A DNA stretch of 64,000 nucleotides from Desertivirga arenae. GTDB lineage: Bacteria > Bacteroidota > Bacteroidia > Sphingobacteriales > Sphingobacteriaceae. The notes below the pieces were generated by a model. It had not been told where the DNA came from, searched no databases, and was given only the letters and a program-made list of their open reading frames with translations. Both the position numbers and the translations under genes were made by a program. The stretch covers positions 62,001 through 126,000 of the forward strand of contig NZ_JAFEWE010000001.1 of assembly GCF_017355785.1 (NCBI RefSeq). Reading direction: 5' to 3'. Each line of letters opens with the position of its first letter. The first letter of the stretch is position 1. Shown piece after piece: positions 1-64,000 of this stretch.

Positions 1-668
1 ATCTTCGAATAACTGCTATTCTTAACGGCCTCAAAGGTCTCACCTATTGTAAGATCCAGACTTTTTGAAATAAAATAAATAGAAAGAACTACTGAAGAAA
101 GCAAAAATACCGTTTGCAGGGTATCGGTTATAATGATTGTTTTTAAACCTCCTCTGTAAGTATACAGCCAGATGAGCAGGAGACATATTAAAATAGTGAT
201 GGCAAAGGGAACACCCCATGCATCAAAAATGAATTTTTGTAGAACGATGGCAACCAGATAGAGACGAAAGGCGGATCCGATAGTTCTGGATATTAAAAAG
301 ATCATTGCTCCGGATTTATAGCTCCAGAAACCAAGGCGTCTCTCCAGGTAAGTGTAAATAGAAACCAGATGCATTCTGTAATACAGAGGAAGCAATACTG
401 TTGCGATCAATACAAAGCCGACCGCATTCCCTAACACGAATTGGAAGTAGCCAAATCCTGTTTTCCCCACTGCGCCCGGAACTGAGATAAAGGTAACTCC
501 CGACAAGGCTGTTCCTATCATTCCAAATGCTACCAGATACCATTTAGAATTCCTGTTGGCAATGAAAAACGATGAGTTATCAGAAGAATCCTTTGAAGTA
601 AAGTGTGCTACAACTATTAACAGGATAAAGTATCCTACGATAAACGATAGAAGTACAATTGGCGACAT
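1..668 (-). CDS. Sodium:solute symporter (SSS family), N-terminal part, cut by window edge
   Basis: An open frame reads leftward from ATG at 668 to the window edge, giving 222 residues without a stop. It is highly hydrophobic, with about six membrane segments. The first helix is followed by a polar loop, then a glycine/serine-rich helix (about residues 49-70) reading GMIGTALSGVTFISVPGAV, which resembles the broken TM1 that forms the Na+ and substrate site in the SSS family. Later segments carry the YTYRGGLKTIIITDTLQ stretch typical of SSS transporters. The family couples inward solute uptake to sodium. The substrate cannot be read from this part. The C-terminal half lies outside the window. 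The family call is confident, the specificity is unknown. Confidence 0.85.
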   Translation of the reverse strand, partial: MSPIVLLSFIVGYFILLIVVAHFTSKDSSDNSSFFIANRNSKWYLVAFGMIGTALSGVTFISVPGAVGKTGFGYFQFVLGNAVGFVLIATVLLPLYYRMHLVSIYTYLERRLGFWSYKSGAMIFLISRTIGSAFRLYLVAIVLQKFIFDAWGVPFAITILICLLLIWLYTYRGGLKTIIITDTLQTVFLLSSVVLSIYFISKSLDLTIGETFEAVKNSSYSK

Positions 669-796
669 ACGTAATTAAAAACTCTAATATATACGTATTA
701 AGATGATTTATGTTGAAAGTAGCAAGGAAATAAGTTTGCTTGGAGCTAAATCAGGCATCCTTTTTGAAACGTTCTGAGCAACCAACATCTACAGCT

Positions 797-1795
797 ATGA
801 CTACTGAGAAATTTAAAATACGCGATATTCCTTCGCTTTTTAAGGAGACCTATAAGGAATGGATGGACGACGAGCCTTTTGATCTAAGTGCAATCGTTGC
901 GTACTATTCCATCTTTTCACTTCCAGCACTTTTGATTATCATTATAACAATAGCCGGAAGTGTCTTTGGGCAGGATGCCGTGCAGAATCAACTTTCGGGA
1001 CAAATCGGAGATGTGATAGGTCAGGATGCAGCTAAGCAAATACAGGAGATGATAGCTAATTCCTACCAAAAAGGAAATAATGGAATTGCACTTGCCATAG
1101 GTATTGCTACCCTTCTTTTTGGTGCAACAGGAGTATTTGTTGCACTTCAAAAATCGCTGAACAGGGTTTGGGAGGTAAAAGCTGATCCTAAGAAATCAGG
1201 CTTTAAAACGCTGTTGAAAACTCGTGCCACTTCATTCGGAGTTATACTCGCCATCGGTTTCCTGCTATTAATCTCGTTGGTGCTTACGGCTGGATTAACT
1301 GCGGTGACTGATTATGTAGCTGCGCGAATGCCGGATATCATCCTTTATATCTTTTACGCAGTTAATTTCCTGGTCACATTTGGTATCATCACCCTATTAT
1401 TTGCTCTCCTTTTCCGTTTCCTTCCCGATGTGAAAATTGAATGGAGAAGTGTATGGGTAGGAGCTGCTATTACAGCCTTTCTTTTTGTGCTTGGAAAGTT
1501 TGCTCTTGCGCTTTATTTCGAAATGGCCAAGCCTGCTTCAACTTATGGCGCCGCAGGTTCGATCATTCTGGTTCTGCTTTGGGTTTCCTATTCTTGCATC
1601 ATTCTATTCTTTGGAGCAGAGTTTACCCAGGTTTACGCTAAACGTTATGGACACAATATAGAACCAAATGCTAATGCCATACGGATCGAAGACGATTATG
1701 AAGTACTAAAAGAATATACCCGTTATAAACAAGAAAAAGAAAATTCTGAAAGACGGGGATTCAGTCAGGGGAACAGAGGTTTCGCAACCGAATAA
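797..1795 (+). CDS. YihY/BrkB-family inner membrane protein
   Basis: A polytopic membrane protein of 332 residues from ATG 797. An in-frame TTG at 740 would add 19 residues with no hydrophobic or conserved character, so ATG is preferred. The first helix carries the family's AxxAYYSIFSLPALL pattern. About five more helices follow, with a central loop reading GATGVFVALQKSLNRVWEV, the region used to recognise the YihY (formerly mis-named RNase BN) family. The charged C-terminal tail of about 45 residues is probably cytoplasmic. The biochemical function of the family is not established. The gene is monocistronic and ends at a strong bidirectional hairpin shared with the convergent pirin gene. Confidence 0.85.
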   Translation: MTTEKFKIRDIPSLFKETYKEWMDDEPFDLSAIVAYYSIFSLPALLIIIITIAGSVFGQDAVQNQLSGQIGDVIGQDAAKQIQEMIANSYQKGNNGIALAIGIATLLFGATGVFVALQKSLNRVWEVKADPKKSGFKTLLKTRATSFGVILAIGFLLLISLVLTAGLTAVTDYVAARMPDIILYIFYAVNFLVTFGIITLLFALLFRFLPDVKIEWRSVWVGAAITAFLFVLGKFALALYFEMAKPASTYGAAGSIILVLLWVSYSCIILFFGAEFTQVYAKRYGHNIEPNANAIRIEDDYEVLKEYTRYKQEKENSERRGFSQGNRGFATE

Positions 1796-1811
1796 CACTG
1801 AAGACTGTATT

Positions 1812-1844
1812 AAAAACGGGAGCTTTACACAGTTCCCGTTTTTT
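1812..1844. terminator. Bidirectional terminator between yihY-like and pirin genes
   Basis: A 10-bp perfect stem (1812-1821 with 1834-1843) has A-runs on its left and T-runs on its right, so it can act as an intrinsic terminator in both directions for the two convergent genes. Confidence 0.8.
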
Positions 1845-1866
1845 GTAACTATCCTTATTAAGGAGA

Positions 1867-2781
1867 TTATGATAATGCTTCGGGAGCGGGTGGGGCCGAA
1901 GGCCGGGATCTATCCTCAGGCAAAGGGATAAACTCATGATTGTCTGTTGGAGGGAGTAATATCCGCCCCTGCTTCCAATCCTCCTTAGCCTGTTCAATCC
2001 GTTCTTTTCGGGAAGATACAAAGTTCCACCAGATAAACCGTTCACCTAAAGGCTCTCCTCCTAACAGCATCAAGGTTGAAGCTTCCCGCGCTATGATAAC
2101 AGGATCGATACCTTTAGAATACACCAGCAGTTGACCGGGCAGATAAGTTTGTCCGTTAACTTCAATAGATCCCTTTGCCACGTATACACCTCTTTCACTA
2201 TGTTCAGGAGGAAGGCCGAAGCGCGCATCCTTTTCCAATTCAACATGAAGATAAAAAAGAGGGGAATGGGTTTTTACCTCATTCTTCAGACCATACGCAT
2301 CGCCGGCGATAAGACGCATCCAAACACCGGAATCAGTAAATACAGGAAGTTGTTCTGGCTTATAATTATTGAAGGCCGGCATACATTCCTCGTCCTTTTC
2401 GGGCAATGCTACCCAGGTTTGAAGCAGTTCCAGCTTACCACCGGCAAGCACAGCCGGATCTTCAAATCGCTCCGAATGAGATATTCCACTACCCGCTGTC
2501 ATCCAATTGACCTCACCCGGACGAATAATTTGTTCAACACCCAGGCTATCCCTGTGGGTAACTTGTCCGCCGAGAAGATAACTTACCGTAGACAAGCCGA
2601 TATGGGGATGAGGCAAAACATCTATGGAGGGCATTAATTCGGGCAAAATGTTGACCGGCCCGGCATGATCCATAAATATAAATGGGCCTACCATTCTTTT
2701 TAATCTGAAAGGAAGGATACGGCGCACTTCCATTCCCGGGGCAATAGATGCTTTTCTGGCTTCAATAACTATATCGAGCAT
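1867..2781 (-). CDS. Pirin family protein
   Basis: A 304-residue bicupin. The N-terminal cupin holds the pirin metal site: H58 and H60 in the HPHIGLSTVSYL motif, then H102 and E104 in GSGISHSER. These four ligands bind Fe or another divalent metal in characterised pirins, some of which show quercetin 2,3-dioxygenase activity. The C-terminal cupin (about residues 170-290) contains the usual LLGGEPLGE segment and FIWWNFV. Length is normal for the family. The proline-rich tail is not conserved. The gene is transcribed alone toward the YihY-like gene. The family is certain; the physiological substrate is unknown. Confidence 0.92.
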   Translation of the reverse strand: MLDIVIEARKASIAPGMEVRRILPFRLKRMVGPFIFMDHAGPVNILPELMPSIDVLPHPHIGLSTVSYLLGGQVTHRDSLGVEQIIRPGEVNWMTAGSGISHSERFEDPAVLAGGKLELLQTWVALPEKDEECMPAFNNYKPEQLPVFTDSGVWMRLIAGDAYGLKNEVKTHSPLFYLHVELEKDARFGLPPEHSERGVYVAKGSIEVNGQTYLPGQLLVYSKGIDPVIIAREASTLMLLGGEPLGERFIWWNFVSSRKERIEQAKEDWKQGRILLPPTDNHEFIPLPEDRSRPSAPPAPEALS

Positions 2782-2912
2782 AATAATATTCCTATATGTA
2801 AACCTAATGTTCGCATTTTAACTGAACATTTCAAAACCTGATAAAAGATTCGTAATAAATCGGAACCTTCCACTATTAACCTCTACTTAACATTAACTTA
2901 AAACTCCCGGCC

Positions 2913-2920
2913 TAGCTTTG
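2913..2920 (+). promoter_or_regulatory. Possible -7 element (TAnnTTTG)
   Basis: TAGCTTTG lies 50 nt upstream of the CHASE3-GAF gene and matches the Bacteroidota -7 consensus. No clear TTG is seen 19 bp further upstream, so this is weak. Confidence 0.35.
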
Positions 2921-2970
2921 TTGCATCTACCGGGACTTCATTCTCTTTGGCGGGCTTTAAATATTGATTT

Positions 2971-4197
2971 ATGCCAAAATTTTCGTTTCAACAGCAGGTT
3001 CTTACAGGTTTTATCATCACCCTGCTTTTTATTTTCTCAGGAGCTTTAACTGCTTACAACCGCATTCAGGAATTACAAAATGATAGTCACGCTGTAGACC
3101 GCAGCCAGGATGTCATAAAATTTACCAATCAGGTCTTGATCAATATAGTTCAGGCAGAAAGTAGCGTAAGAGGCTTGACTGCTACTGGAAATAGCTATTA
3201 TTTAGATGCGTATAATGAAAATCTGAGCAAAATAAACCCCTCCATCGATCGGTTAAGCTCATTGATAAAAGACAATCCCTATCAATCGATTCTTGTCGAT
3301 TCTTTAAAACAGCATGTTTCTCAGAAACTATACGTGATGAGTAGCATCCTTTGGAGTATTAATGCAGGCGAGTTCGATAAAGCAAAAGCAGATCTGCTTT
3401 CGGATAGAACTATAAATCGAGTACAAAGCCTTATCGATGCTATCAAGTTTAAGGAGAACCTGGATCTTGCTGAGAACAGAAAGGTCAGCGACGCCAATGT
3501 TAAAGAAACCCTCATTGTCTTTCTCATCGGAAGCGGAATTATTATCGGCTTATTCCTGCTAATGTTTCAATTTATTCAGCAGAGTTTCAAAAAACGTAAG
3601 CTCATTGAAGATAATCTCCTCGAAACCAATCAGCAGCTGAAGGAGATATCCGAGGAAAATAAAACCCAGAACTGGTTACTTAAAGGTAGTACAGTTATTG
3701 ATGAGGCCATGAGAGGAAAAAAACAGATCTCAGAATTATGTGACGCAATCATCAAAAACCTCTGTATTTATACCAATGCTAATATTGGAGCGATCTACAG
3801 GTTAAATGAAAACAACAATCTCGAATTAGAGTCTGGATATGCTTTCGATCCTGATCTTTATCATATTGAAATTACTCCGGGAGACGGACTAGTGGGACAG
3901 GTAGCTTCAAGTCATGAAACTTTTATTCTAAACAACATTCCCCCAGGTTACCTTAAAATTAAATCAGCTTTAGGCGAGAGCTCACCTCGTACAATTTTAA
4001 TTCAGCCTCTTTTATTTGAAGGTGAACTTAAAGGTGTAATGGAAATTGGATTTCTCGAAATGCCCGAATCGACTGCTAAGTTTATTGAAAGAATATCTCA
4101 TAATATCGCTGTGGTAATGAATAGTGTACAAACAAGATCACAGGTCCAAAGCCTGCTGAAGAATACTGAGTTGCTCGCTGAGGTAGACGACTGCTAA
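2971..4197 (+). CDS. CHASE3-GAF membrane sensor without a kinase domain
   Basis: A 408-residue protein. TM1 is at about 8-27, an extracytoplasmic helical CHASE3-type domain runs from about 28 to 165 (it contains the QAESSVRGLTATGN stretch typical of CHASE3), and TM2 is at about 175-200. A short coiled coil follows, then a cytoplasmic GAF domain from about 235 to 385. CHASE3-GAF proteins of Bacteroidota normally continue into a coiled coil and a histidine kinase or receiver module. Here the frame stops just as the post-GAF helix begins, and no kinase sequence is recognisable in any frame downstream. It may be a truncated hybrid kinase or a stand-alone sensor acting through a partner. Confidence 0.8.
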   Translation: MPKFSFQQQVLTGFIITLLFIFSGALTAYNRIQELQNDSHAVDRSQDVIKFTNQVLINIVQAESSVRGLTATGNSYYLDAYNENLSKINPSIDRLSSLIKDNPYQSILVDSLKQHVSQKLYVMSSILWSINAGEFDKAKADLLSDRTINRVQSLIDAIKFKENLDLAENRKVSDANVKETLIVFLIGSGIIIGLFLLMFQFIQQSFKKRKLIEDNLLETNQQLKEISEENKTQNWLLKGSTVIDEAMRGKKQISELCDAIIKNLCIYTNANIGAIYRLNENNNLELESGYAFDPDLYHIEITPGDGLVGQVASSHETFILNNIPPGYLKIKSALGESSPRTILIQPLLFEGELKGVMEIGFLEMPESTAKFIERISHNIAVVMNSVQTRSQVQSLLKNTELLAEVDDC

Positions 4198-4345
4198 TTG
4201 TATAGAAAAATATACAACAATTTATTTATCAGCAACTTAGATAAAAATTCCGAAACTATTACAAATCTTCTCCGTAAAGGAACGCAATCAGAACACAACA
4301 CACTTATATATATAGGGTGACGTTTTGATTGTGTAATTTTTTTAG

Positions 4346-4375
4346 GGAAGTGACCTCATGTTACTTCCTTTTTTT
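4346..4375 (+). terminator. Rho-independent terminator after CHASE3-GAF gene
   Basis: A 9-bp stem with one mismatch (4346-4354 with 4360-4368) is followed directly by a run of seven or more T residues. Confidence 0.8.
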
Positions 4376-4459
4376 GTGAAGGTCCATTGGCTCTTGATCG
4401 GACAAAAGAACTTCCCATCAACTTTCATCTTCCGTTTCTGAGCTTAGCTCATGGATGTT

Positions 4460-5026
4460 TTAATGCGTTTCCCCCCATCTGTAGGATGAAGTTTCCAGAC
4501 CCGCCAGGTCGAGAACTCTGCTTACTACCGTTGAAGCAAGTTCTTCAATTGTTTGGGGTTTACTATAGAATGAAGGTATAGCAGGACAAATAATTCCGCC
4601 TGCTTCGGTAACCGTTTTAAGGTTATTAATATGAATTAAACTGAAAGGAGTGTCTCTAGCTACCAGGATCAGCTTGCGCCTTTCCTTCAGTATAACGTCT
4701 GCCGCCCTGGTGGTCAGATCATTCGATACTCCTGATGCAATTCTCCCTAAAGTGCCCATTGAGCAGGGAACAATGATCATCGTATCGTATTTAGCGGAGC
4801 CGCTGGCAAAAGGGGCCATAAAATCGTTCTTCTCATAGAACCTGAATGGATAATTCTTATACGAATCCTCATCCAGCTCATATTCCCAGACCTGTTTTGC
4901 GTTATCAGACATTACAATAGCTACCTGCTCCAGCTGATCTTCCAGCTTCAACAGATTGTCGAGAAGCAGCTTTGCATAGATTGCTCCACTGGCACCTGTA
5001 ATTGCTACAACTATTTTCCGTTTCAA
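4460..5026 (-). CDS. ubiX: UbiX-family flavin prenyltransferase
   Basis: A 188-residue flavoprotein of the UbiX/Pad1 family. UbiX joins dimethylallyl phosphate to reduced FMN, making the prenylated FMN cofactor used by UbiD decarboxylases. The N-terminal GASGAIYA motif (11-18) is the FMN phosphate loop. The central IIVPCSMGTLGRIASGVSND segment and the LILVARDTPFS stretch are characteristic. Length matches the family. It is transcribed 2 nt downstream of rlmB on the same strand, so the two are probably cotranscribed. A UbiD partner is not in the window. Confidence 0.92.
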   Translation of the reverse strand: MKRKIVVAITGASGAIYAKLLLDNLLKLEDQLEQVAIVMSDNAKQVWEYELDEDSYKNYPFRFYEKNDFMAPFASGSAKYDTMIIVPCSMGTLGRIASGVSNDLTTRAADVILKERRKLILVARDTPFSLIHINNLKTVTEAGGIICPAIPSFYSKPQTIEELASTVVSRVLDLAGLETSSYRWGETH

Positions 5027-5028
5027 GA

Positions 5029-5796
5029 CTAAAAACCTCCTCTTTGTCGTACAGCTTCATATAAAATTATGCCAGCCGAAACTGAAACATTCAGAGATGA
5101 AATCTCACCGAACATTGGGATCTTCGCCAGGTGCTCTGAAATTCTTATAAGCTCATCAGATATCCCATCCTCTTCTGATCCCATTACGATAGCTGTCGGC
5201 ATCGAGTAATCGGGCTTATAAAGGTAATCGTTCGTTTTTTCCGTACAAGCTACCAATTGCAGACCTGATTCCTGCAGAAATTTGGCTGTCTTAAGCAAAC
5301 TATCGTGTCTGCAAACCGGAACTTTGAATAAGGCACCGGCAGAAGTTTTAATTGCATCGGGATTTATCTGGGCAGATCCCTTAGAAGGAACAACAATAGC
5401 ATGAACCCCGACGCACTCAGCCGTACGGGCTATAGCACCGAGGTTTCGAACATCAGTAATACCATCAAGGATTAAAATTAAAGGAGTTTCTCCCTTCTCG
5501 TAGACTACCGGAATAATATCTTCAATCTTCTGATAGGTAACAGGTGAAATAACCCCGATCACTCCCTGATGATTCTTTGTTGTAATTCTGTTAAGCTTTT
5601 CAACTGGCACCAGTTGATAAGATAAACCTGTTTCCTTCAGCAATGCTTTCAGTTCCAGGAGCAAACCTCCGCCTAAACCCCGTTGCACGTAAATAGCTTC
5701 GATATCCTTGCCACTTTTTATTGCTTCAATAACGGCACGGATACCAAACACCATTTGATTTGCCTCTTTCTTTGGCCTTTGAGGATGATTATTCAT
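5029..5796 (-). CDS. rlmB: 23S rRNA (guanosine-2'-O-)-methyltransferase RlmB, TrmH/SpoU family
   Basis: A 255-residue SPOUT methyltransferase. The N-terminal L30e-like substrate-binding domain (about 14-90) begins with VFGIRAVIEAI. The catalytic trefoil-knot domain follows, with motif 1 in DGITDVRNLGAIARTAE (R at the catalytic position), motif 2 in IVMGSEEDGIS and motif 3 in IPMFGEISSLNVSVSAGIILYE. This architecture is that of RlmB, which methylates G2251 of the ribosomal P loop, although other TrmH paralogues look similar. It is the first gene of a two-gene unit with ubiX. Confidence 0.87.
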   Translation of the reverse strand: MNNHPQRPKKEANQMVFGIRAVIEAIKSGKDIEAIYVQRGLGGGLLLELKALLKETGLSYQLVPVEKLNRITTKNHQGVIGVISPVTYQKIEDIIPVVYEKGETPLILILDGITDVRNLGAIARTAECVGVHAIVVPSKGSAQINPDAIKTSAGALFKVPVCRHDSLLKTAKFLQESGLQLVACTEKTNDYLYKPDYSMPTAIVMGSEEDGISDELIRISEHLAKIPMFGEISSLNVSVSAGIILYEAVRQRGGF

Positions 5797-5870
5797 TTAT
5801 GAAATTTTTGGCGACAAAGTACTGATTATTTTTTGTCTTATGGTCAGGCATTGAACAGCAAAACATTTCG

Positions 5871-5987
5871 TTATTAACATGGACAAAAGTTATTAACAAT
5901 ACACTTGTAGCTATATTTCGCTGCTTTTCTGCTATATCCACACTTTATCCACACACAAATGTTAAAACATAACACATTTTTTCCACA
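5871..5987 (+). other. Cluster of DnaA-box-like 9-mers upstream of dnaB
   Basis: Five same-orientation 9-mers lie in 117 bp of AT-rich DNA. TTATCCACA at 5945-5953 is a perfect DnaA box. ATATCCACA (5934-5942) and TTTTCCACA (5979-5987) each differ by one base. TTATTAACA at 5871-5879 and 5890-5898 matches the consensus except at the sixth base. This could be a DnaA-responsive control region for dnaB or part of a replication origin. The matches are seen; the function is inferred. Confidence 0.5.
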
Positions 5988-6050
5988 CATTTTTATGCCG
6001 GTAATTCAAGGCTGTTCACAAAGTCTTTTCGGAGTAGAGCCGCTTATGTT

Positions 6051-6058
6051 TAACTTTG
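6051..6058 (+). promoter_or_regulatory. dnaB: Possible dnaB -7 element immediately before the start codon
   Basis: TAACTTTG fits TAnnTTTG and ends 4 nt before the ATG at 6063. If used, transcription would begin at about the A of the start codon, giving a leaderless or nearly leaderless mRNA. No TTG is visible at the -33 position. Confidence 0.4.
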
Positions 6059-6062
6059 TAGA

Positions 6063-7652
6063 ATGAGTTCGGACAAGGATACCAATTACAATTCTTCCAG
6101 GAAAACGGGCGCGGGAAATGATCGCAGAGGCCGCCTGACAACAATAGCCAGTGGAATGGGCAAGCTTCCTCCACAGGCTATCGATCTAGAGGAAGCAGTT
6201 TTAGGAGCATTAATGCTGGAGAAGGATGCTCTCTCTGCTGTAATTGACATTTTAAAACCTGAGGTTTTCTACAAAGACAGTCACCAAAAGATCTTTGCAG
6301 CTATCCATGCGCTTTTTCAGAAATCTTCACCTATAGACATTCTAACCGTTACCTCTCAGTTAAGGAATCAGGGAGAACTGGAGCTGATAGGCGGCGCATA
6401 TTATATTACCGAGCTTACCAACAGGGTTGTTTCTGCTGCAAATATTGAATACCATGCACGTATCATTTCCCAAAAATATATCCAACGGGAGCTGATCAGA
6501 ATATCTTCAGAAATCATAACTAATGCCTATGAAGACACGACTGACATTTTTGATCTTTTAGACCACGCGGAGAAAAACTTATTTGACATTGCACAAAATA
6601 ACCTTCGTCGTGATTCAAGGAAGATGGATGATATCGTTCGGGAATCACTTGAGGCACTGGAAAAACTGCGCGACAAAACAGATGGACTAACGGGTATCCC
6701 GTCGGGCTTTACAGGTCTCGACAGGGTTACATCCGGTTGGCAACCTTCCGATCTTGTGATCATCGCTGCTCGTCCTGCGATGGGTAAAACAGCTTTCGTA
6801 TTGAGTTGTGCCCGCAACGCGGCAGTACAATTTGGCAAGCCTGTTGTAGTTTTCTCTCTGGAGATGTCCTCTGTTCAGTTGGTGAATCGTCTTATTTCTG
6901 GTGAGGCTGAAATTGAACAGGAAAAACTTCGTAAAGGGAATCTGGCGGAATGGGAGTGGCAACAACTGCACTCAAAGATCGGGAACCTTACAGAAGCGCC
7001 CTTATTTATTGACGATACCCCTGCCCTCAATATTTTCGAGTTCCGGGCTAAATGTCGACGCCTGAAAGCCCAGTACGACATTCAGCTGATCATCATTGAC
7101 TACCTTCAGCTTATGCATGGTAAAGCCGAAGGAAAGGGTGGCGGTAACCGTGAGCAGGAGATCGGTAGTATCTCCCGGGCCCTTAAATCAGTAGCTAAAG
7201 AGTTGAATGTTGCAGTATTGGCGCTATCTCAGTTAAGTCGTGCCGTTGAAAGTCGTCCCGGAGCCAGTAAAAAACCTATGCTCTCCGACTTACGGGAATC
7301 GGGTTCTATTGAGCAGGATGCGGATATGGTACTTTTCTTATTCCGTCCTGAATATTACGGATTAACAGAAGACGAAGAAGGAAGACCCACAGCAGGTGTT
7401 GGTGAGGTAATCATCGCAAAGCACCGTCACGGTGAAACAGGAACAGTACCACTTCGATTTATCGGTAAGTATGTTAAGTTTGCTGATCTTGAGGAAGATT
7501 TCGGAGGAGGAATGCCAGGAACCATCGGTGGTTCGGGAGCTCCATCAAATCCTTTTGCAGGAATGGCTCCATCAGAAGATTTCGACAAGCCAAATAATTT
7601 TATTATCCGTCCATCACGAATGGATGACATGGATGAAGAACCTCCTTTCTAA
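6063..7652 (+). CDS. dnaB: Replicative DNA helicase DnaB
   Basis: A 529-residue hexameric 5'-3' helicase that unwinds the replication fork. A basic, low-complexity N-terminal extension of about 35 residues precedes the DnaB N-terminal domain (KLPPQAIDLEEAVLGALMLEKDA, about 37-140). A linker and the RecA-like C-terminal domain follow, with Walker A ARPAMGKTAF (K242), Walker B QLIIIDYLQLM, and the sensor region ALSQLSRAVESRPG then SDLRESGSIEQDADMVLFLFRPEYY. The C-terminal tail is glycine/proline-rich. No intein is present. Relatives in Bacteroidota carry a similar extension, supporting the start at 6063. The upstream region has DnaA-box-like repeats. Confidence 0.97.
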   Translation: MSSDKDTNYNSSRKTGAGNDRRGRLTTIASGMGKLPPQAIDLEEAVLGALMLEKDALSAVIDILKPEVFYKDSHQKIFAAIHALFQKSSPIDILTVTSQLRNQGELELIGGAYYITELTNRVVSAANIEYHARIISQKYIQRELIRISSEIITNAYEDTTDIFDLLDHAEKNLFDIAQNNLRRDSRKMDDIVRESLEALEKLRDKTDGLTGIPSGFTGLDRVTSGWQPSDLVIIAARPAMGKTAFVLSCARNAAVQFGKPVVVFSLEMSSVQLVNRLISGEAEIEQEKLRKGNLAEWEWQQLHSKIGNLTEAPLFIDDTPALNIFEFRAKCRRLKAQYDIQLIIIDYLQLMHGKAEGKGGGNREQEIGSISRALKSVAKELNVAVLALSQLSRAVESRPGASKKPMLSDLRESGSIEQDADMVLFLFRPEYYGLTEDEEGRPTAGVGEVIIAKHRHGETGTVPLRFIGKYVKFADLEEDFGGGMPGTIGGSGAPSNPFAGMAPSEDFDKPNNFIIRPSRMDDMDEEPPF

Positions 7653-7657
7653 CTATT

Positions 7658-7703
7658 AAGGCTATCGGCTTACCTAATACTAATCCGGTGAGCTGGTAGC
7701 CTT
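7658..7703. terminator. Hairpin between convergent dnaB and chrA genes
   Basis: An imperfect inverted repeat with 7-bp outer arms (7658-7664 with 7697-7703) and a further near-match inside (GGCTTACC with GGTGAGC). It separates two convergent genes. There is no strong T-run, so terminator function is tentative. Confidence 0.5.
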
Positions 7704-7714
7704 AGTAATACCTC

Positions 7715-8914
7715 TTAAAAATAAATGCCTAATAATACGCCTGCTATGATCAAGACCGGAGTACTTATCTTTGTATAATTTAGTATGAGGAATGTCAGGA
7801 CAACAATACTAAGGGAGATGGGGTTTATTCCCAAAGGTTGAAGCAGAAATATAAATGCTGCAATAATAAAACCCACCGCCACCGAATTAATACCTGATAA
7901 TGACTTTTTGATTCTGCCGATCCTTCTTAGGTCGTTCCAGAAAGGAACAAAGAACAGCACCAGTATAAAGCCGGGAAGATTAATGCCCAGGGTCGCAACA
8001 ATACTCCCTATAATTTGTCCCCATACATTTTCACCTGCATTCTTCATGGTCATTGAGCCCAGAAATGAGGTAAATGAGAATGTTGGTCCCGGCAAGGCTT
8101 GTTGAATTGCATATCCGGTTAAAAACTCATTTGCAGACAAATAATGCTTCATCTCTACAAACTCCGTGAACATTAAAGGAACCAGAACATGCCCCCCTCC
8201 AAATATCAAGGCACCATTACGATAGAAGTTCTCGAACAAACGAATTGGTAAACTAAAAGGAGAAGTTTTATTAATCACTGCTCCGAGGGCTGCAAAAAGC
8301 AGCAAAATTCCAAGAAAGTAGAGTACCTTATTCTTGTTGATCTGAGAGAAAAGCTTTACCCTTATTTCTGTTTCCTCGGCACTTGCCTCCGTAGCTGAAG
8401 ATATGATCCCTCCCATGAGGATAAGCATTGGAAAAACGTAAGCATTCTTCAGAATTAGGGTTACTATTACAGCAGCACCAGCAAGCCAAACAGATACTTT
8501 AGACTTAATAACCGACCTGGCCAGTGAGAAGGCAGCAAACCCTACTATTCCAACAGCTATCGGTTTAACATAATCAAGGATATGCTTAAACCGCCCCTGT
8601 TCCCCCAGCTGCTCATAAAAAATAGCAATCAGGCAAAGTGCCGTGGCTGATGGTATGATCCAGATAAGAAAGGTAAGAATGGAAAGCCATACCCCTCCAA
8701 CTTTATAAGCAATACCAATAAGCGTTTGTGTGGAAGATGGTCCGGGGAGAACCTGGGTTAGTGCGTTTAGCTCTAACAATTCTTCCTCGGTGATATAATG
8801 CCTTCTATTCACAAAATCCTTTAGCATGATGCCAATATGCGCTTGTGCTCCACCAAAGGCCGTAAGCGTATATAAAGTAGCGTCGCGAATAAAGAGAAAT
8901 TGCTTTGCTGTCAC
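7715..8914 (-). CDS. chrA: ChrA-family (CHR) chromate efflux transporter, two-domain form
   Basis: A 399-residue inner membrane protein with two homologous CHR halves (about 1-190 and 200-399) and some 10-12 hydrophobic segments. The N-terminal half has the family signatures FGGAQAHIGIM and QVLPGPSSTQT. The second half repeats them as FGGGHVLVPLM and QQALPGPTFSF. Long ChrA proteins export chromate using the proton gradient, but many genomic homologues have no demonstrated chromate phenotype. The start codon at 8914 overlaps the end of the upstream TPR gene, so the two are translationally coupled. Confidence 0.88.
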   Translation of the reverse strand: MTAKQFLFIRDATLYTLTAFGGAQAHIGIMLKDFVNRRHYITEEELLELNALTQVLPGPSSTQTLIGIAYKVGGVWLSILTFLIWIIPSATALCLIAIFYEQLGEQGRFKHILDYVKPIAVGIVGFAAFSLARSVIKSKVSVWLAGAAVIVTLILKNAYVFPMLILMGGIISSATEASAEETEIRVKLFSQINKNKVLYFLGILLLFAALGAVINKTSPFSLPIRLFENFYRNGALIFGGGHVLVPLMFTEFVEMKHYLSANEFLTGYAIQQALPGPTFSFTSFLGSMTMKNAGENVWGQIIGSIVATLGINLPGFILVLFFVPFWNDLRRIGRIKKSLSGINSVAVGFIIAAFIFLLQPLGINPISLSIVVLTFLILNYTKISTPVLIIAGVLLGIYF

Positions 8915-9249
8915 TAGTCGTCCTCGTAATCTAATCCAATTGCCGAGTTGTACACGGTCTGCAACTCACTTAATGCATGATTATCTCGGGCTGCTCTTGC
9001 TACCTGCATTCCTTTCTGATAGGTAGCAATGGCGTCATCTTTCCGGTCCAGCTTCTCATAAAGCCTGCCCAGGTGATAATACGTACCTACATAGCTTTCA
9101 TGATTATCTTTGAGATCTTCGAAATAGCTTAACGCTTTTTCCGGATCATTCGCTGTTAGATATTCTGTTGCCAATGCATATTTCAGGAATGGATCATTGG
9201 GTTCATTCTGAAGGAATTCAAGTAATTTCTGTAAACGACTTACACTCAT
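8914..9249 (-). CDS. Small tetratricopeptide-repeat protein
   Basis: A 111-residue soluble protein built of about two and a half TPR units. Helical repeats are visible around 16-45 (FLKYALATEYLTANDPEKALSYF) and 52-85 (GTYYHLGRLYEKLDRKDDAIATYQKG), each with the TPR pattern of small and aromatic residues. No signal peptide or catalytic motif is present. It is the first gene of a two-gene unit with chrA, its stop overlapping the chrA start. It probably mediates protein contacts; whether it acts with ChrA is unknown. Confidence 0.8.
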   Translation of the reverse strand: MSVSRLQKLLEFLQNEPNDPFLKYALATEYLTANDPEKALSYFEDLKDNHESYVGTYYHLGRLYEKLDRKDDAIATYQKGMQVARAARDNHALSELQTVYNSAIGLDYEDD

Positions 9250-9680
9250 TTGCTATATTTCAATAAAATAAGGCCTTAATGCCGGTTTTTCGATGGTCAG
9301 GCAAAGTACTATAATTTTTATATTTTGTAGAGTTAAATTTCAAAGGCAAAATTTTCCGTAAGTTTGCAAAAAATACGGGGTAGAAACATCTGCCTTTTAA
9401 TTTTTATAGTTTGTTGACAGGATCACAGGCATCATTTACAAAAGAAGGCCAGGATTAGAAGTTTGCTGCGACTCCAGCAAAAAGCATTAAAAAACAAGGG
9501 GTTATTCTACAAACCGCAGAACGGAAAATTAAAAGGATGACAACCATTGCAAAAAATAAAAACTAAATATCAGTTAAGGGATTTAGGAATAATAGGTTGT
9601 GACCTCGAATTGGTTCCAAAATTGATAGAAAATAAAGAATTAAAAGCAACAGGTTAAAGCCGTGAAGGCTTAAAACTATC
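9250..9680. other. Intergenic region upstream of the bifunctional-nuclease-family gene
   Basis: 431 bp with no convincing gene. TAAGTTTG at 9359-9366 fits the -7 consensus for + strand transcription and would give a leader of about 300 nt. Short coding-like stretches occur in different frames between about 9470 and 9657, but stops break each one. They may be relics of a decayed gene. Confidence 0.4.
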
Positions 9681-10277
9681 ATGAAGAAAATAAAATTAGA
9701 CATAGTAGGTTTATCATATAGTCAAACACAATCAGGAGCTTATGCCCTTGTTTTAGGTGAAGTAAATGGCAGAAGACGCCTCCCTATTATTATAGGTGGA
9801 TTTGAAGCTCAGGCTATTGCTATTGAAATCGAAAAGATGACTCCAAGTCGCCCCTTAACCCACGATCTTTTTAAATCTTTCGCACAATCCTACAACATAC
9901 AGATAGAAGAAGTGATTATCTATAATCTGGTAGATGGGATCTTTTATGCTAAGTTAATTTGTAACGACGGCAAAAAGACTACAGAGATCGATGCCCGTAC
10001 TTCGGATGCTATTGCCCTTGCAGTTCGCTTTGAATGTCCTATACATACCTATGAATTTATTCTGGCCACTGCGGGGATTATGATAGAAGGAAACGACTTC
10101 GTATTCCTGGAAAACATTGAATCTCCTACAGAAGAGAAGTCACCTAGCTCGCAGGGCAGCTATTCTTCTTTAAGTGACGAGGAGTTGAAAGAAAAGCTAC
10201 AACAAGCTCTTGCTGACGAAGCCTACGAGAAAGCTGCCAGCATAAGAGACGAACTTACAAAACGAAAAGCATTATAA
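9681..10277 (+). CDS. Bifunctional nuclease family protein (BFN/DUF151) with C-terminal UVR motif
   Basis: A 198-residue cytosolic protein. Residues 1-135 form the BFN/DUF151 domain, with the conserved LPIIIGGFEAQAIAIEIE and the ARTSDAIALAVRFECPI segment. Plant and archaeal members have been reported as nucleases, but bacterial function is poorly defined. The C-terminal part (about 160-196, LSDEELKEKLQQALADEAYEKAASIRDEL) resembles the UvrB/UvrC interaction helix pair, a combination common in Bacteroidota. The linker is serine-rich. The gene is followed 74 nt later by nupC and may share its transcript. Confidence 0.85.
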   Translation: MKKIKLDIVGLSYSQTQSGAYALVLGEVNGRRRLPIIIGGFEAQAIAIEIEKMTPSRPLTHDLFKSFAQSYNIQIEEVIIYNLVDGIFYAKLICNDGKKTTEIDARTSDAIALAVRFECPIHTYEFILATAGIMIEGNDFVFLENIESPTEEKSPSSQGSYSSLSDEELKEKLQQALADEAYEKAASIRDELTKRKAL

Positions 10278-10351
10278 AATATTAACAATATAAGTCCAAA
10301 CCCGAACCTTTTCCATATTTTCACGCAACACATTAATTATTTGTTCAATAC

Positions 10352-11626
10352 ATGGAGAGATTTACGGGTCTGCTGGGCATTATCTTGATTTTTGCCATTG
10401 CTTTTCTAATGTCAAATAATCGCAAAGCCATCAATTACCGCTTAGTGTTTACCGGTTTTGCCATTCAAATTCTACTTGCTGTTTTTATTCTTAAAGTTCC
10501 GGTGGGAAAAACCATTTTTGCCTGGCTTGGAGCTGCCGTTACTAAAGTGCTTGATTTTTCCCAGGCTGGTGCATCTTTCGTTTTTGGCCCTCTTGTAAAC
10601 CGCGATTACATGGGAAAAGCCTTTGGAGTGGGCAATGAATTTGTGTTTTTCTTTAGTATTATCCCCACTATTATCTTCGTAGCCGTTCTGGTGAGCGTGG
10701 CCTATTATTTAGGGATCATGCAGAGAGTGGTGAAGTTCTTCGCTTTTATCGTTTATAAATTAATGGGAGTTTCAGGAGCAGAGGCCTTGTCTAACGTAGC
10801 GAGTGCATTTGTAGGCCAGGTAGAAGCCCAAATTATGATAAAGCCTTACTTGCGGGGTATGACAATGTCTGAACTTCTTGCCTCTATGGCTGGGAGTATG
10901 GCATGTATCGCTGGCGGGGTAATGGCCGTATATATCGCGCTTGGTGTGCCTGCAGAATATCTGATCGCAGCTAGTATTATGGCTGCACCGGCAGCTCTGG
11001 TGATCTCTAAAATAGTTTGGCCCGAGACCGAGGTATCTGAAACCAAAGGGCAAGTGTCGTTGGAAATCAAGAAAACTAACGCTAACCTTGTTGATGCAAT
11101 TTCACATGGAGCTAGCGACGGTTTAAAGGTTGGTCTGAACGTGATTGCGATGCTTATCGGCTTTATTGCAATCATAGCATTATTAGATTATATTTTAGGA
11201 TGGATAGGACTTGGACTTGGTCACCTGGGACTTTCTTTATCCTTTATAGGTATTGATATCAATCATCTCAGCTTAAATCAGATCCTTGGCAGTCTGTTCT
11301 CCGTCTTTGCCTGGGCCATGGGCGTTCCTGGTAAAGATATTCATACTGCAGGTTCTTTAATGGGGACCAAGATGGTGATCAACGAGTTTGTTGCTTATCT
11401 AGATTTGGCAAAAGTTAAAGGTTCGATTGATCCTAAGACCTTAATAATTACCAGTTTTGCTTTATGTGGATTTGCAAATTTCAGCTCTATCGCTATTCAG
11501 GTGGGAGGCATTGGCGAGCTTGCACCTGAAAGACGCGTTGATCTTGCAAAGCTTGGTGTTAAGGCGCTGATCTGTGGAACTTTAGCTTCCTATCTTTCTG
11601 CAACTATTGCAGGAATAATGCTTTAA
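10352..11626 (+). CDS. nupC: NupC-type concentrative nucleoside transporter (CNT family)
   Basis: A 424-residue inner membrane protein with about ten hydrophobic segments. The conserved CNT regions are present: GVSGAEALSNVASAFVGQVEAQ in the first half, the central SMAGSMACIAGGVMAVYIALGVP loop, and a C-terminal GSLMGTKMVINEFVAYLDL followed by ALCGFANFSSIAIQVGGIGEL. These correspond to the nucleoside and sodium binding hairpins of characterised CNTs, which import nucleosides with Na+ or H+. Length is typical. It stands alone or follows the BFN gene, and no terminator is obvious after it. Confidence 0.93.
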   Translation: MERFTGLLGIILIFAIAFLMSNNRKAINYRLVFTGFAIQILLAVFILKVPVGKTIFAWLGAAVTKVLDFSQAGASFVFGPLVNRDYMGKAFGVGNEFVFFFSIIPTIIFVAVLVSVAYYLGIMQRVVKFFAFIVYKLMGVSGAEALSNVASAFVGQVEAQIMIKPYLRGMTMSELLASMAGSMACIAGGVMAVYIALGVPAEYLIAASIMAAPAALVISKIVWPETEVSETKGQVSLEIKKTNANLVDAISHGASDGLKVGLNVIAMLIGFIAIIALLDYILGWIGLGLGHLGLSLSFIGIDINHLSLNQILGSLFSVFAWAMGVPGKDIHTAGSLMGTKMVINEFVAYLDLAKVKGSIDPKTLIITSFALCGFANFSSIAIQVGGIGELAPERRVDLAKLGVKALICGTLASYLSATIAGIML

Positions 11627-11834
11627 TTCAACTAAAAGACAATGTAAAGCTTATAATATAAGAAACATTTGTCCATAGAAAACCTTTATTAAATCAAGCC
11701 AGGATAGTATCTTGCGGCGTAACATTTTTCTGTTCATTCCCGTAATGACTGATGTTACACCTATGGCGGAAGTAGTGGTTTGGTTAGACGTATTTTGAAG
11801 AGAGCTTTCGTCTTAAATTGAAACATATACCGTA

Positions 11835-12200
11835 ATGAAAATTCTTATTGCTGAGGATGACTTATTAATGCTAAAAACTTTAGAGTACCGGTTAAAGAAA
11901 GACGGGCATGAAGTGATTGTGTCGAGAGACGGAATGGAAGCATTAGAAAAAATTGAAGAAGCATCGCCAGATCTAATTATCACCGACATTATGATGCCCT
12001 ATTCATCAGGGTTGGAAATTGCCGGAGCTGTGAGACAAAAATCCAGTACACCTATCATTATTTTGTCGGGAATGGGACAAGAAAACGTTGTATTGGAAGC
12101 ATTTAAACTTGGAGTAGACGATTATATCACAAAACCTTTCAGTCCGAATGAGCTAATCGTCCGAGTAAGAAGATTTATGTTTGCGAATGCAGTGAGATAA
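11835..12200 (+). CDS. Single-domain response regulator (REC), first gene of glycan operon
   Basis: A 121-residue protein consisting only of a receiver domain. The acidic pair D8/D9, phosphoacceptor D51 (in TDIMMP), S78 and K100 (in TKPF) are all present, so phosphorylation is expected. There is no output domain, so it must act by protein contact. It lies 13 nt upstream of the HEAT-repeat membrane gene and heads the run of genes up to the histidine kinase ending at 20500. It could switch the glycosyltransferase machinery post-translationally, as stand-alone receivers do elsewhere. That role is an inference from position. Confidence 0.9.
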   Translation: MKILIAEDDLLMLKTLEYRLKKDGHEVIVSRDGMEALEKIEEASPDLIITDIMMPYSSGLEIAGAVRQKSSTPIIILSGMGQENVVLEAFKLGVDDYITKPFSPNELIVRVRRFMFANAVR

Positions 12201-12213
12201 CTAATCCACCTTC

Positions 12214-13326
12214 ATGGGTCATTCACTAATTACCATATCGATTCAACTCCCTGATGCTAGTTCTTTCTTAAGTTCTGAAACTCATAGTTTAATCAAGGCG
12301 GTTATTTTTTTACTGGCACTGATGACTGGTTTGCTGGTATATATCCTGATCTCTTTACTATTTAAGAATCGAAGGGAACGCCTGAGAAAGCGCCTATCAA
12401 GGATAACAGACCTTCTGATACAACGCATGCTCTTCAATGAGGATCAGGAATTCGCTGGAAACCTTACTTCCGGGGCAGGACGTTTTTTAAAGCTTAAAAC
12501 CTTTAGGAACCTTCTTATCGAGGAGCTTGTCAGAGCTAAAAAAAACTTTTCCGGCGTTGCTGCTAATAACCTTCAGTTACTATACCAGGAATGCGACCTG
12601 AGCAACGATTCCTATCAGAAACTTGTAAGCCGCAGATGGTATTTGAAAGCTATGGGGATTCAGGAGTTGGCAGAAATGGGACAAAACAAATCGTTCGACC
12701 TGATTTTTGAACTAACGAATCATAGCAATGAGCAGGTTCGTATGGAAGCTCAAAATGCTGTAGTTAAATTTTCGGGTCTTACCGGTCTTAACTTTCTTGA
12801 CTTTCTAACCTATCCCCTGTCTGACTGGCAACAGATCCAGTTGATCAACCAACTTGGAGATGTGGATCAGAATGCATCTGATTATATTAGAAAGTGGATA
12901 GGCTCCTCCAATAACTCTGTAGTTATATTCTCATTAAAGCTTGCGGCCAGATACCATCATTTTGAGTTGCATGACCGCGTAGCGCTTTGTCTAACCCATC
13001 CCTCTGAAGAAGTAAGATACCATGCCATAAAAACCCTGAAGGAAATCTTTGATGAAAACACTTCTGCCAACCTGGTAAAGTTATATGATGCAGAAGGACT
13101 TAGAAATCAGTTAGTGATCCTTGAGGTGCTTCAAAATATTGGAACCGAAAAGGAATTGCCATTCCTGGAAAGAGAATTCACAAGGGATCAGAATGAGATA
13201 AGACTGGCGGCCGGACGAGCCATTGCGAGGGTGGCAGATATGCAGTACCTGGAATCGAGAAGTGTAAGTACAGAATATCCCTGGACTGAAATTATTCAAC
13301 AAATTAAAGGAGAACTAAGGAAATGA
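12214..13326 (+). CDS. Membrane-anchored HEAT-repeat protein
   Basis: A 370-residue protein. One membrane helix at about 25-50 is followed by a strongly basic stretch (KNRRERLRKRLSRI), placing the rest in the cytoplasm. From about residue 145 to 345 there is a series of paired helices with HEAT/PBS-lyase-type character: LTNHSNEQVRMEAQNAV, LTHPSEEVRYHAIKTL and TRDQNEIRLAAGRAI are three clear units. No catalytic motif is visible. It overlaps the glycosyltransferase start by 4 nt. A scaffold linking the receiver protein to the glycosyltransferase at the inner membrane is plausible but unproven. Confidence 0.8.
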   Translation: MGHSLITISIQLPDASSFLSSETHSLIKAVIFLLALMTGLLVYILISLLFKNRRERLRKRLSRITDLLIQRMLFNEDQEFAGNLTSGAGRFLKLKTFRNLLIEELVRAKKNFSGVAANNLQLLYQECDLSNDSYQKLVSRRWYLKAMGIQELAEMGQNKSFDLIFELTNHSNEQVRMEAQNAVVKFSGLTGLNFLDFLTYPLSDWQQIQLINQLGDVDQNASDYIRKWIGSSNNSVVIFSLKLAARYHHFELHDRVALCLTHPSEEVRYHAIKTLKEIFDENTSANLVKLYDAEGLRNQLVILEVLQNIGTEKELPFLEREFTRDQNEIRLAAGRAIARVADMQYLESRSVSTEYPWTEIIQQIKGELRK

Positions 13327-14750
13327 GTTGGCAAACATTTATAGTAGACTTTTTCACTTATGGGATATTATTGTATTCTGTAGCTCTCCTGTCATCTTAC
13401 GTTTTCATTGCCCTTTATTCAGTCGGTATAACGCGTGATCATTTGAGAAAGAACACGTTCACAGACTACAGGATCTTAGCATCCTCAGACCAATTGCCGG
13501 GTTTGAGTATCCTTGCCCCTGCTTATAATGAAGGCAATACCATAATAGAGAATGTTAGATCGCTGCTATCTATCCACTACAATAATGTGGAGCTGGTAGT
13601 TATTAATGATGGTAGCAAAGACGATTGCCTGCAGAAGCTAATTGAAGGTTATAACCTTTACAAGACCGACCACTTCGTAAATGAGCAACTATCTACAAAA
13701 AAGGTTCGAGGAGTCTACAGGAGCCATAACCCGGTATATAATAAGCTTATAGTTGTTGATAAGGAGAATGGAGGAAAAGCAGATGCCCTGAATGTGGGGA
13801 TTAATATTGCCTCTAAAGATTACATTGTTTGCATAGACGTTGACTGTATTTTAGAGCAAGATGCCCTGCTAAAAATGGCGCTTCCATTTATGGAACATCC
13901 GGGCAAGAGAGTAATAGCATCTGGTGGAGTAGTTAGGATTGTGAACGACTGTGTGGTGAAAAACGGGAAGATCCTTAAGATAAACCTTCCTGAGAGCTTC
14001 ATTCCGCGTATGCAGACCCTGGAATATATTCGCGCATTTTTATTAGGAAGAATGGCCTGGAGCAGAATGAATGGACTGCTCCTTATTTCCGGAGCATTTG
14101 GAGCATTTGACAAGGAAATTGTAATTAAATGTGGGGGCTACAATCATAAAACCGTTGGCGAAGACATGGAACTGGTAGTAAGGATGCGCCGTTACATGGA
14201 AGAGCGGAAGGAGCCCTACAAGGTAACCTACATCCCTGATCCGCTTTGCTGGACAGAAGCACCTAACTCCTTTCAGATCTTAGGCAGACAAAGGAACAGA
14301 TGGACTCGTGGCACTATTGAAACTCTATGGTTCCACCGGAAAATGTTCTTTAATCCCAAATACGGATTTCTTGGCCTTGTGAGTTACCCTTATTGGTTCT
14401 TTTTTGAGTTTCTGGCACCGATCATTGAGTTTGTAGGATTCATAGCCTTATTCTTCTTTGCGATCTTCGGGCTAATAGACTGGGTTGTATTCTTGTCGCT
14501 GTTTGCCTTCATTTTGAGCTTTGGACTTTTATATTCCATGTTTGCTATCTTCATCGAAGTAATAACCTACAACCAATATAACAGGACCAGGGACATATTT
14601 AAGCTGATATTAACAGCTATTGCTGAGCCATTTATTTTTCATCCATTTGTTGTCTGGTCGGCCATCAAAGGTAATATAGACCTTGTACAGAAAAAGAATT
14701 CATGGGGGGAGATGACAAGACAAGGTTTCGCAAAGCCAAAAACGAGTTAA
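13323..14750 (+). CDS. Processive family 2 glycosyltransferase, membrane-bound
   Basis: A 475-residue inner membrane enzyme. An N-terminal helix (about 10-33) precedes a GT-A domain with LAPAYNEGNTI, the VVINDGSKDD nucleotide-binding motif, a DVD metal site (VCIDVDC), the GEDMEL acceptor/base motif and RQRNRWTRG, the Q-x-x-R-W signature of processive synthases. Four or so C-terminal helices follow (about 350-450). The layout is like PgaC/IcaA, hyaluronan synthase and cellulose synthase-like enzymes, which polymerise and translocate a polysaccharide. The sugar cannot be predicted. It is translationally coupled to the HEAT gene and lies 1 nt before the sulfatase gene. Confidence 0.9.
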   Translation: MSWQTFIVDFFTYGILLYSVALLSSYVFIALYSVGITRDHLRKNTFTDYRILASSDQLPGLSILAPAYNEGNTIIENVRSLLSIHYNNVELVVINDGSKDDCLQKLIEGYNLYKTDHFVNEQLSTKKVRGVYRSHNPVYNKLIVVDKENGGKADALNVGINIASKDYIVCIDVDCILEQDALLKMALPFMEHPGKRVIASGGVVRIVNDCVVKNGKILKINLPESFIPRMQTLEYIRAFLLGRMAWSRMNGLLLISGAFGAFDKEIVIKCGGYNHKTVGEDMELVVRMRRYMEERKEPYKVTYIPDPLCWTEAPNSFQILGRQRNRWTRGTIETLWFHRKMFFNPKYGFLGLVSYPYWFFFEFLAPIIEFVGFIALFFFAIFGLIDWVVFLSLFAFILSFGLLYSMFAIFIEVITYNQYNRTRDIFKLILTAIAEPFIFHPFVVWSAIKGNIDLVQKKNSWGEMTRQGFAKPKTS

Positions 14751-14751
14751 T

Positions 14752-16803
14752 ATGAAGACTGGTACTACTAGTAAGCATAAAAGTCTGGAAAAATTTTATC
14801 TGGCTTGCAAAGATTTTGCGGCTATTTCCCTTACATTACTGATTCTGATTTTAGTGATCAGGATTGTTGAATTTATTTATAACGGTGTTGTTCATCAGTT
14901 TCCCCAACCATTCTTTTTATCCTTAATAGGTGGTTTGATCAACAGTACAGGGTTATGGTTCAAGTATCAGTTTTTCTTTTGGCTGCTGTATATCCTGGTA
15001 TACCAGGTTCGCCCTAAATTGGCGCAAGGAATACTTATTGTTATTTTCACTATCATAACGCTGATTGAAATTGCTTTAATAAGATATTTTTCTGAAGCTT
15101 TAATCCCTCTTGGAGCTGATGTATTTGGCTACTCGAGGGAGGAAATTATGCAAACGCTTGGTTCGGCGGGCGCTTTTTCCTTACTGTCGCTTTCCTTTTT
15201 CTTAATCGCCGTAACGGTGATCGTAACTGTGCTATATCGTTTAAAGAAAGGTTTAAGACCATCAAAGCTGCTTGCCTTAATGATTCCCTTAGTGTCATTC
15301 ATTTTTCTATTAAGCGGATTCTCTTCGTCAATTTATCCCTCATCATTCACCTCAGACTTTACGAATAACCTCGTCATCAATAAATCAGACTTCTTTTACG
15401 GCGAACTTTATAAACATTACTTTCCAGGTGAAGTTGAAACAGATATCTATGATGACGGCTATTTGGGAATGTTCAGCGATTCAATGGATAAGCAGCCACA
15501 GGGTTTTACTTATGTAGACAGGAAACAGTTTCCATTTCTTCATAAGGGGGATACCTCGAATGTATTGTCTCCTTTCTTTCGCAAAGGAAATACGAAACCG
15601 AATATTGTAATAATTCTTGTGGAGGGTCTTGGGAGAGCCTTTAGTAATGACGATGCCTATCTTGGAAGTTTTACCCCCTTCCTGGATTCCTTATCTACGA
15701 AAAGTATTTACTTTTCTAACTTTCTTAGTTCAGGAGGACGTACTTTTGCTGCATTACCCTCAATTCTGGCGTCATTGCCTTTTGGTAAAAATGGATTTCT
15801 TGAATTAGGAGAAAAAGCACCACAACATTTATCACTGTTAACTATTCTTAAGAGTTCGGGCTACCAGACCTCCTTTTATTACGGCGGAGATGCTCGTTTT
15901 GACAAGATGAATGTGTTCTTGAGAAAAAATAAGATAGACGAGATAAAGGATATTGCAAGCTTCCCTTCCGGGTACTCGAAATTGCCGGCTCAAAATGGTT
16001 TTAGCTGGGGATATACCGACAAAGACCTTTATAAATGGTATCTTAATTCAAGACCTGCAGATAGCCGGTCTCCTCAAATGAGTATACTTCTTACTGTAGC
16101 ATCCCACAGTCCCTTTCTGTTGAATGAGCAAGGTAAATACTTTAAGGTTTTCGACAAGCATATACAGAAATTGGGGCTTAACGCAGAAAAAACAAAGGAA
16201 TATCAGGCATATAAATACCAATATTCCAGCATTTTGTATACCGACGATGCTCTAAGATCGTTCATCAATGAGTATAAAAAACGTTCTGATTTCGGAAATA
16301 CTATATTTTTGATTACAGGCGATCACCGGATGCCCGAAATTCCGATGAGCTCCAAAATTGATCGCTACCATGTGCCTTTGATCATCTATTCTCCCCTGTT
16401 GGAAAGAACAGCTAAAATTGAATCGGTGTCAACTCATTTTGATATTGCGCCTAGCCTGCTTAGCTTCTTAAGGCAAGACTATCAGGTGAATATTCCTTCT
16501 GTCAATACATGGCTTGGTAAAGGGCTGGATACCAGCCGTTCTTTCAGAAACGTACATTCGGCTCCCCTAATTCAAACCAAGACAGCATTTAACGACTATA
16601 TTTCTGGTGATTACCATTTGAATGGGCAAATGGTGTATAAGCTTTCAAATAACATGGAGGAAGAAAAAGTAGAAGATAAAAATATATTGTTGAGGTTGAA
16701 TAGCCAGTTTAATGAGTTCAAAAGCAAAAACAATAAAATGGCTTTAAAACAAAGTTTGATTCCGGACTCGATCTATCAGAAATACTCTCCTCAAAAAAAA
16801 TAA
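14752..16803 (+). CDS. LTA-synthase-like membrane sulfatase/phosphotransferase
   Basis: A 683-residue protein. About five N-terminal helices (20-45, 58-85, 95-125, 135-165, 175-200) precede a large periplasmic alkaline-phosphatase-superfamily domain (about 285-600). Metal-site residues seen are E291 in LVEGLGR, candidate nucleophile T331 in GGRTFAALPS, and D524/H525 in ITGDHRMPE. This is the architecture of lipoteichoic acid synthase and OpgB/MdoB, which transfer phosphoglycerol, and of phosphoethanolamine transferases. In a Gram-negative operon with a polysaccharide synthase it probably decorates the glycan with a phospho-substituent; the donor is unknown. It lies between the glycosyltransferase and the outer membrane protein gene. 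Confidence 0.85.
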   Translation: MKTGTTSKHKSLEKFYLACKDFAAISLTLLILILVIRIVEFIYNGVVHQFPQPFFLSLIGGLINSTGLWFKYQFFFWLLYILVYQVRPKLAQGILIVIFTIITLIEIALIRYFSEALIPLGADVFGYSREEIMQTLGSAGAFSLLSLSFFLIAVTVIVTVLYRLKKGLRPSKLLALMIPLVSFIFLLSGFSSSIYPSSFTSDFTNNLVINKSDFFYGELYKHYFPGEVETDIYDDGYLGMFSDSMDKQPQGFTYVDRKQFPFLHKGDTSNVLSPFFRKGNTKPNIVIILVEGLGRAFSNDDAYLGSFTPFLDSLSTKSIYFSNFLSSGGRTFAALPSILASLPFGKNGFLELGEKAPQHLSLLTILKSSGYQTSFYYGGDARFDKMNVFLRKNKIDEIKDIASFPSGYSKLPAQNGFSWGYTDKDLYKWYLNSRPADSRSPQMSILLTVASHSPFLLNEQGKYFKVFDKHIQKLGLNAEKTKEYQAYKYQYSSILYTDDALRSFINEYKKRSDFGNTIFLITGDHRMPEIPMSSKIDRYHVPLIIYSPLLERTAKIESVSTHFDIAPSLLSFLRQDYQVNIPSVNTWLGKGLDTSRSFRNVHSAPLIQTKTAFNDYISGDYHLNGQMVYKLSNNMEEEKVEDKNILLRLNSQFNEFKSKNNKMALKQSLIPDSIYQKYSPQKK

Positions 16804-16813
16804 GAAGCATTGT

Positions 16814-18055
16814 ATGAGCAAAAAGTATCTAATTATAATTGCCTCAATCCTGTTTTCACTGCAGCATCTGACTGCTCAGGAAAAGCTTTCATCTGATTCG
16901 CTTTTTCAACTGGCACGTGAGGCAGCTTTCGATAAAAAAGATTACTCTACAGCTATTGAACTATCTAAAAGAGCTCTTAAACAAAGTCCGGATTACACGG
17001 ATATACAGGTGTTTTTAGGACGTGTGTATACCTGGAATGACAAACCCGATAGTGCAAGGGCAGTATTTGAACAGGTACTTCAGCGTAAGCCAGGAAATGA
17101 AGATGCATCTTTCGCTTATGCTAGTCTTGAGTTTTGGAATAATAACTCGAATAAAGCGCTTTCAATTGCCGAGAACGGATTAAGCACAAGTCCTGATTCT
17201 AAAGATCTCTTACTAATTAAATCTAAGATCCTGAACGATCTGGGTAAACCGACAGAAGCCAGTAATACTATAGCTTACTTGCTGAAAAAAGATCCTAAAA
17301 ATACAGAAGCAAGGGCACTGGCAGAACGACTGAAAGAAAACTCTTCCAAAAACAAAATAGGTGTAGGATATGACTTTGTATACTTCGACGAGCAGTTTAG
17401 CGATCCATGGCATCTGGCAAGTATAGACTATGGCCGGCAAACTCCAATAGGATCTGTAACAGCGCGGCTCAATTATGCAAACCGTTTTTCCGATAACGGA
17501 ACACAAGTAGAATTAGAAGCTTATCCGAGTATCTCTAAAACTTTTTATGCCTACGTGGGAGCTGGCTATTCAGGCGACGTAGGGATATTCCCTAAATACA
17601 GGGCGGGGTTCTCCTTATATGCAAACCTGCCTTCTTCGTTTGAAGCGGAAGCCGGTATAAGGTTCCTTCATTTCACTGACAATACAACCGTATATACATT
17701 GTCAGCCGGCAAATACGTGAAGAACTATTGGTTTAATTTCAGGACCTACCTTACCCCTTCAGGAAATGATATATCTCAGTCTTATGCACTGACCTTCCGC
17801 TATTACTACGGTGGATCAGACGACTATTTTAGTGTTGGCGCAGGAACAGGGATTTCTCCTGATGAAACCAGCAATAATATATTGCTTAATACAGGTTATA
17901 AACTTCGTTCCAATAATATAACGGGGTCTTTCAGGCATCTTTTTAACCGTACAAATGTTTTGGCGTTGAATGCATCCTGGCAAAACCAGGAATATAGAAG
18001 GGATACAAGAGGGAACCAATTTACCGTAGGCTTAGGTTATCAAAAAAGATTCTAA
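16814..18055 (+). CDS. TPR plus YaiO-like outer membrane beta-barrel protein
   Basis: A 413-residue protein with a clear signal peptide (about 1-22, ending LTAQ). Residues 25-170 are TPR-like repeats (YSTAIELSKRALKQSPDYTDIQVFLGRVY is one). From about 180 alternating hydrophobic/polar strands rich in aromatic residues run to the final GYQKRF, a typical barrel end with terminal phenylalanine. This TPR-then-barrel layout parallels PgaA and AlgK/AlgE export systems, and the barrel resembles YaiO of E. coli, which sits beside the glycosyltransferase gene yaiP. It is the likely outer membrane exit for the operon's product. Its stop overlaps the next start by 1 nt. Confidence 0.85.
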   Translation: MSKKYLIIIASILFSLQHLTAQEKLSSDSLFQLAREAAFDKKDYSTAIELSKRALKQSPDYTDIQVFLGRVYTWNDKPDSARAVFEQVLQRKPGNEDASFAYASLEFWNNNSNKALSIAENGLSTSPDSKDLLLIKSKILNDLGKPTEASNTIAYLLKKDPKNTEARALAERLKENSSKNKIGVGYDFVYFDEQFSDPWHLASIDYGRQTPIGSVTARLNYANRFSDNGTQVELEAYPSISKTFYAYVGAGYSGDVGIFPKYRAGFSLYANLPSSFEAEAGIRFLHFTDNTTVYTLSAGKYVKNYWFNFRTYLTPSGNDISQSYALTFRYYYGGSDDYFSVGAGTGISPDETSNNILLNTGYKLRSNNITGSFRHLFNRTNVLALNASWQNQEYRRDTRGNQFTVGLGYQKRF

Positions 18056-19221
18056 TGTTTAGCATTAAACGAGTGTTAACGGCAATCCTCCTCATTATAG
18101 TGCTGATCCCGCTATGGATGTGGTTTGCCTGGCTCCTTACTCCTAAAAAGAAAATGGTGGCAGCCATTATTGATAAAACGGTTCTAACCAGCAAAGGACA
18201 AGAACATGTAAGTTTTTCGTGGCTGCTGAACAACAATCGTTTTGCTAAAACTCAAAGTAAGCTTTATCATGCCGGACACGACTATTTCGGTTTTTTTCCG
18301 AAAGCCGAATATCAATATGAATTGAAAGGACTTGAAAGATTCTCTCTCGAAAACCTTGATCAGCTAAGTGATGATGCAGACCTCACTTATTTTACAGACA
18401 CCTACGGGATATACAAAAACGAATGGTATACAAGTGAACAAAGCACAGAACGATCGGGCCTTGTATATGGCGGAATGAGCAAGCGGGATGTCGACTTTCT
18501 ACAACTGATGAAAGATAAACACAAGCTTATCCTCAGTGAATTTAATACGATAGGCTCCCCTACTCCAGATAATATCAGGGCGAAGTTTGAAACTATGTTC
18601 GGAATGAGGTGGTCAGGCTGGACGGCGCGTTATTTTCCTGTTCTTGATACCGTAAAGGATAAGGAACTTCCGTTATGGTTGATCAATAACTACAAACGGG
18701 ACCATCAGGGTAAATGGCCATTTCACAAAGCTGGAATTGCTTTTGTCAGTTCTTCCGACAAAGTAGTGATTCTGGAAGAAGATATTCACTTATCTGATGC
18801 TATGACCTATATAAGATCAAGGGAGGCAGGGAAAGCAAACCTTGATCTACCCGATCTTACTAAATACCCTTTCTGGTTTGATATTATCGTTCCTGATAAA
18901 AGGATAAATACTATCGCGGCAAACTTTGAAATAAATACGACATCTATGGGGCGTCAGGAATTAAAACGCAATGGTATTCCTACAGAAATTCCAGCGGTGA
19001 TCTACCATAAGGGAACAGATTACCAATTCTACTACTTCTCGGGCGACTTTTGCGATAATCCGGTTTCGATGACCAGCTCTTATTTTAAAGGAATTGACTT
19101 TTTTAGTGCCTTGTTCTATAACTCCGATAATAAAGAAGACAGGTCAGGATTTTTCTGGCGATTTTATTACCCTATGATGGATAAAGTACTTTCCGAATAT
19201 TATAGTTCGCTAAAGAAATAA
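18055..19221 (+). CDS. Unrecognised membrane-anchored periplasmic protein of the glycan operon
   Basis: A 388-residue protein I do not recognise. One membrane helix (about 8-29) is followed by PKKK. On the positive-inside rule this leaves the orientation ambiguous, but an uncleaved anchor with the rest in the periplasm is likely. The body is aromatic-rich with a repeated mixed alpha/beta character: LTYFTDTYGIY, GLVYGGMS, LILSEFNTIGSPT, then FGMRWSGWTARYF and KVVILEEDI. The EFNTIGSPT and DTYG stretches recall Rossmann-like domains, but no catalytic motif was identified. It overlaps the barrel gene by 1 nt, so a role in periplasmic modification or transport of the same glycan is likely. Confidence 0.75.
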   Translation: MFSIKRVLTAILLIIVLIPLWMWFAWLLTPKKKMVAAIIDKTVLTSKGQEHVSFSWLLNNNRFAKTQSKLYHAGHDYFGFFPKAEYQYELKGLERFSLENLDQLSDDADLTYFTDTYGIYKNEWYTSEQSTERSGLVYGGMSKRDVDFLQLMKDKHKLILSEFNTIGSPTPDNIRAKFETMFGMRWSGWTARYFPVLDTVKDKELPLWLINNYKRDHQGKWPFHKAGIAFVSSSDKVVILEEDIHLSDAMTYIRSREAGKANLDLPDLTKYPFWFDIIVPDKRINTIAANFEINTTSMGRQELKRNGIPTEIPAVIYHKGTDYQFYYFSGDFCDNPVSMTSSYFKGIDFFSALFYNSDNKEDRSGFFWRFYYPMMDKVLSEYYSSLKK

Positions 19222-19285
19222 ATTAGATTATTAACAGCTTAACTAAAAGCAGCAGTATATTTATAGAATTATTATTGGCTAAATT

Positions 19286-20500
19286 ATGACAATTAAATAC
19301 CCGCTACCGGCTAATGAGTTCGAACGGATTATCAACCTATCCGAATTTGATCTGGATTACACCAATCTTCAGGACTCTTTTGAGAATTTGGCCAGATTAG
19401 CAGCAAAGATCGCAGGGTCTGAAATTTCCCTGGTGAATCTGATTGATACCTATACCCAATGGACTATTTCAAGTCATGGAATTTCGTTGGACCAGATGGG
19501 AAGGGAAGAATCTGTTTGCCAATATACTATTGTAGAAACTGATAAGTTTGAAGTATCTGATCTAACGGCCGATGATCGTTTCAAAAATAAATTTTATGTC
19601 GTAGGCGACCCGCACTTGAAATACTATTATGGAATTCCTCTCAGAACTAAGGAGGGAATTAATATTGGGGCCTTATGTGTAATGGATAAGGAGACCAAAA
19701 TATTAACTCCTGAAAAAACCGAGATGCTCCAAATAATAGCGGAGGAGGTGGTTAACCGATTGAAGGCATTCAAAGCAATCGCACAACTTCAGGCAGCTTT
19801 AAAAGAATCGAATGAAACGAAGAAACGTATTGTTCATGACGTTAGAGGACCATTAGCAGGTATTATTGGCTTAACAGAGATAATAGCAGAACAAGGAGAC
19901 AGCAACAAGATTGAAGAGGTAATGGAATTCATTAATTTGATCAATAAAAGCAGCAGCTCCATTTTAGACCTTGCTAATGAGATTCTTACCTCTGAAAAGA
20001 AATTAGAAAAGGCACCTGCCTTAAAGGCCGACGAGTATAACCAACTGGTATTGAAAGAGAAGCTTTTACAACTGTATACGCCACAAGCGATGAACAAGAA
20101 CATCAAGTTTGAAGTTCATACGGCGGCAGATACAGAAGTAATTCCTTTTTCCAAAAACAAGTTGCTTCAGATCATCGGCAATTTAATTTCGAACGCGATT
20201 AAATTCACACCAGAGGGTGGACAAGTTGTGGTTGATCTGAAACTTAAAATAGGAACGCATACTAATGATCTTATTATCCAGGTAAGGGATACAGGCATTG
20301 GACTAAGTCAGGAGTCCATCGATGCTGTTGTAAAAGGTCAGGGAAGTTCAACGAACGGAACTGAAGGAGAAATAGGCTTTGGATTTGGATTGGCGCTTGT
20401 GAAACATCTTGTAGAAACCCTTGATGGGATCCTCAACATAAACTCTATTCCTGGAAAAGAAACAATCTTCGAAATAAGCTTGCCTCAACCGCAGAAATAA
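19286..20500 (+). CDS. GAF-domain sensor histidine kinase
   Basis: A 404-residue soluble kinase. An N-terminal GAF domain (about 20-165, including SVCQYTIVE and YYYGIPLRTKEGINIGALCVMD) is followed by a dimerisation helix with phospho-acceptor H184 in RIVHDVRGPL. The HATPase domain then shows the N box NLISNAIKFTPEGG, G1 box DTGIGL and G2 box GFGFGLALVKHL. No membrane segment is present, so the signal is cytoplasmic. It follows the unknown gene by 64 nt and precedes a strong terminator, closing the operon that begins with a lone receiver. It is the obvious candidate to phosphorylate that receiver, an inference from position. Confidence 0.92.
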   Translation: MTIKYPLPANEFERIINLSEFDLDYTNLQDSFENLARLAAKIAGSEISLVNLIDTYTQWTISSHGISLDQMGREESVCQYTIVETDKFEVSDLTADDRFKNKFYVVGDPHLKYYYGIPLRTKEGINIGALCVMDKETKILTPEKTEMLQIIAEEVVNRLKAFKAIAQLQAALKESNETKKRIVHDVRGPLAGIIGLTEIIAEQGDSNKIEEVMEFINLINKSSSSILDLANEILTSEKKLEKAPALKADEYNQLVLKEKLLQLYTPQAMNKNIKFEVHTAADTEVIPFSKNKLLQIIGNLISNAIKFTPEGGQVVVDLKLKIGTHTNDLIIQVRDTGIGLSQESIDAVVKGQGSSTNGTEGEIGFGFGLALVKHLVETLDGILNINSIPGKETIFEISLPQPQK

Positions 20501-20506
20501 ATGAAG

Positions 20507-20548
20507 AAAAGCTTTAACTTTTTTAATAAGAGAAGTTAAAGCTTTTTT
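20507..20548. terminator. Strong bidirectional terminator after the glycan operon
   Basis: A perfect 14-bp stem (20507-20520 with 20533-20546) with a T-run on the right and an A-rich left arm. It ends the operon on the + strand and abuts the remnant gene on the - strand. Confidence 0.88.
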
Positions 20549-20717
20549 AATACGGTGATAATTTAGATATTTCCTTTTTCAGCGATTTTTTTTCATTCTC
20601 CGTATTACTAAGAGTTATTGAATTCATCCAATTGCTCATTATTTCCTGCATCTGCTCAGGTGAAGGCTGACCGCCAGGGTTAGCACTGTTTCTAAAGATT
20701 AAAACAAATTCTTTCAT
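20547..20717 (-). pseudogene. Truncated YCII-related domain protein remnant
   Basis: A 56-codon frame from ATG 20717. Its first 30 residues (MKEFVLIFRNSANPGG, then QPSPEQMQEIMSNWM) closely resemble the start of YCII/DGPF-domain proteins, which run to about 100-120 residues. After residue 32 the similarity ends and a lysine/glutamate-rich tail reaches a stop inside the terminator hairpin. The conserved mid-domain is missing, so this is probably a gene truncated by a deletion whose breakpoint lies near 20620. It could still be expressed as a short peptide. Confidence 0.6.
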
Positions 20718-20960
20718 GATATTAATAATTTACCCAATGACGATCTTGTCTTTAAGATGGGGACATTAATTCAATTTTTAAAATAAGTTCTCTTCAAAAT
20801 ACTATTTCATAAGCGCTCATCGCATTCCGTTCTAATGGTCTTTGTTCAATAATGCGGGAAATAAGGTTGATGAAGGAATAATTTAAAAAAAATTTAACAT
20901 TGATCCTAAAGCATTTAGGGAAAAACACAGTGTTAAATAAGCAGAAAAGCATTTTTCAAT

Positions 20961-20990
20961 TTGGAGGTGAACACCTTTTTTGTACTTTTG
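20961..20990 (+). promoter_or_regulatory. Bacteroidota-type promoter of tRNA-Ser
   Basis: TTG (20961-20963), exactly 19 bp of spacer, then TACTTTTG (20983-20990). This is a full match to the TTG-N19-TAnnTTTG promoter of Bacteroidota, placing the start of transcription at or just before the tRNA. Confidence 0.85.
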
Positions 20991-20995
20991 CCCCC

Positions 20996-21080
20996 GGAGA
21001 GTTGGCAGAGTGGTCGATTGCGGCAGTCTTGAAAACTGTTGACTGTAACAGGTCCGGGGGTTCGAATCCCTCACTCTCCG
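20996..21080 (+). tRNA. tRNA-Ser (anticodon TGA)
   Basis: An 85-nt class II tRNA. The acceptor stem GGAGAGT pairs with ACTCTCC and G is the discriminator base. The D arm is recognisable, and the anticodon stem GCAGT/ACTGT encloses the loop CTTGAAA with anticodon TGA. A long variable arm, as expected for serine, and a TTCGAAT T-loop follow. CCA is not encoded. Confidence 0.95.
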
Positions 21081-21084
21081 CGAA

Positions 21085-21111
21085 GAAAGGCATCCTTATG
21101 GGATGCCTTTC
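21085..21111 (+). terminator. Hairpin directly after tRNA-Ser
   Basis: A perfect 11-bp stem (21085-21095 with 21101-21111) with a 5-nt loop begins 4 nt after the tRNA. It has only a short T-run inside the right arm, but its position suggests a terminator or processing signal. Confidence 0.6.
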
Positions 21112-21120
21112 GTGCGTTAG

Positions 21121-21216
21121 GAGGGATTCGAACCAGAAGGGTAGGCCTGGGTTCGAACTATCTCTCGAACGGGTATAGCCAGGCATCGAGCGAGTGAGAA
21201 ATCACTCACTCTCCGC
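21121..21216. repeat. Partial inverted and direct copies of the tRNA-Ser 3' end
   Basis: Bases 21121-21134 are an exact 14-nt reverse complement of the tRNA T-arm (21059-21072). Bases 21205-21216 are an exact 12-nt direct copy of the acceptor end plus one flanking base (21070-21081). They could be the remains of a duplicated tRNA or of an element that recombined at the tRNA 3' end. No integrase is nearby. Confidence 0.55.
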
Positions 21217-21221
21217 CAAAT

Positions 21222-21323
21222 AAAATGCTGCCCGAAGGGTGGCATTTTTTGTTTACGGTGAGCCGAGTTTACTCGGGCGAGCAGATAAACAAAAAATGCC
21301 AGGGAGCGTAGCGACCAGCATTT
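21222..21323. repeat. Nested palindromic element downstream of tRNA-Ser
   Basis: Four inverted repeats overlap or nest here. One hairpin at 21222-21250 looks like a terminator ending in a T-run. A 15-bp perfect inverted repeat (21241-21255 with 21286-21300) encloses a small CCGAG/CTCGG hairpin. An outer 8-bp pair (21223-21230 with 21316-21323) surrounds them. The nesting resembles a REP/MITE-like unit more than a simple terminator. Confidence 0.6.
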
Positions 21324-21680
21324 GATTTGAAGCCACCCCCTCTAAGGGATCAACGAAGTTAATCCCTGCAACAAAAGCCTTATCTCCTCATTCCTACTCT
21401 CCTAAGTACCCAAAACAAGTATAAACCCCCACCCCTACCGTTTAACTACCTGTTTAGATCATTTCAGAAACAGAAAGGTAGCTTACAAGTTGTTGCTACA
21501 AAGCTATTCCCTATGAATAATGCACTTTTTAAAAATATGATCCCCAATAATCTCTTACTTGCTAAGACCACCCTAATCTTGAAAAGCAATAAGGAAAACA
21601 GATCACAATCGAAGAGCTTCAAAGCCAGATGGAAGTTCGTACATCCGAATTAAAAACGCAAAACTATACATACCAAAACC
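21324..21680. other. Gene-free region upstream of the NarL-type regulator
   Basis: No intact gene. A hairpin (AGGGAT at 21345-21350 with ATCCCT at 21362-21367) continues the palindromic zone. From about 21611 to 21680 one frame reads like a kinase-type coiled coil (EELQSQMEVRTSELKTQN), but a stop lies a few codons upstream. It is probably a decayed gene end. Confidence 0.45.
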
Positions 21681-22322
21681 ATGAAAAACATAATAATAGC
21701 AATTAATCCAAAGGAGGAAAGAGACCTTTTAAGAAGATTGCTGGAAACAAACACAAACCTTGGAATAATCAGAGATGCTAATTCTTTGGAAGACGTTATA
21801 TTGATGGCAGAAACAGGAATAGCAGGTATTGCGGTAATTGAAAGCGACCTAAGTCAGGAAGACGAAATTTTGAGATTACGGAAACTACACTACCGCCATC
21901 CGGACCTACAAGCAATAGTAGTATCGGATAATGATCATCAACAAACCGTTAAAAAAGCTTTTGAAATAGGTGTAAAAGCCTATCTGCTAAAAGATTGTAG
22001 CGTTGAAGAACTTCATTTCGCAGTAGATCAGGTTGCTAAAGGACGGATTTATGTTTGTTCTGTCCTCGGGCTTAAATTTATGAAGCAGACGAGCCCGCTA
22101 GCAAATTCGGAAGATACAGCGGTAAACCTGACCAGCAGGGAGCTTGAGGTTCTTACTCTTATTGCAGAGGGTTATACTAATTACCAGATAGCAGACAAGT
22201 TATTCACAAGTCGTAGAACTGTAGAAGGTCATAGACTAAGCCTAAGCCGTAAGCTTGGGGTAAAAAACTCAGCACAGATGATCAAAGTAGCGTATAAAAG
22301 CGGCTTAATCGAGGCAGCTTAA
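21681..22322 (+). CDS. NarL/FixJ-type response regulator with LuxR HTH
   Basis: A 213-residue protein: receiver-like domain 1-120, linker, and LuxR-type helix-turn-helix at about 148-205 (LTSRELEVLTLIAEGYTNYQIADKLFTSRRTVEGHR). The HTH is canonical and should bind DNA. The receiver is atypical: the usual acidic pair near the N-terminus is replaced by N9-P10. D56 sits where the phosphoacceptor is expected and K104 is kept. Phosphorylation may therefore be weak or absent. No kinase gene is adjacent. Its targets are unknown. Confidence 0.88.
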   Translation: MKNIIIAINPKEERDLLRRLLETNTNLGIIRDANSLEDVILMAETGIAGIAVIESDLSQEDEILRLRKLHYRHPDLQAIVVSDNDHQQTVKKAFEIGVKAYLLKDCSVEELHFAVDQVAKGRIYVCSVLGLKFMKQTSPLANSEDTAVNLTSRELEVLTLIAEGYTNYQIADKLFTSRRTVEGHRLSLSRKLGVKNSAQMIKVAYKSGLIEAA

Positions 22323-22491
22323 AATAAGGGTACCCTTTTACAGCAATTGAAAATACTGCTATAAGGTGATTGAAATAATACTCCTTGTAGCGGTATCTTT
22401 TCAGGTGAATGGGTAAACTTAACTCCCAATCTTCAAAGCCGGACTATGTAGTATTTGCAGAGACTTTTGTATAGAAAATTCCATAAGGCTT

Positions 22492-23091
22492 TTATTCTTC
22501 CTTTTTTTTATCTTCCAGATATTCGTCGGTGAAGTGCTTTTTTTGCTTCGGCTCTGAGAACCTCTCTGAGTTATACATTGCCGATTGCCCCTTAGGAATA
22601 GAAAGAGAACTCCAGGACGACGCGCACATCTTACCAATAAACACAATCTGACCAATATGATAACTGTAATGGGCGAGCTGGCGGTTGATTGCCTCCATAA
22701 CTGTATGTCCCTGATTACGTATGTAGATCAGCTGTGCAAGATTTTCATTGCTTAAAGAGTACAAGGTGTCAAAAAACACTTTCCACCCTTCATTCCACTT
22801 CGTGATCATATCATCCTTGTTCATTACATCATTAAAAAATTCAGCTTCACGATCACGCCATTCTTTCTCACCATCACTTGTTAGAAAATCTGTCCAGCGA
22901 CTTAACATATTCCCCCAAAGGTGTTTTACGATGGTGGCAATACTATTGCTCTCTTCATTGTATTGCCAGAACAATTTCTCTTCCGGTACCTGGGAAAAAG
23001 TTTTCTCTCCAAGCATTTTATAATATTCGAACTGTTTTATTACGCTCTCAAGGTATCCGCTATCCATAACGATTTTTAACAAGTTTAACAT
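22492..23091 (-). CDS. DinB/DUF1572-family four-helix protein
   Basis: A 199-residue soluble protein of the DinB-like superfamily, probably the DUF1572 group. Characteristic features are IATIVKHLWGNMLSRWTDFLTSDGEKEWRDRE with the first metal-type histidine, and the late NRQLAHYSYHIGQIVFIGKM with a pair of histidines four residues apart. The three histidines form a metal site in the superfamily. Some relatives are thiol-dependent transferases, but no substrate can be assigned. The C-terminal tail is very lysine- and glutamate-rich. The gene is monocistronic. Confidence 0.85.
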   Translation of the reverse strand: MLNLLKIVMDSGYLESVIKQFEYYKMLGEKTFSQVPEEKLFWQYNEESNSIATIVKHLWGNMLSRWTDFLTSDGEKEWRDREAEFFNDVMNKDDMITKWNEGWKVFFDTLYSLSNENLAQLIYIRNQGHTVMEAINRQLAHYSYHIGQIVFIGKMCASSWSSLSIPKGQSAMYNSERFSEPKQKKHFTDEYLEDKKKEE

Positions 23092-23185
23092 GTCTTAATT
23101 ATCTCGCAGAAGTCTTTTCAAAGTTGCAGGAATACTTAGAAAAATAGTTACTGTAATAGGTCAACAACTTTCTCTAGTCGCTCAT

Positions 23186-24013
23186 TTAAACAGGAAACTG
23201 ACTGGGAGAACAGCCAAAATACTTTTTAAATTCGTTGCTAAAGGCTGCAAGGTTGGCGTATCCCAATTCTGTATAAATCTCAGAAGGTCGCTTCTGAAGG
23301 GAAAGCAGAAAGCGGGCTTTATCCATTTTCATCTGCTGAAAATATCTTTGAGGGGACATTTTATAGGTACTCATGAAATGTCTTTTAAAGGTGGAGACGC
23401 TCATATCGCATAAAAACGCCAACTCATCAATACTTAAACCTTTATTTAAATTCAGGCTTACCACCTGTCGAAGCTTAATTTCCGTCTTATCATTAAAGGC
23501 CTGGAGAACGAAAGCTTTGAACTGATCAGGGTATCTTACACTCACATACATGAGAAGTTCACGAGCTTTTAATTCATCCATTTCTGAATTACCCTGTCTG
23601 CGCAACAATTGCAAAGATTCACAGAAGTTATTGATGAACGGATCCTTTTCGAATTTGCAGATCCCTTTGGCTTGATCAAGATTAGTTTTTGAACACAGAC
23701 TTGTTGCTGCATAGTCAGACAATACCTTGTTACTAAAAAAAATAAGAATAGCTTCATATTCCTTATTCTCGGCAACCCTCTCAGACATTAAAGTACTTCC
23801 ACTGCTTAGCAGTAGAATATCCCGATCTGTGATCAATTCTTTACCTTCTGCTGTTTGAACTTCTTTGACTCCAATCTGCAACAGGCAAAACATATTTGTG
23901 GTAAAGATTACTTTGTTCCTTATGGAAGACCTGTTATTGGAATAAAAATAGATCCGGCAGTCGGTAACTTCTATTCCGAAATCCTGAGGTAAGGTAAAGA
24001 TGTCTTTATCCAT
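23186..24013 (-). CDS. AraC-family transcriptional regulator
   Basis: A 275-residue regulator. The N-terminal 150 residues form a cupin-like effector region without a recognisable ligand motif. The C-terminal double helix-turn-helix (about 170-272) includes GLSIDELAFLCDMSVSTFKRHFMSTYKMSPQRYFQQMKMDKARFLL and the second helix pair IYTELGYANLAAFSNEFKKYFGCSPSQF. It reads away from a small hypothetical gene and has no obvious metabolic partner. Its target genes are unknown. Confidence 0.9.
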   Translation of the reverse strand: MDKDIFTLPQDFGIEVTDCRIYFYSNNRSSIRNKVIFTTNMFCLLQIGVKEVQTAEGKELITDRDILLLSSGSTLMSERVAENKEYEAILIFFSNKVLSDYAATSLCSKTNLDQAKGICKFEKDPFINNFCESLQLLRRQGNSEMDELKARELLMYVSVRYPDQFKAFVLQAFNDKTEIKLRQVVSLNLNKGLSIDELAFLCDMSVSTFKRHFMSTYKMSPQRYFQQMKMDKARFLLSLQKRPSEIYTELGYANLAAFSNEFKKYFGCSPSQFPV

Positions 24014-24092
24014 AGCAATGTAAAGCTAAGTATTATAGAAACCTTCCGGAACTGCTATTTGAATTTGTTATTGAAAGAAAATTGATCGCAAT

Positions 24093-24124
24093 AAAAAGCC
24101 CTGTAGCTATGAGAGCAGCAGGGC
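24093..24124 (-). terminator. Terminator on the - strand upstream of the araC-type gene
   Basis: The stem GCCCTG/CAGGGC (24098-24103 with 24119-24124), with extra pairing inside, is followed on the - strand by five T residues. It would end the transcript of the small gene at 24264-24500. Confidence 0.65.
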
Positions 24125-24263
24125 AACCTAAACCTTATCACAATTTGTACAAATATAAAAAAACGTAAGCCAACAAAGTCGGCCCAGATTGTCAAAGTAT
24201 TGCTATTAAAATTTCTCATGCAGGTAATGCAAGGAGTATTTTTAGTACAAAGAACCCGGTATA

Positions 24264-24500
24264 TTATTGAGAGCCTACTCTAAAGAATTTGCAATTTTCC
24301 CAATCACTAATAGTTTTCGGTAAAACCTGGCCATCCTCGAATTTTATGTAAATAAGATTAGCCTGATAATCGAGTGATGATACAACAAATAAGCTTTCTC
24401 CATAGTACAAAAGATCCCCCTCTTGCACGGTATTTATGTCTAAAATGGGCTTCACAGCTGAAAATAAAGGCTGAAAGTACGAAGTAGATGGAACTATCAA
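24264..24500 (-). CDS. Small hypothetical protein
   Basis: A 78-residue frame. The composition looks protein-like: after a hydrophobic start it reads VQEGDLLYYGESLFVVSSLDYQANLIYIKFEDGQVLPKT, resembling a small beta-barrel (SH3- or Tudor-like) fold. There is no signal peptide. It has its own downstream terminator, which supports transcription. I do not recognise the family. Confidence 0.5.
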   Translation of the reverse strand: MIVPSTSYFQPLFSAVKPILDINTVQEGDLLYYGESLFVVSSLDYQANLIYIKFEDGQVLPKTISDWENCKFFRVGSQ

Positions 24501-24681
24501 TTAACTAAAAGTAAAATTTGAAACGATTTTAAATAACCATTTTGTAAAACAAAACAGAGGATCTGGTCCTGGGACAAACATTTTCAGAAGAAAAATCTGG
24601 TAAGTTGCAAGGAGTCAGAGGATAAAACAAAAAACAGTTTACTTTTAACACCCCTGATTCTGATACCGGCGCTCAATTTTC

Positions 24682-24689
24682 TATTTTTG
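24682..24689 (+). promoter_or_regulatory. Probable -7 element of the first cobalamin operon
   Basis: TATTTTTG fits TAnnTTTG and lies 23 nt before the cobQ start. The -33 region is only a partial match. No cobalamin riboswitch motif was found in the 212 bp upstream of cobQ. Confidence 0.5.
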
Positions 24690-24712
24690 CCGCAGCTTAG
24701 CTAAAGCTTTAA

Positions 24713-26185
24713 ATGGAAAAAAAGGTAGTCTTAAAACCCATTATGTTTGTTGGTACTTCTTCCGATGTTGGAAAAAGTGTGATCACGGCGGGCTTCTGCC
24801 GCATCTTTAAGCAGGATGGCTTCTCTCCTGCTCCTTTTAAGGCACAAAACATGTCGCTTAACAGCTTCGCCACTCCAGATGGCTTTGAAATTGGAAGAGC
24901 GCAGGCTGTACAAGCAGAAGCTGCAGGCATTTCTTGCCATACTGATATGAATCCGGTGCTACTTAAACCAACATCTGATTCCAGTTCGCAGGTAGTGCTG
25001 CATGGAAAACCGGTTGGAAACATGTCGGCCAGGGACTATTTTAAGGCTGAAGGGCGCGAAAAGCTTTTCCAGGAAGTCACCGCCTCTTTTAGGCGTTTAG
25101 CTTCTGATTACATGCCTATAGTACTTGAAGGTGCAGGAAGCATTTCAGAATTGAACCTAAAGCATCGTGACATCACCAATATGAGAATGGCAAAGGAAGC
25201 AGGCGCCGCCACTTTCCTGGTTACAGACATTGAGCGAGGTGGAGTTTTTGCGAGCTTATATGGAACTATGGCATTACTCGAACCCGAGGAAAAAGCATTG
25301 ATAAAGGGAATCATAATCAATAAATTCCGCGGCGATAGTGCCTTGTTTGAAGAAGGAAGGGTTATGATCGAAAAGCTTTGCGGAGTACCTGTGGTCGGGA
25401 TCCTTCCCTACTTCAAGGATATTGTGATTGAAGAGGAAGACTCAGTATCCCTAAAACAGAAACTGAATAAAGCCTCCGGGGATAAAGTAAATATTGCTGT
25501 TATTCTCTTAAACCGTCTCTCTAACTTTACTGACTTCAGTCGCCTTGAAAATGATCCGAGAGCTAGCGTTTACTATACCATTGATCCTGAAGAAATAGGC
25601 AAGGCAGATATCATTATCCTGCCAGGAAGCAAAAACACCATTGAGGATACGATAGCTATTAAAAATAATGGCGTTGCACAGGCTGTTATGCAGGGCTTTA
25701 AAGATGGTAAAACCATTATAGGGATTTGCGGAGGGTACCAAATGCTAGGGGAATCTATAGACGACCCTTACGGGATAGAAAGCAGTATTAGTTCTACCGC
25801 AGGACTTGGAATACTTCCTGTTAAGACTATTCTGCATTCGGAAAAAGTAACTAAACAGTCTACTTTCAGATTTCAAGAGCTGAATAATGAATGTTTGGGG
25901 TATGAGATCCATATGGGAGAAACAAGCACAGAGAAGGCACGTCCCCTTAATTTTCTCAGCGATGGCAGAGTAGATGGCTACTTTCTTAACGAGCGATGCT
26001 GGGGAACGTATATGCATGGCATCCTTGATAATCCTGCAGTAATTAATCATCTGCTAAAACCATACACCGACTTAGAAAACATCATGGACTACCAGGAATT
26101 CAAAGATCTGCAATATAACCGGCTGGCTGATCTGATCAGGAATCATCTCGACATGAAGTTCATTTATCAAACTTTAGAAAGCTAA
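24713..26185 (+). CDS. cobQ: Cobyric acid synthase CobQ/CbiP
   Basis: A 490-residue ATP- and glutamine-dependent amidase. It converts (adenosyl)cobyrinic acid a,c-diamide to cobyric acid by amidating the b, d, e and g carboxylates. The N-terminal ATPase domain shows FVGTSSDVGKSVITAGF and the CobQ-specific FKAQNMSLNS, then VLEGAGSISELNL. The C-terminal glutaminase domain has nucleophile C339 in GICGGYQMLG and H435 in TYMHGILDN. Length is normal. It is the first gene of a tightly spaced run (cobD-like, cbiB, NTPase, cbiA), 2 nt ahead of the next. Confidence 0.96.
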   Translation: MEKKVVLKPIMFVGTSSDVGKSVITAGFCRIFKQDGFSPAPFKAQNMSLNSFATPDGFEIGRAQAVQAEAAGISCHTDMNPVLLKPTSDSSSQVVLHGKPVGNMSARDYFKAEGREKLFQEVTASFRRLASDYMPIVLEGAGSISELNLKHRDITNMRMAKEAGAATFLVTDIERGGVFASLYGTMALLEPEEKALIKGIIINKFRGDSALFEEGRVMIEKLCGVPVVGILPYFKDIVIEEEDSVSLKQKLNKASGDKVNIAVILLNRLSNFTDFSRLENDPRASVYYTIDPEEIGKADIIILPGSKNTIEDTIAIKNNGVAQAVMQGFKDGKTIIGICGGYQMLGESIDDPYGIESSISSTAGLGILPVKTILHSEKVTKQSTFRFQELNNECLGYEIHMGETSTEKARPLNFLSDGRVDGYFLNERCWGTYMHGILDNPAVINHLLKPYTDLENIMDYQEFKDLQYNRLADLIRNHLDMKFIYQTLES

Positions 26186-26187
26186 CC

Positions 26188-27207
26188 ATGCTGCACGGCC
26201 ACGGCGACGACGGATACCTGTATCAAAAGCAGATCCAGGCAGATTTTAGTACTAACGTGTGGTATGGCGGAGAACCTGCGGGACTTAAGGAACACCTCTT
26301 TTCTATATGGCCAAGTATCAACAAGTATCCTGAGGTGGTAGCAGAGGGCCTGGTAGAAAAGTTAAGTCACCACCATCAACTTCCTGCTGATTCATTTCTA
26401 ATCAATAACGGCAGTACAGAAAGCATTTACCTGGTAGCACAAGCTTTTGAAGGAAGAAAGACGGCAATTACGATTCCTGCCTTTGCTGAATACCAGGATG
26501 CCTGCAAAATGTACGAACATCAGATAAGTTTTATCAGATGGGAGGAGCTGAGAGCAGATCTTATAATCAACGCTGATATCCTTTTTATCTGTAATCCAAA
26601 TAATCCTACTGGTTATGCAATTCAAAATATGGAGGCTATAATCAGAGCAAATCCTGGTGTTCTATTTGTTGTAGATGAAGCTTTCATTGAATTTACACTT
26701 GCGATAGATTCACTCATCTCATTGGCCAGTCATCTTGAAAATCTCATCATATTAAGATCTCTGACCAAAGCTTATGCTATACCAGGGTTACGGCTAGGGT
26801 ATATTGTCGCAGCAAAGGAGATCATTGAGAAATTGAGATCTTTGAAATATCCCTGGTCTGTAAACACACTGGCTGTAGAAGCCGGAAAATTTATCTTTGA
26901 CAACTACAATTCTATTCAGATTCCCTTAAACCAATTATTAGAAGAGAAAATACGGTTCTCTGAGTTGCTCCGAACTACGGGGATAAATGTATTTGATAGC
27001 AGCACCCATTTCTTCATTGCAGAAACACCAAAGTACACAGCGGCCGACTTAAAACGCTTTTTAATTGATAATTTTGGCATTCTTATTCGTGATGCCAGCA
27101 ATTTCAAAACTCTAGAAGCGAAACATTTCCGGCTTGCGACTTTAGAAGCAGATAAAAATGAACTTTTAATCAAGGCAATGAAAGAATGGATGAGTTCCGG
27201 TTATTAG
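26188..27207 (+). CDS. cobD: PLP-dependent aminotransferase, probable threonine-phosphate decarboxylase (CobD/CobC-like)
   Basis: A 339-residue fold-type I PLP enzyme. The start LHGHGDDGYLY resembles CobD. Conserved features are ICNPNNPTGYA, VVDEAFIEF, and the PLP lysine in ILRSLTKAYAIPGLRLGY. By context between cobQ and cbiB it should decarboxylate L-threonine O-3-phosphate to (R)-1-amino-2-propanol O-2-phosphate, the nucleotide-loop linker. The sequence alone does not separate this from histidinol-phosphate aminotransferase, but the glycine-rich start and the operon strongly favour CobD. Its 3' end overlaps cbiB by 22 nt. Confidence 0.88.
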   Translation: MLHGHGDDGYLYQKQIQADFSTNVWYGGEPAGLKEHLFSIWPSINKYPEVVAEGLVEKLSHHHQLPADSFLINNGSTESIYLVAQAFEGRKTAITIPAFAEYQDACKMYEHQISFIRWEELRADLIINADILFICNPNNPTGYAIQNMEAIIRANPGVLFVVDEAFIEFTLAIDSLISLASHLENLIILRSLTKAYAIPGLRLGYIVAAKEIIEKLRSLKYPWSVNTLAVEAGKFIFDNYNSIQIPLNQLLEEKIRFSELLRTTGINVFDSSTHFFIAETPKYTAADLKRFLIDNFGILIRDASNFKTLEAKHFRLATLEADKNELLIKAMKEWMSSGY

Positions 27208-28127
27208 TTTTCTCGCTATTTACAGGCTACCTTCTTGATCTCATCTTTGGCGATCCTGAGCAACTTCCGCATCCGGTAAGGGTTTATGGAAATGCCATAT
27301 ACAGAGCTGAAAAGCTCCTGAATAAAGGCAAAGGAAGATTCATAAAGGGGTGCTTGTTAGCAATATCCCTTTGCACTCTTTGTTTTCTATCCTTCTATTT
27401 CCTTCAAAAACTGTTATTTCAGCTCCATCCTATTGCTTATTTTATCAGTGCCAGTGTTTTTGTTTTTTACGGGCTCGCTAATAAAGGATTAATCCAGGAA
27501 GGCAGAAATGTTTTTCATGTTTTGGAATTTGAGGGACTCGAAGCAGGCCGAAAACAGCTTTCAAGGATTGTTGGTCGCGATACAAGCAGGTTAAGTCCTC
27601 AGCAAATAAGAACAGCTGTACTTGAAACAGTGTCCGAAAATTTAAGCGATGGGGTAATTGCCCCCCTTTTTTATTTTGCAATTGCTGGAGTACCTGGGCT
27701 TATGACTTACAAAATGATCAATACCCTGGATTCTATGCTTGGATACAGGACTGATCGTTATGAAAAATTTGGGAAATTCTCTGCCCGGCTTGATGATGTC
27801 GCCAATCTTATTCCGGCACGCCTTACTGCAGTGTTAATGGCGCTTTCAGCCCTGAGTATGCGAGCTATTCAATTTGCACTGAAATATGGGAGCAAGCATA
27901 AAAGCCCTAATTCGGGCTATCCGGAAGCTGCCCTTGCAGGGATATTGAACATACGTTTTGGCGGTCCGAATGTTTATCATGGTGTTTTAGTTGAAAAGCC
28001 CTTCATTGGTTCAAATAACAGAGAGATAGATCACGGAGATTTTAATATCGCTGCAAGAATTAATCATACCAGTACTTTACTTATGATTATTCTCATAGCA
28101 GCATTAAGTTTTGCTTTACATGCCTAA
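27186..28127 (+). CDS. cbiB: Adenosylcobinamide-phosphate synthase CbiB
   Basis: A 313-residue inner membrane enzyme with about five hydrophobic segments. It attaches aminopropanol phosphate to cobyric acid. Typical motifs are LLDLIFGDPEQLPHPVR near the N-terminus, IVGRDTSRLSPQQIRTAVLETVSENLSDGVIAPLFY in the middle, and NTLDSMLGYRTDRYEKFGKFSARLDDVANLIPARLT. Length is normal. It overlaps the preceding gene by 22 nt and the following NTPase gene by 8 nt, so it is firmly part of the operon. Confidence 0.96.
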   Translation: MDEFRLLVFSLFTGYLLDLIFGDPEQLPHPVRVYGNAIYRAEKLLNKGKGRFIKGCLLAISLCTLCFLSFYFLQKLLFQLHPIAYFISASVFVFYGLANKGLIQEGRNVFHVLEFEGLEAGRKQLSRIVGRDTSRLSPQQIRTAVLETVSENLSDGVIAPLFYFAIAGVPGLMTYKMINTLDSMLGYRTDRYEKFGKFSARLDDVANLIPARLTAVLMALSALSMRAIQFALKYGSKHKSPNSGYPEAALAGILNIRFGGPNVYHGVLVEKPFIGSNNREIDHGDFNIAARINHTSTLLMIILIAALSFALHA

Positions 28128-28668
28128 ATATATTATAACGGGAGGCCCCGGAGCGGGAAAAACGAGTTTACTCAACGCATTAGAGGAGAAGGGATTTTCT
28201 GTATCCGAAGAAGCTTCTAGACAACTGATCATCGAAGAAGTGGCCAAAGGATCTGAATGCCTCCCATGGATTAACCTTCCTGCCTTTGCCGAAAAAGCGC
28301 TGGAAAGAATGCAGTCACTGTATCATGCAGCTCCGAAAGGGCAGGCCACATTTTTTGATCGTGGGATACCTGATATTATTGCCTATCTCAAAGCGGCATC
28401 TATTGATCCTGATGCGAAGTATTATCAGGCTTTGTTCAAATGCCAATATCATCCTCAGGTATTTATCCTACCCCCCTGGGAAGGTATCTACGTGAATGAT
28501 ACCGAACGCTGGCAAACGTTTGAAGAGGCAAGCCAGTTGTACCAGTCAATCAAGGAAACCTATGAAGAGCTTGGGTTCGAATTAATTGAGCTACCTTCTG
28601 CAAGTATTAAAGAACGAGCAGAACTTGTAGTGTCACATATTGAAAATTTTGTTTCAGCAACCAGGTAA
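28120..28668 (+). CDS. P-loop NTPase/kinase (AAA_28-like) embedded in the cobalamin operon
   Basis: A 182-residue protein from ATG 28120; an in-frame TTG at 28111 is less likely. Walker A is TGGPGAGKTSLL near the N-terminus, followed by the family's EEASRQLI and a DRGIPDIIAYL motif, as in AAA_28-type ATPases related to small-molecule kinases. A WQTFEEASQLYQ segment follows. No known cobalamin enzyme matches. Yet it overlaps cbiB by 8 nt and shares one base with cbiA, so its product is probably needed in the same pathway. An L-threonine kinase supplying the CobD substrate is one hypothesis. Confidence 0.8.
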   Translation: MPKYIITGGPGAGKTSLLNALEEKGFSVSEEASRQLIIEEVAKGSECLPWINLPAFAEKALERMQSLYHAAPKGQATFFDRGIPDIIAYLKAASIDPDAKYYQALFKCQYHPQVFILPPWEGIYVNDTERWQTFEEASQLYQSIKETYEELGFELIELPSASIKERAELVVSHIENFVSATR

Positions 28669-29999
28669 TGGAACAAGATCGATCGATACCGCAATTTCTG
28701 ATAGCCGCGCCTTCCAGTAATTCTGGCAAAACCACACTTACACTAGGTCTGATTAAAGCTCTTTCTAATATGGGACTAAAAGTTCAAGCCTTCAAATGTG
28801 GTCCCGATTATATCGACCCCATCCTGCATAGGAGAGCGAGCGGACAGCATTCTATCAACATTGACATGTTTATGGCTTCTGCTGAGCATGCAAAGGGCCT
28901 GTATGCCAGGTATACAACTAATGCTGATGCTGCTGTTGTAGAAGGGGTAATGGGACTTTTCGATGGGGCGTACAAAATGAAGGGAAGCGGAGCTGAAGTA
29001 GCTATTATGTTGGATATCCCGGTGGTTTTAGTGGTTGATGCAAAAGCAATGGCCTATTCAGCAGCGGCTCTTATCTATGGCTTTAAAAATTTCTGTAAAG
29101 ACATCAACCTGGCGGGAGTTATTTTTAACCGGGTTAAAACAAGTTCTCATTACAGCTTTCTGGTTGATGCCTGTACAGATGCAGGTGTTGAAGCTTTAGG
29201 ATATCTCCCCCCTCAGGAGAACATTGAAATTCCTTCCAGACATTTAGGGTTGAGCATAGATACCCAGGTTGACATTGCAGCAATATGCGGCAGGATTGCT
29301 GAATCACTTGAGAAAACAGTTAATCTGGCGCGACTTGTTGAATTAACATCAAAACCTGCTCCTGCAGCATTTGCAGAGAGGGCCTTGTCAGTTTCAGAAA
29401 GCAAAGAAAGGATACGTATTGCTGTGGCAAAGGACGAAGCCTTTAATTTTACCTATCAGGAGAACCTGGAAGCCTTGAAAGCTTTGGGTGAGCTGAGCTT
29501 TTTCAGTCCCATACATGATAAACGCCTCCCTAAATGTGATCTCTTATACCTTGCCGGGGGATATCCAGAGCTTCATTTAGAACGATTGAGTCAGAATCAG
29601 GAAATGCTTTCTACTATCAGAGCCTACTGTGAGGCTGGGGGAAGAACACTTGCTGAATGCGGTGGGATGATGTATTTAGGTCAATCCATTACTGATCAGG
29701 AAAGTAAAGTTCTCCCTATGGTAGGATTCTTACCTTTGACGACCTCTATGGCTGTACCGAAATTGCATTTAGGATACAGGCAAATTGAAATAAAAGGTTT
29801 AACCATAAAAGGTCATGAATTCCATTATTCCAACTGTAGTGCTGCAAACGAAGCTATAGTTACCAATTGCAAAATTCTAAATGCAAAAGGAGCTCAAGTA
29901 GATTCTAAGATCTACAGAAGAAATTCCACAATTGCATCTTACATCCATTTCTATTGGGCTGAAAATCCTGGCTTCCTAAATAACTTGTTTGCGTTTTAA
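28668..29999 (+). CDS. cbiA: Cobyrinic acid a,c-diamide synthase CbiA/CobB
   Basis: A 443-residue amidase that converts (hydrogeno)byrinic acid to its a,c-diamide using glutamine and ATP. The N-terminal ATPase domain has APSSNSGKTTLTLGL, FKCGPDYIDP and EGVMGLFDG. The C-terminal glutaminase domain has nucleophile C331 in LAECGGMMYLG and the late GHEFHYS motif. With an aerobic-type CobN chelatase downstream the substrate is likely hydrogenobyrinic acid, i.e. the CobB role. It shares one base with the NTPase stop. Confidence 0.95.
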   Translation: MEQDRSIPQFLIAAPSSNSGKTTLTLGLIKALSNMGLKVQAFKCGPDYIDPILHRRASGQHSINIDMFMASAEHAKGLYARYTTNADAAVVEGVMGLFDGAYKMKGSGAEVAIMLDIPVVLVVDAKAMAYSAAALIYGFKNFCKDINLAGVIFNRVKTSSHYSFLVDACTDAGVEALGYLPPQENIEIPSRHLGLSIDTQVDIAAICGRIAESLEKTVNLARLVELTSKPAPAAFAERALSVSESKERIRIAVAKDEAFNFTYQENLEALKALGELSFFSPIHDKRLPKCDLLYLAGGYPELHLERLSQNQEMLSTIRAYCEAGGRTLAECGGMMYLGQSITDQESKVLPMVGFLPLTTSMAVPKLHLGYRQIEIKGLTIKGHEFHYSNCSAANEAIVTNCKILNAKGAQVDSKIYRRNSTIASYIHFYWAENPGFLNNLFAF

Positions 30000-30087
30000 C
30001 CTTTATCAATCCTATTTAAAATCGTAAACCTAGAGTACCCAGCACTTACTCAATTGTAATTCGTAAATCTAAAATCGTAAATCTTAA

Positions 30088-30095
30088 TACCTTTG
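30088..30095 (+). promoter_or_regulatory. Possible -7 element before cobN
   Basis: TACCTTTG fits the -7 consensus, 50 nt before the cobN start, in a 146-bp gap that also holds copies of a short repeat TCGTAAATCT. The -33 match is poor. cobN may have its own promoter or be read from upstream. Confidence 0.35.
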
Positions 30096-30145
30096 CTCTC
30101 TTCTGTAATTGAACAGCTCTTACAGAAGGTGCTTACACATCCGCA

Positions 30146-33100
30146 ATGAGAGAAATAAAGCGACAAAGGATTACCCGTCCAGATGGTAAATCTATAAATC
30201 TGGTACAACGAAGAGGACACCTGTCCTATTGCTATAATGCCTGTTGTTGCGGCAGGACAGACCGGGGATATGCAGCAGTTCCAGTTGATCTTTATAAGAA
30301 TGAATGGCTGAAACGAAAACTTAGGAACGTTGTGCATCTTACCAAGGGTGGTTGTCTTGGTCCCTGCACCCTGGCAAACGTTGCAACTCTACTTTTCGAC
30401 GGAAATTCGGTCTGGTTTCACTCAATTAACAGCGATTGGCAAGTAACAGCTATTTTTGATTATATCCAGAGCATGGTAGAAGCGGATTGCTTCCTTGTTC
30501 CTCCTGCTGAACTGAATGAATATGTTTTTCAGTTTTATACCTGGAAAGGATCCGAGACTGATACCCTTGCCGGAGAAGCACCCGATCCGTCAGAAGGCAT
30601 CGTATTCCTCACCCATGCCGATACAGATCTTCTAACGTTGCACCGTGCTATACAGGTGTTACCTGACGACTTCCCTAAAACACTAGGTATGAACCTGCAG
30701 GCTGTCAAAACAGAAGCGCATATGGCACAATTGCTTGAAAGGGAACTGGCAGCAGCGCAAATCATTATTTTGAGGATCCTGGGTCGCCCAAGCAGTATAC
30801 CGGGTTTTAATGAACTGGTAAAAAGGGCTAACGAAAGGAACCAACAATTAATTGTTGTTAGCGGAACAGGCGAACTTAATCCTGAATATGCCGCTATATC
30901 AACAGTTTCGCCTGCAATTCTCCAGGATACGCTCCTCTACCTGCAGGCGAGTGGACATATCAATCTGGCAAACCTGCTTCATTTCCTATCCGACCATTTA
31001 TTGCTGACAGGATTTGGATATGATGCTCCGGTTGAGCTCCCCGATCATGGAATATACCATCCTGCTCTTCCAGAAAATGCAAGCCGGGAAGATTGGGAAA
31101 AAATTTGCGATCCAGATCTCCCAACGGCCGGAATTACATTTTACCGTGCACATTTCTTAAGTGGGAACACGGCGTTCATCGACAAGCTTGTAGAAAGCCT
31201 GGAAGAGAAGGGTATGAATGTATTGCCTGTCTTCACTTCCTCCCTGAAAGCTAAGGATCAGGAAAGCGACTGGCCTTCAGCCTTTAACTTCTTCCGCAGG
31301 GATGATGAAACCCTAATTGATATCCTAATCAATACGGTTTCTTTCGCCATGCAGAATTCTGACCAATACTCTAGTAGTTCTGATAGTCCCCTAAACAGAC
31401 TTGATGTTCCCATCCTGCAAGCTATTAGTAGCGGGATGACAAAAGGGTCCTGGGAAAACTCGACAAGGGGACTTAACCCTCTTGATACTGCAATGAATGT
31501 TGCTATTCCCGAATTTGATGGAAGGATAATTACTGTACCTATCTCATTTAAAGAAAAGGAAAGGGAAACAAAAGGATACGAAGCACACGATGACCGGATT
31601 GAGCGTGTTGCCGGTATCGCTTATCGCTTCGCCCGTTTGAAACATCTTAAAAATTCTGAAAAGAGAATTGCTTTTGTGTTTACAAATTCAAGCTCCAAAG
31701 CTTCCCAGATCGGTAATGCTGTCGGTCTTGACGCACCGGCATCCCTCCTGTCTATTTTGCAGGCAATGCAGGCAGAAGGCTATGATATTGATGAACTACC
31801 AGAAACAGGAACGGAGATCATCCATGAATTGATCAATCGCTGTTCGTACGACGAGAACTACCTCTCTGCAGAACAACTTGGGAATGCGGTTGGGAAAGTA
31901 AATGCAGAAACGTACAACAAATGGTTTTCGGAGTTACCGGAATCCTTGCGAATTAAAATGAAAAAACATTGGGGTAACCCTCCGGGTGAGACCTATGTAC
32001 ATCATAATAACATCTGTTTTGCGGGCATTAATTACGGAAATGCACTTGTCGCGCTTCAGCCTCCACGAGGATATGGAATGGATGCCGACGCGATCTATCA
32101 TCAACCCGACTTACCCCCCACCCATCATTACCATGCCTTCTACCGTTGGTTGAGAGATGGCTGGGGTGCAGATGCCATCGTACATGTGGGTAAGCACGGG
32201 ACCTTGGAATGGTTACCCGGAAAAGGCCTCGGGCTATCCGAAAACTGCTTTCCTGATGCGTTTTTAGCAGATCTACCTTTGTTTTATCCCTTCATTATAA
32301 ATGATCCCGGCGAGGGTTCGCAGGCAAAACGACGTGCACATGCCGTTGTTATTGACCACCTTACCCCGCCTATGACAACAGCAGATACCTATGGTGAACT
32401 GGCTCAACTCACTCAGCTGGTGGATGAATACTACCAGGTGGAAACACTGGATCCATCAAAACTACCTCTTCTGCAAAGACAGATCTGGGAGCTGATACAG
32501 AAGGCAAACCTGGATAAAGATCTTGCCCTGCTGCTTCGAAAGGATCATGGCGACCATGTTCACGAGTGGGATGATGAGTTAACACCGGAAGGTGTACCGG
32601 TTAGTCTGGCGGAAATGGAAGGAAAAGACGTCTCGCATTTGATCGAAGATATCGATGGATATTTATGTGAATTAGGTGCAGCGCAGATTCGGAGCGGACT
32701 GCATGTTTTAGGGGAAATGCCACAAGATGAAGCTCTTGTTGATATGCTTCTGGCCTTAACCAGGCTACCAAATCCCGGTATCCCAAGTCTTCCTGCTTCC
32801 ATAGCATCCTTTTTTGACCTTGACTTTCAGAGATTGCAGTCAGATAAAGGGAAACGTTTGGATGAGCTATCGGAAAGTTTCAAAAGATTTGCCGGCCGTC
32901 CGGTTACATCGGCTGCGGATGCCCTGGAAGTAATAGATGAATCAGGAAAGCACCTATTACTTCTATTAAAAAAACATGGTTTTAGAAGAAACGCGATTGC
33001 AATAGTACTAAAAGAAACATTCGGCGAATCCACAGCGGAAAGACTTGCTGATATCCATCATATCCTGGTGTATATTTGTGAAAAGATACTTCCTAACCTG

Positions 33101-34426
33101 GATCAGACCTATGATGAGATCAGCAATCTTTTGCATGCCCTTTCCGGTGGCTACGTCCCGGCCGGACCAAGCGGTGCTCCTACACGGGGTATGGCGCATA
33201 TCCTTCCAACGGGTAAAAACTTTTACACCTCCGACCCAAGAGCTCTTCCCTCTCAAACAGCATGGGAAGTAGGTCAACAGCTTGCGAGAGAAGTGCTTGA
33301 CAGGCACCTGAGAGAAACCAACCGCTTTCCGGAGAATGTAGGAATAAGCATTTGGGGAACAAGCGCAATGCGTACACAAGGCGATGATGTGGCTGAAATC
33401 CTGGCTCTTTTGGGAGTTCGTCCGGTATGGCAAACTGAAAGCAGAAGGGTTACAAGCCTTGAGGTAATACCACTGGATGAATTGAAACGGCCAAGAATAG
33501 ATGTTACAACGAGAATAAGTGGTTTCTTCCGGGACGCATTCCCGCACTTGATAGAACTTATTGATCAGGCTGTTCAACTGGTTATTAATATCGACGAGCC
33601 CTTGGATCAGAACTTTGTCCGGAAACACTATTTGAAAGATCTGGAAGAACTGCAGCAGGAGGATATCAGTTTGGAAGAAGCTGAACAAAGAGCCTCTTAC
33701 CGCATTTTCGGTTCACCACCTGGAAGCTATGGTGCAGGAATACTCCCTTTGATACAGGAACGTAACTGGCAATCAGACGCTGATTTTGCTCAAACTTATA
33801 TTAATTGGGGAGGATATGCTTATTCTTCTTCTGTAAGTGGAGCCGACGCAAGGAACGAGTTTAAGCAGCGTTTATCCGGGGTCGAAGTAGCTCTCCATAA
33901 TCAGGATAACCGGGAACACGACATTTTCGATAGTGATGATTACCTGCAGTTCCACGGAGGTATGATTGCTTCTATCCGCAGCTTAACCGGTCACCGGCCG
34001 AGAGCCTATTTTGGCGACAGCCAGGACCCTTCAAGGGCGGTTGTCAGAGACATCAGGGAAGAAGCATTACGGGTTTTCCGGTCAAGGGTCGTAAATCCGA
34101 AGTGGCTGGAGAGTATTAAAAAGCATGGGTACAAAGGAGGTTTGGAACTGACCGCTACCGTTGATTACCTTTTCGGCTACGATGCCACCGCGCAGGTTGC
34201 AGACGATTGGATGTACGAAAAAGTAGCAGAAACCTATGCTCTAGATAAAGACATGCAAGGCTTCTTTGAACAGAATAATCCCTGGGCCCTGAATGCTATT
34301 GCAGAACGCCTGCTGGAGGCGGCACAACGCAACATGTGGAAATCTCCTGATCCTGATACCCTGAAATCGCTACAGGAGATCTATCTTCAAAGCGAAAATA
34401 TACTGGAAGAGAAAAATGAAGCATAA
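30146..34426 (+). CDS. cobN: Cobaltochelatase subunit CobN with N-terminal [2Fe-2S] ferredoxin-like domain
   Basis: A 1426-residue protein. Residues 1 to about 120 resemble a thioredoxin-fold [2Fe-2S] ferredoxin, with C29, C33-C35 and a C-x3-C pair (C70, C74, in GGCLGPC). The rest is CobN, the large subunit that inserts Co2+ into hydrogenobyrinic acid diamide. Characteristic stretches are CFAGINYGNALVALQPPRGYGMD, HVGKHGTLEWLPGKGLGLSENCFPD and SADAL-type segments. The C-terminal half has IWGTSAMRTQGDDVAEILALLGVRPVW. No stop or frameshift interrupts it. It is followed by the ChlI-ChlD fusion. A redox or iron-sulfur role for the N-terminal domain is inferred only from its cysteines. Confidence 0.93.
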   Translation: MREIKRQRITRPDGKSINLVQRRGHLSYCYNACCCGRTDRGYAAVPVDLYKNEWLKRKLRNVVHLTKGGCLGPCTLANVATLLFDGNSVWFHSINSDWQVTAIFDYIQSMVEADCFLVPPAELNEYVFQFYTWKGSETDTLAGEAPDPSEGIVFLTHADTDLLTLHRAIQVLPDDFPKTLGMNLQAVKTEAHMAQLLERELAAAQIIILRILGRPSSIPGFNELVKRANERNQQLIVVSGTGELNPEYAAISTVSPAILQDTLLYLQASGHINLANLLHFLSDHLLLTGFGYDAPVELPDHGIYHPALPENASREDWEKICDPDLPTAGITFYRAHFLSGNTAFIDKLVESLEEKGMNVLPVFTSSLKAKDQESDWPSAFNFFRRDDETLIDILINTVSFAMQNSDQYSSSSDSPLNRLDVPILQAISSGMTKGSWENSTRGLNPLDTAMNVAIPEFDGRIITVPISFKEKERETKGYEAHDDRIERVAGIAYRFARLKHLKNSEKRIAFVFTNSSSKASQIGNAVGLDAPASLLSILQAMQAEGYDIDELPETGTEIIHELINRCSYDENYLSAEQLGNAVGKVNAETYNKWFSELPESLRIKMKKHWGNPPGETYVHHNNICFAGINYGNALVALQPPRGYGMDADAIYHQPDLPPTHHYHAFYRWLRDGWGADAIVHVGKHGTLEWLPGKGLGLSENCFPDAFLADLPLFYPFIINDPGEGSQAKRRAHAVVIDHLTPPMTTADTYGELAQLTQLVDEYYQVETLDPSKLPLLQRQIWELIQKANLDKDLALLLRKDHGDHVHEWDDELTPEGVPVSLAEMEGKDVSHLIEDIDGYLCELGAAQIRSGLHVLGEMPQDEALVDMLLALTRLPNPGIPSLPASIASFFDLDFQRLQSDKGKRLDELSESFKRFAGRPVTSAADALEVIDESGKHLLLLLKKHGFRRNAIAIVLKETFGESTAERLADIHHILVYICEKILPNLDQTYDEISNLLHALSGGYVPAGPSGAPTRGMAHILPTGKNFYTSDPRALPSQTAWEVGQQLAREVLDRHLRETNRFPENVGISIWGTSAMRTQGDDVAEILALLGVRPVWQTESRRVTSLEVIPLDELKRPRIDVTTRISGFFRDAFPHLIELIDQAVQLVINIDEPLDQNFVRKHYLKDLEELQQEDISLEEAEQRASYRIFGSPPGSYGAGILPLIQERNWQSDADFAQTYINWGGYAYSSSVSGADARNEFKQRLSGVEVALHNQDNREHDIFDSDDYLQFHGGMIASIRSLTGHRPRAYFGDSQDPSRAVVRDIREEALRVFRSRVVNPKWLESIKKHGYKGGLELTATVDYLFGYDATAQVADDWMYEKVAETYALDKDMQGFFEQNNPWALNAIAERLLEAAQRNMWKSPDPDTLKSLQEIYLQSENILEEKNEA

Positions 34427-34534
34427 CTAATATAAAAATTTCAAGAGCAAATTCCGAAACGGAGGATGAAGTAGCCGTAAGATTTTTATGTTAAGTAAAA
34501 ACAAATTAAACTCTCATTAAAAAGCAATAGGCAC

Positions 34535-36448
34535 ATGATATATCCTTTTACGGCAATAGTAGGGCAGGAAAAATTAAAAAAAGCACTTCTATTATGTGCG
34601 GTAAATCCCTCTATAGGGGGAGTTTTGATTAGAGGCGATAAAGGGACGGCTAAAAGTACAGCGGCAAGAGCACTGGCGAAGATCGTTCCTCCTATCTCCA
34701 AAACCGTTGGTTGCAGGTTTAACTGTCCCGACTACGCTCCTTTAAGCATTTGTGAAGCCTGTATGCAAATAGAAAAAGAGCTTGAACTGGTTCAGGTCCC
34801 TTTTGTCAACCTACCTCTGGGAGCATCAGAGGAACGGGTTTTGGGACAGCTGGATCTGGAAGGCATCCTGATTGAAAAGAAAAAAAAGCTTCAACCAGGC
34901 TTGCTTGCATCGGCCCATCAAGGGATTCTTTATATAGACGAGGTTAACCTGCTTTCAGATCATCTGGTGGATGTACTCCTTGATGCAGCAGCCATGGGGG
35001 TTAATACTATCGAACGTGAAGGTCTATCGATTAGTCACCCTTCGCGATTTACGCTGATCGGGACTATGAACATTGAAGAAGGGAACCTTCGACCTCAACT
35101 GCTCGATCGCTTTGGATTAATGGTGGATGTAGAGGCCCCTGCAAGCATTGAAGAGCGCACAGAAGTTGTTCGCCGGCGTGTGGCCTATGAAAGTGACCCT
35201 GCAACCTTTATTTCGCGGTGGAGAGAAGAACAGGAAACATTACGCAGTAAACTTATTACTGCTAAAGAACTTCTACCCCAGGTGCAGCTAAAAGACGACC
35301 TTTTAACACTGATTAGTGAACTTTCTATGGGAATGGGTGTAAAAAGCCTTAGAGCAGATATAGTGATGTATAAGACAGCACAAACGATAGCTGCATTAGA
35401 TGGTCGTACTGAAGTAACAGCAGAAGACATCCGCGAAGCTGCAGAGCTAGTGCTGGCACATAGAAGTCACCAAAGACCTTTTTCTGACCCAGGCTTTAAC
35501 AAAGATAAACTTGACGATATGATCAGCCGGTCGCAGTCGAAACAAGATAACGGGCACGAAGACGAACACCAAACGAATACCCAATCTGAGGAAGCGGAGT
35601 TGGACGATTCTGGATCATATCAGGACAGTTCGGAGGAACACACCTTCAATGCGCAACAGCAACAATCAATACCAAGGATAGAATTAAAGATCAATACCAG
35701 CCTGGATGAACTTAAGGAAGGTAAGCGAAGTCTAGTTGACCGTGCAAAAAAAGGAAAGTATACAAGAGCAGAACGATCAGGAACATTAACAGAAATCGCA
35801 ATTGACCCTACCATTTATCATGCAATCCATCGCGATCCCGAAAACTTCGAATTGCGAAAGGAAGACCTTCAACAAAAGGTACGAAACGGAAAAACAGGAA
35901 ACTTAATCCTTTTTGTTGTTGACGCTTCCGGATCTATGGCAGCAAATAAGCGAATGGAAGCAGTAAAAGGCACCGTATTGAACCTTTTGAAAGATGCCTA
36001 TCAGAGAAGGGATGAAGTAGCCGTTATTGCGTTCCGGGGAATAGAGTCAAAAGTATTACTACAACCTACCCGCAGCGTTGAACTAGCTGAAGTAGCATTG
36101 CAGAAACTGCCTACCGGAGGCCGGACACCTCTCCCCCATGCCTTACAAACAGCTTTTCAATTAATGAAGAAGGTTGGTACCGCAGAAGAATTAAAACCGA
36201 TACTGGTTATTCTAAGTGATGGGAAAGCAAATGTACCGGTGGCGGGTGGTGATCCCTGGGAAGAAACTTTAACTATTTCTGCGGGTATTAAGAATGATGA
36301 AATACCAGGTTTGGTAATTAATACAGACATTGACTACCTGCAGCTTGGCCGGGCTCAACAAATGGCGGAAGCGTTAGGCCTGGAATATATTTCTTTAGCC
36401 GATATTGATTCAGACAATCTTACTCCGGTGGTGAAAAAGGTTTTATAA
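34535..36448 (+). CDS. ChlI-ChlD (BchI-BchD) type AAA+/VWA chelatase subunit, probable cobaltochelatase partner of CobN
   Basis: A 637-residue fusion. The N-terminal AAA+ part (1 to about 320) shows FTAIVGQEKLKKAL, Walker A GDKGTAKSTAARAL, an inserted cysteine cluster CRFNCPDYAPLSICEAC, and Walker B GILYIDEVNLL. A Glu/Asp/Ser-rich hinge (about 325-375) leads to a C-terminal VWA domain with the MIDAS motif VDASGSMAA, the metal-binding T of TGGRTPLPHAL, and ILSDGKANVP. Mg chelatases use separate I and D subunits; the fusion beside cobN suggests it replaces CobS and CobT. It ends 2 nt from a convergent transporter gene. Confidence 0.9.
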   Translation: MIYPFTAIVGQEKLKKALLLCAVNPSIGGVLIRGDKGTAKSTAARALAKIVPPISKTVGCRFNCPDYAPLSICEACMQIEKELELVQVPFVNLPLGASEERVLGQLDLEGILIEKKKKLQPGLLASAHQGILYIDEVNLLSDHLVDVLLDAAAMGVNTIEREGLSISHPSRFTLIGTMNIEEGNLRPQLLDRFGLMVDVEAPASIEERTEVVRRRVAYESDPATFISRWREEQETLRSKLITAKELLPQVQLKDDLLTLISELSMGMGVKSLRADIVMYKTAQTIAALDGRTEVTAEDIREAAELVLAHRSHQRPFSDPGFNKDKLDDMISRSQSKQDNGHEDEHQTNTQSEEAELDDSGSYQDSSEEHTFNAQQQQSIPRIELKINTSLDELKEGKRSLVDRAKKGKYTRAERSGTLTEIAIDPTIYHAIHRDPENFELRKEDLQQKVRNGKTGNLILFVVDASGSMAANKRMEAVKGTVLNLLKDAYQRRDEVAVIAFRGIESKVLLQPTRSVELAEVALQKLPTGGRTPLPHALQTAFQLMKKVGTAEELKPILVILSDGKANVPVAGGDPWEETLTISAGIKNDEIPGLVINTDIDYLQLGRAQQMAEALGLEYISLADIDSDNLTPVVKKVL

Positions 36449-36450
36449 AG

Positions 36451-37155
36451 TTAACGAAAAAGCTCGTAAATGAAGAAGCTGCCTAAGGCGGCAGATGCAA
36501 TACCGGCAATCCCGTTCATCCATTTAAATAATATCATATTCTTTTGCAGAAAGCGGCTCATCGTTGAGATAAGGGCATAACTATATATTCCCATAGTGAT
36601 AATTATTCCGATGGATTCGATCACTAAAACCATGATTGATTCCTGCATAGTGGAGGCACCGATCACTAAAGCAGAGGTTAAAACGCCTCCTGTTCCAGCC
36701 AATCCATGAAGCATTCCTACCCAAAAGGACCGGTTAAAAGGTCCTTTCTTTTTCTCCTGATCATCAGCCTTTTGGACGTGATGGAACGACTTATCATAAC
36801 CAGGGTTTTGCTCCTGATATCTGGTCATCATCAGGTCGATCTTCTTGTTTCGCTTTATAGCCTGAAAGCCAAGGATGATCATAATGGGACCTATACTGAT
36901 CTGCGCCCATTGAGAAATATCACTAACAAAAAAATGCAGGGAAGATTTGAAGATTAAAGCTATACCACCAAAAATGAGCAGGGTAACAGAATGCCCCAGG
37001 GCCCATTGCGAAGCACGAAGCATAACGCTCCATGAAAGCCTTTTCCTGCTTGCTGCGTTTTCTGCGGCAAGCACAGAAACAGCCGTAACATGATCTGGCT
37101 CAAAAGAATGAAGAACGCCGGCTAGTAGAGGCCTGCTGATACTTAATAAACTCAT
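36451..37155 (-). CDS. NicO/NiCoT-like divalent metal (probable cobalt) transporter
   Basis: A 234-residue membrane protein with about six helices. The first helix carries H-S-F-E-P-D-H, matching the H-x4-DH signature of nickel/cobalt permeases (NiCoT and the wider NicO/UreH group), in LLAGVLHSFEPDHVTAVSVLA. A second motif, GMLHGLAGTGGVLTSALVIG, echoes it in helix 4. The loop between (about 110-150) is charged and contains HH. Location next to the cobalt chelatase genes favours cobalt uptake. It is convergent with the ChlI-ChlD gene, 2 nt apart, and its promoter must lie opposite the start of the riboswitch. Confidence 0.75.
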   Translation of the reverse strand: MSLLSISRPLLAGVLHSFEPDHVTAVSVLAAENAASRKRLSWSVMLRASQWALGHSVTLLIFGGIALIFKSSLHFFVSDISQWAQISIGPIMIILGFQAIKRNKKIDLMMTRYQEQNPGYDKSFHHVQKADDQEKKKGPFNRSFWVGMLHGLAGTGGVLTSALVIGASTMQESIMVLVIESIGIIITMGIYSYALISTMSRFLQKNMILFKWMNGIAGIASAALGSFFIYELFR

Positions 37156-37256
37156 TTTCTATAGGTTAGAGCGTAAAAACGCAAGTCGAATCCAGCTTTG
37201 AAAAGGCTGGCAAGATAACCGTTTTTTTTAATATTAAATTATCCGGTAAATTACCA

Positions 37257-37264
37257 TACATTTG
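37257..37264 (+). promoter_or_regulatory. -7 element of the riboswitch-controlled transport transcript
   Basis: TACATTTG fits TAnnTTTG and lies just 7 nt before the first base of riboswitch stem P1, exactly where a start for the aptamer is needed. The upstream TTA is an imperfect -33. Confidence 0.65.
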
Positions 37265-37271
37265 CAGCGCA

Positions 37272-37440
37272 AAAGGTAGCAGTTCTATATAGAACGCTTT
37301 AATAGGGAATACCGGTGAGAATCCGGAACAGTCTCCGCTGCTGTAACCCCCAGAAAGAACCTGCAAAAATGCCACTATTGAAACATCCTAATGTACAACG
37401 GGAAGGCGCAGAGTTCGGGGAAGTCAGAAGACCTGCCTTG
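37272..37440 (+). ncRNA. Cobalamin riboswitch (+ strand)
   Basis: The B12 aptamer landmarks are in order: P1 5' arm AAGGTAGCAG, the B12-box region around 37312-37350 (AGGGAATACCGGTGAGAATCC, then CCGCTGCTGTAA), TGCCACT, the GGGAAGG arm, and the closing AAGTCAGAAGACCTGCC, whose CTGCCTT pairs with the 5' arm. It precedes the BtuF-like gene by 41 nt. That short gap suggests control of translation initiation rather than a terminator, since no T-run hairpin is seen. B12 should repress the downstream uptake genes. Confidence 0.95.
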
Positions 37441-37481
37441 AATAATTACTCATAAATGCTTTCGGAAGAAAGGCAGAGAAT

Positions 37482-38666
37482 ATGCTAGAAATCAAAAATC
37501 ATTTCAAGTCAGTCAGGGAAGGGATTTTTCTGAAAGGCGCAATTCAGACAGTAAAAACAGGGGTTATTTTAGTACTGCTATCTCCTTTGTCATTATTTGC
37601 CCAATCAGGAAAAGCCACCCCAAAAAGCACTATTAAATATGCTAAGGGCTTTGCACTGAGCTATCGGGGCAATTACAAGGTATTAAGCATTCTTAATTAT
37701 TATAACGATCAGGTCGATACCCTTCGTTATTTGTTGCTCGATCGTAAAGCCCCTGTTCCAAAAGGCTTTTCAAACACACAGATCATCCGTACCCCTGTTA
37801 AAAGTCTTATCACGATGTCTTCTATGCACATCGCACTCACCGAATTTGCAGGAGCCGCTAATCTGATCACCGGTCAGGGTAATTTCAAATATGTTTCCTC
37901 TCCCCTGGTCAGAAAGAACATAAAAACCGGAAAGGTTAAAGAGGTGGGTTTGGATGGAGACTTAAACCAGGAAATGATCATTTCAATGCGCCCTGACGTT
38001 CTCATGGTTATGGGTAATCCTTCGGCTCGTTTCAGCAAGTACCAAACTTTGATGAACGCTAAGGTTGCTGTTTTAGCAATGAATGAGTGGCTAGAAACCA
38101 CTCCCCTGGGGCGAATGGAATGGGTAAAGTTGGTAGCAGCGCTCACCAATAATGAGGCTGTTGTTAACCAAAAGTTCGAAAAGGTAGAAAAAGAGTATGC
38201 AAGACTTGTTCAGGTAGCTAAAAAGGCTAAAACGCGACCACTGGTTATTACAGGAATGCCTTTTAAGGGGACCTGGAATGTTCCTGACGCTGATAGCTAT
38301 AATACTAAACTGTTCCTGGATGCAGCAGCCTCATACCACTGGTCGAAACAAAAAGGAACAGGCAGTTTACCCTTAACATTTGAGGCAGTTGCTCCCGTAG
38401 CACTAAAGGCTGATTACTGGTTAAATATCGGCTACGTTAATTCTAAACTGGACATTATAGCTAAAGACGAGCGTTTTGCTTCGTTCAGGCCTTTCAAATC
38501 CGGCAAAATGTTCAATTACAACAAAAGAATTAACGATGTTGGCTCTAACGATTACTGGGAATCTGGAGGTGTGAACCCTCATTTGATCCTTGCCGATCTT
38601 ATTAAGATCCTTCACCCCGAATTACTGCCAAACTACAAGCTTTTCTATTACAAACAATTGCAATAA
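37482..38666 (+). CDS. btuF: BtuF-like cobalamin ABC transporter substrate-binding protein
   Basis: A 394-residue periplasmic-binding protein of the TroA/BtuF fold. The hydrophobic export signal is at about 28-41 and ends SLFAQ, after an unusually long polar N-terminus with no better start in frame. Two lobes follow, linked by a helix. Typical text is RTPVKSLITMSSMHIALTEFAG, then MRPDVLMVMG, MEWVKLVAAL and DAAASYHW. Bacteroidota homologues are often annotated as iron-complex binding proteins, but the riboswitch directly upstream marks this as B12 uptake. The TonB receptor gene follows after 42 nt. Confidence 0.9.
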   Translation: MLEIKNHFKSVREGIFLKGAIQTVKTGVILVLLSPLSLFAQSGKATPKSTIKYAKGFALSYRGNYKVLSILNYYNDQVDTLRYLLLDRKAPVPKGFSNTQIIRTPVKSLITMSSMHIALTEFAGAANLITGQGNFKYVSSPLVRKNIKTGKVKEVGLDGDLNQEMIISMRPDVLMVMGNPSARFSKYQTLMNAKVAVLAMNEWLETTPLGRMEWVKLVAALTNNEAVVNQKFEKVEKEYARLVQVAKKAKTRPLVITGMPFKGTWNVPDADSYNTKLFLDAAASYHWSKQKGTGSLPLTFEAVAPVALKADYWLNIGYVNSKLDIIAKDERFASFRPFKSGKMFNYNKRINDVGSNDYWESGGVNPHLILADLIKILHPELLPNYKLFYYKQLQ

Positions 38667-38708
38667 GTATTTCAATTATTGGGGTTACCCACTTTTTAAT
38701 TCAATTCA

Positions 38709-40889
38709 ATGAAGTTCAAATTTCGTTCGTCTTTGGCTGTGCTGGCTCTTGGCTGTGGTCAATTCAACTATTCCCTGGCTCAGGATCATCCCTCAGAGAT
38801 CTTATCCTCAAGGCAACAACTAGACACTGTAATCGTAAGTTCGACCAGAAACCCGGTCAACAGGAACAGGGTCCCGCAAAACATTACTGTTATCAGCAAA
38901 GCTGCAATTGCATTAACACCTTCGTCAGAGCTGACGGATATTATTAAAAAGAATTCTTCTGTAAACGTCATCCAATATCCCGGCCTATCTGCGGGTGTTA
39001 GTATACGCGGGTTCCGACCTCAATTCAGCGGACTAAATCAAAGAACACTCTTACTGGTAGATGGAAGACCGGCTGGAACAGCTAATATAGCAACCATAAA
39101 CACTTCTGACGTTGAGCGTGTGGAGATTCTAAAAGGTCCTGCCTCTGCATTATATGGCTCTCAAGCAATGGGTGGTGTGGTAAATGTGATCACCAAAAAA
39201 TCTACGGGAGCACCGAAGACTAGTTTGTTTGCAGAATATGGTTCTTATGAAACTTTCAAAGCAGGTGGAAGTACAGGAGGCTCAATTAATAAGCGCCTGG
39301 ATTATGACTTATCTTTCAATATTTTTGACCGTAACAAGAATATGGAGCTTGGGAAGAATAACCTGCTTCGGGATTGGTTTGGATACGACGTCGCTGTCAA
39401 AAATTTCCTTACAGGCGACACGGCGCACATAGACGACAGACGTTCGGATGGATTAAAACGTGAATATACAAGGGTAAACTATAACAATGAGAACATCCGT
39501 TTTGGCTATAAACTTTCTGATAACTGGAGAGCTGATGTGAAAGCAGAGCGATTTGCAGCGGTAAATGTTGAAGCTCCAAGCGATATCACTTACATCAATG
39601 CCCGGCCTTCCAGTAAAGACATCAACAAGTATATGGGAGAAGCTTCGGTATCAGGAAAAGTAGCCAATCACCAGGTTTCTATAAGAGGATATCTAACCAC
39701 CGAAGATAGTGCCAACAAAGATCTTCAAAATAACGGAGTTTCTATCCCTCCTTATGTTTCCTACATGGCTACTTCGAAATGGAACGGGCTTCAGTTGAAA
39801 GATATATATACCCTGGATCAGCATAGTCTGATAGCCGGCATTGATTATATGAGCGCCACTACCGAGTCGAGAAGATTTACAGATAAGACGGAAATTGGAA
39901 CATACTCTCCAAACTATGAATTACAATCAGTTGCAGCCTACTTACAGGCTCAGCTAAGCTTCCTCAACAACAGACTATTGATAAACCCCGGTGCCCGTTA
40001 CGACCTGATCACTTACGATGTAAAATCCACCCCGTTTTTAACAAATTATAGTCCCGGTAAAGAAACTAATCCATTCTTTAGTCCGAGTTTAGCAACGCAG
40101 TTCAACATCTTCAAAACTCTTGCTGTTCATGGTACCTTCGGCAGGGCTTTCGTAACCCCTGATGCTTATAATGTAGCAGGCTATTCGGAAAATACAAATG
40201 CTGGTAAAACAGATGTGACACGTGGCAACCCAAACCTGAAGAATGAAAGTTCTGTATCATGGGATGCCGGAGTTCGTGTTTTCAAAACTGATTTCGGACT
40301 ATCTGCAGATATCACTTATTTCTTTACAGACGTAAAGAATAGGATTACAAAAAGTGTTTCTGCAGCGGCGGCGGGAGAAAAGACACCCGATGGGGCTCAA
40401 ATCACTAATATTACTACTTATGTGAATGCTGACAAGGCCTTTATCCGGGGCTTGGAATGGGAGGTTTCATATGATTTAGGTGCATTACATAATAACGCTT
40501 ACGCCTTACGCTTCTACGCGGATGCAACGCATAACTTCAAAGCAACCGAAATAACGGCAGGATCTAACGGATCAACCTATAAGGATATCAACAATGTGGC
40601 CAAGTTCACCGGAAACTTTGGTATCGAGTACAACACGTTGAAAGGCTTAGCATTCCGCTTAAACAACCGGTACGTAGGGAAACGTACAGATATCTTCAGT
40701 GATAGCAAAGCACCAGTGATTGTCTACCCACCCTTCATGACAGTAGACCTGTCTGGCAGCTACACTTATGCGAGGAAGCATACTTTCACCTTACTTTTAA
40801 ACAATATCACCGACGAGAATTACTATGAAAAGAGAGGCTATAACCTTCAGGGAAGAAGCTTTTCGTTAAGGTACGGTTTAAGTTTTTAA
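38709..40889 (+). CDS. btuB: TonB-dependent outer membrane receptor, BtuB-like
   Basis: A 726-residue receptor. A signal peptide (about 1-24) is followed by a TonB-box-like DTVIVSSTRNP, the plug domain (about 45-160, with SAGVSIRGFRPQFSGLNQRTLLLVDGRPAG and VERVEILKGPASALYGSQAMGGVVNVITKK), and a 22-strand barrel ending in YGLSF with terminal phenylalanine. No carboxypeptidase-like SusC extension is present, so it belongs to the simple BtuB/FecA-size class. It is co-regulated with the BtuF-like gene by the cobalamin riboswitch, which supports corrinoid transport. Confidence 0.93.
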   Translation: MKFKFRSSLAVLALGCGQFNYSLAQDHPSEILSSRQQLDTVIVSSTRNPVNRNRVPQNITVISKAAIALTPSSELTDIIKKNSSVNVIQYPGLSAGVSIRGFRPQFSGLNQRTLLLVDGRPAGTANIATINTSDVERVEILKGPASALYGSQAMGGVVNVITKKSTGAPKTSLFAEYGSYETFKAGGSTGGSINKRLDYDLSFNIFDRNKNMELGKNNLLRDWFGYDVAVKNFLTGDTAHIDDRRSDGLKREYTRVNYNNENIRFGYKLSDNWRADVKAERFAAVNVEAPSDITYINARPSSKDINKYMGEASVSGKVANHQVSIRGYLTTEDSANKDLQNNGVSIPPYVSYMATSKWNGLQLKDIYTLDQHSLIAGIDYMSATTESRRFTDKTEIGTYSPNYELQSVAAYLQAQLSFLNNRLLINPGARYDLITYDVKSTPFLTNYSPGKETNPFFSPSLATQFNIFKTLAVHGTFGRAFVTPDAYNVAGYSENTNAGKTDVTRGNPNLKNESSVSWDAGVRVFKTDFGLSADITYFFTDVKNRITKSVSAAAAGEKTPDGAQITNITTYVNADKAFIRGLEWEVSYDLGALHNNAYALRFYADATHNFKATEITAGSNGSTYKDINNVAKFTGNFGIEYNTLKGLAFRLNNRYVGKRTDIFSDSKAPVIVYPPFMTVDLSGSYTYARKHTFTLLLNNITDENYYEKRGYNLQGRSFSLRYGLSF

Positions 40890-40957
40890 AGAGTCTAAGA
40901 TTCTCGTTCATTAATCCAGCCATTGTGACGCTTTGCTTAACGTGAAGAACAGGATTG

Positions 40958-40988
40958 CTCTACCGATGGGTTTTAACTATCGGTAGAG
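40958..40988. terminator. Hairpin between convergent btuB-like and btuD-like genes
   Basis: A perfect 10-bp stem (40958-40967 with 40979-40988) without a T-run. Location between convergent genes suggests a shared terminator, but this is uncertain. Confidence 0.45.
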
Positions 40989-41049
40989 TATCACTATAGT
41001 GTCTCTACGGGTCCTATTTTAAAAACGAGCCGCTGAGACTTAAGCGCAT

Positions 41050-42051
41050 TTATAAAGCCAGTTTTCTTAGTTCCCCAATTAGTTGTTCTATAGAGGAGCA
41101 TTCACTACTGCTGGTATTGGTTCTGATTAACCAGCTATTGCCATGAGCTGCAACTTCGATAAGCGGAAGTTGAGGGTTCTCTGCAACCACAAATCCGTTC
41201 CTAATCAGGGCGCGTTTGGTCCAGAAGGCCGCGGCGCCGCTTCCTTTGAGATTGATACTCCTTTGCCCTTCTTCGTGAATGCTGAAAGTTCCGCTTTCAC
41301 GGTCGAACAAGATTCCATTTTTCTCAAAAGCTTTTTCGAACACCTCGTTTAAAACCAGATCTTCCGGCAACCCTGCATCAACATTACCGTCCTTTTTCAG
41401 CAACCAGATCTTATCGGCAACCTGTAAGGCCAGATCCAGTTCATGGGTGGATACCAAGATAGCTTTATTAGTTTCCTTGGCAAGACGGTGTAATAAGCGC
41501 ATCATCTCAATCCGGCTTGGCAAATCCAGGTGTGCGGTAGGTTCATCGAGAATAATAAGCGGCGTATCCTGCGCAAGGGCTCTTGCTAACATCACTTTCT
41601 GGGATTCGCCATCGCTTAACTGCCCCATCTTCCGATCCAGGAAGTTCTCCAAATGAGTAGCAGAGATAGCGTTCTGAATAACCTCCCGGTCCTTTCTCCC
41701 CAATCGTCCAAGCCAGCCGGAATAGGGATTTCTCCCCAGGGAAATAAGGGAGTAAACATCCAGGTTGGATGACCTTACAGAATCTGTGAGGACCACACTT
41801 AGTTTAGTAGCAATCTCCATTGGTTTGAGATCGGACAGGAGTTTTCCATCAATCTTAACAGTTCCTTCGAAGGGGTCCTGCAAACCTGCTATGGTTCTGA
41901 TTAACGTTGACTTTCCCGCACCATTTGGGCCTAGCAGACAAACCAATTCACCCGCCTTCATTGCAATATTAAGAGGCCCCGCAACCTTAACTTTTTTACT
42001 ACCGTTCCTATACCCGATAGTAAGACCATCTATGTTCAGCAGCGTTCCCAT
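41050..42051 (-). CDS. btuD: BtuD-like ABC transporter ATPase with C-terminal extension
   Basis: A 333-residue ATPase of the FecE/BtuD group. Walker A is LLGPNGAGKSTLIRTIAGL, the signature is QLSDGESQKVMLARALAQ, Walker B LIILDEPTAHLD, and the switch histidine lies in VSTHELDLAL. The first 255 residues are a complete ABC domain. A further 80 residues (FDRESGTFSIHEEG, then FWTKRALIRNGF and WLIRTNTSSSE) have no counterpart in E. coli BtuD and may be a regulatory domain. It shares one base with the permease stop. Last gene of the riboswitch-controlled operon. Confidence 0.9.
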   Translation of the reverse strand: MGTLLNIDGLTIGYRNGSKKVKVAGPLNIAMKAGELVCLLGPNGAGKSTLIRTIAGLQDPFEGTVKIDGKLLSDLKPMEIATKLSVVLTDSVRSSNLDVYSLISLGRNPYSGWLGRLGRKDREVIQNAISATHLENFLDRKMGQLSDGESQKVMLARALAQDTPLIILDEPTAHLDLPSRIEMMRLLHRLAKETNKAILVSTHELDLALQVADKIWLLKKDGNVDAGLPEDLVLNEVFEKAFEKNGILFDRESGTFSIHEEGQRSINLKGSGAAAFWTKRALIRNGFVVAENPQLPLIEVAAHGNSWLIRTNTSSSECSSIEQLIGELRKLAL

Positions 42052-43130
42052 TAAAACCCTCTTAAATTCTTATTCCTTACAATCACCCAGATTACTACCG
42101 GAGAGCCAATAAGGGAAGTGATTACATTTATCGGGAGAGCAGTTTGACTTCCTGCGATTTGAGATGCGATGTCGCAAATAAGCATTAAGCCTACGCCTAT
42201 TAAGCAACAGGCTGGGATCAAGATCCGGTGGTTGGAGGTATTAAATAAGGCACGTGCCAAATGGGGTACAGCGATACCAATAAAGCCTATCGGGCCGCAA
42301 AATGCAGTGATACTTCCCGCAAGCAGACTGGTACTGCAAATAATTAGTAAACGGGCACGATTTACCGTTAATCCCATACTGCGCGCGTAATTTTCTCCCA
42401 GCAGCAGAGCGTCGAGCAATTTGGAGGAGGCAAAAGATACAATAAGCCCAATTGCTACCGCGACAGCCAATACAATAAGGTGTTGCTTAGTTACTCCTCC
42501 CAGTGATCCGAAAGTCCATAACAGGTATTCTTTGATCTGTTCAGGCGAGCTGAAATATTGCCATATACTTATAATCGCAAGGGTAATATTACCAATCATC
42601 ACGCCAACAATCAGCATAACAACATTATCCCGCAAGGAAGCAGAAATAGCAAGGATAACAAGCATTATAACAGCTGCCCCTACTGTCGACGCTGTTATCA
42701 AAAGCCAGCTTCCCGAGAGTCCCATTTCCTTGATCGTATAAATACTTGTAATGGTGCCGGCAGACAGCATGATCAGGGCAACGCCCAAACTTGCTCCTGC
42801 AGTGATACCCAAAATGGAAGGACCCGCAAGAGGATTCCGGAACAAGGTTTGCATCTGCAAACCGCTAACGGAGAGTCCGCAGCCAACTAATACAGCAGTT
42901 ATCGCCTTCGGTAGACGTATCTCCTGCACAATGAATAACCAGGCTTCGTCTTGAGATTTTTCGGAGAATAGGATCCTTACTACTTCCCTGAACGGAATAG
43001 AAATAGTACCAAAAGCAATATCTGCAATAAAACAGATTGCTAAAGCAAGAATAAGAAGAGGAACTAAAAGGCTGCTTCGGATTTTCGAACTTCTTCGCAC
43101 CTCTTCATCTACTGTAAATTTGCCCGACAT
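42051..43130 (-). CDS. btuC: BtuC-like FecCD-family ABC permease
   Basis: A 359-residue inner membrane permease with about ten helices. The family landmarks are EIRLPKAITAVLVGCGLSVSGLQMQTLFRNPLAGPSILGITAGASLG, then LLLGENYARSMGLTVNRAR (the coupling helix to the ATPase), ITAFCGPIGFIGIAVPHLAR and the final LPINVITSLIGSPVVIWVI. The protein class transports iron-siderophore, heme or B12. The riboswitch at the head of this transcript and the PduO gene 22 nt upstream indicate corrinoid. It is translationally coupled to the ATPase gene. Confidence 0.93.
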   Translation of the reverse strand: MSGKFTVDEEVRRSSKIRSSLLVPLLILALAICFIADIAFGTISIPFREVVRILFSEKSQDEAWLFIVQEIRLPKAITAVLVGCGLSVSGLQMQTLFRNPLAGPSILGITAGASLGVALIMLSAGTITSIYTIKEMGLSGSWLLITASTVGAAVIMLVILAISASLRDNVVMLIVGVMIGNITLAIISIWQYFSSPEQIKEYLLWTFGSLGGVTKQHLIVLAVAVAIGLIVSFASSKLLDALLLGENYARSMGLTVNRARLLIICSTSLLAGSITAFCGPIGFIGIAVPHLARALFNTSNHRILIPACCLIGVGLMLICDIASQIAGSQTALPINVITSLIGSPVVIWVIVRNKNLRGF

Positions 43131-43152
43131 TTATCTTTTTACAATCTAACCG

Positions 43153-43749
43153 CTAACCTTCTTCTGTTACAGCTTTCTTCTTCCTTTTATATAAAAACAA
43201 CTGCCATTTTTCTTCAGCAACCCCTGCTTTGTCCATTTCTGCCCTCGCAAGGGTAAAGAACAGATCAGACAGACGGTTAACATACGAAATAATGTATTCT
43301 TCTACACAAGCGGGATCTGTCTTCATCAAAGTAACCAGCCTTCTTTCTCCTCGTCTTATCTGCGTTCTGCAAACATGACAAAGAGCAGAGATCTCATTAC
43401 CTCCTGGCAAAAGGAAATAGTCTGAAGGAGAAGTAATACCTGCTTCAAGTTCATCGAGCCATTGTTCACAAAAACTTGCTCCATCCACTGGTTTCGGATT
43501 TGTATTTTCCTTGGTGGAATCAGAAGGACGGGCAAGGTGAGACATCATATCCATCAGATCTTTTTGTATACGGTGCAGGTTTGGCTGCCATTCGTGTTCA
43601 GCGCCTAATTTAGCTCTAAGCAATCCTATAGTCGAATTTGCTTCATCTAAAGCGCCGTTACATTCAATTCTGGGAGAATCTTTATCTTCTCTCTTGCCAC
43701 CGAAAACCCCGGTAGTTCCTTTATCGCCTTTTCTGGTATAAATCTTCAT
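43153..43749 (-). CDS. pduO: ATP:cob(I)alamin adenosyltransferase, PduO type
   Basis: A 198-residue enzyme that transfers adenosyl from ATP to cob(I)alamin or its precursors. The N-terminal YTRKGDKGTTGVFGG binds ATP. The central CRTQIRRGERRLVTL and the C-terminal YVNRLSDLFFTLAR contain the conserved arginines and the active-site R/N/D of PduO-type enzymes. It is unrelated to the CobA/BtuR type. It probably adenosylates imported as well as newly made corrinoid, matching its place between the transport genes and the epimerase-like gene under one riboswitch. Confidence 0.95.
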   Translation of the reverse strand: MKIYTRKGDKGTTGVFGGKREDKDSPRIECNGALDEANSTIGLLRAKLGAEHEWQPNLHRIQKDLMDMMSHLARPSDSTKENTNPKPVDGASFCEQWLDELEAGITSPSDYFLLPGGNEISALCHVCRTQIRRGERRLVTLMKTDPACVEEYIISYVNRLSDLFFTLARAEMDKAGVAEEKWQLFLYKRKKKAVTEEG

Positions 43750-43783
43750 TATATCTATTTTCTTATTTTTTAATTGATAAGAG

Positions 43784-44599
43784 CTACGCCTGTAACATCG
43801 TCATAGGATCCGGAAATTTAAACACATACCCTAATCGCTGTTTCAACTTGTTTGAATTGATGATCTTGAAACTGGTTTGAGGATTAACAGCAAATTGAGG
43901 TGGCGCAAGACCTATAGTTAAAGCAGCCAAAGAGTAAAAATCTGCCCTTGTTGGATGTATATCTGAACAAGCGTTAAAAAGCTCTCCCCATGCCTCTTGT
44001 TTAATGATCTGATATATTATTTCAATACAGTCCTCCCGATGGATCAGATTGACTGGAGAAGTACCATTCGGCACATCCTTCTTCCCGGCAAGAAATCTTC
44101 CCGGTAATCTTTCAGGCCCTACCAGTCCAGCAAAACGCAGAACAGTTGTTTCAAAATCTTTCTGCTGCTGCAATAAATCTTCTGCAATCTTCAAGGCTCT
44201 ACCGCTTCCTTTCACAGGTTCCAGCTCGTCGGCTTCGAATACTTCCCTGTTTATATCAGGATATACAGAAGTAGAGCTGACAAACAATACTTTCCGAATA
44301 CCGTGTTCCCGGATTGCCTTAATTAAGTTCCTTATCTGTTCCGGATGATATTCTTCGATATCCTCCCTCCTCCGGGGTGGAAAGTTTACAATCAATACAT
44401 CGCAATTGAAAAACATCGAAGGATGATCGGCTTCAAGTTCAGGAGTCAGAGCGACCCTGAAAGGATCTATACCTGCCCGCCTTAAACTTTCAAATTTCAT
44501 TGGATCAGTAACAGATCCCTTGATTTTATAGCCCTTCTCAACTAAAAAGGCGCCTAAAGGAAGGCCAAGCCAACCGCAGCCTAAAAGACTAATGGTCAT
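43784..44599 (-). CDS. NAD(P)-binding epimerase-like (YeeZ-type) protein, first gene after riboswitch
   Basis: A 271-residue Rossmann-fold protein of the extended SDR/NAD-dependent epimerase group, similar to YeeZ. The dinucleotide loop is SLLGCGWLGLPLG (about 4-16). VLFVSSTSVYPD follows in the usual substrate-side position, and VLRFAGLVGPERLPG is near the middle. The Y-x3-K catalytic pair of classical SDRs is not evident, so activity is doubtful. It has no known place in B12 metabolism, yet it is the first gene of the riboswitch-controlled operon (34 nt before pduO). A reductase supplying cob(I)alamin or another corrinoid-linked role is conceivable. Confidence 0.8.
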   Translation of the reverse strand: MTISLLGCGWLGLPLGAFLVEKGYKIKGSVTDPMKFESLRRAGIDPFRVALTPELEADHPSMFFNCDVLIVNFPPRRREDIEEYHPEQIRNLIKAIREHGIRKVLFVSSTSVYPDINREVFEADELEPVKGSGRALKIAEDLLQQQKDFETTVLRFAGLVGPERLPGRFLAGKKDVPNGTSPVNLIHREDCIEIIYQIIKQEAWGELFNACSDIHPTRADFYSLAALTIGLAPPQFAVNPQTSFKIINSNKLKQRLGYVFKFPDPMTMLQA

Positions 44600-44800
44600 A
44601 AAACTGATGATTTAAATAGCTGCAAGCGTGAACCGCAGGCGGGTTGACTTTAGTGAAACAAGCCTGAGTGGAAAACGAAAAAAATATTCTTTTCATCGAA
44701 TGATTTTAAATTTGAAAATCATTCATAACCAGGGGCATCAATAGATGCAAAAGCATCTACTCATCAGCTTTTTACCCGAAAGCTATGAATTTTGCGTTAA
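44600..44800 (-). other. Leader between riboswitch aptamer and the epimerase-like gene
   Basis: 200 nt of 5' leader. It contains a perfect 10-bp hairpin (44698-44707 with 44715-44724) and a small one around 44744-44759 (AGATGC/GCATCT). On the - strand a T-run follows the first hairpin only after about 12 nt. It may be an expression platform, but neither a terminator nor a sequestered start is clear. Confidence 0.45.
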
Positions 44801-44940
44801 TGGCAGGTCTTCTGACTTGCTTTTACTTGCCGCCTTCCCGTTTAAACAGTGGCATTATGGCAAATTTGATAAAGCTTACAGCAGCGGGAACTGTTCCGGA
44901 CTTGCACCGGATTCCCTATTAATTCCTTCTTGGAAACCTA
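44801..44940 (-). ncRNA. Cobalamin riboswitch (- strand)
   Basis: Read on the - strand, the aptamer shows TAGGGAATCCGGTGCAAGTCC, CCCGCTGCTGTAA, TGCCACTG, a GGGAAGGCGGC arm and the final AAGTCAGAAGACCTGCC, all in the order of the AdoCbl-type B12 riboswitch. It heads the operon of the epimerase-like protein, PduO, BtuC and BtuD. The two aptamers in this window differ mainly in the peripheral loops. Confidence 0.95.
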
Positions 44941-45078
44941 TAACGGCTGTAAAGGTACTTAAACTTAGCTTAAAACCAGAAAGAATATATCAGGGGGACC
45001 AGCACCGACCTGCCTTGCAATACAACATAAAAGAGACATCAAAAAAATGTTGCTTTCATAATCTGGGTCATACTTTTC

Positions 45079-45086
45079 TATCTTTG
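45079..45086 (+). promoter_or_regulatory. Possible -7 element of the cobU operon
   Basis: TATCTTTG fits TAnnTTTG, 67 nt before cobU. The nearest upstream TTG is 26 rather than 19 bp away. No riboswitch is seen on this strand ahead of cobU. Confidence 0.45.
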
Positions 45087-45153
45087 AAAATCTAACCTTC
45101 GTTCAATCAAAGTAAGATACAATGGAGTTTTCACCTATTAGACCAGTTTTGAC

Positions 45154-45672
45154 ATGATCATTTATATCAGCGGAGGCGTGCGAAGCGGTAAAAGTGCCTT
45201 TGCTCAACAGACTGCACTTGGCCTTTCTGACCATCCTGTTTACGTTGCTACGGCAAAGATCTGGGACGAGGATTTCAGGAAGCGGGTGGAACGTCACCAG
45301 CTGGAAAGGGGATCAGAGTGGATCAACTTTGAGGGCTACCAGAATATAGCAGATCTCCCTATCAAAGATAGAGTGGTGGTTATAGATTGCGTTACACTGT
45401 GGCTCACTAATTTTTTTATGGATTTTAATAATTCTATAGACGATTCGCTTGTAGCTTTTAAAAACGAGATCGATCAACTGGACAAACTACAAGGTACTTT
45501 TATCATTATTTCTAACGAGCTTGGAATGGGATTGCATGCGGATACTGAAGTTGGAAGAAAGTTCGCAGATCTGCAGGGATGGGCTAATCAGTATGTAGCA
45601 TCTAAAGCAGAGGAAGCTATTTTCATGGTATCTGGACTACCCTTGTATTTAAAAAGAAGGCAACCATGTTAA
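45154..45672 (+). CDS. cobU: Adenosylcobinamide kinase/guanylyltransferase CobU
   Basis: A 172-residue bifunctional enzyme. It phosphorylates adenosylcobinamide and then adds GMP to give adenosylcobinamide-GDP. The P-loop is GGVRSGKS (7-14), and H48 in RVERHQ matches the guanylylated histidine. VVVIDCVTLWLTNF and IIISNELGMGLH complete the family pattern. Length is typical. The 3' end overlaps the bluB-cobT gene by 7 nt. First gene of the nucleotide-loop assembly operon. Confidence 0.96.
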   Translation: MIIYISGGVRSGKSAFAQQTALGLSDHPVYVATAKIWDEDFRKRVERHQLERGSEWINFEGYQNIADLPIKDRVVVIDCVTLWLTNFFMDFNNSIDDSLVAFKNEIDQLDKLQGTFIIISNELGMGLHADTEVGRKFADLQGWANQYVASKAEEAIFMVSGLPLYLKRRQPC

Positions 45673-47345
45673 GTTTAGAGGAAATTTTCCATTCAAGAAG
45701 AGACACCCGGCATTTCTGCAGTGAAGAAGTTCCGGAAGAAGTTATACGTAAAGCCCTTGAAGCAGGTCATGCCGCTCCTTCTGTGGGATTAACGGATGCT
45801 ACAAGATTTTACCTGATCAGGTCGGCCAAGGTTAAGCAAGAGATCAAAAAACTATTCGAAGAATACAATCAGAAAGCCGTTGAGCTCATCACAGATCCGG
45901 GCCAAAAATCCAGCTATTCCTCTTTAAAGCTTGAGGGTATTCTTGATGCTCCTCTTGGTTTAGTTGTGGGATATGACCGGTCAGTATTAAACAACTTTAC
46001 CATTGGTACTATTGCCAGTAATGAAACTATTAAGTTCAGCGCAGTATGTGCGGTCCAGAATATCTGGCTGTCCCTTACGGAACAAGGGTACTCAATGGGC
46101 TGGGTTTCCATATTGAACTACTATAATTTCAAAAAGATCCTTAACCTGCCTGACGAAATCGAAGCCCTGGGATATTTCTGCGTTGGCAAGCCTGCAACCG
46201 ATTATGACAAGCAGCCGATGCTGCAGCAATTGGGCTGGAAGATGAAGTCGGCACAGCCGGTAGTTGTAGAAATCAATTCAACAAGCCCAATAACCGAACT
46301 TTACAGAGAATCAGCTTTAGACAAACCAGAAACTTCAAGAAGCCTGGAAGAAGAGCTCCAACATCTCATCGATAATAAAACAAAGCCTTTAGGATCGTTG
46401 GGATTATTGGAAGATCTGGCCAAACAAATAGGACTCATTCAAAATACTACCAAACCACAGATCAGTCGCCCGCACATTATCGTTTTTGCTGCAGATCATG
46501 GTATTGCCCAGCACGGCGTTAGTGCCTTTCCACCGGAAGTAACAAGCCAGATGGTAAATAACTTCCTCACCGGGGGAGCTGCTGTAAGCGTGTTTTGCCG
46601 TCAGCACCAAATCACCTTAAAGGTGGTTGATGCCGGAGTTAATTATGACTTTCCTGGCAATAAGGGCATAATTGACAATAAAATAGCAAAAGGAACCCAA
46701 ACCTTTCTCCATGGCCCGGCTATGAGTCAGGAAGAGCTGCAGCTTTGTTTTCATAAAGGTGCTGAAGTAATTAAGAGCCTTTATGACGAAGGTTGCAATA
46801 CTGTGGGCTTTGGAGAGATGGGAATTGGAAATACCTCCAGCGCATCAGTATTAATGAGTGTACTTTGCCATATTCCGGTCTCTGATTGTGTAGGTAAAGG
46901 AACAGGACTTCTGGATGAACAACTAAAAAGAAAGATCGAGATACTAGAGGCGGCAATACAGAATTATTCAGGTGAAGACAAAGCAGAAAGCCTTATGGCG
47001 CATTTTGGTGGATTTGAGATCATGCAAATTGCCGGAGCAATGATCGAAGCCAGTAAACGAGGAATGATCATACTGGTAGATGGTTTTATCTGCAGCAGTG
47101 CATTCCTTTGTGCCTGCCTGATAGACCCTGAAGTAAAAAGAAATGCAATCTTTGCCCACCAATCAGACGAAAAAGGACATAAGCTTTTATTGGATTATCT
47201 GCAAGCCAGGCCATTATTGCATTTATCTATGCGCCTTGGCGAAGCTAGTGGAGCAGCCATTGCATTTCCAATACTAAAAAGTGCAGTGGCATTCCTTAAT
47301 GAAATGGCAAGCTTCGAAAGTGCATCAGTCTCTAACAAAAGTTGA
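45666..47345 (+). CDS. bluB-cobT: BluB-CobT fusion: DMB synthase plus nicotinate-nucleotide:DMB phosphoribosyltransferase
   Basis: A 559-residue two-enzyme fusion. Residues 1 to about 205 are BluB, a nitroreductase-fold flavoenzyme that cuts FMNH2 with O2 to 5,6-dimethylbenzimidazole. They show FHSRRDTRHFCSEEVPEEVI, AGHAAPSVGLTDATRFYLI and MGWVSILNY. From about 235 CobT follows, with DNKTKPLGSLGLLEDLA, VFAADHGIAQHGVSAFP, GFGEMGIGNTSSASV and the C-terminal LRLGEASGAA. CobT converts DMB to alpha-ribazole phosphate. The fusion couples synthesis and activation of the lower ligand, and implies that the organism makes DMB-type cobalamin in oxygen. It overlaps cobS by 4 nt. Confidence 0.95.
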   Translation: MLSLEEIFHSRRDTRHFCSEEVPEEVIRKALEAGHAAPSVGLTDATRFYLIRSAKVKQEIKKLFEEYNQKAVELITDPGQKSSYSSLKLEGILDAPLGLVVGYDRSVLNNFTIGTIASNETIKFSAVCAVQNIWLSLTEQGYSMGWVSILNYYNFKKILNLPDEIEALGYFCVGKPATDYDKQPMLQQLGWKMKSAQPVVVEINSTSPITELYRESALDKPETSRSLEEELQHLIDNKTKPLGSLGLLEDLAKQIGLIQNTTKPQISRPHIIVFAADHGIAQHGVSAFPPEVTSQMVNNFLTGGAAVSVFCRQHQITLKVVDAGVNYDFPGNKGIIDNKIAKGTQTFLHGPAMSQEELQLCFHKGAEVIKSLYDEGCNTVGFGEMGIGNTSSASVLMSVLCHIPVSDCVGKGTGLLDEQLKRKIEILEAAIQNYSGEDKAESLMAHFGGFEIMQIAGAMIEASKRGMIILVDGFICSSAFLCACLIDPEVKRNAIFAHQSDEKGHKLLLDYLQARPLLHLSMRLGEASGAAIAFPILKSAVAFLNEMASFESASVSNKS

Positions 47346-48133
47346 TGAAAAAACAGTTGAAGACTTTTCTTGCAGCGATCTCTTATTACACCCGCATCCC
47401 TTGTAAGGTTCAGCTGGAAGAAAGCCATTTGTCGGGCTCCATCCGGTATTTCCCCATGATAGGATGGATAACTGGTATAAGCAGTGCTTTAGTATTTTGG
47501 GCCGGTAACTATCTCTTTGACAGACCTATTGCCGTTATTTTAGCTATTGTAAGTTCTGTTTTGTTAACCGGTGCAATCCATGAAGATGGGTTTGCCGATG
47601 TATGTGACGGTTTCGGCGGGGGATGGACAAGAGAAAAAATATTGGCAATAATGAAAGATAGCAGGGTTGGGGCTTATGGTGTTTTGGGAGTTTGCCTTAT
47701 CCTTCTTCTAAGGTTCCTTGCACTGGAAGGGATTTTAAATTTGTGCTCAAATCAACCGTCTATCGAATTGAGTATTATTGTCTCCGCTCATAGTTTCAGT
47801 CGGTTTAACGCATCAACCCTTATTTATAAGAATAATTATGTGCGAGAGACTGAGAATAGCAAAGCCTCCTTTGTTTCGCAGAAGAATATTTTAAAAGATC
47901 TTACGGTAGCATCTACCATGGCAGCCTTGCCGTTTATACTATTGCTAAGGCTTGCAGAAAAGCCCCTTCTGCTCCTACTTATCCCGGTTCTTTTCCTGAT
48001 CAGAACCTACCTCAGAAATTTTTTCAGAAAATGGATCGGAGGATATACAGGAGATTGCCTGGGAGCTGTTCAATTGATCACAGAAGTTAGCTTCTATTTG
48101 TTTCTTATTCCCTTATGGAAATTTACCTTATAA
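47342..48133 (+). CDS. cobS: Adenosylcobinamide-GDP ribazoletransferase CobS
   Basis: A 263-residue integral membrane enzyme that joins adenosylcobinamide-GDP and alpha-ribazole (phosphate). It starts with FLAAISYYTRIP. The Mg-binding motif is IHEDGFADVCDGFGGGWTREKILAIMKDSRVGAYGV, typical of CobS, and the C-terminus has GGYTGDCLGAVQLITEV. About six membrane segments are visible. It overlaps bluB-cobT by 4 nt and cobC by 19 nt. Confidence 0.96.
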   Translation: MMKKQLKTFLAAISYYTRIPCKVQLEESHLSGSIRYFPMIGWITGISSALVFWAGNYLFDRPIAVILAIVSSVLLTGAIHEDGFADVCDGFGGGWTREKILAIMKDSRVGAYGVLGVCLILLLRFLALEGILNLCSNQPSIELSIIVSAHSFSRFNASTLIYKNNYVRETENSKASFVSQKNILKDLTVASTMAALPFILLLRLAEKPLLLLLIPVLFLIRTYLRNFFRKWIGGYTGDCLGAVQLITEVSFYLFLIPLWKFTL

Positions 48134-48636
48134 GACACACACGACCGCAGCTGACAAAAGGACTTATTTACGGAAGGACAGACCTGCCTTTAGCTGAATC
48201 CTTCGAAGAGGAAATGATAAACGTACGATCAATTCTCCCTGAAGACATTGAAGCTGTTTACTCCAGCCCCTCACAACGGTGTTCCCACCTTGCACACGCT
48301 ATTTCAGCAAAGCCTCTCCTGGATGAGCGACTATACGAATTGCATTTTGGGGAATGGGAAGGCAAAACATGGGACACGATTGATCGCATGGCGAGTGAAA
48401 TCTGGATGGAAGATTATATGAACAGACGTCCTCCTGCAGGAGAAACAATGCTTGAAATGAAAGAGCGGGTGAAATCTTTTTGGGATGAGATCAAAGCTAC
48501 AGGTAAGCAAAGAATTGCGGTAGTGACACATGGTGGGGTAATACGTCTCCTGCTAGCTATTGAGGGACAGATAGCCATTGAAAACATGTGGGAGCGAGTT
48601 ATTTCCTTTGGGGAAGTAGTCTGCATCAGCACCTGA
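48115..48636 (+). CDS. cobC: Alpha-ribazole phosphatase CobC (histidine phosphatase family)
   Basis: A 173-residue histidine phosphatase. The catalytic RHT motif (LIRHTRPQ), arginine-containing GRTDLPL, and the second histidine in VVTHGGVIR are present, with ELHFGEWEGKTWDTI between. The family also includes phosphoglycerate mutase-like enzymes, but its position as the last gene of the cobU-bluB/cobT-cobS run indicates removal of the 5' phosphate from alpha-ribazole or cobalamin phosphate. It ends 2 nt from a convergent gene. Confidence 0.92.
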   Translation: MEIYLIRHTRPQLTKGLIYGRTDLPLAESFEEEMINVRSILPEDIEAVYSSPSQRCSHLAHAISAKPLLDERLYELHFGEWEGKTWDTIDRMASEIWMEDYMNRRPPAGETMLEMKERVKSFWDEIKATGKQRIAVVTHGGVIRLLLAIEGQIAIENMWERVISFGEVVCIST

Positions 48637-48638
48637 TA

Positions 48639-49055
48639 TTATTGTTTATCTCTCCCACCCTTTTCTCCATTCTGATTCCTGCTCTTTTGCAATTCATCTG
48701 CAGACATGGGCCTCTTTTGATTCAGCATCCTCTGATTCAAATAATGGCTTCCATTCATATCCAAACATTCCCCATCTGATAACATGTATCGCTTTTTATC
48801 TTTCAACTCGTATGCTCCATCAGGAAAAACCACAGTCCCGTTGTTTAGCTGTTGCTCTTTCTGCAGCTCCTTCGACTCTCCATTCTCGACCTTATGAACC
48901 TTTCCATCCTTAAACAACAAATGGGTTTCCTGAAATCTGATACACCCTGCCAGATTTGTTACAATTGTTTCTACTCCAGGAACAGCGAGCCCGGTCGCTC
49001 CAGCATTGTAAACTAAAAACATTACAGGAATGATAAATGCAACAACCTTTTTCAT
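48639..49055 (-). CDS. Exported DUF6799-type hypothetical protein
   Basis: A 138-residue protein with a probable signal peptide (about 1-20, ending AGATG). The mature part has two repeats of a 'dG + property' beta pattern: HLLFKDGKVHKVENGESKEL then TVVFPDGAYELKDKKRYMLSDGECLDMNG. This matches the DUF6799 domain found widely in Bacteroidota. The basic C-terminal tail is disordered-looking. Function is unknown. A long microsatellite lies 60-180 bp upstream of its start codon. It converges with cobC. Confidence 0.75.
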   Translation of the reverse strand: MKKVVAFIIPVMFLVYNAGATGLAVPGVETIVTNLAGCIRFQETHLLFKDGKVHKVENGESKELQKEQQLNNGTVVFPDGAYELKDKKRYMLSDGECLDMNGSHYLNQRMLNQKRPMSADELQKSRNQNGEKGGRDKQ

Positions 49056-49116
49056 GACAAAAGAATCTATGCATCCAATTTACGAAATCTTTGTTGATCC
49101 CACTATGATGAATGTC

Positions 49117-49232
49117 ACTCCTTCTCTCATCCATTCATTCATCCATTCATTCATTCATTCATTCATTCATTCATTCATTCATTCATTCACTCCTTCTCTC
49201 CTTCTCTCCTTCTCTCCTTCTCTCATTCATTC
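49117..49232. repeat. Microsatellite: CATT tetranucleotide array plus 8-bp repeats
   Basis: An uninterrupted CATT array spans 49144-49189 (11.5 units), with imperfect CATT copies before it. Four exact copies of the 8-mer CTCCTTCT follow at 49190-49221. The array lies between the acyltransferase stop (its TGA is inside the right edge) and the start of the DUF6799 gene, i.e. in the promoter region of the latter. Such tracts are prone to slipped-strand length change. Confidence 0.95.
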
Positions 49233-50453
49233 TTCAAACACAACCCACTGTTTCGCCGATGCCCGTTTCGTAACAATAACTCCCCTAGGTTTTTCCTTTT
49301 TTTCAGGCTTTACCCCGAACATCATACCCAGCCATTTAATCCGTTTCAAGAGAAGTAGATGGATGCTTATCATACAGAAAAAGGTTAAAATCGTCAGCAA
49401 TGCAAGCTTCGAAAAAATAGAGCTATTCATTTTTATAATGTAATAGCCGAATGCCACAATAAAAGTTTGATGAAGGATATAGAAGGGATAGACGGCAGAA
49501 GTAGTAAAACTCAGCGAAGAAGAATTAAAATTTAGAAAGCGTTTAGCTAAACCAAAAAAAGTTAGTATCCAAAACCATTGATTTGAAGATTTGAGAGCGA
49601 AAAGAAGGAAGTTATCTGTTCGTATCAGATTTTGGAAATAAAACTCCGGGTTGCCCGATCTATAAGACAAGTAGTAGAGGATGAATGTACTAACGCAAGC
49701 CAAGGGAAGCGCCAGATAAGCATTTCCTGAAAGACTGCCACGAAAAGTATCATTCGACCAAAGTATACCGCCGCAGATGAAAATAGGGAAATAATACAGG
49801 AACAGGGCCGGGTAGTCTGGAAGCGGTTGAAAGGCGGTGAACAGATAGTATGGAAGATTTACCAGTACGCCCAGAAATAATATAATGTAGGGCCTTGAGA
49901 AAATGCCGGCAACTCGATTAAGATAATACTTGCCCTTATCTGTCCGCATAAAGAGAAGAACAGGCAAAAACACAAGGCTGTAAACCAATAGGTAAGCTAG
50001 ATACCATAAATGAATAAAATGCAGGTTTCCTTTTGGAGAGAAATGCCAATTGAATTGGAGGATGCTTTGATAAAATTCGACGAAGGACTCTGTACTTCCC
50101 CGATACTTTTTAATGAAGTATATCTGCGGAGGAATCACAACAAAGATGGCAAAGAGTAGTGGAACCATTAAGCGCTTAAACCTTTCCTGAAGAAAATTTT
50201 CAACAGTCTTCCGTTTGAAAGAAGATGAAACCACTGCTCCTGATATTATAAAAAGCAGTGGCATACGCCATGGTAGGAAAAAAGCCGTAAAGAAACTTAC
50301 AAGATCCGAAGTCTCCTCATTTTTGATCCAAAAGTTCCAGTTAACAAATACTTCTGCACAATGAACAAATAGTAATATTAAAAATGCAATGCCCCTTAGC
50401 CAATCAAAATAATAAAGACGCGGAGAAGCCGATAAAGTGGAGTTCTGATTCAT
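49227..50453 (-). CDS. Acyltransferase family 3 membrane protein
   Basis: A 408-residue inner membrane protein with about ten helices. The N-terminus reads YYFDWLRGIAFLILLFVHCAEVFVNW, whose R and H are the conserved family-3 acyltransferase residues. FFLPWRMPLLFIISG follows in helix 2. Such proteins move acyl groups (often acetyl or succinyl) onto surface glycans such as O-antigen, or act in osmoregulated glucan biosynthesis. No neighbouring glycan genes are present, so the acceptor is unknown. The stop codon lies in the edge of the microsatellite. Confidence 0.88.
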   Translation of the reverse strand: MNQNSTLSASPRLYYFDWLRGIAFLILLFVHCAEVFVNWNFWIKNEETSDLVSFFTAFFLPWRMPLLFIISGAVVSSSFKRKTVENFLQERFKRLMVPLLFAIFVVIPPQIYFIKKYRGSTESFVEFYQSILQFNWHFSPKGNLHFIHLWYLAYLLVYSLVFLPVLLFMRTDKGKYYLNRVAGIFSRPYIILFLGVLVNLPYYLFTAFQPLPDYPALFLYYFPIFICGGILWSNDTFRGSLSGNAYLALPLACVSTFILYYLSYRSGNPEFYFQNLIRTDNFLLFALKSSNQWFWILTFFGLAKRFLNFNSSSLSFTTSAVYPFYILHQTFIVAFGYYIIKMNSSIFSKLALLTILTFFCMISIHLLLLKRIKWLGMMFGVKPEKKEKPRGVIVTKRASAKQWVVFEE

Positions 50454-50583
50454 AAATTTGATTATAGGTAGAAAAATCGGTCAATTTTTATTATTACCAA
50501 GATAAGACTTCTATACCAGCACTTACTTCACATTATCCTTTACAATATCTGTTGGAACATCGGTTAACAATGAACAGAGAAAT

Positions 50584-50617
50584 AAAAAAACCGGCTGTCT
50601 GCAATGCAAACAGCCGG
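50584..50617 (-). terminator. Terminator of the DUF4914-like gene
   Basis: A perfect 8-bp GC-rich stem (50591-50598 with 50610-50617) followed, on the - strand, by seven T residues. It lies 24 nt after the stop codon. Confidence 0.88.
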
Positions 50618-50640
50618 CGCCCAATTAAACTACCAAATTA

Positions 50641-52584
50641 TTATAAATTCACCTCCATCGTCTCATTAATACGCCCATCCAAGGGCGTTTCTACTTTTTT
50701 AGTTTCCAGCGGATGCTGAATCAGGTCGACGTAGTCCTGTAATGTTCCATCATTCAGGCAGGTCTCAATAATCTTCCTGCCAAGAGGATGAAGGTCGGGA
50801 ACTAAATACTGCTCAAGTTCCTTTTTGAAGAACTCTGTAAGAATTGCAGCTCCTGCATCAAATCCCTCAACTCCGTTATCTTTCTGCTGATCGATCTGAA
50901 GGAAATGCTTTGGCACAATCTGTCCATCAATTTTTAACGATTCCAACGCATAACCTAGCAATGGACATCTGGAAGCAACAAGCGGTTCTTTTTTAAAACT
51001 CACATTGCCTCTTCTTGACAAGTATTCCCTGGCGATCCATTGGCCACTAAATCCTACTTTATAAGCACCGATGTATTGGTTAGGGATAAGGATGTAACGT
51101 GTCAATGGCGTATTCAGGATCTGATCAAGCAGTATATTAGCCTGATCCACCATCAAACCTGTAGCAAAAGGCCAGTAAGACCCAACACCTTCACTTACCA
51201 TTCCTCCTGTTGTACTGGTAACACTCGGGTTAGCATGACCTCGCGGCGCTACCAATCTCCATAGCCAGGCTAGTGCCGGGGGAAGAATGTGAAAAATTCC
51301 TATGATACCATAGCTGGGATTCTCCCTGGTACAAGGGGGAGTACGTATCCCGAAGCTCCGAATATCTATTTCAACTGGTTCGTCGATCGTATTCTCAACA
51401 GACTTTCTTGGCAGGATCACTCTTGGATTTGGGCAGGGTTTACCAGGCGCGTCCAACGTATGTTCCCAGATCAGACAAGTGGAATCAGGTTTTCCGTCCA
51501 TACTCAGGAAAACTAATGGTTCTTTCGGATGGATGGTAGCCCGTTCTATTTCCGGATCTGTTCCGTATTGTGTGATATGATTGATCCTTAGGAACCAGCC
51601 ATATTCAGCATCCTTGATCACTAGCTTTTTATTATTCTGCAAAGATGGAAGGGCAAGAGCCATATCATCCGTTACGGGATGCAATTCAGACTCCTCTTTG
51701 ATTTCTATGTAATACTTCTCCTTGCTTTTTATGTTCACCCCTAATAATAATCGACCGTCCGGTTCACGGTGTGAAGCCGCTGTCATTTCACTTTTGCCAC
51801 CCCCGCTTGCTCCTTCGTGCATGATCGTGAAATCATTTTCATAAGGGGTGATCACTTTTACTGCAGAGGCATGTAAGGTTGTCCAACCCTCTTCTTCGCC
51901 GATATTCAGCAGCACTCCATAAACACCTTTCTTTGCACTTGGTCCGGGATAAAGGTTATAGGCGAACATCTCATGCATTTTATGAAGGCGATTATGAACA
52001 ACAACCTGTTTCCCTGCAAAGTGAGTATGTCTAAAAGGAGGAGCTACATATATAATGGCCCTTGGCTTAAATTCAAAGGTGATCTTACTTCTTGGAATGA
52101 AACCCTGAAGATCAGCCAATCCAGCAGCGAAAAAGCCTGCATTAGCCGGACCAACCATCAAAGCAGGATATCCAGACTCTTCTCCCCCCGCCATAAAAGG
52201 CACAATGATCAGTTCTTCCTGTTGGTCAAGCCAGTCAAATGTTTCCTTTCTTAAACCATCAAATGGAAAGCCATACCGGTCAACAAACTTTGGCTTATCC
52301 GTTGGCCTGTCGTCGGCGATCACCATACAATCCGGATCGCGTCTCCTAAGATATGGATCAGTATAGTTTACTGAAATTCCGTTTTTACACCTTACAACTG
52401 TTGCTTCGATCACCTTACCGATGCCCGGTGTATCATAAACAACTTCATAAATATTTCCATTAATCCTCCCAAGGGAAAGATCAATCAAATCTTCCCTGCT
52501 TTCGGCCAGGATTACCTCTTTAGACTCAAGGATCGCACTTAGTTCATCGGGTAAGACAAGTTTCTTAAAAATTGATTTTTCCAT
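50641..52584 (-). CDS. DUF4914-like large protein with P-loop (PEPCK-like) motif
   Basis: A 647-residue cytosolic protein that I would place in the DUF4914 family from memory. The key feature is GASGGGKSEM (G258-K264), a P-loop variant in the style of the kinase motif of PEP carboxykinases and HPr kinase. Downstream are LLLGVNIKSKEKY and TRENPSYGIIGIFHILPPALAWLWRLVAPRGHANPSV, a conserved block that could hold substrate residues. There are no membrane segments. It stands alone with its own terminator. Nucleotide binding is likely; a specific reaction cannot be named. Confidence 0.7.
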   Translation of the reverse strand: MEKSIFKKLVLPDELSAILESKEVILAESREDLIDLSLGRINGNIYEVVYDTPGIGKVIEATVVRCKNGISVNYTDPYLRRRDPDCMVIADDRPTDKPKFVDRYGFPFDGLRKETFDWLDQQEELIIVPFMAGGEESGYPALMVGPANAGFFAAGLADLQGFIPRSKITFEFKPRAIIYVAPPFRHTHFAGKQVVVHNRLHKMHEMFAYNLYPGPSAKKGVYGVLLNIGEEEGWTTLHASAVKVITPYENDFTIMHEGASGGGKSEMTAASHREPDGRLLLGVNIKSKEKYYIEIKEESELHPVTDDMALALPSLQNNKKLVIKDAEYGWFLRINHITQYGTDPEIERATIHPKEPLVFLSMDGKPDSTCLIWEHTLDAPGKPCPNPRVILPRKSVENTIDEPVEIDIRSFGIRTPPCTRENPSYGIIGIFHILPPALAWLWRLVAPRGHANPSVTSTTGGMVSEGVGSYWPFATGLMVDQANILLDQILNTPLTRYILIPNQYIGAYKVGFSGQWIAREYLSRRGNVSFKKEPLVASRCPLLGYALESLKIDGQIVPKHFLQIDQQKDNGVEGFDAGAAILTEFFKKELEQYLVPDLHPLGRKIIETCLNDGTLQDYVDLIQHPLETKKVETPLDGRINETMEVNL

Positions 52585-52730
52585 TATTAGAGATTATTGA
52601 TCAGGCTGGAAGTCAGGATTTACACTGCTCTTCAATACTCCAATTTTAAGAAAGAACTCAGGTTTAGGAAATGATTTGTATCACCGATAGTTGTGACTTT
52701 AAAAGGGATGATAGAAGGGCTTGCCTCTGT

Positions 52731-53285
52731 TTACCTTAAGAGCACCCATAGACAGTCGTTAACGGTTTTAACAGCCTTGTTATACAGTGCTCTATTTCCT
52801 TTAGTGATCTTTGCCAGCAAATTCTTGCACTCTCTTAAAAAGACAGCAGCAAATTCAGGGTCTTTCTCTGTTATTTCCCGGCAATTATCGATGATGTCGG
52901 CATATTTGATGGTTTGGGCATCAGCACTTGTTTTCTCTATGCGTTCAGCCTCTCTTGCCTTTCTTAATCGCCGGTTCCACTTAGGGTAGTCCTTTTTAAC
53001 AAAAATATCTGTGAGTTCCATCACCAGTTTCAGGGTATAGTCAACTTCATTTTTTTCCATTACGCCATTTAGGAAAACCCTGATCTCCTCCTTTTTGACA
53101 GGGGTGTCTTCCAGAACATCATGCAGAAGAGCGGCTGCCAGGACTGGCAATTTATGATTGTACTCCCTGCACATCTCCGTCACCCTAACAAGATGAAAGA
53201 TATATCGTTCAGGAGAGTATTTTCGCGTTTGTTCTCCGTGTGCTCTCTCAGCAAACCGGCGTACTTGTTCAAGTATTTCTTCCAT
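52731..53285 (-). CDS. HD-domain hydrolase, RelA/SpoT-hydrolase-like (MESH1-type)
   Basis: A 184-residue protein with the HD metal ligands in order: RYIFHLVRV (H), ALLHDVLEDT (HD) and IKYADIIDN (D). This is the pattern of the ppGpp hydrolase domain of SpoT and of small MESH1 hydrolases. There is no synthetase domain and no ACT/TGS region, so if it acts on ppGpp it only degrades it. Bacteroidota also have many HD proteins with other nucleotide substrates, so specificity is tentative. It is divergent from the PhzF gene. Confidence 0.78.
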   Translation of the reverse strand: MEEILEQVRRFAERAHGEQTRKYSPERYIFHLVRVTEMCREYNHKLPVLAAALLHDVLEDTPVKKEEIRVFLNGVMEKNEVDYTLKLVMELTDIFVKKDYPKWNRRLRKAREAERIEKTSADAQTIKYADIIDNCREITEKDPEFAAVFLRECKNLLAKITKGNRALYNKAVKTVNDCLWVLLR

Positions 53286-53383
53286 AGAAGTATGGAGGCA
53301 TATCAGATCTCTCCTTCGATTTAAAGGGTAAAAACATCAAAAAGTTTAGCAGAAAGAAAATTTGCAGATCAAAAGCACAGTAC

Positions 53384-53417
53384 TAAACAATTAGGAGAAA
53401 ATTCCTTTAATTGTTTA
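53384..53417. promoter_or_regulatory. Operator-like inverted repeat upstream of phzF-type gene
   Basis: A perfect 10-bp inverted repeat, TAAACAATTA (53384-53393) with TAATTGTTTA (53408-53417), 14-bp apart, extended inside by GGA/TCC. It lies just upstream of a -7 element TAGATTTG (53423-53430) and would overlap the -33 region. This is the expected place for a repressor site. Confidence 0.5.
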
Positions 53418-53422
53418 ATAAA

Positions 53423-53430
53423 TAGATTTG
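53423..53430 (+). promoter_or_regulatory. -7 element of phzF-type gene
   Basis: TAGATTTG fits TAnnTTTG and lies 12 nt before the ATG at 53443, implying a very short 5' leader. The -33 position has no clear TTG. Confidence 0.5.
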
Positions 53431-53442
53431 TAAATTGCACGT

Positions 53443-54228
53443 ATGACTTTACCCATATACCAGGCTGATGCTTTCACGGATAAACTATTTGGCGGTAATC
53501 CAGCTGCTATCTGCCCATTGGAACAATGGTTGCCAGAACCAGTGATGCAAAAAATTGCAGCAGAGAATAATCTTGCAGAAACTGCTTTTTTTGTTCCGGA
53601 AGGCGAGGGATATAAATTAAGATGGTTCACTCCTGAGATGGAGATCGACCTCTGCGGGCATGCAACGCTTGCTTCCGCCCATATACTTTTTACAGAGCTT
53701 GGTTACTCAAAAGATATCATCCATTTTCACACACTAAAGGCGGGAACTTTAATTGTTAGTCGCAATGACGACCTTTATACCCTGGATTTTCCTTCCCGTG
53801 TACCTGAACTGGCGGAGGCTCCTCCAGAACTGATTGAAGCACTTGGGGCAGGTTCTCCTGTTGAAACACATAAGTCGAGGGATTACATGCTAATCTACGA
53901 GACAGAGGAGCAAATTGCTTCCATCCAGCCTGATTTTAACGCTTTAGCTAAAATTGATGCCATCGGAATTATCGTCACTGCGCCAGGAAACCACAGTGAC
54001 TTTGTTTCCAGGATGTTTGCACCAGCTGCAGGTATACCAGAGGATCCCGTAACCGGGTCTGCACATTGTAACTTAATACCTTATTGGGCTGAGAGACTTG
54101 GGAAAGCTAAACTCCATGCTTTTCAGATATCAGCCAGAAGAGGGGAACTATGGTGCGAGCTGAAAGGCGACCGGGTGCTGATGTCTGGGAAGGCTGTAAC
54201 TTATTTGAAGGGAGAGATCTTTGTATAA
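53443..54228 (+). CDS. PhzF-family isomerase-like protein
   Basis: A 261-residue protein of the PhzF/DapF-like fold, two similar halves. The catalytic glutamate E46 lies in ENNLAETAFF. DLCGHATLASAH and the late DPVTGSAHCNLIPYW are the family signatures. PhzF isomerises a phenazine precursor, but most homologues outside phenazine clusters have no known substrate. No phenazine genes are nearby. Preceded by an operator-like palindrome. Confidence 0.9.
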   Translation: MTLPIYQADAFTDKLFGGNPAAICPLEQWLPEPVMQKIAAENNLAETAFFVPEGEGYKLRWFTPEMEIDLCGHATLASAHILFTELGYSKDIIHFHTLKAGTLIVSRNDDLYTLDFPSRVPELAEAPPELIEALGAGSPVETHKSRDYMLIYETEEQIASIQPDFNALAKIDAIGIIVTAPGNHSDFVSRMFAPAAGIPEDPVTGSAHCNLIPYWAERLGKAKLHAFQISARRGELWCELKGDRVLMSGKAVTYLKGEIFV

Positions 54229-54255
54229 GATCTCCTGTCCTCCCTAAAATCCTTT

Positions 54256-54954
54256 CTACTCCCACCTATAGGTGATCCCAACCCTCCATATATCCAAACT
54301 TCTAAAATCCTTCTTGTTTGATTGGATCTGGTAAGTGCTCATATAAGCGGGAGTAAGGTAAAATTCTTCAAATAGTTTAAACTGTAATCCTATTTGAAGG
54401 CGGTTCTGATCAAATTTATTAAGGTCATTAAGTTCCTTACCAAAGTTTATCATCGGTTCATCGGAAATAAAAACATAGCCTTTTTGCTTTTTTAAAATCG
54501 GCGCCTGCACCTGAAACTGGTAGCGTAAGCGGTAATTGTAACGCGTGCTTCTATCATCCCTCTGAAAGCGTTCTTCCAATCGCAGGCGGTGACTGAACCT
54601 TAAGAATCTATATTTGTGGGCAACTGCCAACTGTTGCCAGGGCCTGTTCTCCCTTCTTGTTCCCGAATTTGTAAAATATTCGGAGTAGGCATATCCCGCA
54701 GATGCCGAAAAGAAACTATTAAGCTGATGATTAACCCCTATCCGTCCTATCCACTGCACTTTCTCGTTAAAATCATCATACCGGTCAGAATAATCTGCAG
54801 AAACAGACCAAAGCGAATCAACGGGAACCTGAAGATAATACTGAGGCCAGAACTCCACCCCTTTGTCAATTAATTTTTGCGCTTTTGCCGAAAAGACAAA
54901 AGCTATCATTACTTGTAAAACTACAAGCTCTTTGCTTCTTAATAAAAAACGCAT
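54256..54954 (-). CDS. DUF2490-type outer-membrane-like protein
   Basis: A 232-residue exported protein with a signal peptide (about 1-25, ending FSAKAQ). The mature part consists of alternating strands with many aromatic residues: FWPQYYLQVPVDSLWSVSADYSDRYDD, RIGVNHQLNSFFSASAGYAYSEYF, HRLRLEERFQRDDRSTRYNYRLRYQFQ and a final WRVGITYRWE. This matches DUF2490 proteins, predicted small outer-membrane barrels of unknown function. It overlaps the preceding gene on the same strand by 1 nt, so the two are cotranscribed. Confidence 0.8.
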   Translation of the reverse strand: MRFLLRSKELVVLQVMIAFVFSAKAQKLIDKGVEFWPQYYLQVPVDSLWSVSADYSDRYDDFNEKVQWIGRIGVNHQLNSFFSASAGYAYSEYFTNSGTRRENRPWQQLAVAHKYRFLRFSHRLRLEERFQRDDRSTRYNYRLRYQFQVQAPILKKQKGYVFISDEPMINFGKELNDLNKFDQNRLQIGLQFKLFEEFYLTPAYMSTYQIQSNKKDFRSLDIWRVGITYRWE

Positions 54955-55445
54955 TAAAACTTTGGACGATTTAAAATAGCTTCAGCAATTACAGCACTCC
55001 TCATATCGAATTCAACCGGGTTTTCCACTTCAGGTATCGAAACCTCCCCATGCTTATGAGTTCTGTGAATTTTCCGGTTAGCTTTAATTTCTTCAGCTGG
55101 GATCTCAGGATTATAACCTTCTCTCGCTATCTGCATTTCTTTGTTAGATAGCTCATTAACTTTAGGCTCATACTCTTTGCTGTTCCGCTTCTCCCGTTGG
55201 TAAAGATGTTTGTATTTAGGTTCGTAAGGATTATTCGTATCAGTTACTTCTTCAATAAGGAAAGGTTGAGGAACATTTGCAGGCGCCGCAGCCTGACGTC
55301 GCTTAGAATCTACAGATCTCTTTTCAGAAGTTCCAGACTTAGCCGGATTTCTCTTCCGGGCTTTCTCCTGCTCTTTGCTGAAATTTGACCAGACCTTATA
55401 AATAAACAAGGCAATTCCAATCAGAAAAGGAATAAAGTTTTCCAT
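54954..55445 (-). CDS. Membrane-anchored hypothetical protein
   Basis: A 163-residue protein. One N-terminal membrane helix (about 3-20) is followed by a long, very polar segment rich in Lys, Glu, Arg and Pro (about 24-130) that looks disordered. A short more ordered end (PVEFDMRSAVIAEAILNRPKF) follows. The NLSNKEMQIAREGYNPE part has no match I recognise. The lysine-rich composition suggests the tail lies in the cytoplasm. It is the first gene of a pair with the DUF2490 gene and is divergent from smc. Confidence 0.65.
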   Translation of the reverse strand: MENFIPFLIGIALFIYKVWSNFSKEQEKARKRNPAKSGTSEKRSVDSKRRQAAAPANVPQPFLIEEVTDTNNPYEPKYKHLYQREKRNSKEYEPKVNELSNKEMQIAREGYNPEIPAEEIKANRKIHRTHKHGEVSIPEVENPVEFDMRSAVIAEAILNRPKF

Positions 55446-55564
55446 AATTTACAAGTTACAAACATCCACAAAAAAGCCCGTAATTTTCTCCCTAAATTTA
55501 ATTAAATACCATAACTTGGTGATCTTTTTTTAGAAGAGTAAGGGATAGAACCTGTTGAGAAAAA

Positions 55565-58500
55565 ATGCAATTAAACAGACTGGAAATTAAGGGCTTTAAG
55601 AGCTTTGGAGATAAAATCACGATTCATTTTAACGAAGGGGTAACGGCAATTGTGGGACCAAATGGATGCGGAAAGTCCAATGTTGTTGATGCCATAAGAT
55701 GGGTTTTGGGAGAGCAAAGCACCCGTATGCTTCGCTCTGAAAAGATGGAAAACATCATTTTCAACGGAACCAAAACCAGGAAACCAGCACAACTAGCTGA
55801 GGTTTCACTGACGTTCGACAATAACAAAAACATCCTTCCCACGGACTTTACGCAGGTAACTATTACCCGTAAACTTTACCGCAGCGGCGAAAGTGAGTAC
55901 CGTCTGAATGATGTACAGTGCCGTTTAAAAGATATTACCGACCTTTTCCTCGACACCGGTATCGGTGCCGATTCTTACTCCATCATAGAGTTAAAGATGA
56001 TCGATGAGATCATTGCAAATAAAGAAGGCTCAAGAAGGGTTCTTTTTGAAGAAGCTTCAGGTATTTCCAAATATAAGCTTAGAAAGAAGCAGACACTTTC
56101 ACGACTTAAAGAGACAGAGGGTGATTTGAGCCGTGTAGAAGATCTGTTATTTGAGATCGAGAAAAATCTGAAAACCCTCGAAAATCAGGCAAAAAAAGCA
56201 GAGCGTTATTATAAGCTAAAAGAGCAATATCGTGCACTGAGTGTAACATTAGCAGCCTTTAGGATCGTTGGATTTAGGAATTCCCTGGAAAGCCTTGAAC
56301 AACAGGAACAATCGCATGAGAATCAGAAATCGGCTTTGGTTACCGAAATTGAAAAGCTTGAAGAAGCGATCAAGCAGTATAAAACAGACAATATTACCAA
56401 AGAAAAGAATTTAGGAGCACAGCAAAAGGCGACAAATGAGTTTACTGCCAAGATCAGAGCCTACGAGAGTGAGAAGAAAATAAAGAACGAGCAACTGCGT
56501 CACTTACAGGATAAAGAGGCGCGTTTAACAGATGAACTCGAGAAAGACAAAACGCAGTTAAATAACGTTCTTTATAATATCAAAAGACTAAATGAAGAAC
56601 AGTTACAGGAATCTCAACAGTTTGAAAGTGTAAAAAACAGTCTTGCAGATAAAAAGGAAGAACTGGATGAGTTGAAGATCCAGCAACAAACTACAAAGAA
56701 CAAATTAGATCTCCTGGTTAAAGAAAATAATGAGATCCAAAACCAGCTTTATAAGATTGAAAAAGATGTTGCTGTTCTGAACATCCAGAAAGACGCACTT
56801 CTACAGGAGAGTAACCGTAACCTGGCAGATACAGCGTCAAAGGAAACCGAACTTAATGAATTTAATAAAGCGATAAATGAATTGGAGGCAAAAGCAGAAC
56901 AAAAGCAAAAAGAGCTTGGTGAGCTTTTAGCCTTTGAAGAAGACCTTACTCAGCAGATTCAGTTTACCGAGGAAACAATAGCGAAATATAAAGACAAGGT
57001 ATCATCGGAGTCCCGGAAGCTGGACGCTAAACAGAATGAGTATAACCTTACCAAATCCCTTGTAGATAATCTGGAAGGTTTTCCTGAATCTATCCGTTTC
57101 CTTAAAAAGAACGCGGGGTGGACTAAGCAAACTCCTTTGTTCTCTGACGTATTGTTCTGTAAAGAAGACTATCGTGTAGCAATAGAGAATTATCTGGAAC
57201 CCGTAATGAACCATTACGTGGTGGAAACACAACAGGACGCAGTTCAGGCCATTCGTCTATTGAGCGACTCGTCAAAAGGAAGATCGAACTTCTTCGTTTT
57301 AGAAGCGCTGAACAAAACCCCAGAGCCCGCGAAACTGGACCTTGTGGCTGATAATTTAATTCCTGCGCTTAGTATCATTGATGTTGATGCTAAATACGGT
57401 AAACTTTGTCGCCAGTTATTGAACAACGTTTATATCCTTACTTCGGGAGATGATGAAGAGCTGAATAACCTGATGCCTGAGAACAATATCGTGATACTTA
57501 GCGGGAGCGGGAAGTTCACCAAGAGCCGTATCAGTATGGCTGGCGGTTCTGTAGGCTTATTTGAGGGTAAACGTATCGGCCGGGCTAAAAATCTTGAAAT
57601 ACTTGCGAAGGAAATCAAATCCCTTGAAGCAGAAATAGGAAATCTAAAGTCTTCTATAGAGCAGGAGACTCAAAAACTTCAGACTTTAAAAACTTCTTCC
57701 CGGAAACCAGATATCCAACTCCTGCAGCAAGAAACCAACCGTTTTGGAAATGAACTGATCTCACTGAAGACCCGCCAGGAGCAGTATTTAGCCTTTATAA
57801 GGAATAGTCAGAACCGTAAACAGGATATAGAGACAAAGATCGCTGCAATCACGGCAGAAATAGCCGAGTCTGAACCGCTTCTTGCAGGTCTGGAAAAACG
57901 GATGAAGGAGATGGCCGATGAATTGCGTGACCAACAAAGTTCCTATACAGAACTTACTGAGTTGGTGACGGAGAAATCGACTGCTTTTAACCAGGAGAAT
58001 ATCCGGTTTCACCAGCAGCAAAATAAGGTTTCTAACATTGAAAAAGACCTTGACTACCGGGATACGCAGCAGCAAGCTTTAGACCAGAGGATAGCAACAA
58101 ACAGCGTAGAACTTGAAAAAGTAAAGACAGAAATCGCAGATACAGTACAGCACGTTGACCATAATGATGAGGGCTTGCTGGAAATGTATGCTCAAAAAGA
58201 AGAACTGGAAAAGGGTGTACGCGAAGCTGAGCAGGATTATTTTGCTTCCCGCGGTATGATAACGGAGACGGAAAACAATATCGCCACGTTAAGAAGGAAT
58301 AAAGAAAATGCCGATTTCATTTCAAACGAGATAAAGGATAAAAAAACAAGTCTTCGCCTGGAGCTGAATGGCTTAAAAGAACGCCTCTCAGTGGAATTTA
58401 ATATCGATATCGCTGATCTTTTTGATACGGAGATCCCTGAAGGAGAAAGTGAAACAGACCTTAAAATTCAAACAGATCGACTGAAAAAGCAGCTTGAAGA

Positions 58501-59107
58501 ATTTGGAGCGATCAATTCCACTGCTATGGAGGCTTACCGCGAAATGAATGAGCGCTATACCTTCATTATGAATCAGAAGAAAGACCTTCAGGAAGCTAAA
58601 TTAGCCCTTCTGCAAACGATCAAAGAAATTGATGACAGTGCGCAGGATAAATTCATGAATGCATTTCTAAGTGTTCGTGAAAACTTTATCAGGGTCTTCA
58701 GATCGTTGTTTAACGAAGAAGACAGCTGCGATTTGATCCTGGATAATCCTGAAAACCCATTAGAGTCTGATATCGATATTATAGCACGACCAAAAGGAAA
58801 ACGTCCGCTATCTATCAATCAGCTTTCAGGTGGAGAAAAAACGCTTACAGCAACAGCTTTACTGTTTTCGCTGTACCTGCTAAAGCCTGCACCGTTCTGT
58901 ATTTTTGACGAGGTGGATGCTCCTTTAGATGATACAAATATCGACAAGTTCAATAATATCATCAGGACGTTCTCTGATGAGTCCCAATTTATTATTGTTT
59001 CACATAATAAGCGTACCATCGCAAGTACGGATATTATTTACGGTGTTACAATGGTTGAGCAAGGTATTTCAAGGGTAGTAGCAGTAGACATGCGTGAAAT
59101 GGCTTGA
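55565..59107 (+). CDS. smc: Chromosome segregation ATPase SMC
   Basis: A 1180-residue SMC protein. The N-terminal ATPase half has Walker A GPNGCGKSN (31-39, K37) and NVVDAIRWVLGEQS. Coiled coil 1 (about 165-490) leads to the hinge (about 500-665, including GFPESIRFLKKNAGWTKQTPLFSDVLFCKEDY and AGGSVGLFEG). Coiled coil 2 follows, and the C-terminal half has the ABC signature LSGGEKTLTATALLFSLYLLKPAPF and Walker B CIFDEVDAPLDDTN. It condenses and organises DNA with ScpA/ScpB, which are not in this window. Length is normal. A long terminator follows. Confidence 0.97.
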   Translation: MQLNRLEIKGFKSFGDKITIHFNEGVTAIVGPNGCGKSNVVDAIRWVLGEQSTRMLRSEKMENIIFNGTKTRKPAQLAEVSLTFDNNKNILPTDFTQVTITRKLYRSGESEYRLNDVQCRLKDITDLFLDTGIGADSYSIIELKMIDEIIANKEGSRRVLFEEASGISKYKLRKKQTLSRLKETEGDLSRVEDLLFEIEKNLKTLENQAKKAERYYKLKEQYRALSVTLAAFRIVGFRNSLESLEQQEQSHENQKSALVTEIEKLEEAIKQYKTDNITKEKNLGAQQKATNEFTAKIRAYESEKKIKNEQLRHLQDKEARLTDELEKDKTQLNNVLYNIKRLNEEQLQESQQFESVKNSLADKKEELDELKIQQQTTKNKLDLLVKENNEIQNQLYKIEKDVAVLNIQKDALLQESNRNLADTASKETELNEFNKAINELEAKAEQKQKELGELLAFEEDLTQQIQFTEETIAKYKDKVSSESRKLDAKQNEYNLTKSLVDNLEGFPESIRFLKKNAGWTKQTPLFSDVLFCKEDYRVAIENYLEPVMNHYVVETQQDAVQAIRLLSDSSKGRSNFFVLEALNKTPEPAKLDLVADNLIPALSIIDVDAKYGKLCRQLLNNVYILTSGDDEELNNLMPENNIVILSGSGKFTKSRISMAGGSVGLFEGKRIGRAKNLEILAKEIKSLEAEIGNLKSSIEQETQKLQTLKTSSRKPDIQLLQQETNRFGNELISLKTRQEQYLAFIRNSQNRKQDIETKIAAITAEIAESEPLLAGLEKRMKEMADELRDQQSSYTELTELVTEKSTAFNQENIRFHQQQNKVSNIEKDLDYRDTQQQALDQRIATNSVELEKVKTEIADTVQHVDHNDEGLLEMYAQKEELEKGVREAEQDYFASRGMITETENNIATLRRNKENADFISNEIKDKKTSLRLELNGLKERLSVEFNIDIADLFDTEIPEGESETDLKIQTDRLKKQLEEFGAINSTAMEAYREMNERYTFIMNQKKDLQEAKLALLQTIKEIDDSAQDKFMNAFLSVRENFIRVFRSLFNEEDSCDLILDNPENPLESDIDIIARPKGKRPLSINQLSGGEKTLTATALLFSLYLLKPAPFCIFDEVDAPLDDTNIDKFNNIIRTFSDESQFIIVSHNKRTIASTDIIYGVTMVEQGISRVVAVDMREMA

Positions 59108-59121
59108 TCGTGCTAAAACAA

Positions 59122-59170
59122 CTATAATAGAAATGGCCTCAGATAAACGCTGAGGCCATTTCTATTATAG
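59122..59170 (+). terminator. Very long perfect hairpin after smc
   Basis: A 21-bp perfect stem (59122-59142 with 59150-59170) with a 7-nt loop, 14 nt after the smc stop. It has T-rich right-arm sequence but no separate T-run. The stem is longer than normal for an intrinsic terminator, but the location fits. Confidence 0.75.
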
Positions 59171-59411
59171 CACTAAATTATTTCGCTGGATTTACTCCCT
59201 GTAGTCATTTGAACCTTCCCTTAACCCAGGGACCATGAACACTTTCACTCATGGAATAGAAATTCTTTTCCGGGAACTGGATGTACACTTATAATGGTAG
59301 CACAACTTTAATAAAAACTAAAGACATTATTTATCTGAAAAAATAAAATTTGTTGTAACGGAAGAAATAGCCTTGCGTCTATTATACAAAACCAACCCAA
59401 CAACAAAAGAT

Positions 59412-59837
59412 ATGAAAACGCTAAAGACTCTCCTAACCGCATTTTTAATGGTGATCACCATTGGAACTTTTGCTGACGAGCTTAACACTTCTAACAAATT
59501 AAGCATTGATTACGCTCTTAAAAGTTATTTAGACGCTGTAAGTGAAGGAAAGATTAAAGGCTTTGCAGATGTGCTAGATGGTGACGTAAAATTTACGGTG
59601 ACCCGAGGTGAAAAAATTGTGAACTATTCAAAATCAGAGATGTTATCATCTTTGAAGTCATCAGAAGGAGTAAAGCAAAATTGTACTACAGAGTACGCTA
59701 TTGTTGAACAAAATTCAACTCAAACAATTGTAAGGGTAACACAGAAATACGAAGAATTTACGCGTATTAATTTTGTAACATTTAACAACACATCTAAAGG
59801 CTGGAAGATTACGAATGTGTCCAGTTCTTTTAGTTAA
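59412..59837 (+). CDS. Exported NTF2-like/lumazine-binding-type protein
   Basis: A 141-residue protein from ATG 59412; an upstream in-frame start at 59373 would add 13 polar residues before the signal peptide and is less likely. Signal peptide about 1-22 (ending FADE). The mature part begins LSIDYALKSYLDAVSEGKIKGFADVLDGDVKFTVTRGEKIVNYSKSEML, matching the nuclear-transport-factor-2/SnoaL-like fold of Bacteroidota 'putative lumazine-binding' proteins. Probably a periplasmic ligand-binding protein. No partner is evident. The gene ends at a bidirectional terminator. Confidence 0.78.
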   Translation: MKTLKTLLTAFLMVITIGTFADELNTSNKLSIDYALKSYLDAVSEGKIKGFADVLDGDVKFTVTRGEKIVNYSKSEMLSSLKSSEGVKQNCTTEYAIVEQNSTQTIVRVTQKYEEFTRINFVTFNNTSKGWKITNVSSSFS

Positions 59838-59862
59838 GATATTATTTGGTTATAGTTGAGAA

Positions 59863-59893
59863 AAAGGAGTCACTGATCTTTCAGGACTCCTTT
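59863..59893. terminator. Bidirectional terminator between NTF2-like gene and parE
   Basis: A 9-bp stem AAAGGAGTC (59863-59871) with GACTCCTTT (59885-59893), extended internally by CTGA/TCAG. A-runs flank the left and T-rich bases the right. Confidence 0.85.
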
Positions 59894-59910
59894 CTTATTT
59901 TATAGTATTC

Positions 59911-61797
59911 TTATGCAGCTACTGTTTCCTCAACGGTTTCTACGCTTGCTGCCAACTGTGCATCGTCTTTTTCTATCCGGAGATTCCCCACAATATGCTG
60001 TTGTCTAACCGGTGTATTCTTACCCATGAAATACTCCAGCAAGGAATGGATATTTGCATCCTTCAAGATCACAGGCTCCAGTCTGATATCCTTTCCGATA
60101 AATAAGCCGAACTCGTCCGGAGATATTTCTCCCAAACCTTTAAACCTGGTAATTTCGGGTTTTGCTCCAAGTTTAGCCATTGCACGTTGCTTTTCCTCCT
60201 CATTATAACAATAGATAGTTTCCTTTTTATTCCTTACCCTGAATAAAGGAGTCTGCAGGATGGAAACGTGCCCTGCTTTTACCAGATCCGGGAAGAACTG
60301 AAGGAAGAAGGTCATCATCAGCAAGCGAATGTGCATTCCGTCTACGTCGGCATCTGTGGCAATAACAATATTGTTATAACGAAGGCCATCTAAACCGTCT
60401 TCAATGTTTAGGGCATGCTGAAGAAGGTTAAACTCTTCATTCTCGTAAACAACCTTCTTGGTAAGACCAAAACAGTTTAAAGGCTTTCCTTTCAAACTGA
60501 ATACAGCCTGAGTCATTACATCCCTGGATTTAGTTATAGATCCGCTGGCAGAATCACCCTCCGTTATAAACAGGGTAGTATCCTGCTTGCGCTCGTGATT
60601 ATCCTCGAAGTGTATCTTACAATCTCTTAGCTTTCGGTTATGTAATGACGCTTTTTTAGCCCGCTCATTTGCAAGCTTCTTAATACCGGCAATATCTTTA
60701 CGCTCACGTTCTGATTGAAGGATTCGCTTTAATAGCGCATCTGCTGTTGCCTGGTTCTTATGCAGATAATCATCCAACTCTTTTTTAAGGAAATCATTGA
60801 TCAAAGTACGAACAGTGGGGCCTTCCGGACCGACATTCTGAGATCCCAGTTTAGTTTTAGTCTGAGATTCGAAAACAGGCTCCTGAACTTTTATGGCAAT
60901 CGCTGCAACAATAGAGGCTCTGATATCAGCGGCATCAAACTCTTTCTTATAGAAATCTCGTACAGTCCTTACTACCGCCTCTCTAAAAGCTGCCTGGTGA
61001 GTTCCACCCTGCGTTGTGTGCTGACCATTGACAAAAGAATAATACTCTTCACCATATTGCTGACCGTGAGTCATGGCAACCTCTATATCCTCCCCTTTCA
61101 GGTGGATGATAGGATAGCGGATAGTTTCAGTATCTGTATTTTTTGTGAGAAGGTCGTGTAAGCCTTTCTCAGAAAAATACTTCTGCCCATTGAAGTTTAT
61201 AGTAAGTCCTGAATTAAGAAAAACGTAATTCCAGATCATGTTTTCAATAAATTCAGGGATAAAGCGATAATTCCGGAAAATAGAATCATCAGGAACGAAG
61301 CTTATAGCTGTTCCATTTCTCTGAGTTGTATCCTTCTCAGATTCATCTCTTATTATTTCACCCTTAGCAAATTCTGCAATCTTAGTTCTTCCATCCCGGT
61401 AGGACTGAACAGTAAAAGAAGCAGACAGGGCGTTTACCGCTTTGGTACCTACCCCATTCAATCCTACAGATTTCTGGAAAGCTTTTGAATCATATTTACC
61501 ACCAGTATTTATCTTGGATACACAATCTATCACCTTTCCTAAAGGGATCCCGCGACCATAATCGCGAACGGTTACTTTATGTTCAGTGATATTGACCTCT
61601 ATGGTGCGCCCTGCCCCCATTACAAACTCATCAATAGAGTTATCCATGATCTCCTTAAGTAAAACATAGATACCATCATCATAAGCAGAACCATCACCCA
61701 GCTTCCCGATATACATTCCGGGCCTTAAACGAATGTGTTCTTTCCAATCTAGAGACCGTATACTGTCTTCACTATAATTTACATTATTCTCAGCCAC
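59911..61797 (-). CDS. parE: DNA topoisomerase IV subunit B (ParE-like)
   Basis: A 628-residue type IIA topoisomerase B subunit. The GHKL ATPase domain (about 20-230) has [26 protein letters not shown] and [15 protein letters not shown]. The transducer includes [18 protein letters not shown]. The C-terminal TOPRIM domain has [18 protein letters not shown] and [12 protein letters not shown], with [13 protein letters not shown]. There is no extra long insertion. It is likelier ParE than GyrB because it lacks the GyrB-type domain between TOPRIM and C-terminus and begins ...[19 protein letters not shown]. The ParC partner is not in the window. Confidence 0.93.
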
Positions 61798-62136
61798 TAC
61801 TTATTAAGTTTAATAGATTGTAATATATAAATAATCCTATTACGGTAGCCCCTTTTCAACTACCATTTCACGATATACAAAACTAAAGCTTTTAGCTAGT
61901 TTAACCACTGTTGTTCGACAGTTTTCGTACTAAATTTCATACAAGCAAAATACGAATTGTAGGGAAAATACATCTTTTGTAGGATAAAGTCAGCAAAGTA
62001 AAACAACTGAGAAAAAAGCAAAAAACTGCTATCAAGCTATAAATCAAAACCTTAGACAGCTAAGTTTCTCAGCTGAGGTGAAAAATCTCCGAATTGGTAT
62101 GGATTATGAATAATATTTGACACAAGCGATAAACAA
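61798..62136. other. Gene-free region between parE and small hypothetical genes
   Basis: 339 AT-rich bp holding the divergent promoters of parE and the small gene at 62137. TAGTTTTG on the - strand at 61885-61878 fits the -7 consensus for parE, but no clear -33 element was seen. No gene or repeat was recognised. Confidence 0.4.
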
Positions 62137-62334
62137 ATGGTCGTCGTCAATAAAATAAAATTACCAAAGGAGCTAAAGGATAATGACCAGCCCGAAGTTG
62201 ACTGGGAAAACCCTAAAGATCCGGAGCAGTCACATGATCCAAGGGACATGGAACAGCTGATCCGTCAGAAGAATGAAGCTGAGAGAAGGAAGAACAATCT
62301 CAGTGAAGACGAAGAGAATACAAAAGAAGATTAA
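62137..62334 (+). CDS. Small charged hypothetical protein
   Basis: A 65-residue very polar protein: KLPKELKDNDQPEVDWENPKDPEQSHDPRDMEQLIRQKNEAERRKNN. Its acidic/basic mixture and lack of hydrophobic residues suggest disorder. I do not recognise the family. It lies 40 nt before another small gene on the same strand, and the pair ends at a terminator, so a two-gene transcript is likely. Confidence 0.5.
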   Translation: MVVVNKIKLPKELKDNDQPEVDWENPKDPEQSHDPRDMEQLIRQKNEAERRKNNLSEDEENTKED

Positions 62335-62374
62335 TCACCCAAAAAAATACTCGATCAACCTAATTTTAACTGTT

Positions 62375-62536
62375 ATGAAAAAATTCACCGAAACTAAAAT
62401 TGTTAAGTTAACAGAAAAGTTCGACAGACAACTGCTTAAAATCCTTAATAACGAGCTAAAAGCCGTAAAAGAAGCTAAAGAGCAGATAATTAAAACGTTA
62501 AAACCTGGTTCAGACGACGGCCTTTTGGTAGCATAA
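62375..62536 (+). CDS. Small helical hypothetical protein
   Basis: A 53-residue protein from ATG 62375; the frame is open further upstream to 62273 but those residues overlap the preceding gene and read poorly. The text KKFTETKIVKLTEKFDRQLLKILNNELKAVKEAKEQIIKTL indicates one or two amphipathic helices, suitable for dimerisation. No match is recognised. Followed 85 nt later by a bidirectional terminator. Confidence 0.45.
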   Translation: MKKFTETKIVKLTEKFDRQLLKILNNELKAVKEAKEQIIKTLKPGSDDGLLVA

Positions 62537-62621
62537 GCATCAATCTCAACCCTACATACATACCTACGAAAACAGAAAAACAATTACACAATCGTTCTTT
62601 TTCCCTCAGTTAAACAACAAG

Positions 62622-62650
62622 AAATAAGTCCGGAAAAACGGACTTATTTT
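62622..62650. terminator. Bidirectional terminator between small genes and GNAT gene
   Basis: A perfect 11-bp stem (62622-62632 with 62639-62649), A-rich on its left and T-rich on its right, between convergent genes. Confidence 0.85.
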
Positions 62651-62661
62651 GTTTATGATCT

Positions 62662-63111
62662 TTAGAGTTCGCGTTTCATACACACGCTTTCAGTCATTCC
62701 TACATAAGGACCGAAATTGTCTATGATCAGGAAACCATGCTTGGTGTATAGCTTGATGGACTCAGGTTGTCGTTTTCCTGTTTCCAGAAGCGCCTCATTA
62801 TAATAAAGCTGTTTCGCCCATACCAGCAACTCATCAATAATAGAAGAAGCCACTCCAAATCCCCTGAAGTAGGGATTTACAAACATCCTTTTTATTTCCA
62901 CTGCGCGGTCTGATATTTCCTTGAAACAACCACAGCCTACTGCTATATCCTGAATATATGCGATAACAACTGTATTTAATTTTGAAACATCTGTGTAAGC
63001 ATTAAACTGATACTGGACATCCTGATATCTTCCCTGAAGGTCACTATCCAACTCCATAGTCAGGTTTTTAAAATCTATGTCCCTACTGGACGTTCTTTTT
63101 AGCCGAATCAT
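62662..63111 (-). CDS. GNAT-family N-acetyltransferase
   Basis: A 149-residue acetyltransferase. The acetyl-CoA loop is in KRMFVNPYFRGFGVASSIIDELLVWAKQL (pattern R-G-x-G-x-A). The last part ALLETGKRQPESIKLYTKHGFLIID is the typical GNAT motif B region. Small single-domain GNATs act on diverse amines, so the substrate is unknown. The gene stands alone. Confidence 0.88.
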   Translation of the reverse strand: MIRLKRTSSRDIDFKNLTMELDSDLQGRYQDVQYQFNAYTDVSKLNTVVIAYIQDIAVGCGCFKEISDRAVEIKRMFVNPYFRGFGVASSIIDELLVWAKQLYYNEALLETGKRQPESIKLYTKHGFLIIDNFGPYVGMTESVCMKREL

Positions 63112-63543
63112 AATTGTCCTCTTATTGTCTGCATCAGCGAAAGCAAGTATACAAATTTTTCAATTCTTCCTGCTATTCTTTAACAATTTCAATATTTTAT
63201 TCTACAATTTTTATATTATTAAAAACGAAACAATCATTTAATTAGATAAACATTTTAAAAACATGAAAAATAAAACTAGCAGGGGCTATTAAATCACCTC
63301 ATTTCGAAGGAGAGATCTTCGTACAAATGTGCACTTGCCTTTCGAACTCTGTTTTATTCGCAGCCTCTCATATGAGACTATACTTTTTTCAACCGCTTAA
63401 GCGTGCTTTTCACATGATCAAAATTCTGACCATTGTGCATAACATAAACCTGTGGATAAGTCCTGCAAGAAAACGTAAACCAAAAGGGGGCTCAACTTGT
63501 ATTTAAGTTTATTTATAATTCGAGTACTTTTTTTTATACAACA
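63112..63543. other. Gene-free region upstream of last response regulator
   Basis: 432 bp with no convincing gene. It contains one perfect DnaA-box 9-mer in reverse (TGTGGATAA, 63451-63459), and a palindrome CTCATATGAG near 63367. A 20-codon frame on the - strand (63440-63378) is too short to support. Confidence 0.4.
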
Positions 63544-63927
63544 ATGAATCCGGGAATACTAATTATTGAAGATGAAGAGCATGTGAGAGAAACCATAGCC
63601 TTACTTTTACAGAATGCAGATTACCGGGTAAAAGCGCTTTCAGGTGGAGAGGGTCTTTATGAAGCTATAGATACTTTCCAGCCTGACGTAATTCTGCTCG
63701 ACATCATTTTGAAAAATGAAGATGGTCGGACCCTTTGCAAGGAACTTAAGAGTAACCCGGAAACATCAGTAATTCCAATAGTAATACTTTCTGCTGTTCC
63801 TGAAATTTATAATACGATCAGTGAGGTAGGTGCGAACGATGTTATATCCAAGCCATTCGACGAAAGAACGCTATTAAGCCGCATACAAAGGCAGCTTTCA
63901 AATTCGGCCTCGGCCAATCTTTGTTAA
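63544..63927 (+). CDS. Single-domain response regulator (REC)
   Basis: A 127-residue receiver-only protein. E9/D10/E11, phosphoacceptor D53 (in LLDIIL), S83 and K103 (in ISKPF) are present, so it should be phosphorylated. No output domain or kinase is adjacent within the window. Its target is unknown. It resembles the CheY-like group used by hybrid kinase pathways in Bacteroidota. Confidence 0.9.
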   Translation: MNPGILIIEDEEHVRETIALLLQNADYRVKALSGGEGLYEAIDTFQPDVILLDIILKNEDGRTLCKELKSNPETSVIPIVILSAVPEIYNTISEVGANDVISKPFDERTLLSRIQRQLSNSASANLC

Positions 63928-64000
63928 AGCAAAACAGAACTTAGTCCCGCTATAATTGTTGGACATTTAATTCAGATATTAAACAAATGGAGAACAATTC

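Follow-up and report, generated by a model that had tools for sequence, protein, structure and literature searches.

An AAA_28 P-loop protein of 182 residues, encoded within a cobalamin operon of Desertivirga arenae, very probably acts as a kinase in the late cobalamin pathway, and L-threonine is the likeliest single assignment for its substrate, one to which we give about an even chance. The evidence supports a real cobalamin-specific kinase subfamily that is unnamed in Pfam, NCBIfam and the searchable papers. The operon reads cbiP–cobD–cbiB–[AAA_28 gene]–cbiA–cobN–chlID, and the cobalamin genes of the window, the whole 64,000-nucleotide stretch of DNA that was analysed, are as follows.

24713–26185, + strand: cbiP/cobQ, adenosylcobyric acid synthase (NF001989, 614 bits, cut-off 273)
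26188–27207, + strand: cobD, threonine-phosphate decarboxylase-like (best family TIGR01140, 256.6 bits, below the cut-off of 290.55)
27186–28127, + strand: cbiB, adenosylcobinamide-phosphate synthase (TIGR00380, 236.7 bits, cut-off 165.9)
28120–28668, + strand: the gene studied here, probable AAA_28 P-loop kinase of the cobalamin-linked subfamily (182 aa)
28668–29999, + strand: cbiA/cobB, cobyrinic acid a,c-diamide synthase (NF002204, 471 bits, cut-off 254)
30146–34426, + strand: cobN, cobaltochelatase subunit (TIGR02257, 1261 bits, cut-off 822)
34535–36448, + strand: chlI/D-like cobaltochelatase subunit (TIGR02442, 775.8 bits, cut-off 779.45)
43153–43749, − strand: PduO-type cobalamin adenosyltransferase
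45154–45672, + strand: cobU, adenosylcobinamide kinase/guanylyltransferase
45666–47345, + strand: BluB-CobT fusion, 5,6-dimethylbenzimidazole synthase and phosphoribosyltransferase (TIGR02476 and TIGR03160, both above cut-off)
47342–48133, + strand: cobS, cobalamin synthase (TIGR00317, above cut-off)
48115–48636, + strand: cobC, alpha-ribazole phosphatase (TIGR03162, above cut-off)

The reading frame of the AAA_28 gene is intact from ATG at 28120 to TAA at 28668, and an alternative TTG start at 28111 would lengthen the protein by three residues. The open reading frame coordinates confirm the overlaps given in the preliminary description, 8 nt with cbiB and 1 nt with cbiA, the latter within TAATG, as well as its placement of the gene one gene after a CobD-like gene, cobD lying two genes upstream. 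Its recognition of a small AAA_28-like NTPase likewise holds, the match to Pfam AAA_28 (PF13521) scoring 137.8 bits (cut-off 27) and covering all of the profile (1–164 of 164). No NCBIfam model matches the protein, a PDB sequence search returned no relative, and PADLOC profiles gave weak matches limited to the P-loop, while PHROGs gave phage families resembling thymidylate kinases, with a best E of 2.7e-8. The Pfam search found no GHMP kinase domain and the GELIQG motif is lacking, which rules out a PduX/BluE homologue as the identity of the protein. The searchable literature yielded no paper on the function of COG3911 or AAA_28.

An AlphaFold2 model built from 26 sequences (mean pLDDT 93.8, pTM 0.88) finds its best match among solved structures in the ribosylnicotinamide kinase (RNK) domain of NadR (8x7f; Z 20.6, 2.4 Å, 176 of 182 residues), with deoxycytidine and thymidylate kinases matching less well (Z ~16). 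Nine residues, G8, G13, K14, E31, R34, D80, D127, R130 and R166, are invariant with NadR; E31, D80-R81 and R130 are all present in the protein, the comparison with deoxynucleoside and thymidylate kinases being one of fold at that Z of ~16. The aromatics W50, F56, Y89, Y110, W120 and Y148 are nearly invariant. From this predicted fold and these residues, the protein should transfer a phosphate of ATP to the hydroxyl of a small molecule. We found no known example of a threonine kinase with a NadR-type fold. The protein shares the fold of NadR RNK but lacks the RNK signature and the adenylyltransferase fusion: identity to NadR is just 13–20%, the P-loop follows GGPGxGK (GGPGAGK) rather than GxESxGK, DRG stands against the DT(D/T) of NadR, and the protein is stand-alone, without an NMN adenylyltransferase domain or a PnuC neighbour. 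The genome encodes three AAA_28 proteins: besides the one studied here there are two next to PnuC, a stand-alone copy and a NadR. By family and context these two are probably nicotinamide riboside kinases, and the activity is thus probably already covered.

Late cobalamin steps with a gene in the window are those of CbiP, CobD, CbiB, CbiA, the adenosyltransferase, CobU, BluB-CobT, CobS and CobC, and the threonine kinase is the sole late step without an assigned gene there. The second cob cluster of the window comprises cobU, BluB-CobT, cobS and cobC, with the PduO-type adenosyltransferase near it on the opposite strand, and cobalamin riboswitches lie at 37257–37454 (+) and 44785–44956 (−). The BluB-CobT fusion is a single open reading frame of 559 aa, each half of which scores above its NCBIfam cut-off. 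In the mechanism that we propose, cobalamin biosynthesis in the Bacteroidota/Chlorobi lineage would have taken over a small-molecule kinase with the NadR-RNK/nucleoside-kinase fold, which most likely would convert L-threonine and ATP to L-threonine O-3-phosphate. CobD would turn this product into (R)-1-amino-2-propanol O-2-phosphate, which CbiB, encoded by the adjacent gene, would join to adenosylcobyric acid, and the kinase would be a non-orthologous replacement of PduX/BluE.

BluE and PduX are L-threonine kinases by experiment (PMC6249242). The AAA_28 gene occupies the same place in cob operons as theirs (pduX–cobD, bluE–cbiB–cobD), pduX adjoining cobD in Klebsiella and a BluE-like GHMP gene adjoining cbiB and cobD in Alloyangia, and their reaction is the one otherwise missing in this genome; the protein differs from both in being a P-loop AAA_28 protein as opposed to a GHMP fold, with no detectable sequence relation. 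PF00288 is matched by PduX, by its relative P0003 and weakly by the BluE-like P0005. That BluE might itself be an AAA_28-type P-loop protein was ruled out, the Alloyangia BluE-like gene matching GHMP, weakly and below the cut-off. The four GHMP kinases of the D. arenae genome are two galactokinases, ThrB (whose gene adjoins that of homoserine dehydrogenase) and IspE, and neither a Klebsiella PduX query nor a PduX profile found PduX there, the positive control being detected. The check proposed earlier, whether the genome lacks pduX and bluE, is thus borne out by the GHMP inventory and the empty PduX searches.

Relatives were gathered by searching named genomes with an alignment of operon copies. 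The 80 loci closest to it belong to Pontibacter, Niastella, Pedobacter, Dyadobacter, Spirosoma, Hymenobacter, Siphonobacter, Marinifilum, Labilibaculum, Ancylomarina and Chlorobi, with a few outliers besides. In 73 of these 80 loci the homologue has a cobalamin gene no further than ~6 kb away, and the operon placement is therefore not due to chance. The immediate upstream same-strand neighbour is cbiB at 33 of the 80 homologues, cbiP at 20 and cbiA at 8; cobT, cobS or cobC never lies directly beside the homologue among these loci. Because gene orders differ among relatives, the homologue being paired with cbiP alone in Marinifilaceae and with cbiA in Chlorobi, the cob link does not reflect one frozen operon. 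One Chloroherpetonaceae genome (G087) holds two separate cobD–cbiB–AAA_28 loci (L054 and L059), and a tandem cobT pair occurs in the cob cluster of Marinifilum (L284:5537–7656) and Labilibaculum (L285:6556–8706).

In a tree of 114 AAA_28 rows, four of which are unassigned and excluded from the side count, a single branch (UFBoot 92, SH-aLRT 95) separates off the cob-linked sequences. All 18 tested named genomes of this cob side have cbiB, even where it is far off (Marinifilum, Chlorobi), and all four tested genomes with homologues off the cob side lack it. The D. arenae protein shows each feature by which the cobalamin-linked AAA_28 subfamily was defined in this analysis, namely tree side, cob neighbours and cbiB in the genome. 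Among the unassigned rows is an orphan (G754, L318:9663–10202, +) near the cob side, whose genome lacks cbiB and whose surroundings hold no cob genes. Non-cobalamin AAA_28 paralogues are common, reaching ~45% identity; they are of equal length and have the same active-site residues, the catalytic positions being common to the cob side and to paralogues from cbiB-negative genomes, but they differ in having no cob genes nearby. Ser33, Ile37 and Met64 are nearly fixed in the cob side only. Close homologues in genomes without cobalamin synthesis had been named in advance as a finding that would speak against a cobalamin role, and this came half true: paralogues of up to ~45% identity exist, but across the branch from the cob side. 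A non-cobalamin AAA_28 gene directly adjoins recQ as a conserved pair, often followed by an fmt-like gene, in Flavobacteriaceae and further families of Bacteroidota (L236, L238, L240, L241, L218, L250, L255). Plasmids of Enterobacter, Klebsiella, Azospirillum and others carry AAA_28 genes without cob genes. Those of Enterobacter, Klebsiella and Sphingopyxis (L293, L295, L299) are 41–45% identical, and neighbours of plasmid copies include an MFS efflux gene with the beta-lactamase blaLAP-2 once and a GrpB-family (UPF0157) gene twice.

In Cytophagales, where 292 genomes were surveyed, cbiB was found in 34 and 46 cbiB-negative genomes were tested, the gene occurs in 28 of 34 cbiB-positive and 1 of 46 cbiB-negative genomes (Fisher p ~1e-14, kinship ignored), lying less than 400 bp from cbiB in 23 of the 28. 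A whole-phylum sample of 62 cbiB-positive genomes, mostly Chlorobiaceae, recognised as such by the recurrence of their genomes among the named loci, has it in 24 and lacks it in 38, roughly a third of the Chlorobiaceae carrying it and about two thirds not, and none of four tested Bacteroidales has it. The co-occurrence with cobD across Bacteroidota that the preliminary description proposed to check is supported, as one with cobD/cbiB. Cobalamin genes can thus be expected wherever the gene occurs, but not the gene wherever they occur. Ten AAA_28-negative genomes tested at the Pfam level contain no AAA_28 protein at all, and no hidden divergent copy. In a Dyadobacter-like genome (G970), with a CbiB that shares 89% identity with the Dyadobacter koreensis protein, the gene is cleanly gone, with no trace; cbiP–cobD–cbiB is kept and PduX is absent. 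In a Hymenobacter-like genome (G792, L323), only the first 70 codons are left between cob genes, a stub 76–78% identical to intact copies, with CbiA, CobT, CobS and CobC present and cbiB not found.

Six cbiB-positive Cytophagales genomes lack the gene, and two of them (G761 and G775), closely related and near-identical, encode a PduX-family kinase instead. This GHMP protein of 284 aa, whose gene sits between cbiA and cbiP–cobD, directly upstream of the latter pair, aligns over its full length with Klebsiella PduX (29% identity, E 5e-15), sharing the motifs GELIQG, LPKPGFD and VAHSG. A PduX profile run over 80 genomes found these two only, the other matches being fragments of 18–25 bits such as ThrB or IspE give, and PduX was found in none of 39 searched cbiB-positive carriers of the AAA_28 gene. 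The CbiB of the two genomes falls inside the tree region of AAA_28-carrying genomes (88). As a displacement, the PduX substitution supports a threonine kinase, but it is a single event seen in two near-identical genomes. Absence of PduX by itself proves nothing and was rejected as proof, since many cbiB-positive genomes lack both genes; neither was found in four Cytophagales, in Bacteroidales and in most Chlorobiaceae tested.

These observations bear on several other readings. Nucleoside-kinase folds usually act on nucleosides, and for this reason a kinase of lower-ligand nucleosides, for instance of alpha-ribazole, which it would rescue for CobS as a functional analogue of CblS, is a serious rival, although we consider it unlikely. 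A kinase step of cobamide nucleotide-loop assembly is also covered by the Methanosarcina CobD kinase/decarboxylase. CblS, the alpha-ribazole kinase, performs a kinase step of that assembly (PMC6461909). The likeness in fold to NadR-RNK, deoxynucleoside and thymidylate kinases, the six nearly invariant aromatics and a patchy distribution that fits an auxiliary salvage role would all agree with such an activity. Yet the gene is never placed directly beside cobT, cobS or cobC, the BluB-CobT and CobC of the window make de novo ligand synthesis possible, and the PduX substitution would go unexplained. The position beside cbiB and cobD would equally suit a kinase of another small alcohol feeding CbiB, such as (R)-1-amino-2-propanol, ethanolamine or L-serine (norcobamide-type linker), and the CobD of the window scores below the threonine-phosphate decarboxylase cut-off, so its substrate is not assured. 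We regard this reading as improbable: almost every cbiB neighbourhood read has cobD next to cbiB, so that a phosphorylated amino acid is expected, and PduX replaces the AAA_28 gene once.

Two further readings dispense with a metabolite kinase. An NTPase helper, whether metal chaperone, CbiA/CbiP amidation helper or regulator, would account for the pairing with cbiP alone in Marinifilaceae and with cbiA in Chlorobi, and for the dispensability of the gene in some carriers of B12 genes; it is nevertheless doubtful, as these Marinifilaceae and Chlorobi genomes have cbiB elsewhere, and the full nucleoside-kinase-like residue set and the lid arginine are invariant. That the gene merely hitch-hikes, with no cobalamin role, could be argued from the spread of AAA_28 proteins on plasmids and beside recQ, but is very improbable given the strong cob association across several independent gene orders, the separate cob subfamily in the tree, and the mere stub left in the Hymenobacter-like genome where cbiB was not found. 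The L-threonine kinase reading, already put forward in the preliminary description, is partly supported: it draws support from the missing step, the absence of PduX, the operon position and the PduX swap, and is weakened by paralogues without cob genes and by the many cbiB-positive genomes without either gene. There is an even prospect that the subfamily is a class of cobalamin L-threonine kinase both new and unrelated by homology to those known, built on the NadR-RNK fold, that serves many Bacteroidota along with some Chlorobi and has given way to PduX on at least one occasion.

Few steps of B12 synthesis are as poorly accounted for as the threonine kinase: a survey covering 11,000 species dropped pduX and cobD from its criteria for B12 producers, as they are missing in most proven producers' genomes (PMC6461909). 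Now that a candidate can be named whose place in the operon is fixed, whose active site is conserved and for which PduX substitutes in nature, a single purified protein would suffice to test the question. The proposed function, if true, would help to predict which Bacteroidota produce B12 and would put right annotations as 'AAA family ATPase'.

Genomes with neither kinase may possess a further threonine kinase or draw threonine phosphate from a side activity, or else what the AAA_28 gene does may be dispensable. No alternative kinase was seen in the operons of AAA_28-negative Chlorobiaceae: CobO, ABC transporter and TIM-barrel genes occur there just as they do alongside AAA_28. A distinct CobD type was not found in genomes without the gene; in the CobD tree, Chlorobiaceae with and without it are intermingled. 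Next to cbiB in one AAA_28-negative genome (G373, L038:8531–9340, −) lies a phosphomethylpyrimidine/pyridoxal-type kinase gene, and in AAA_28-negative Parabacteroides (L305:7929–8498, +) a gene for an S4-domain protein; both are possible leads to the missing threonine kinase there.
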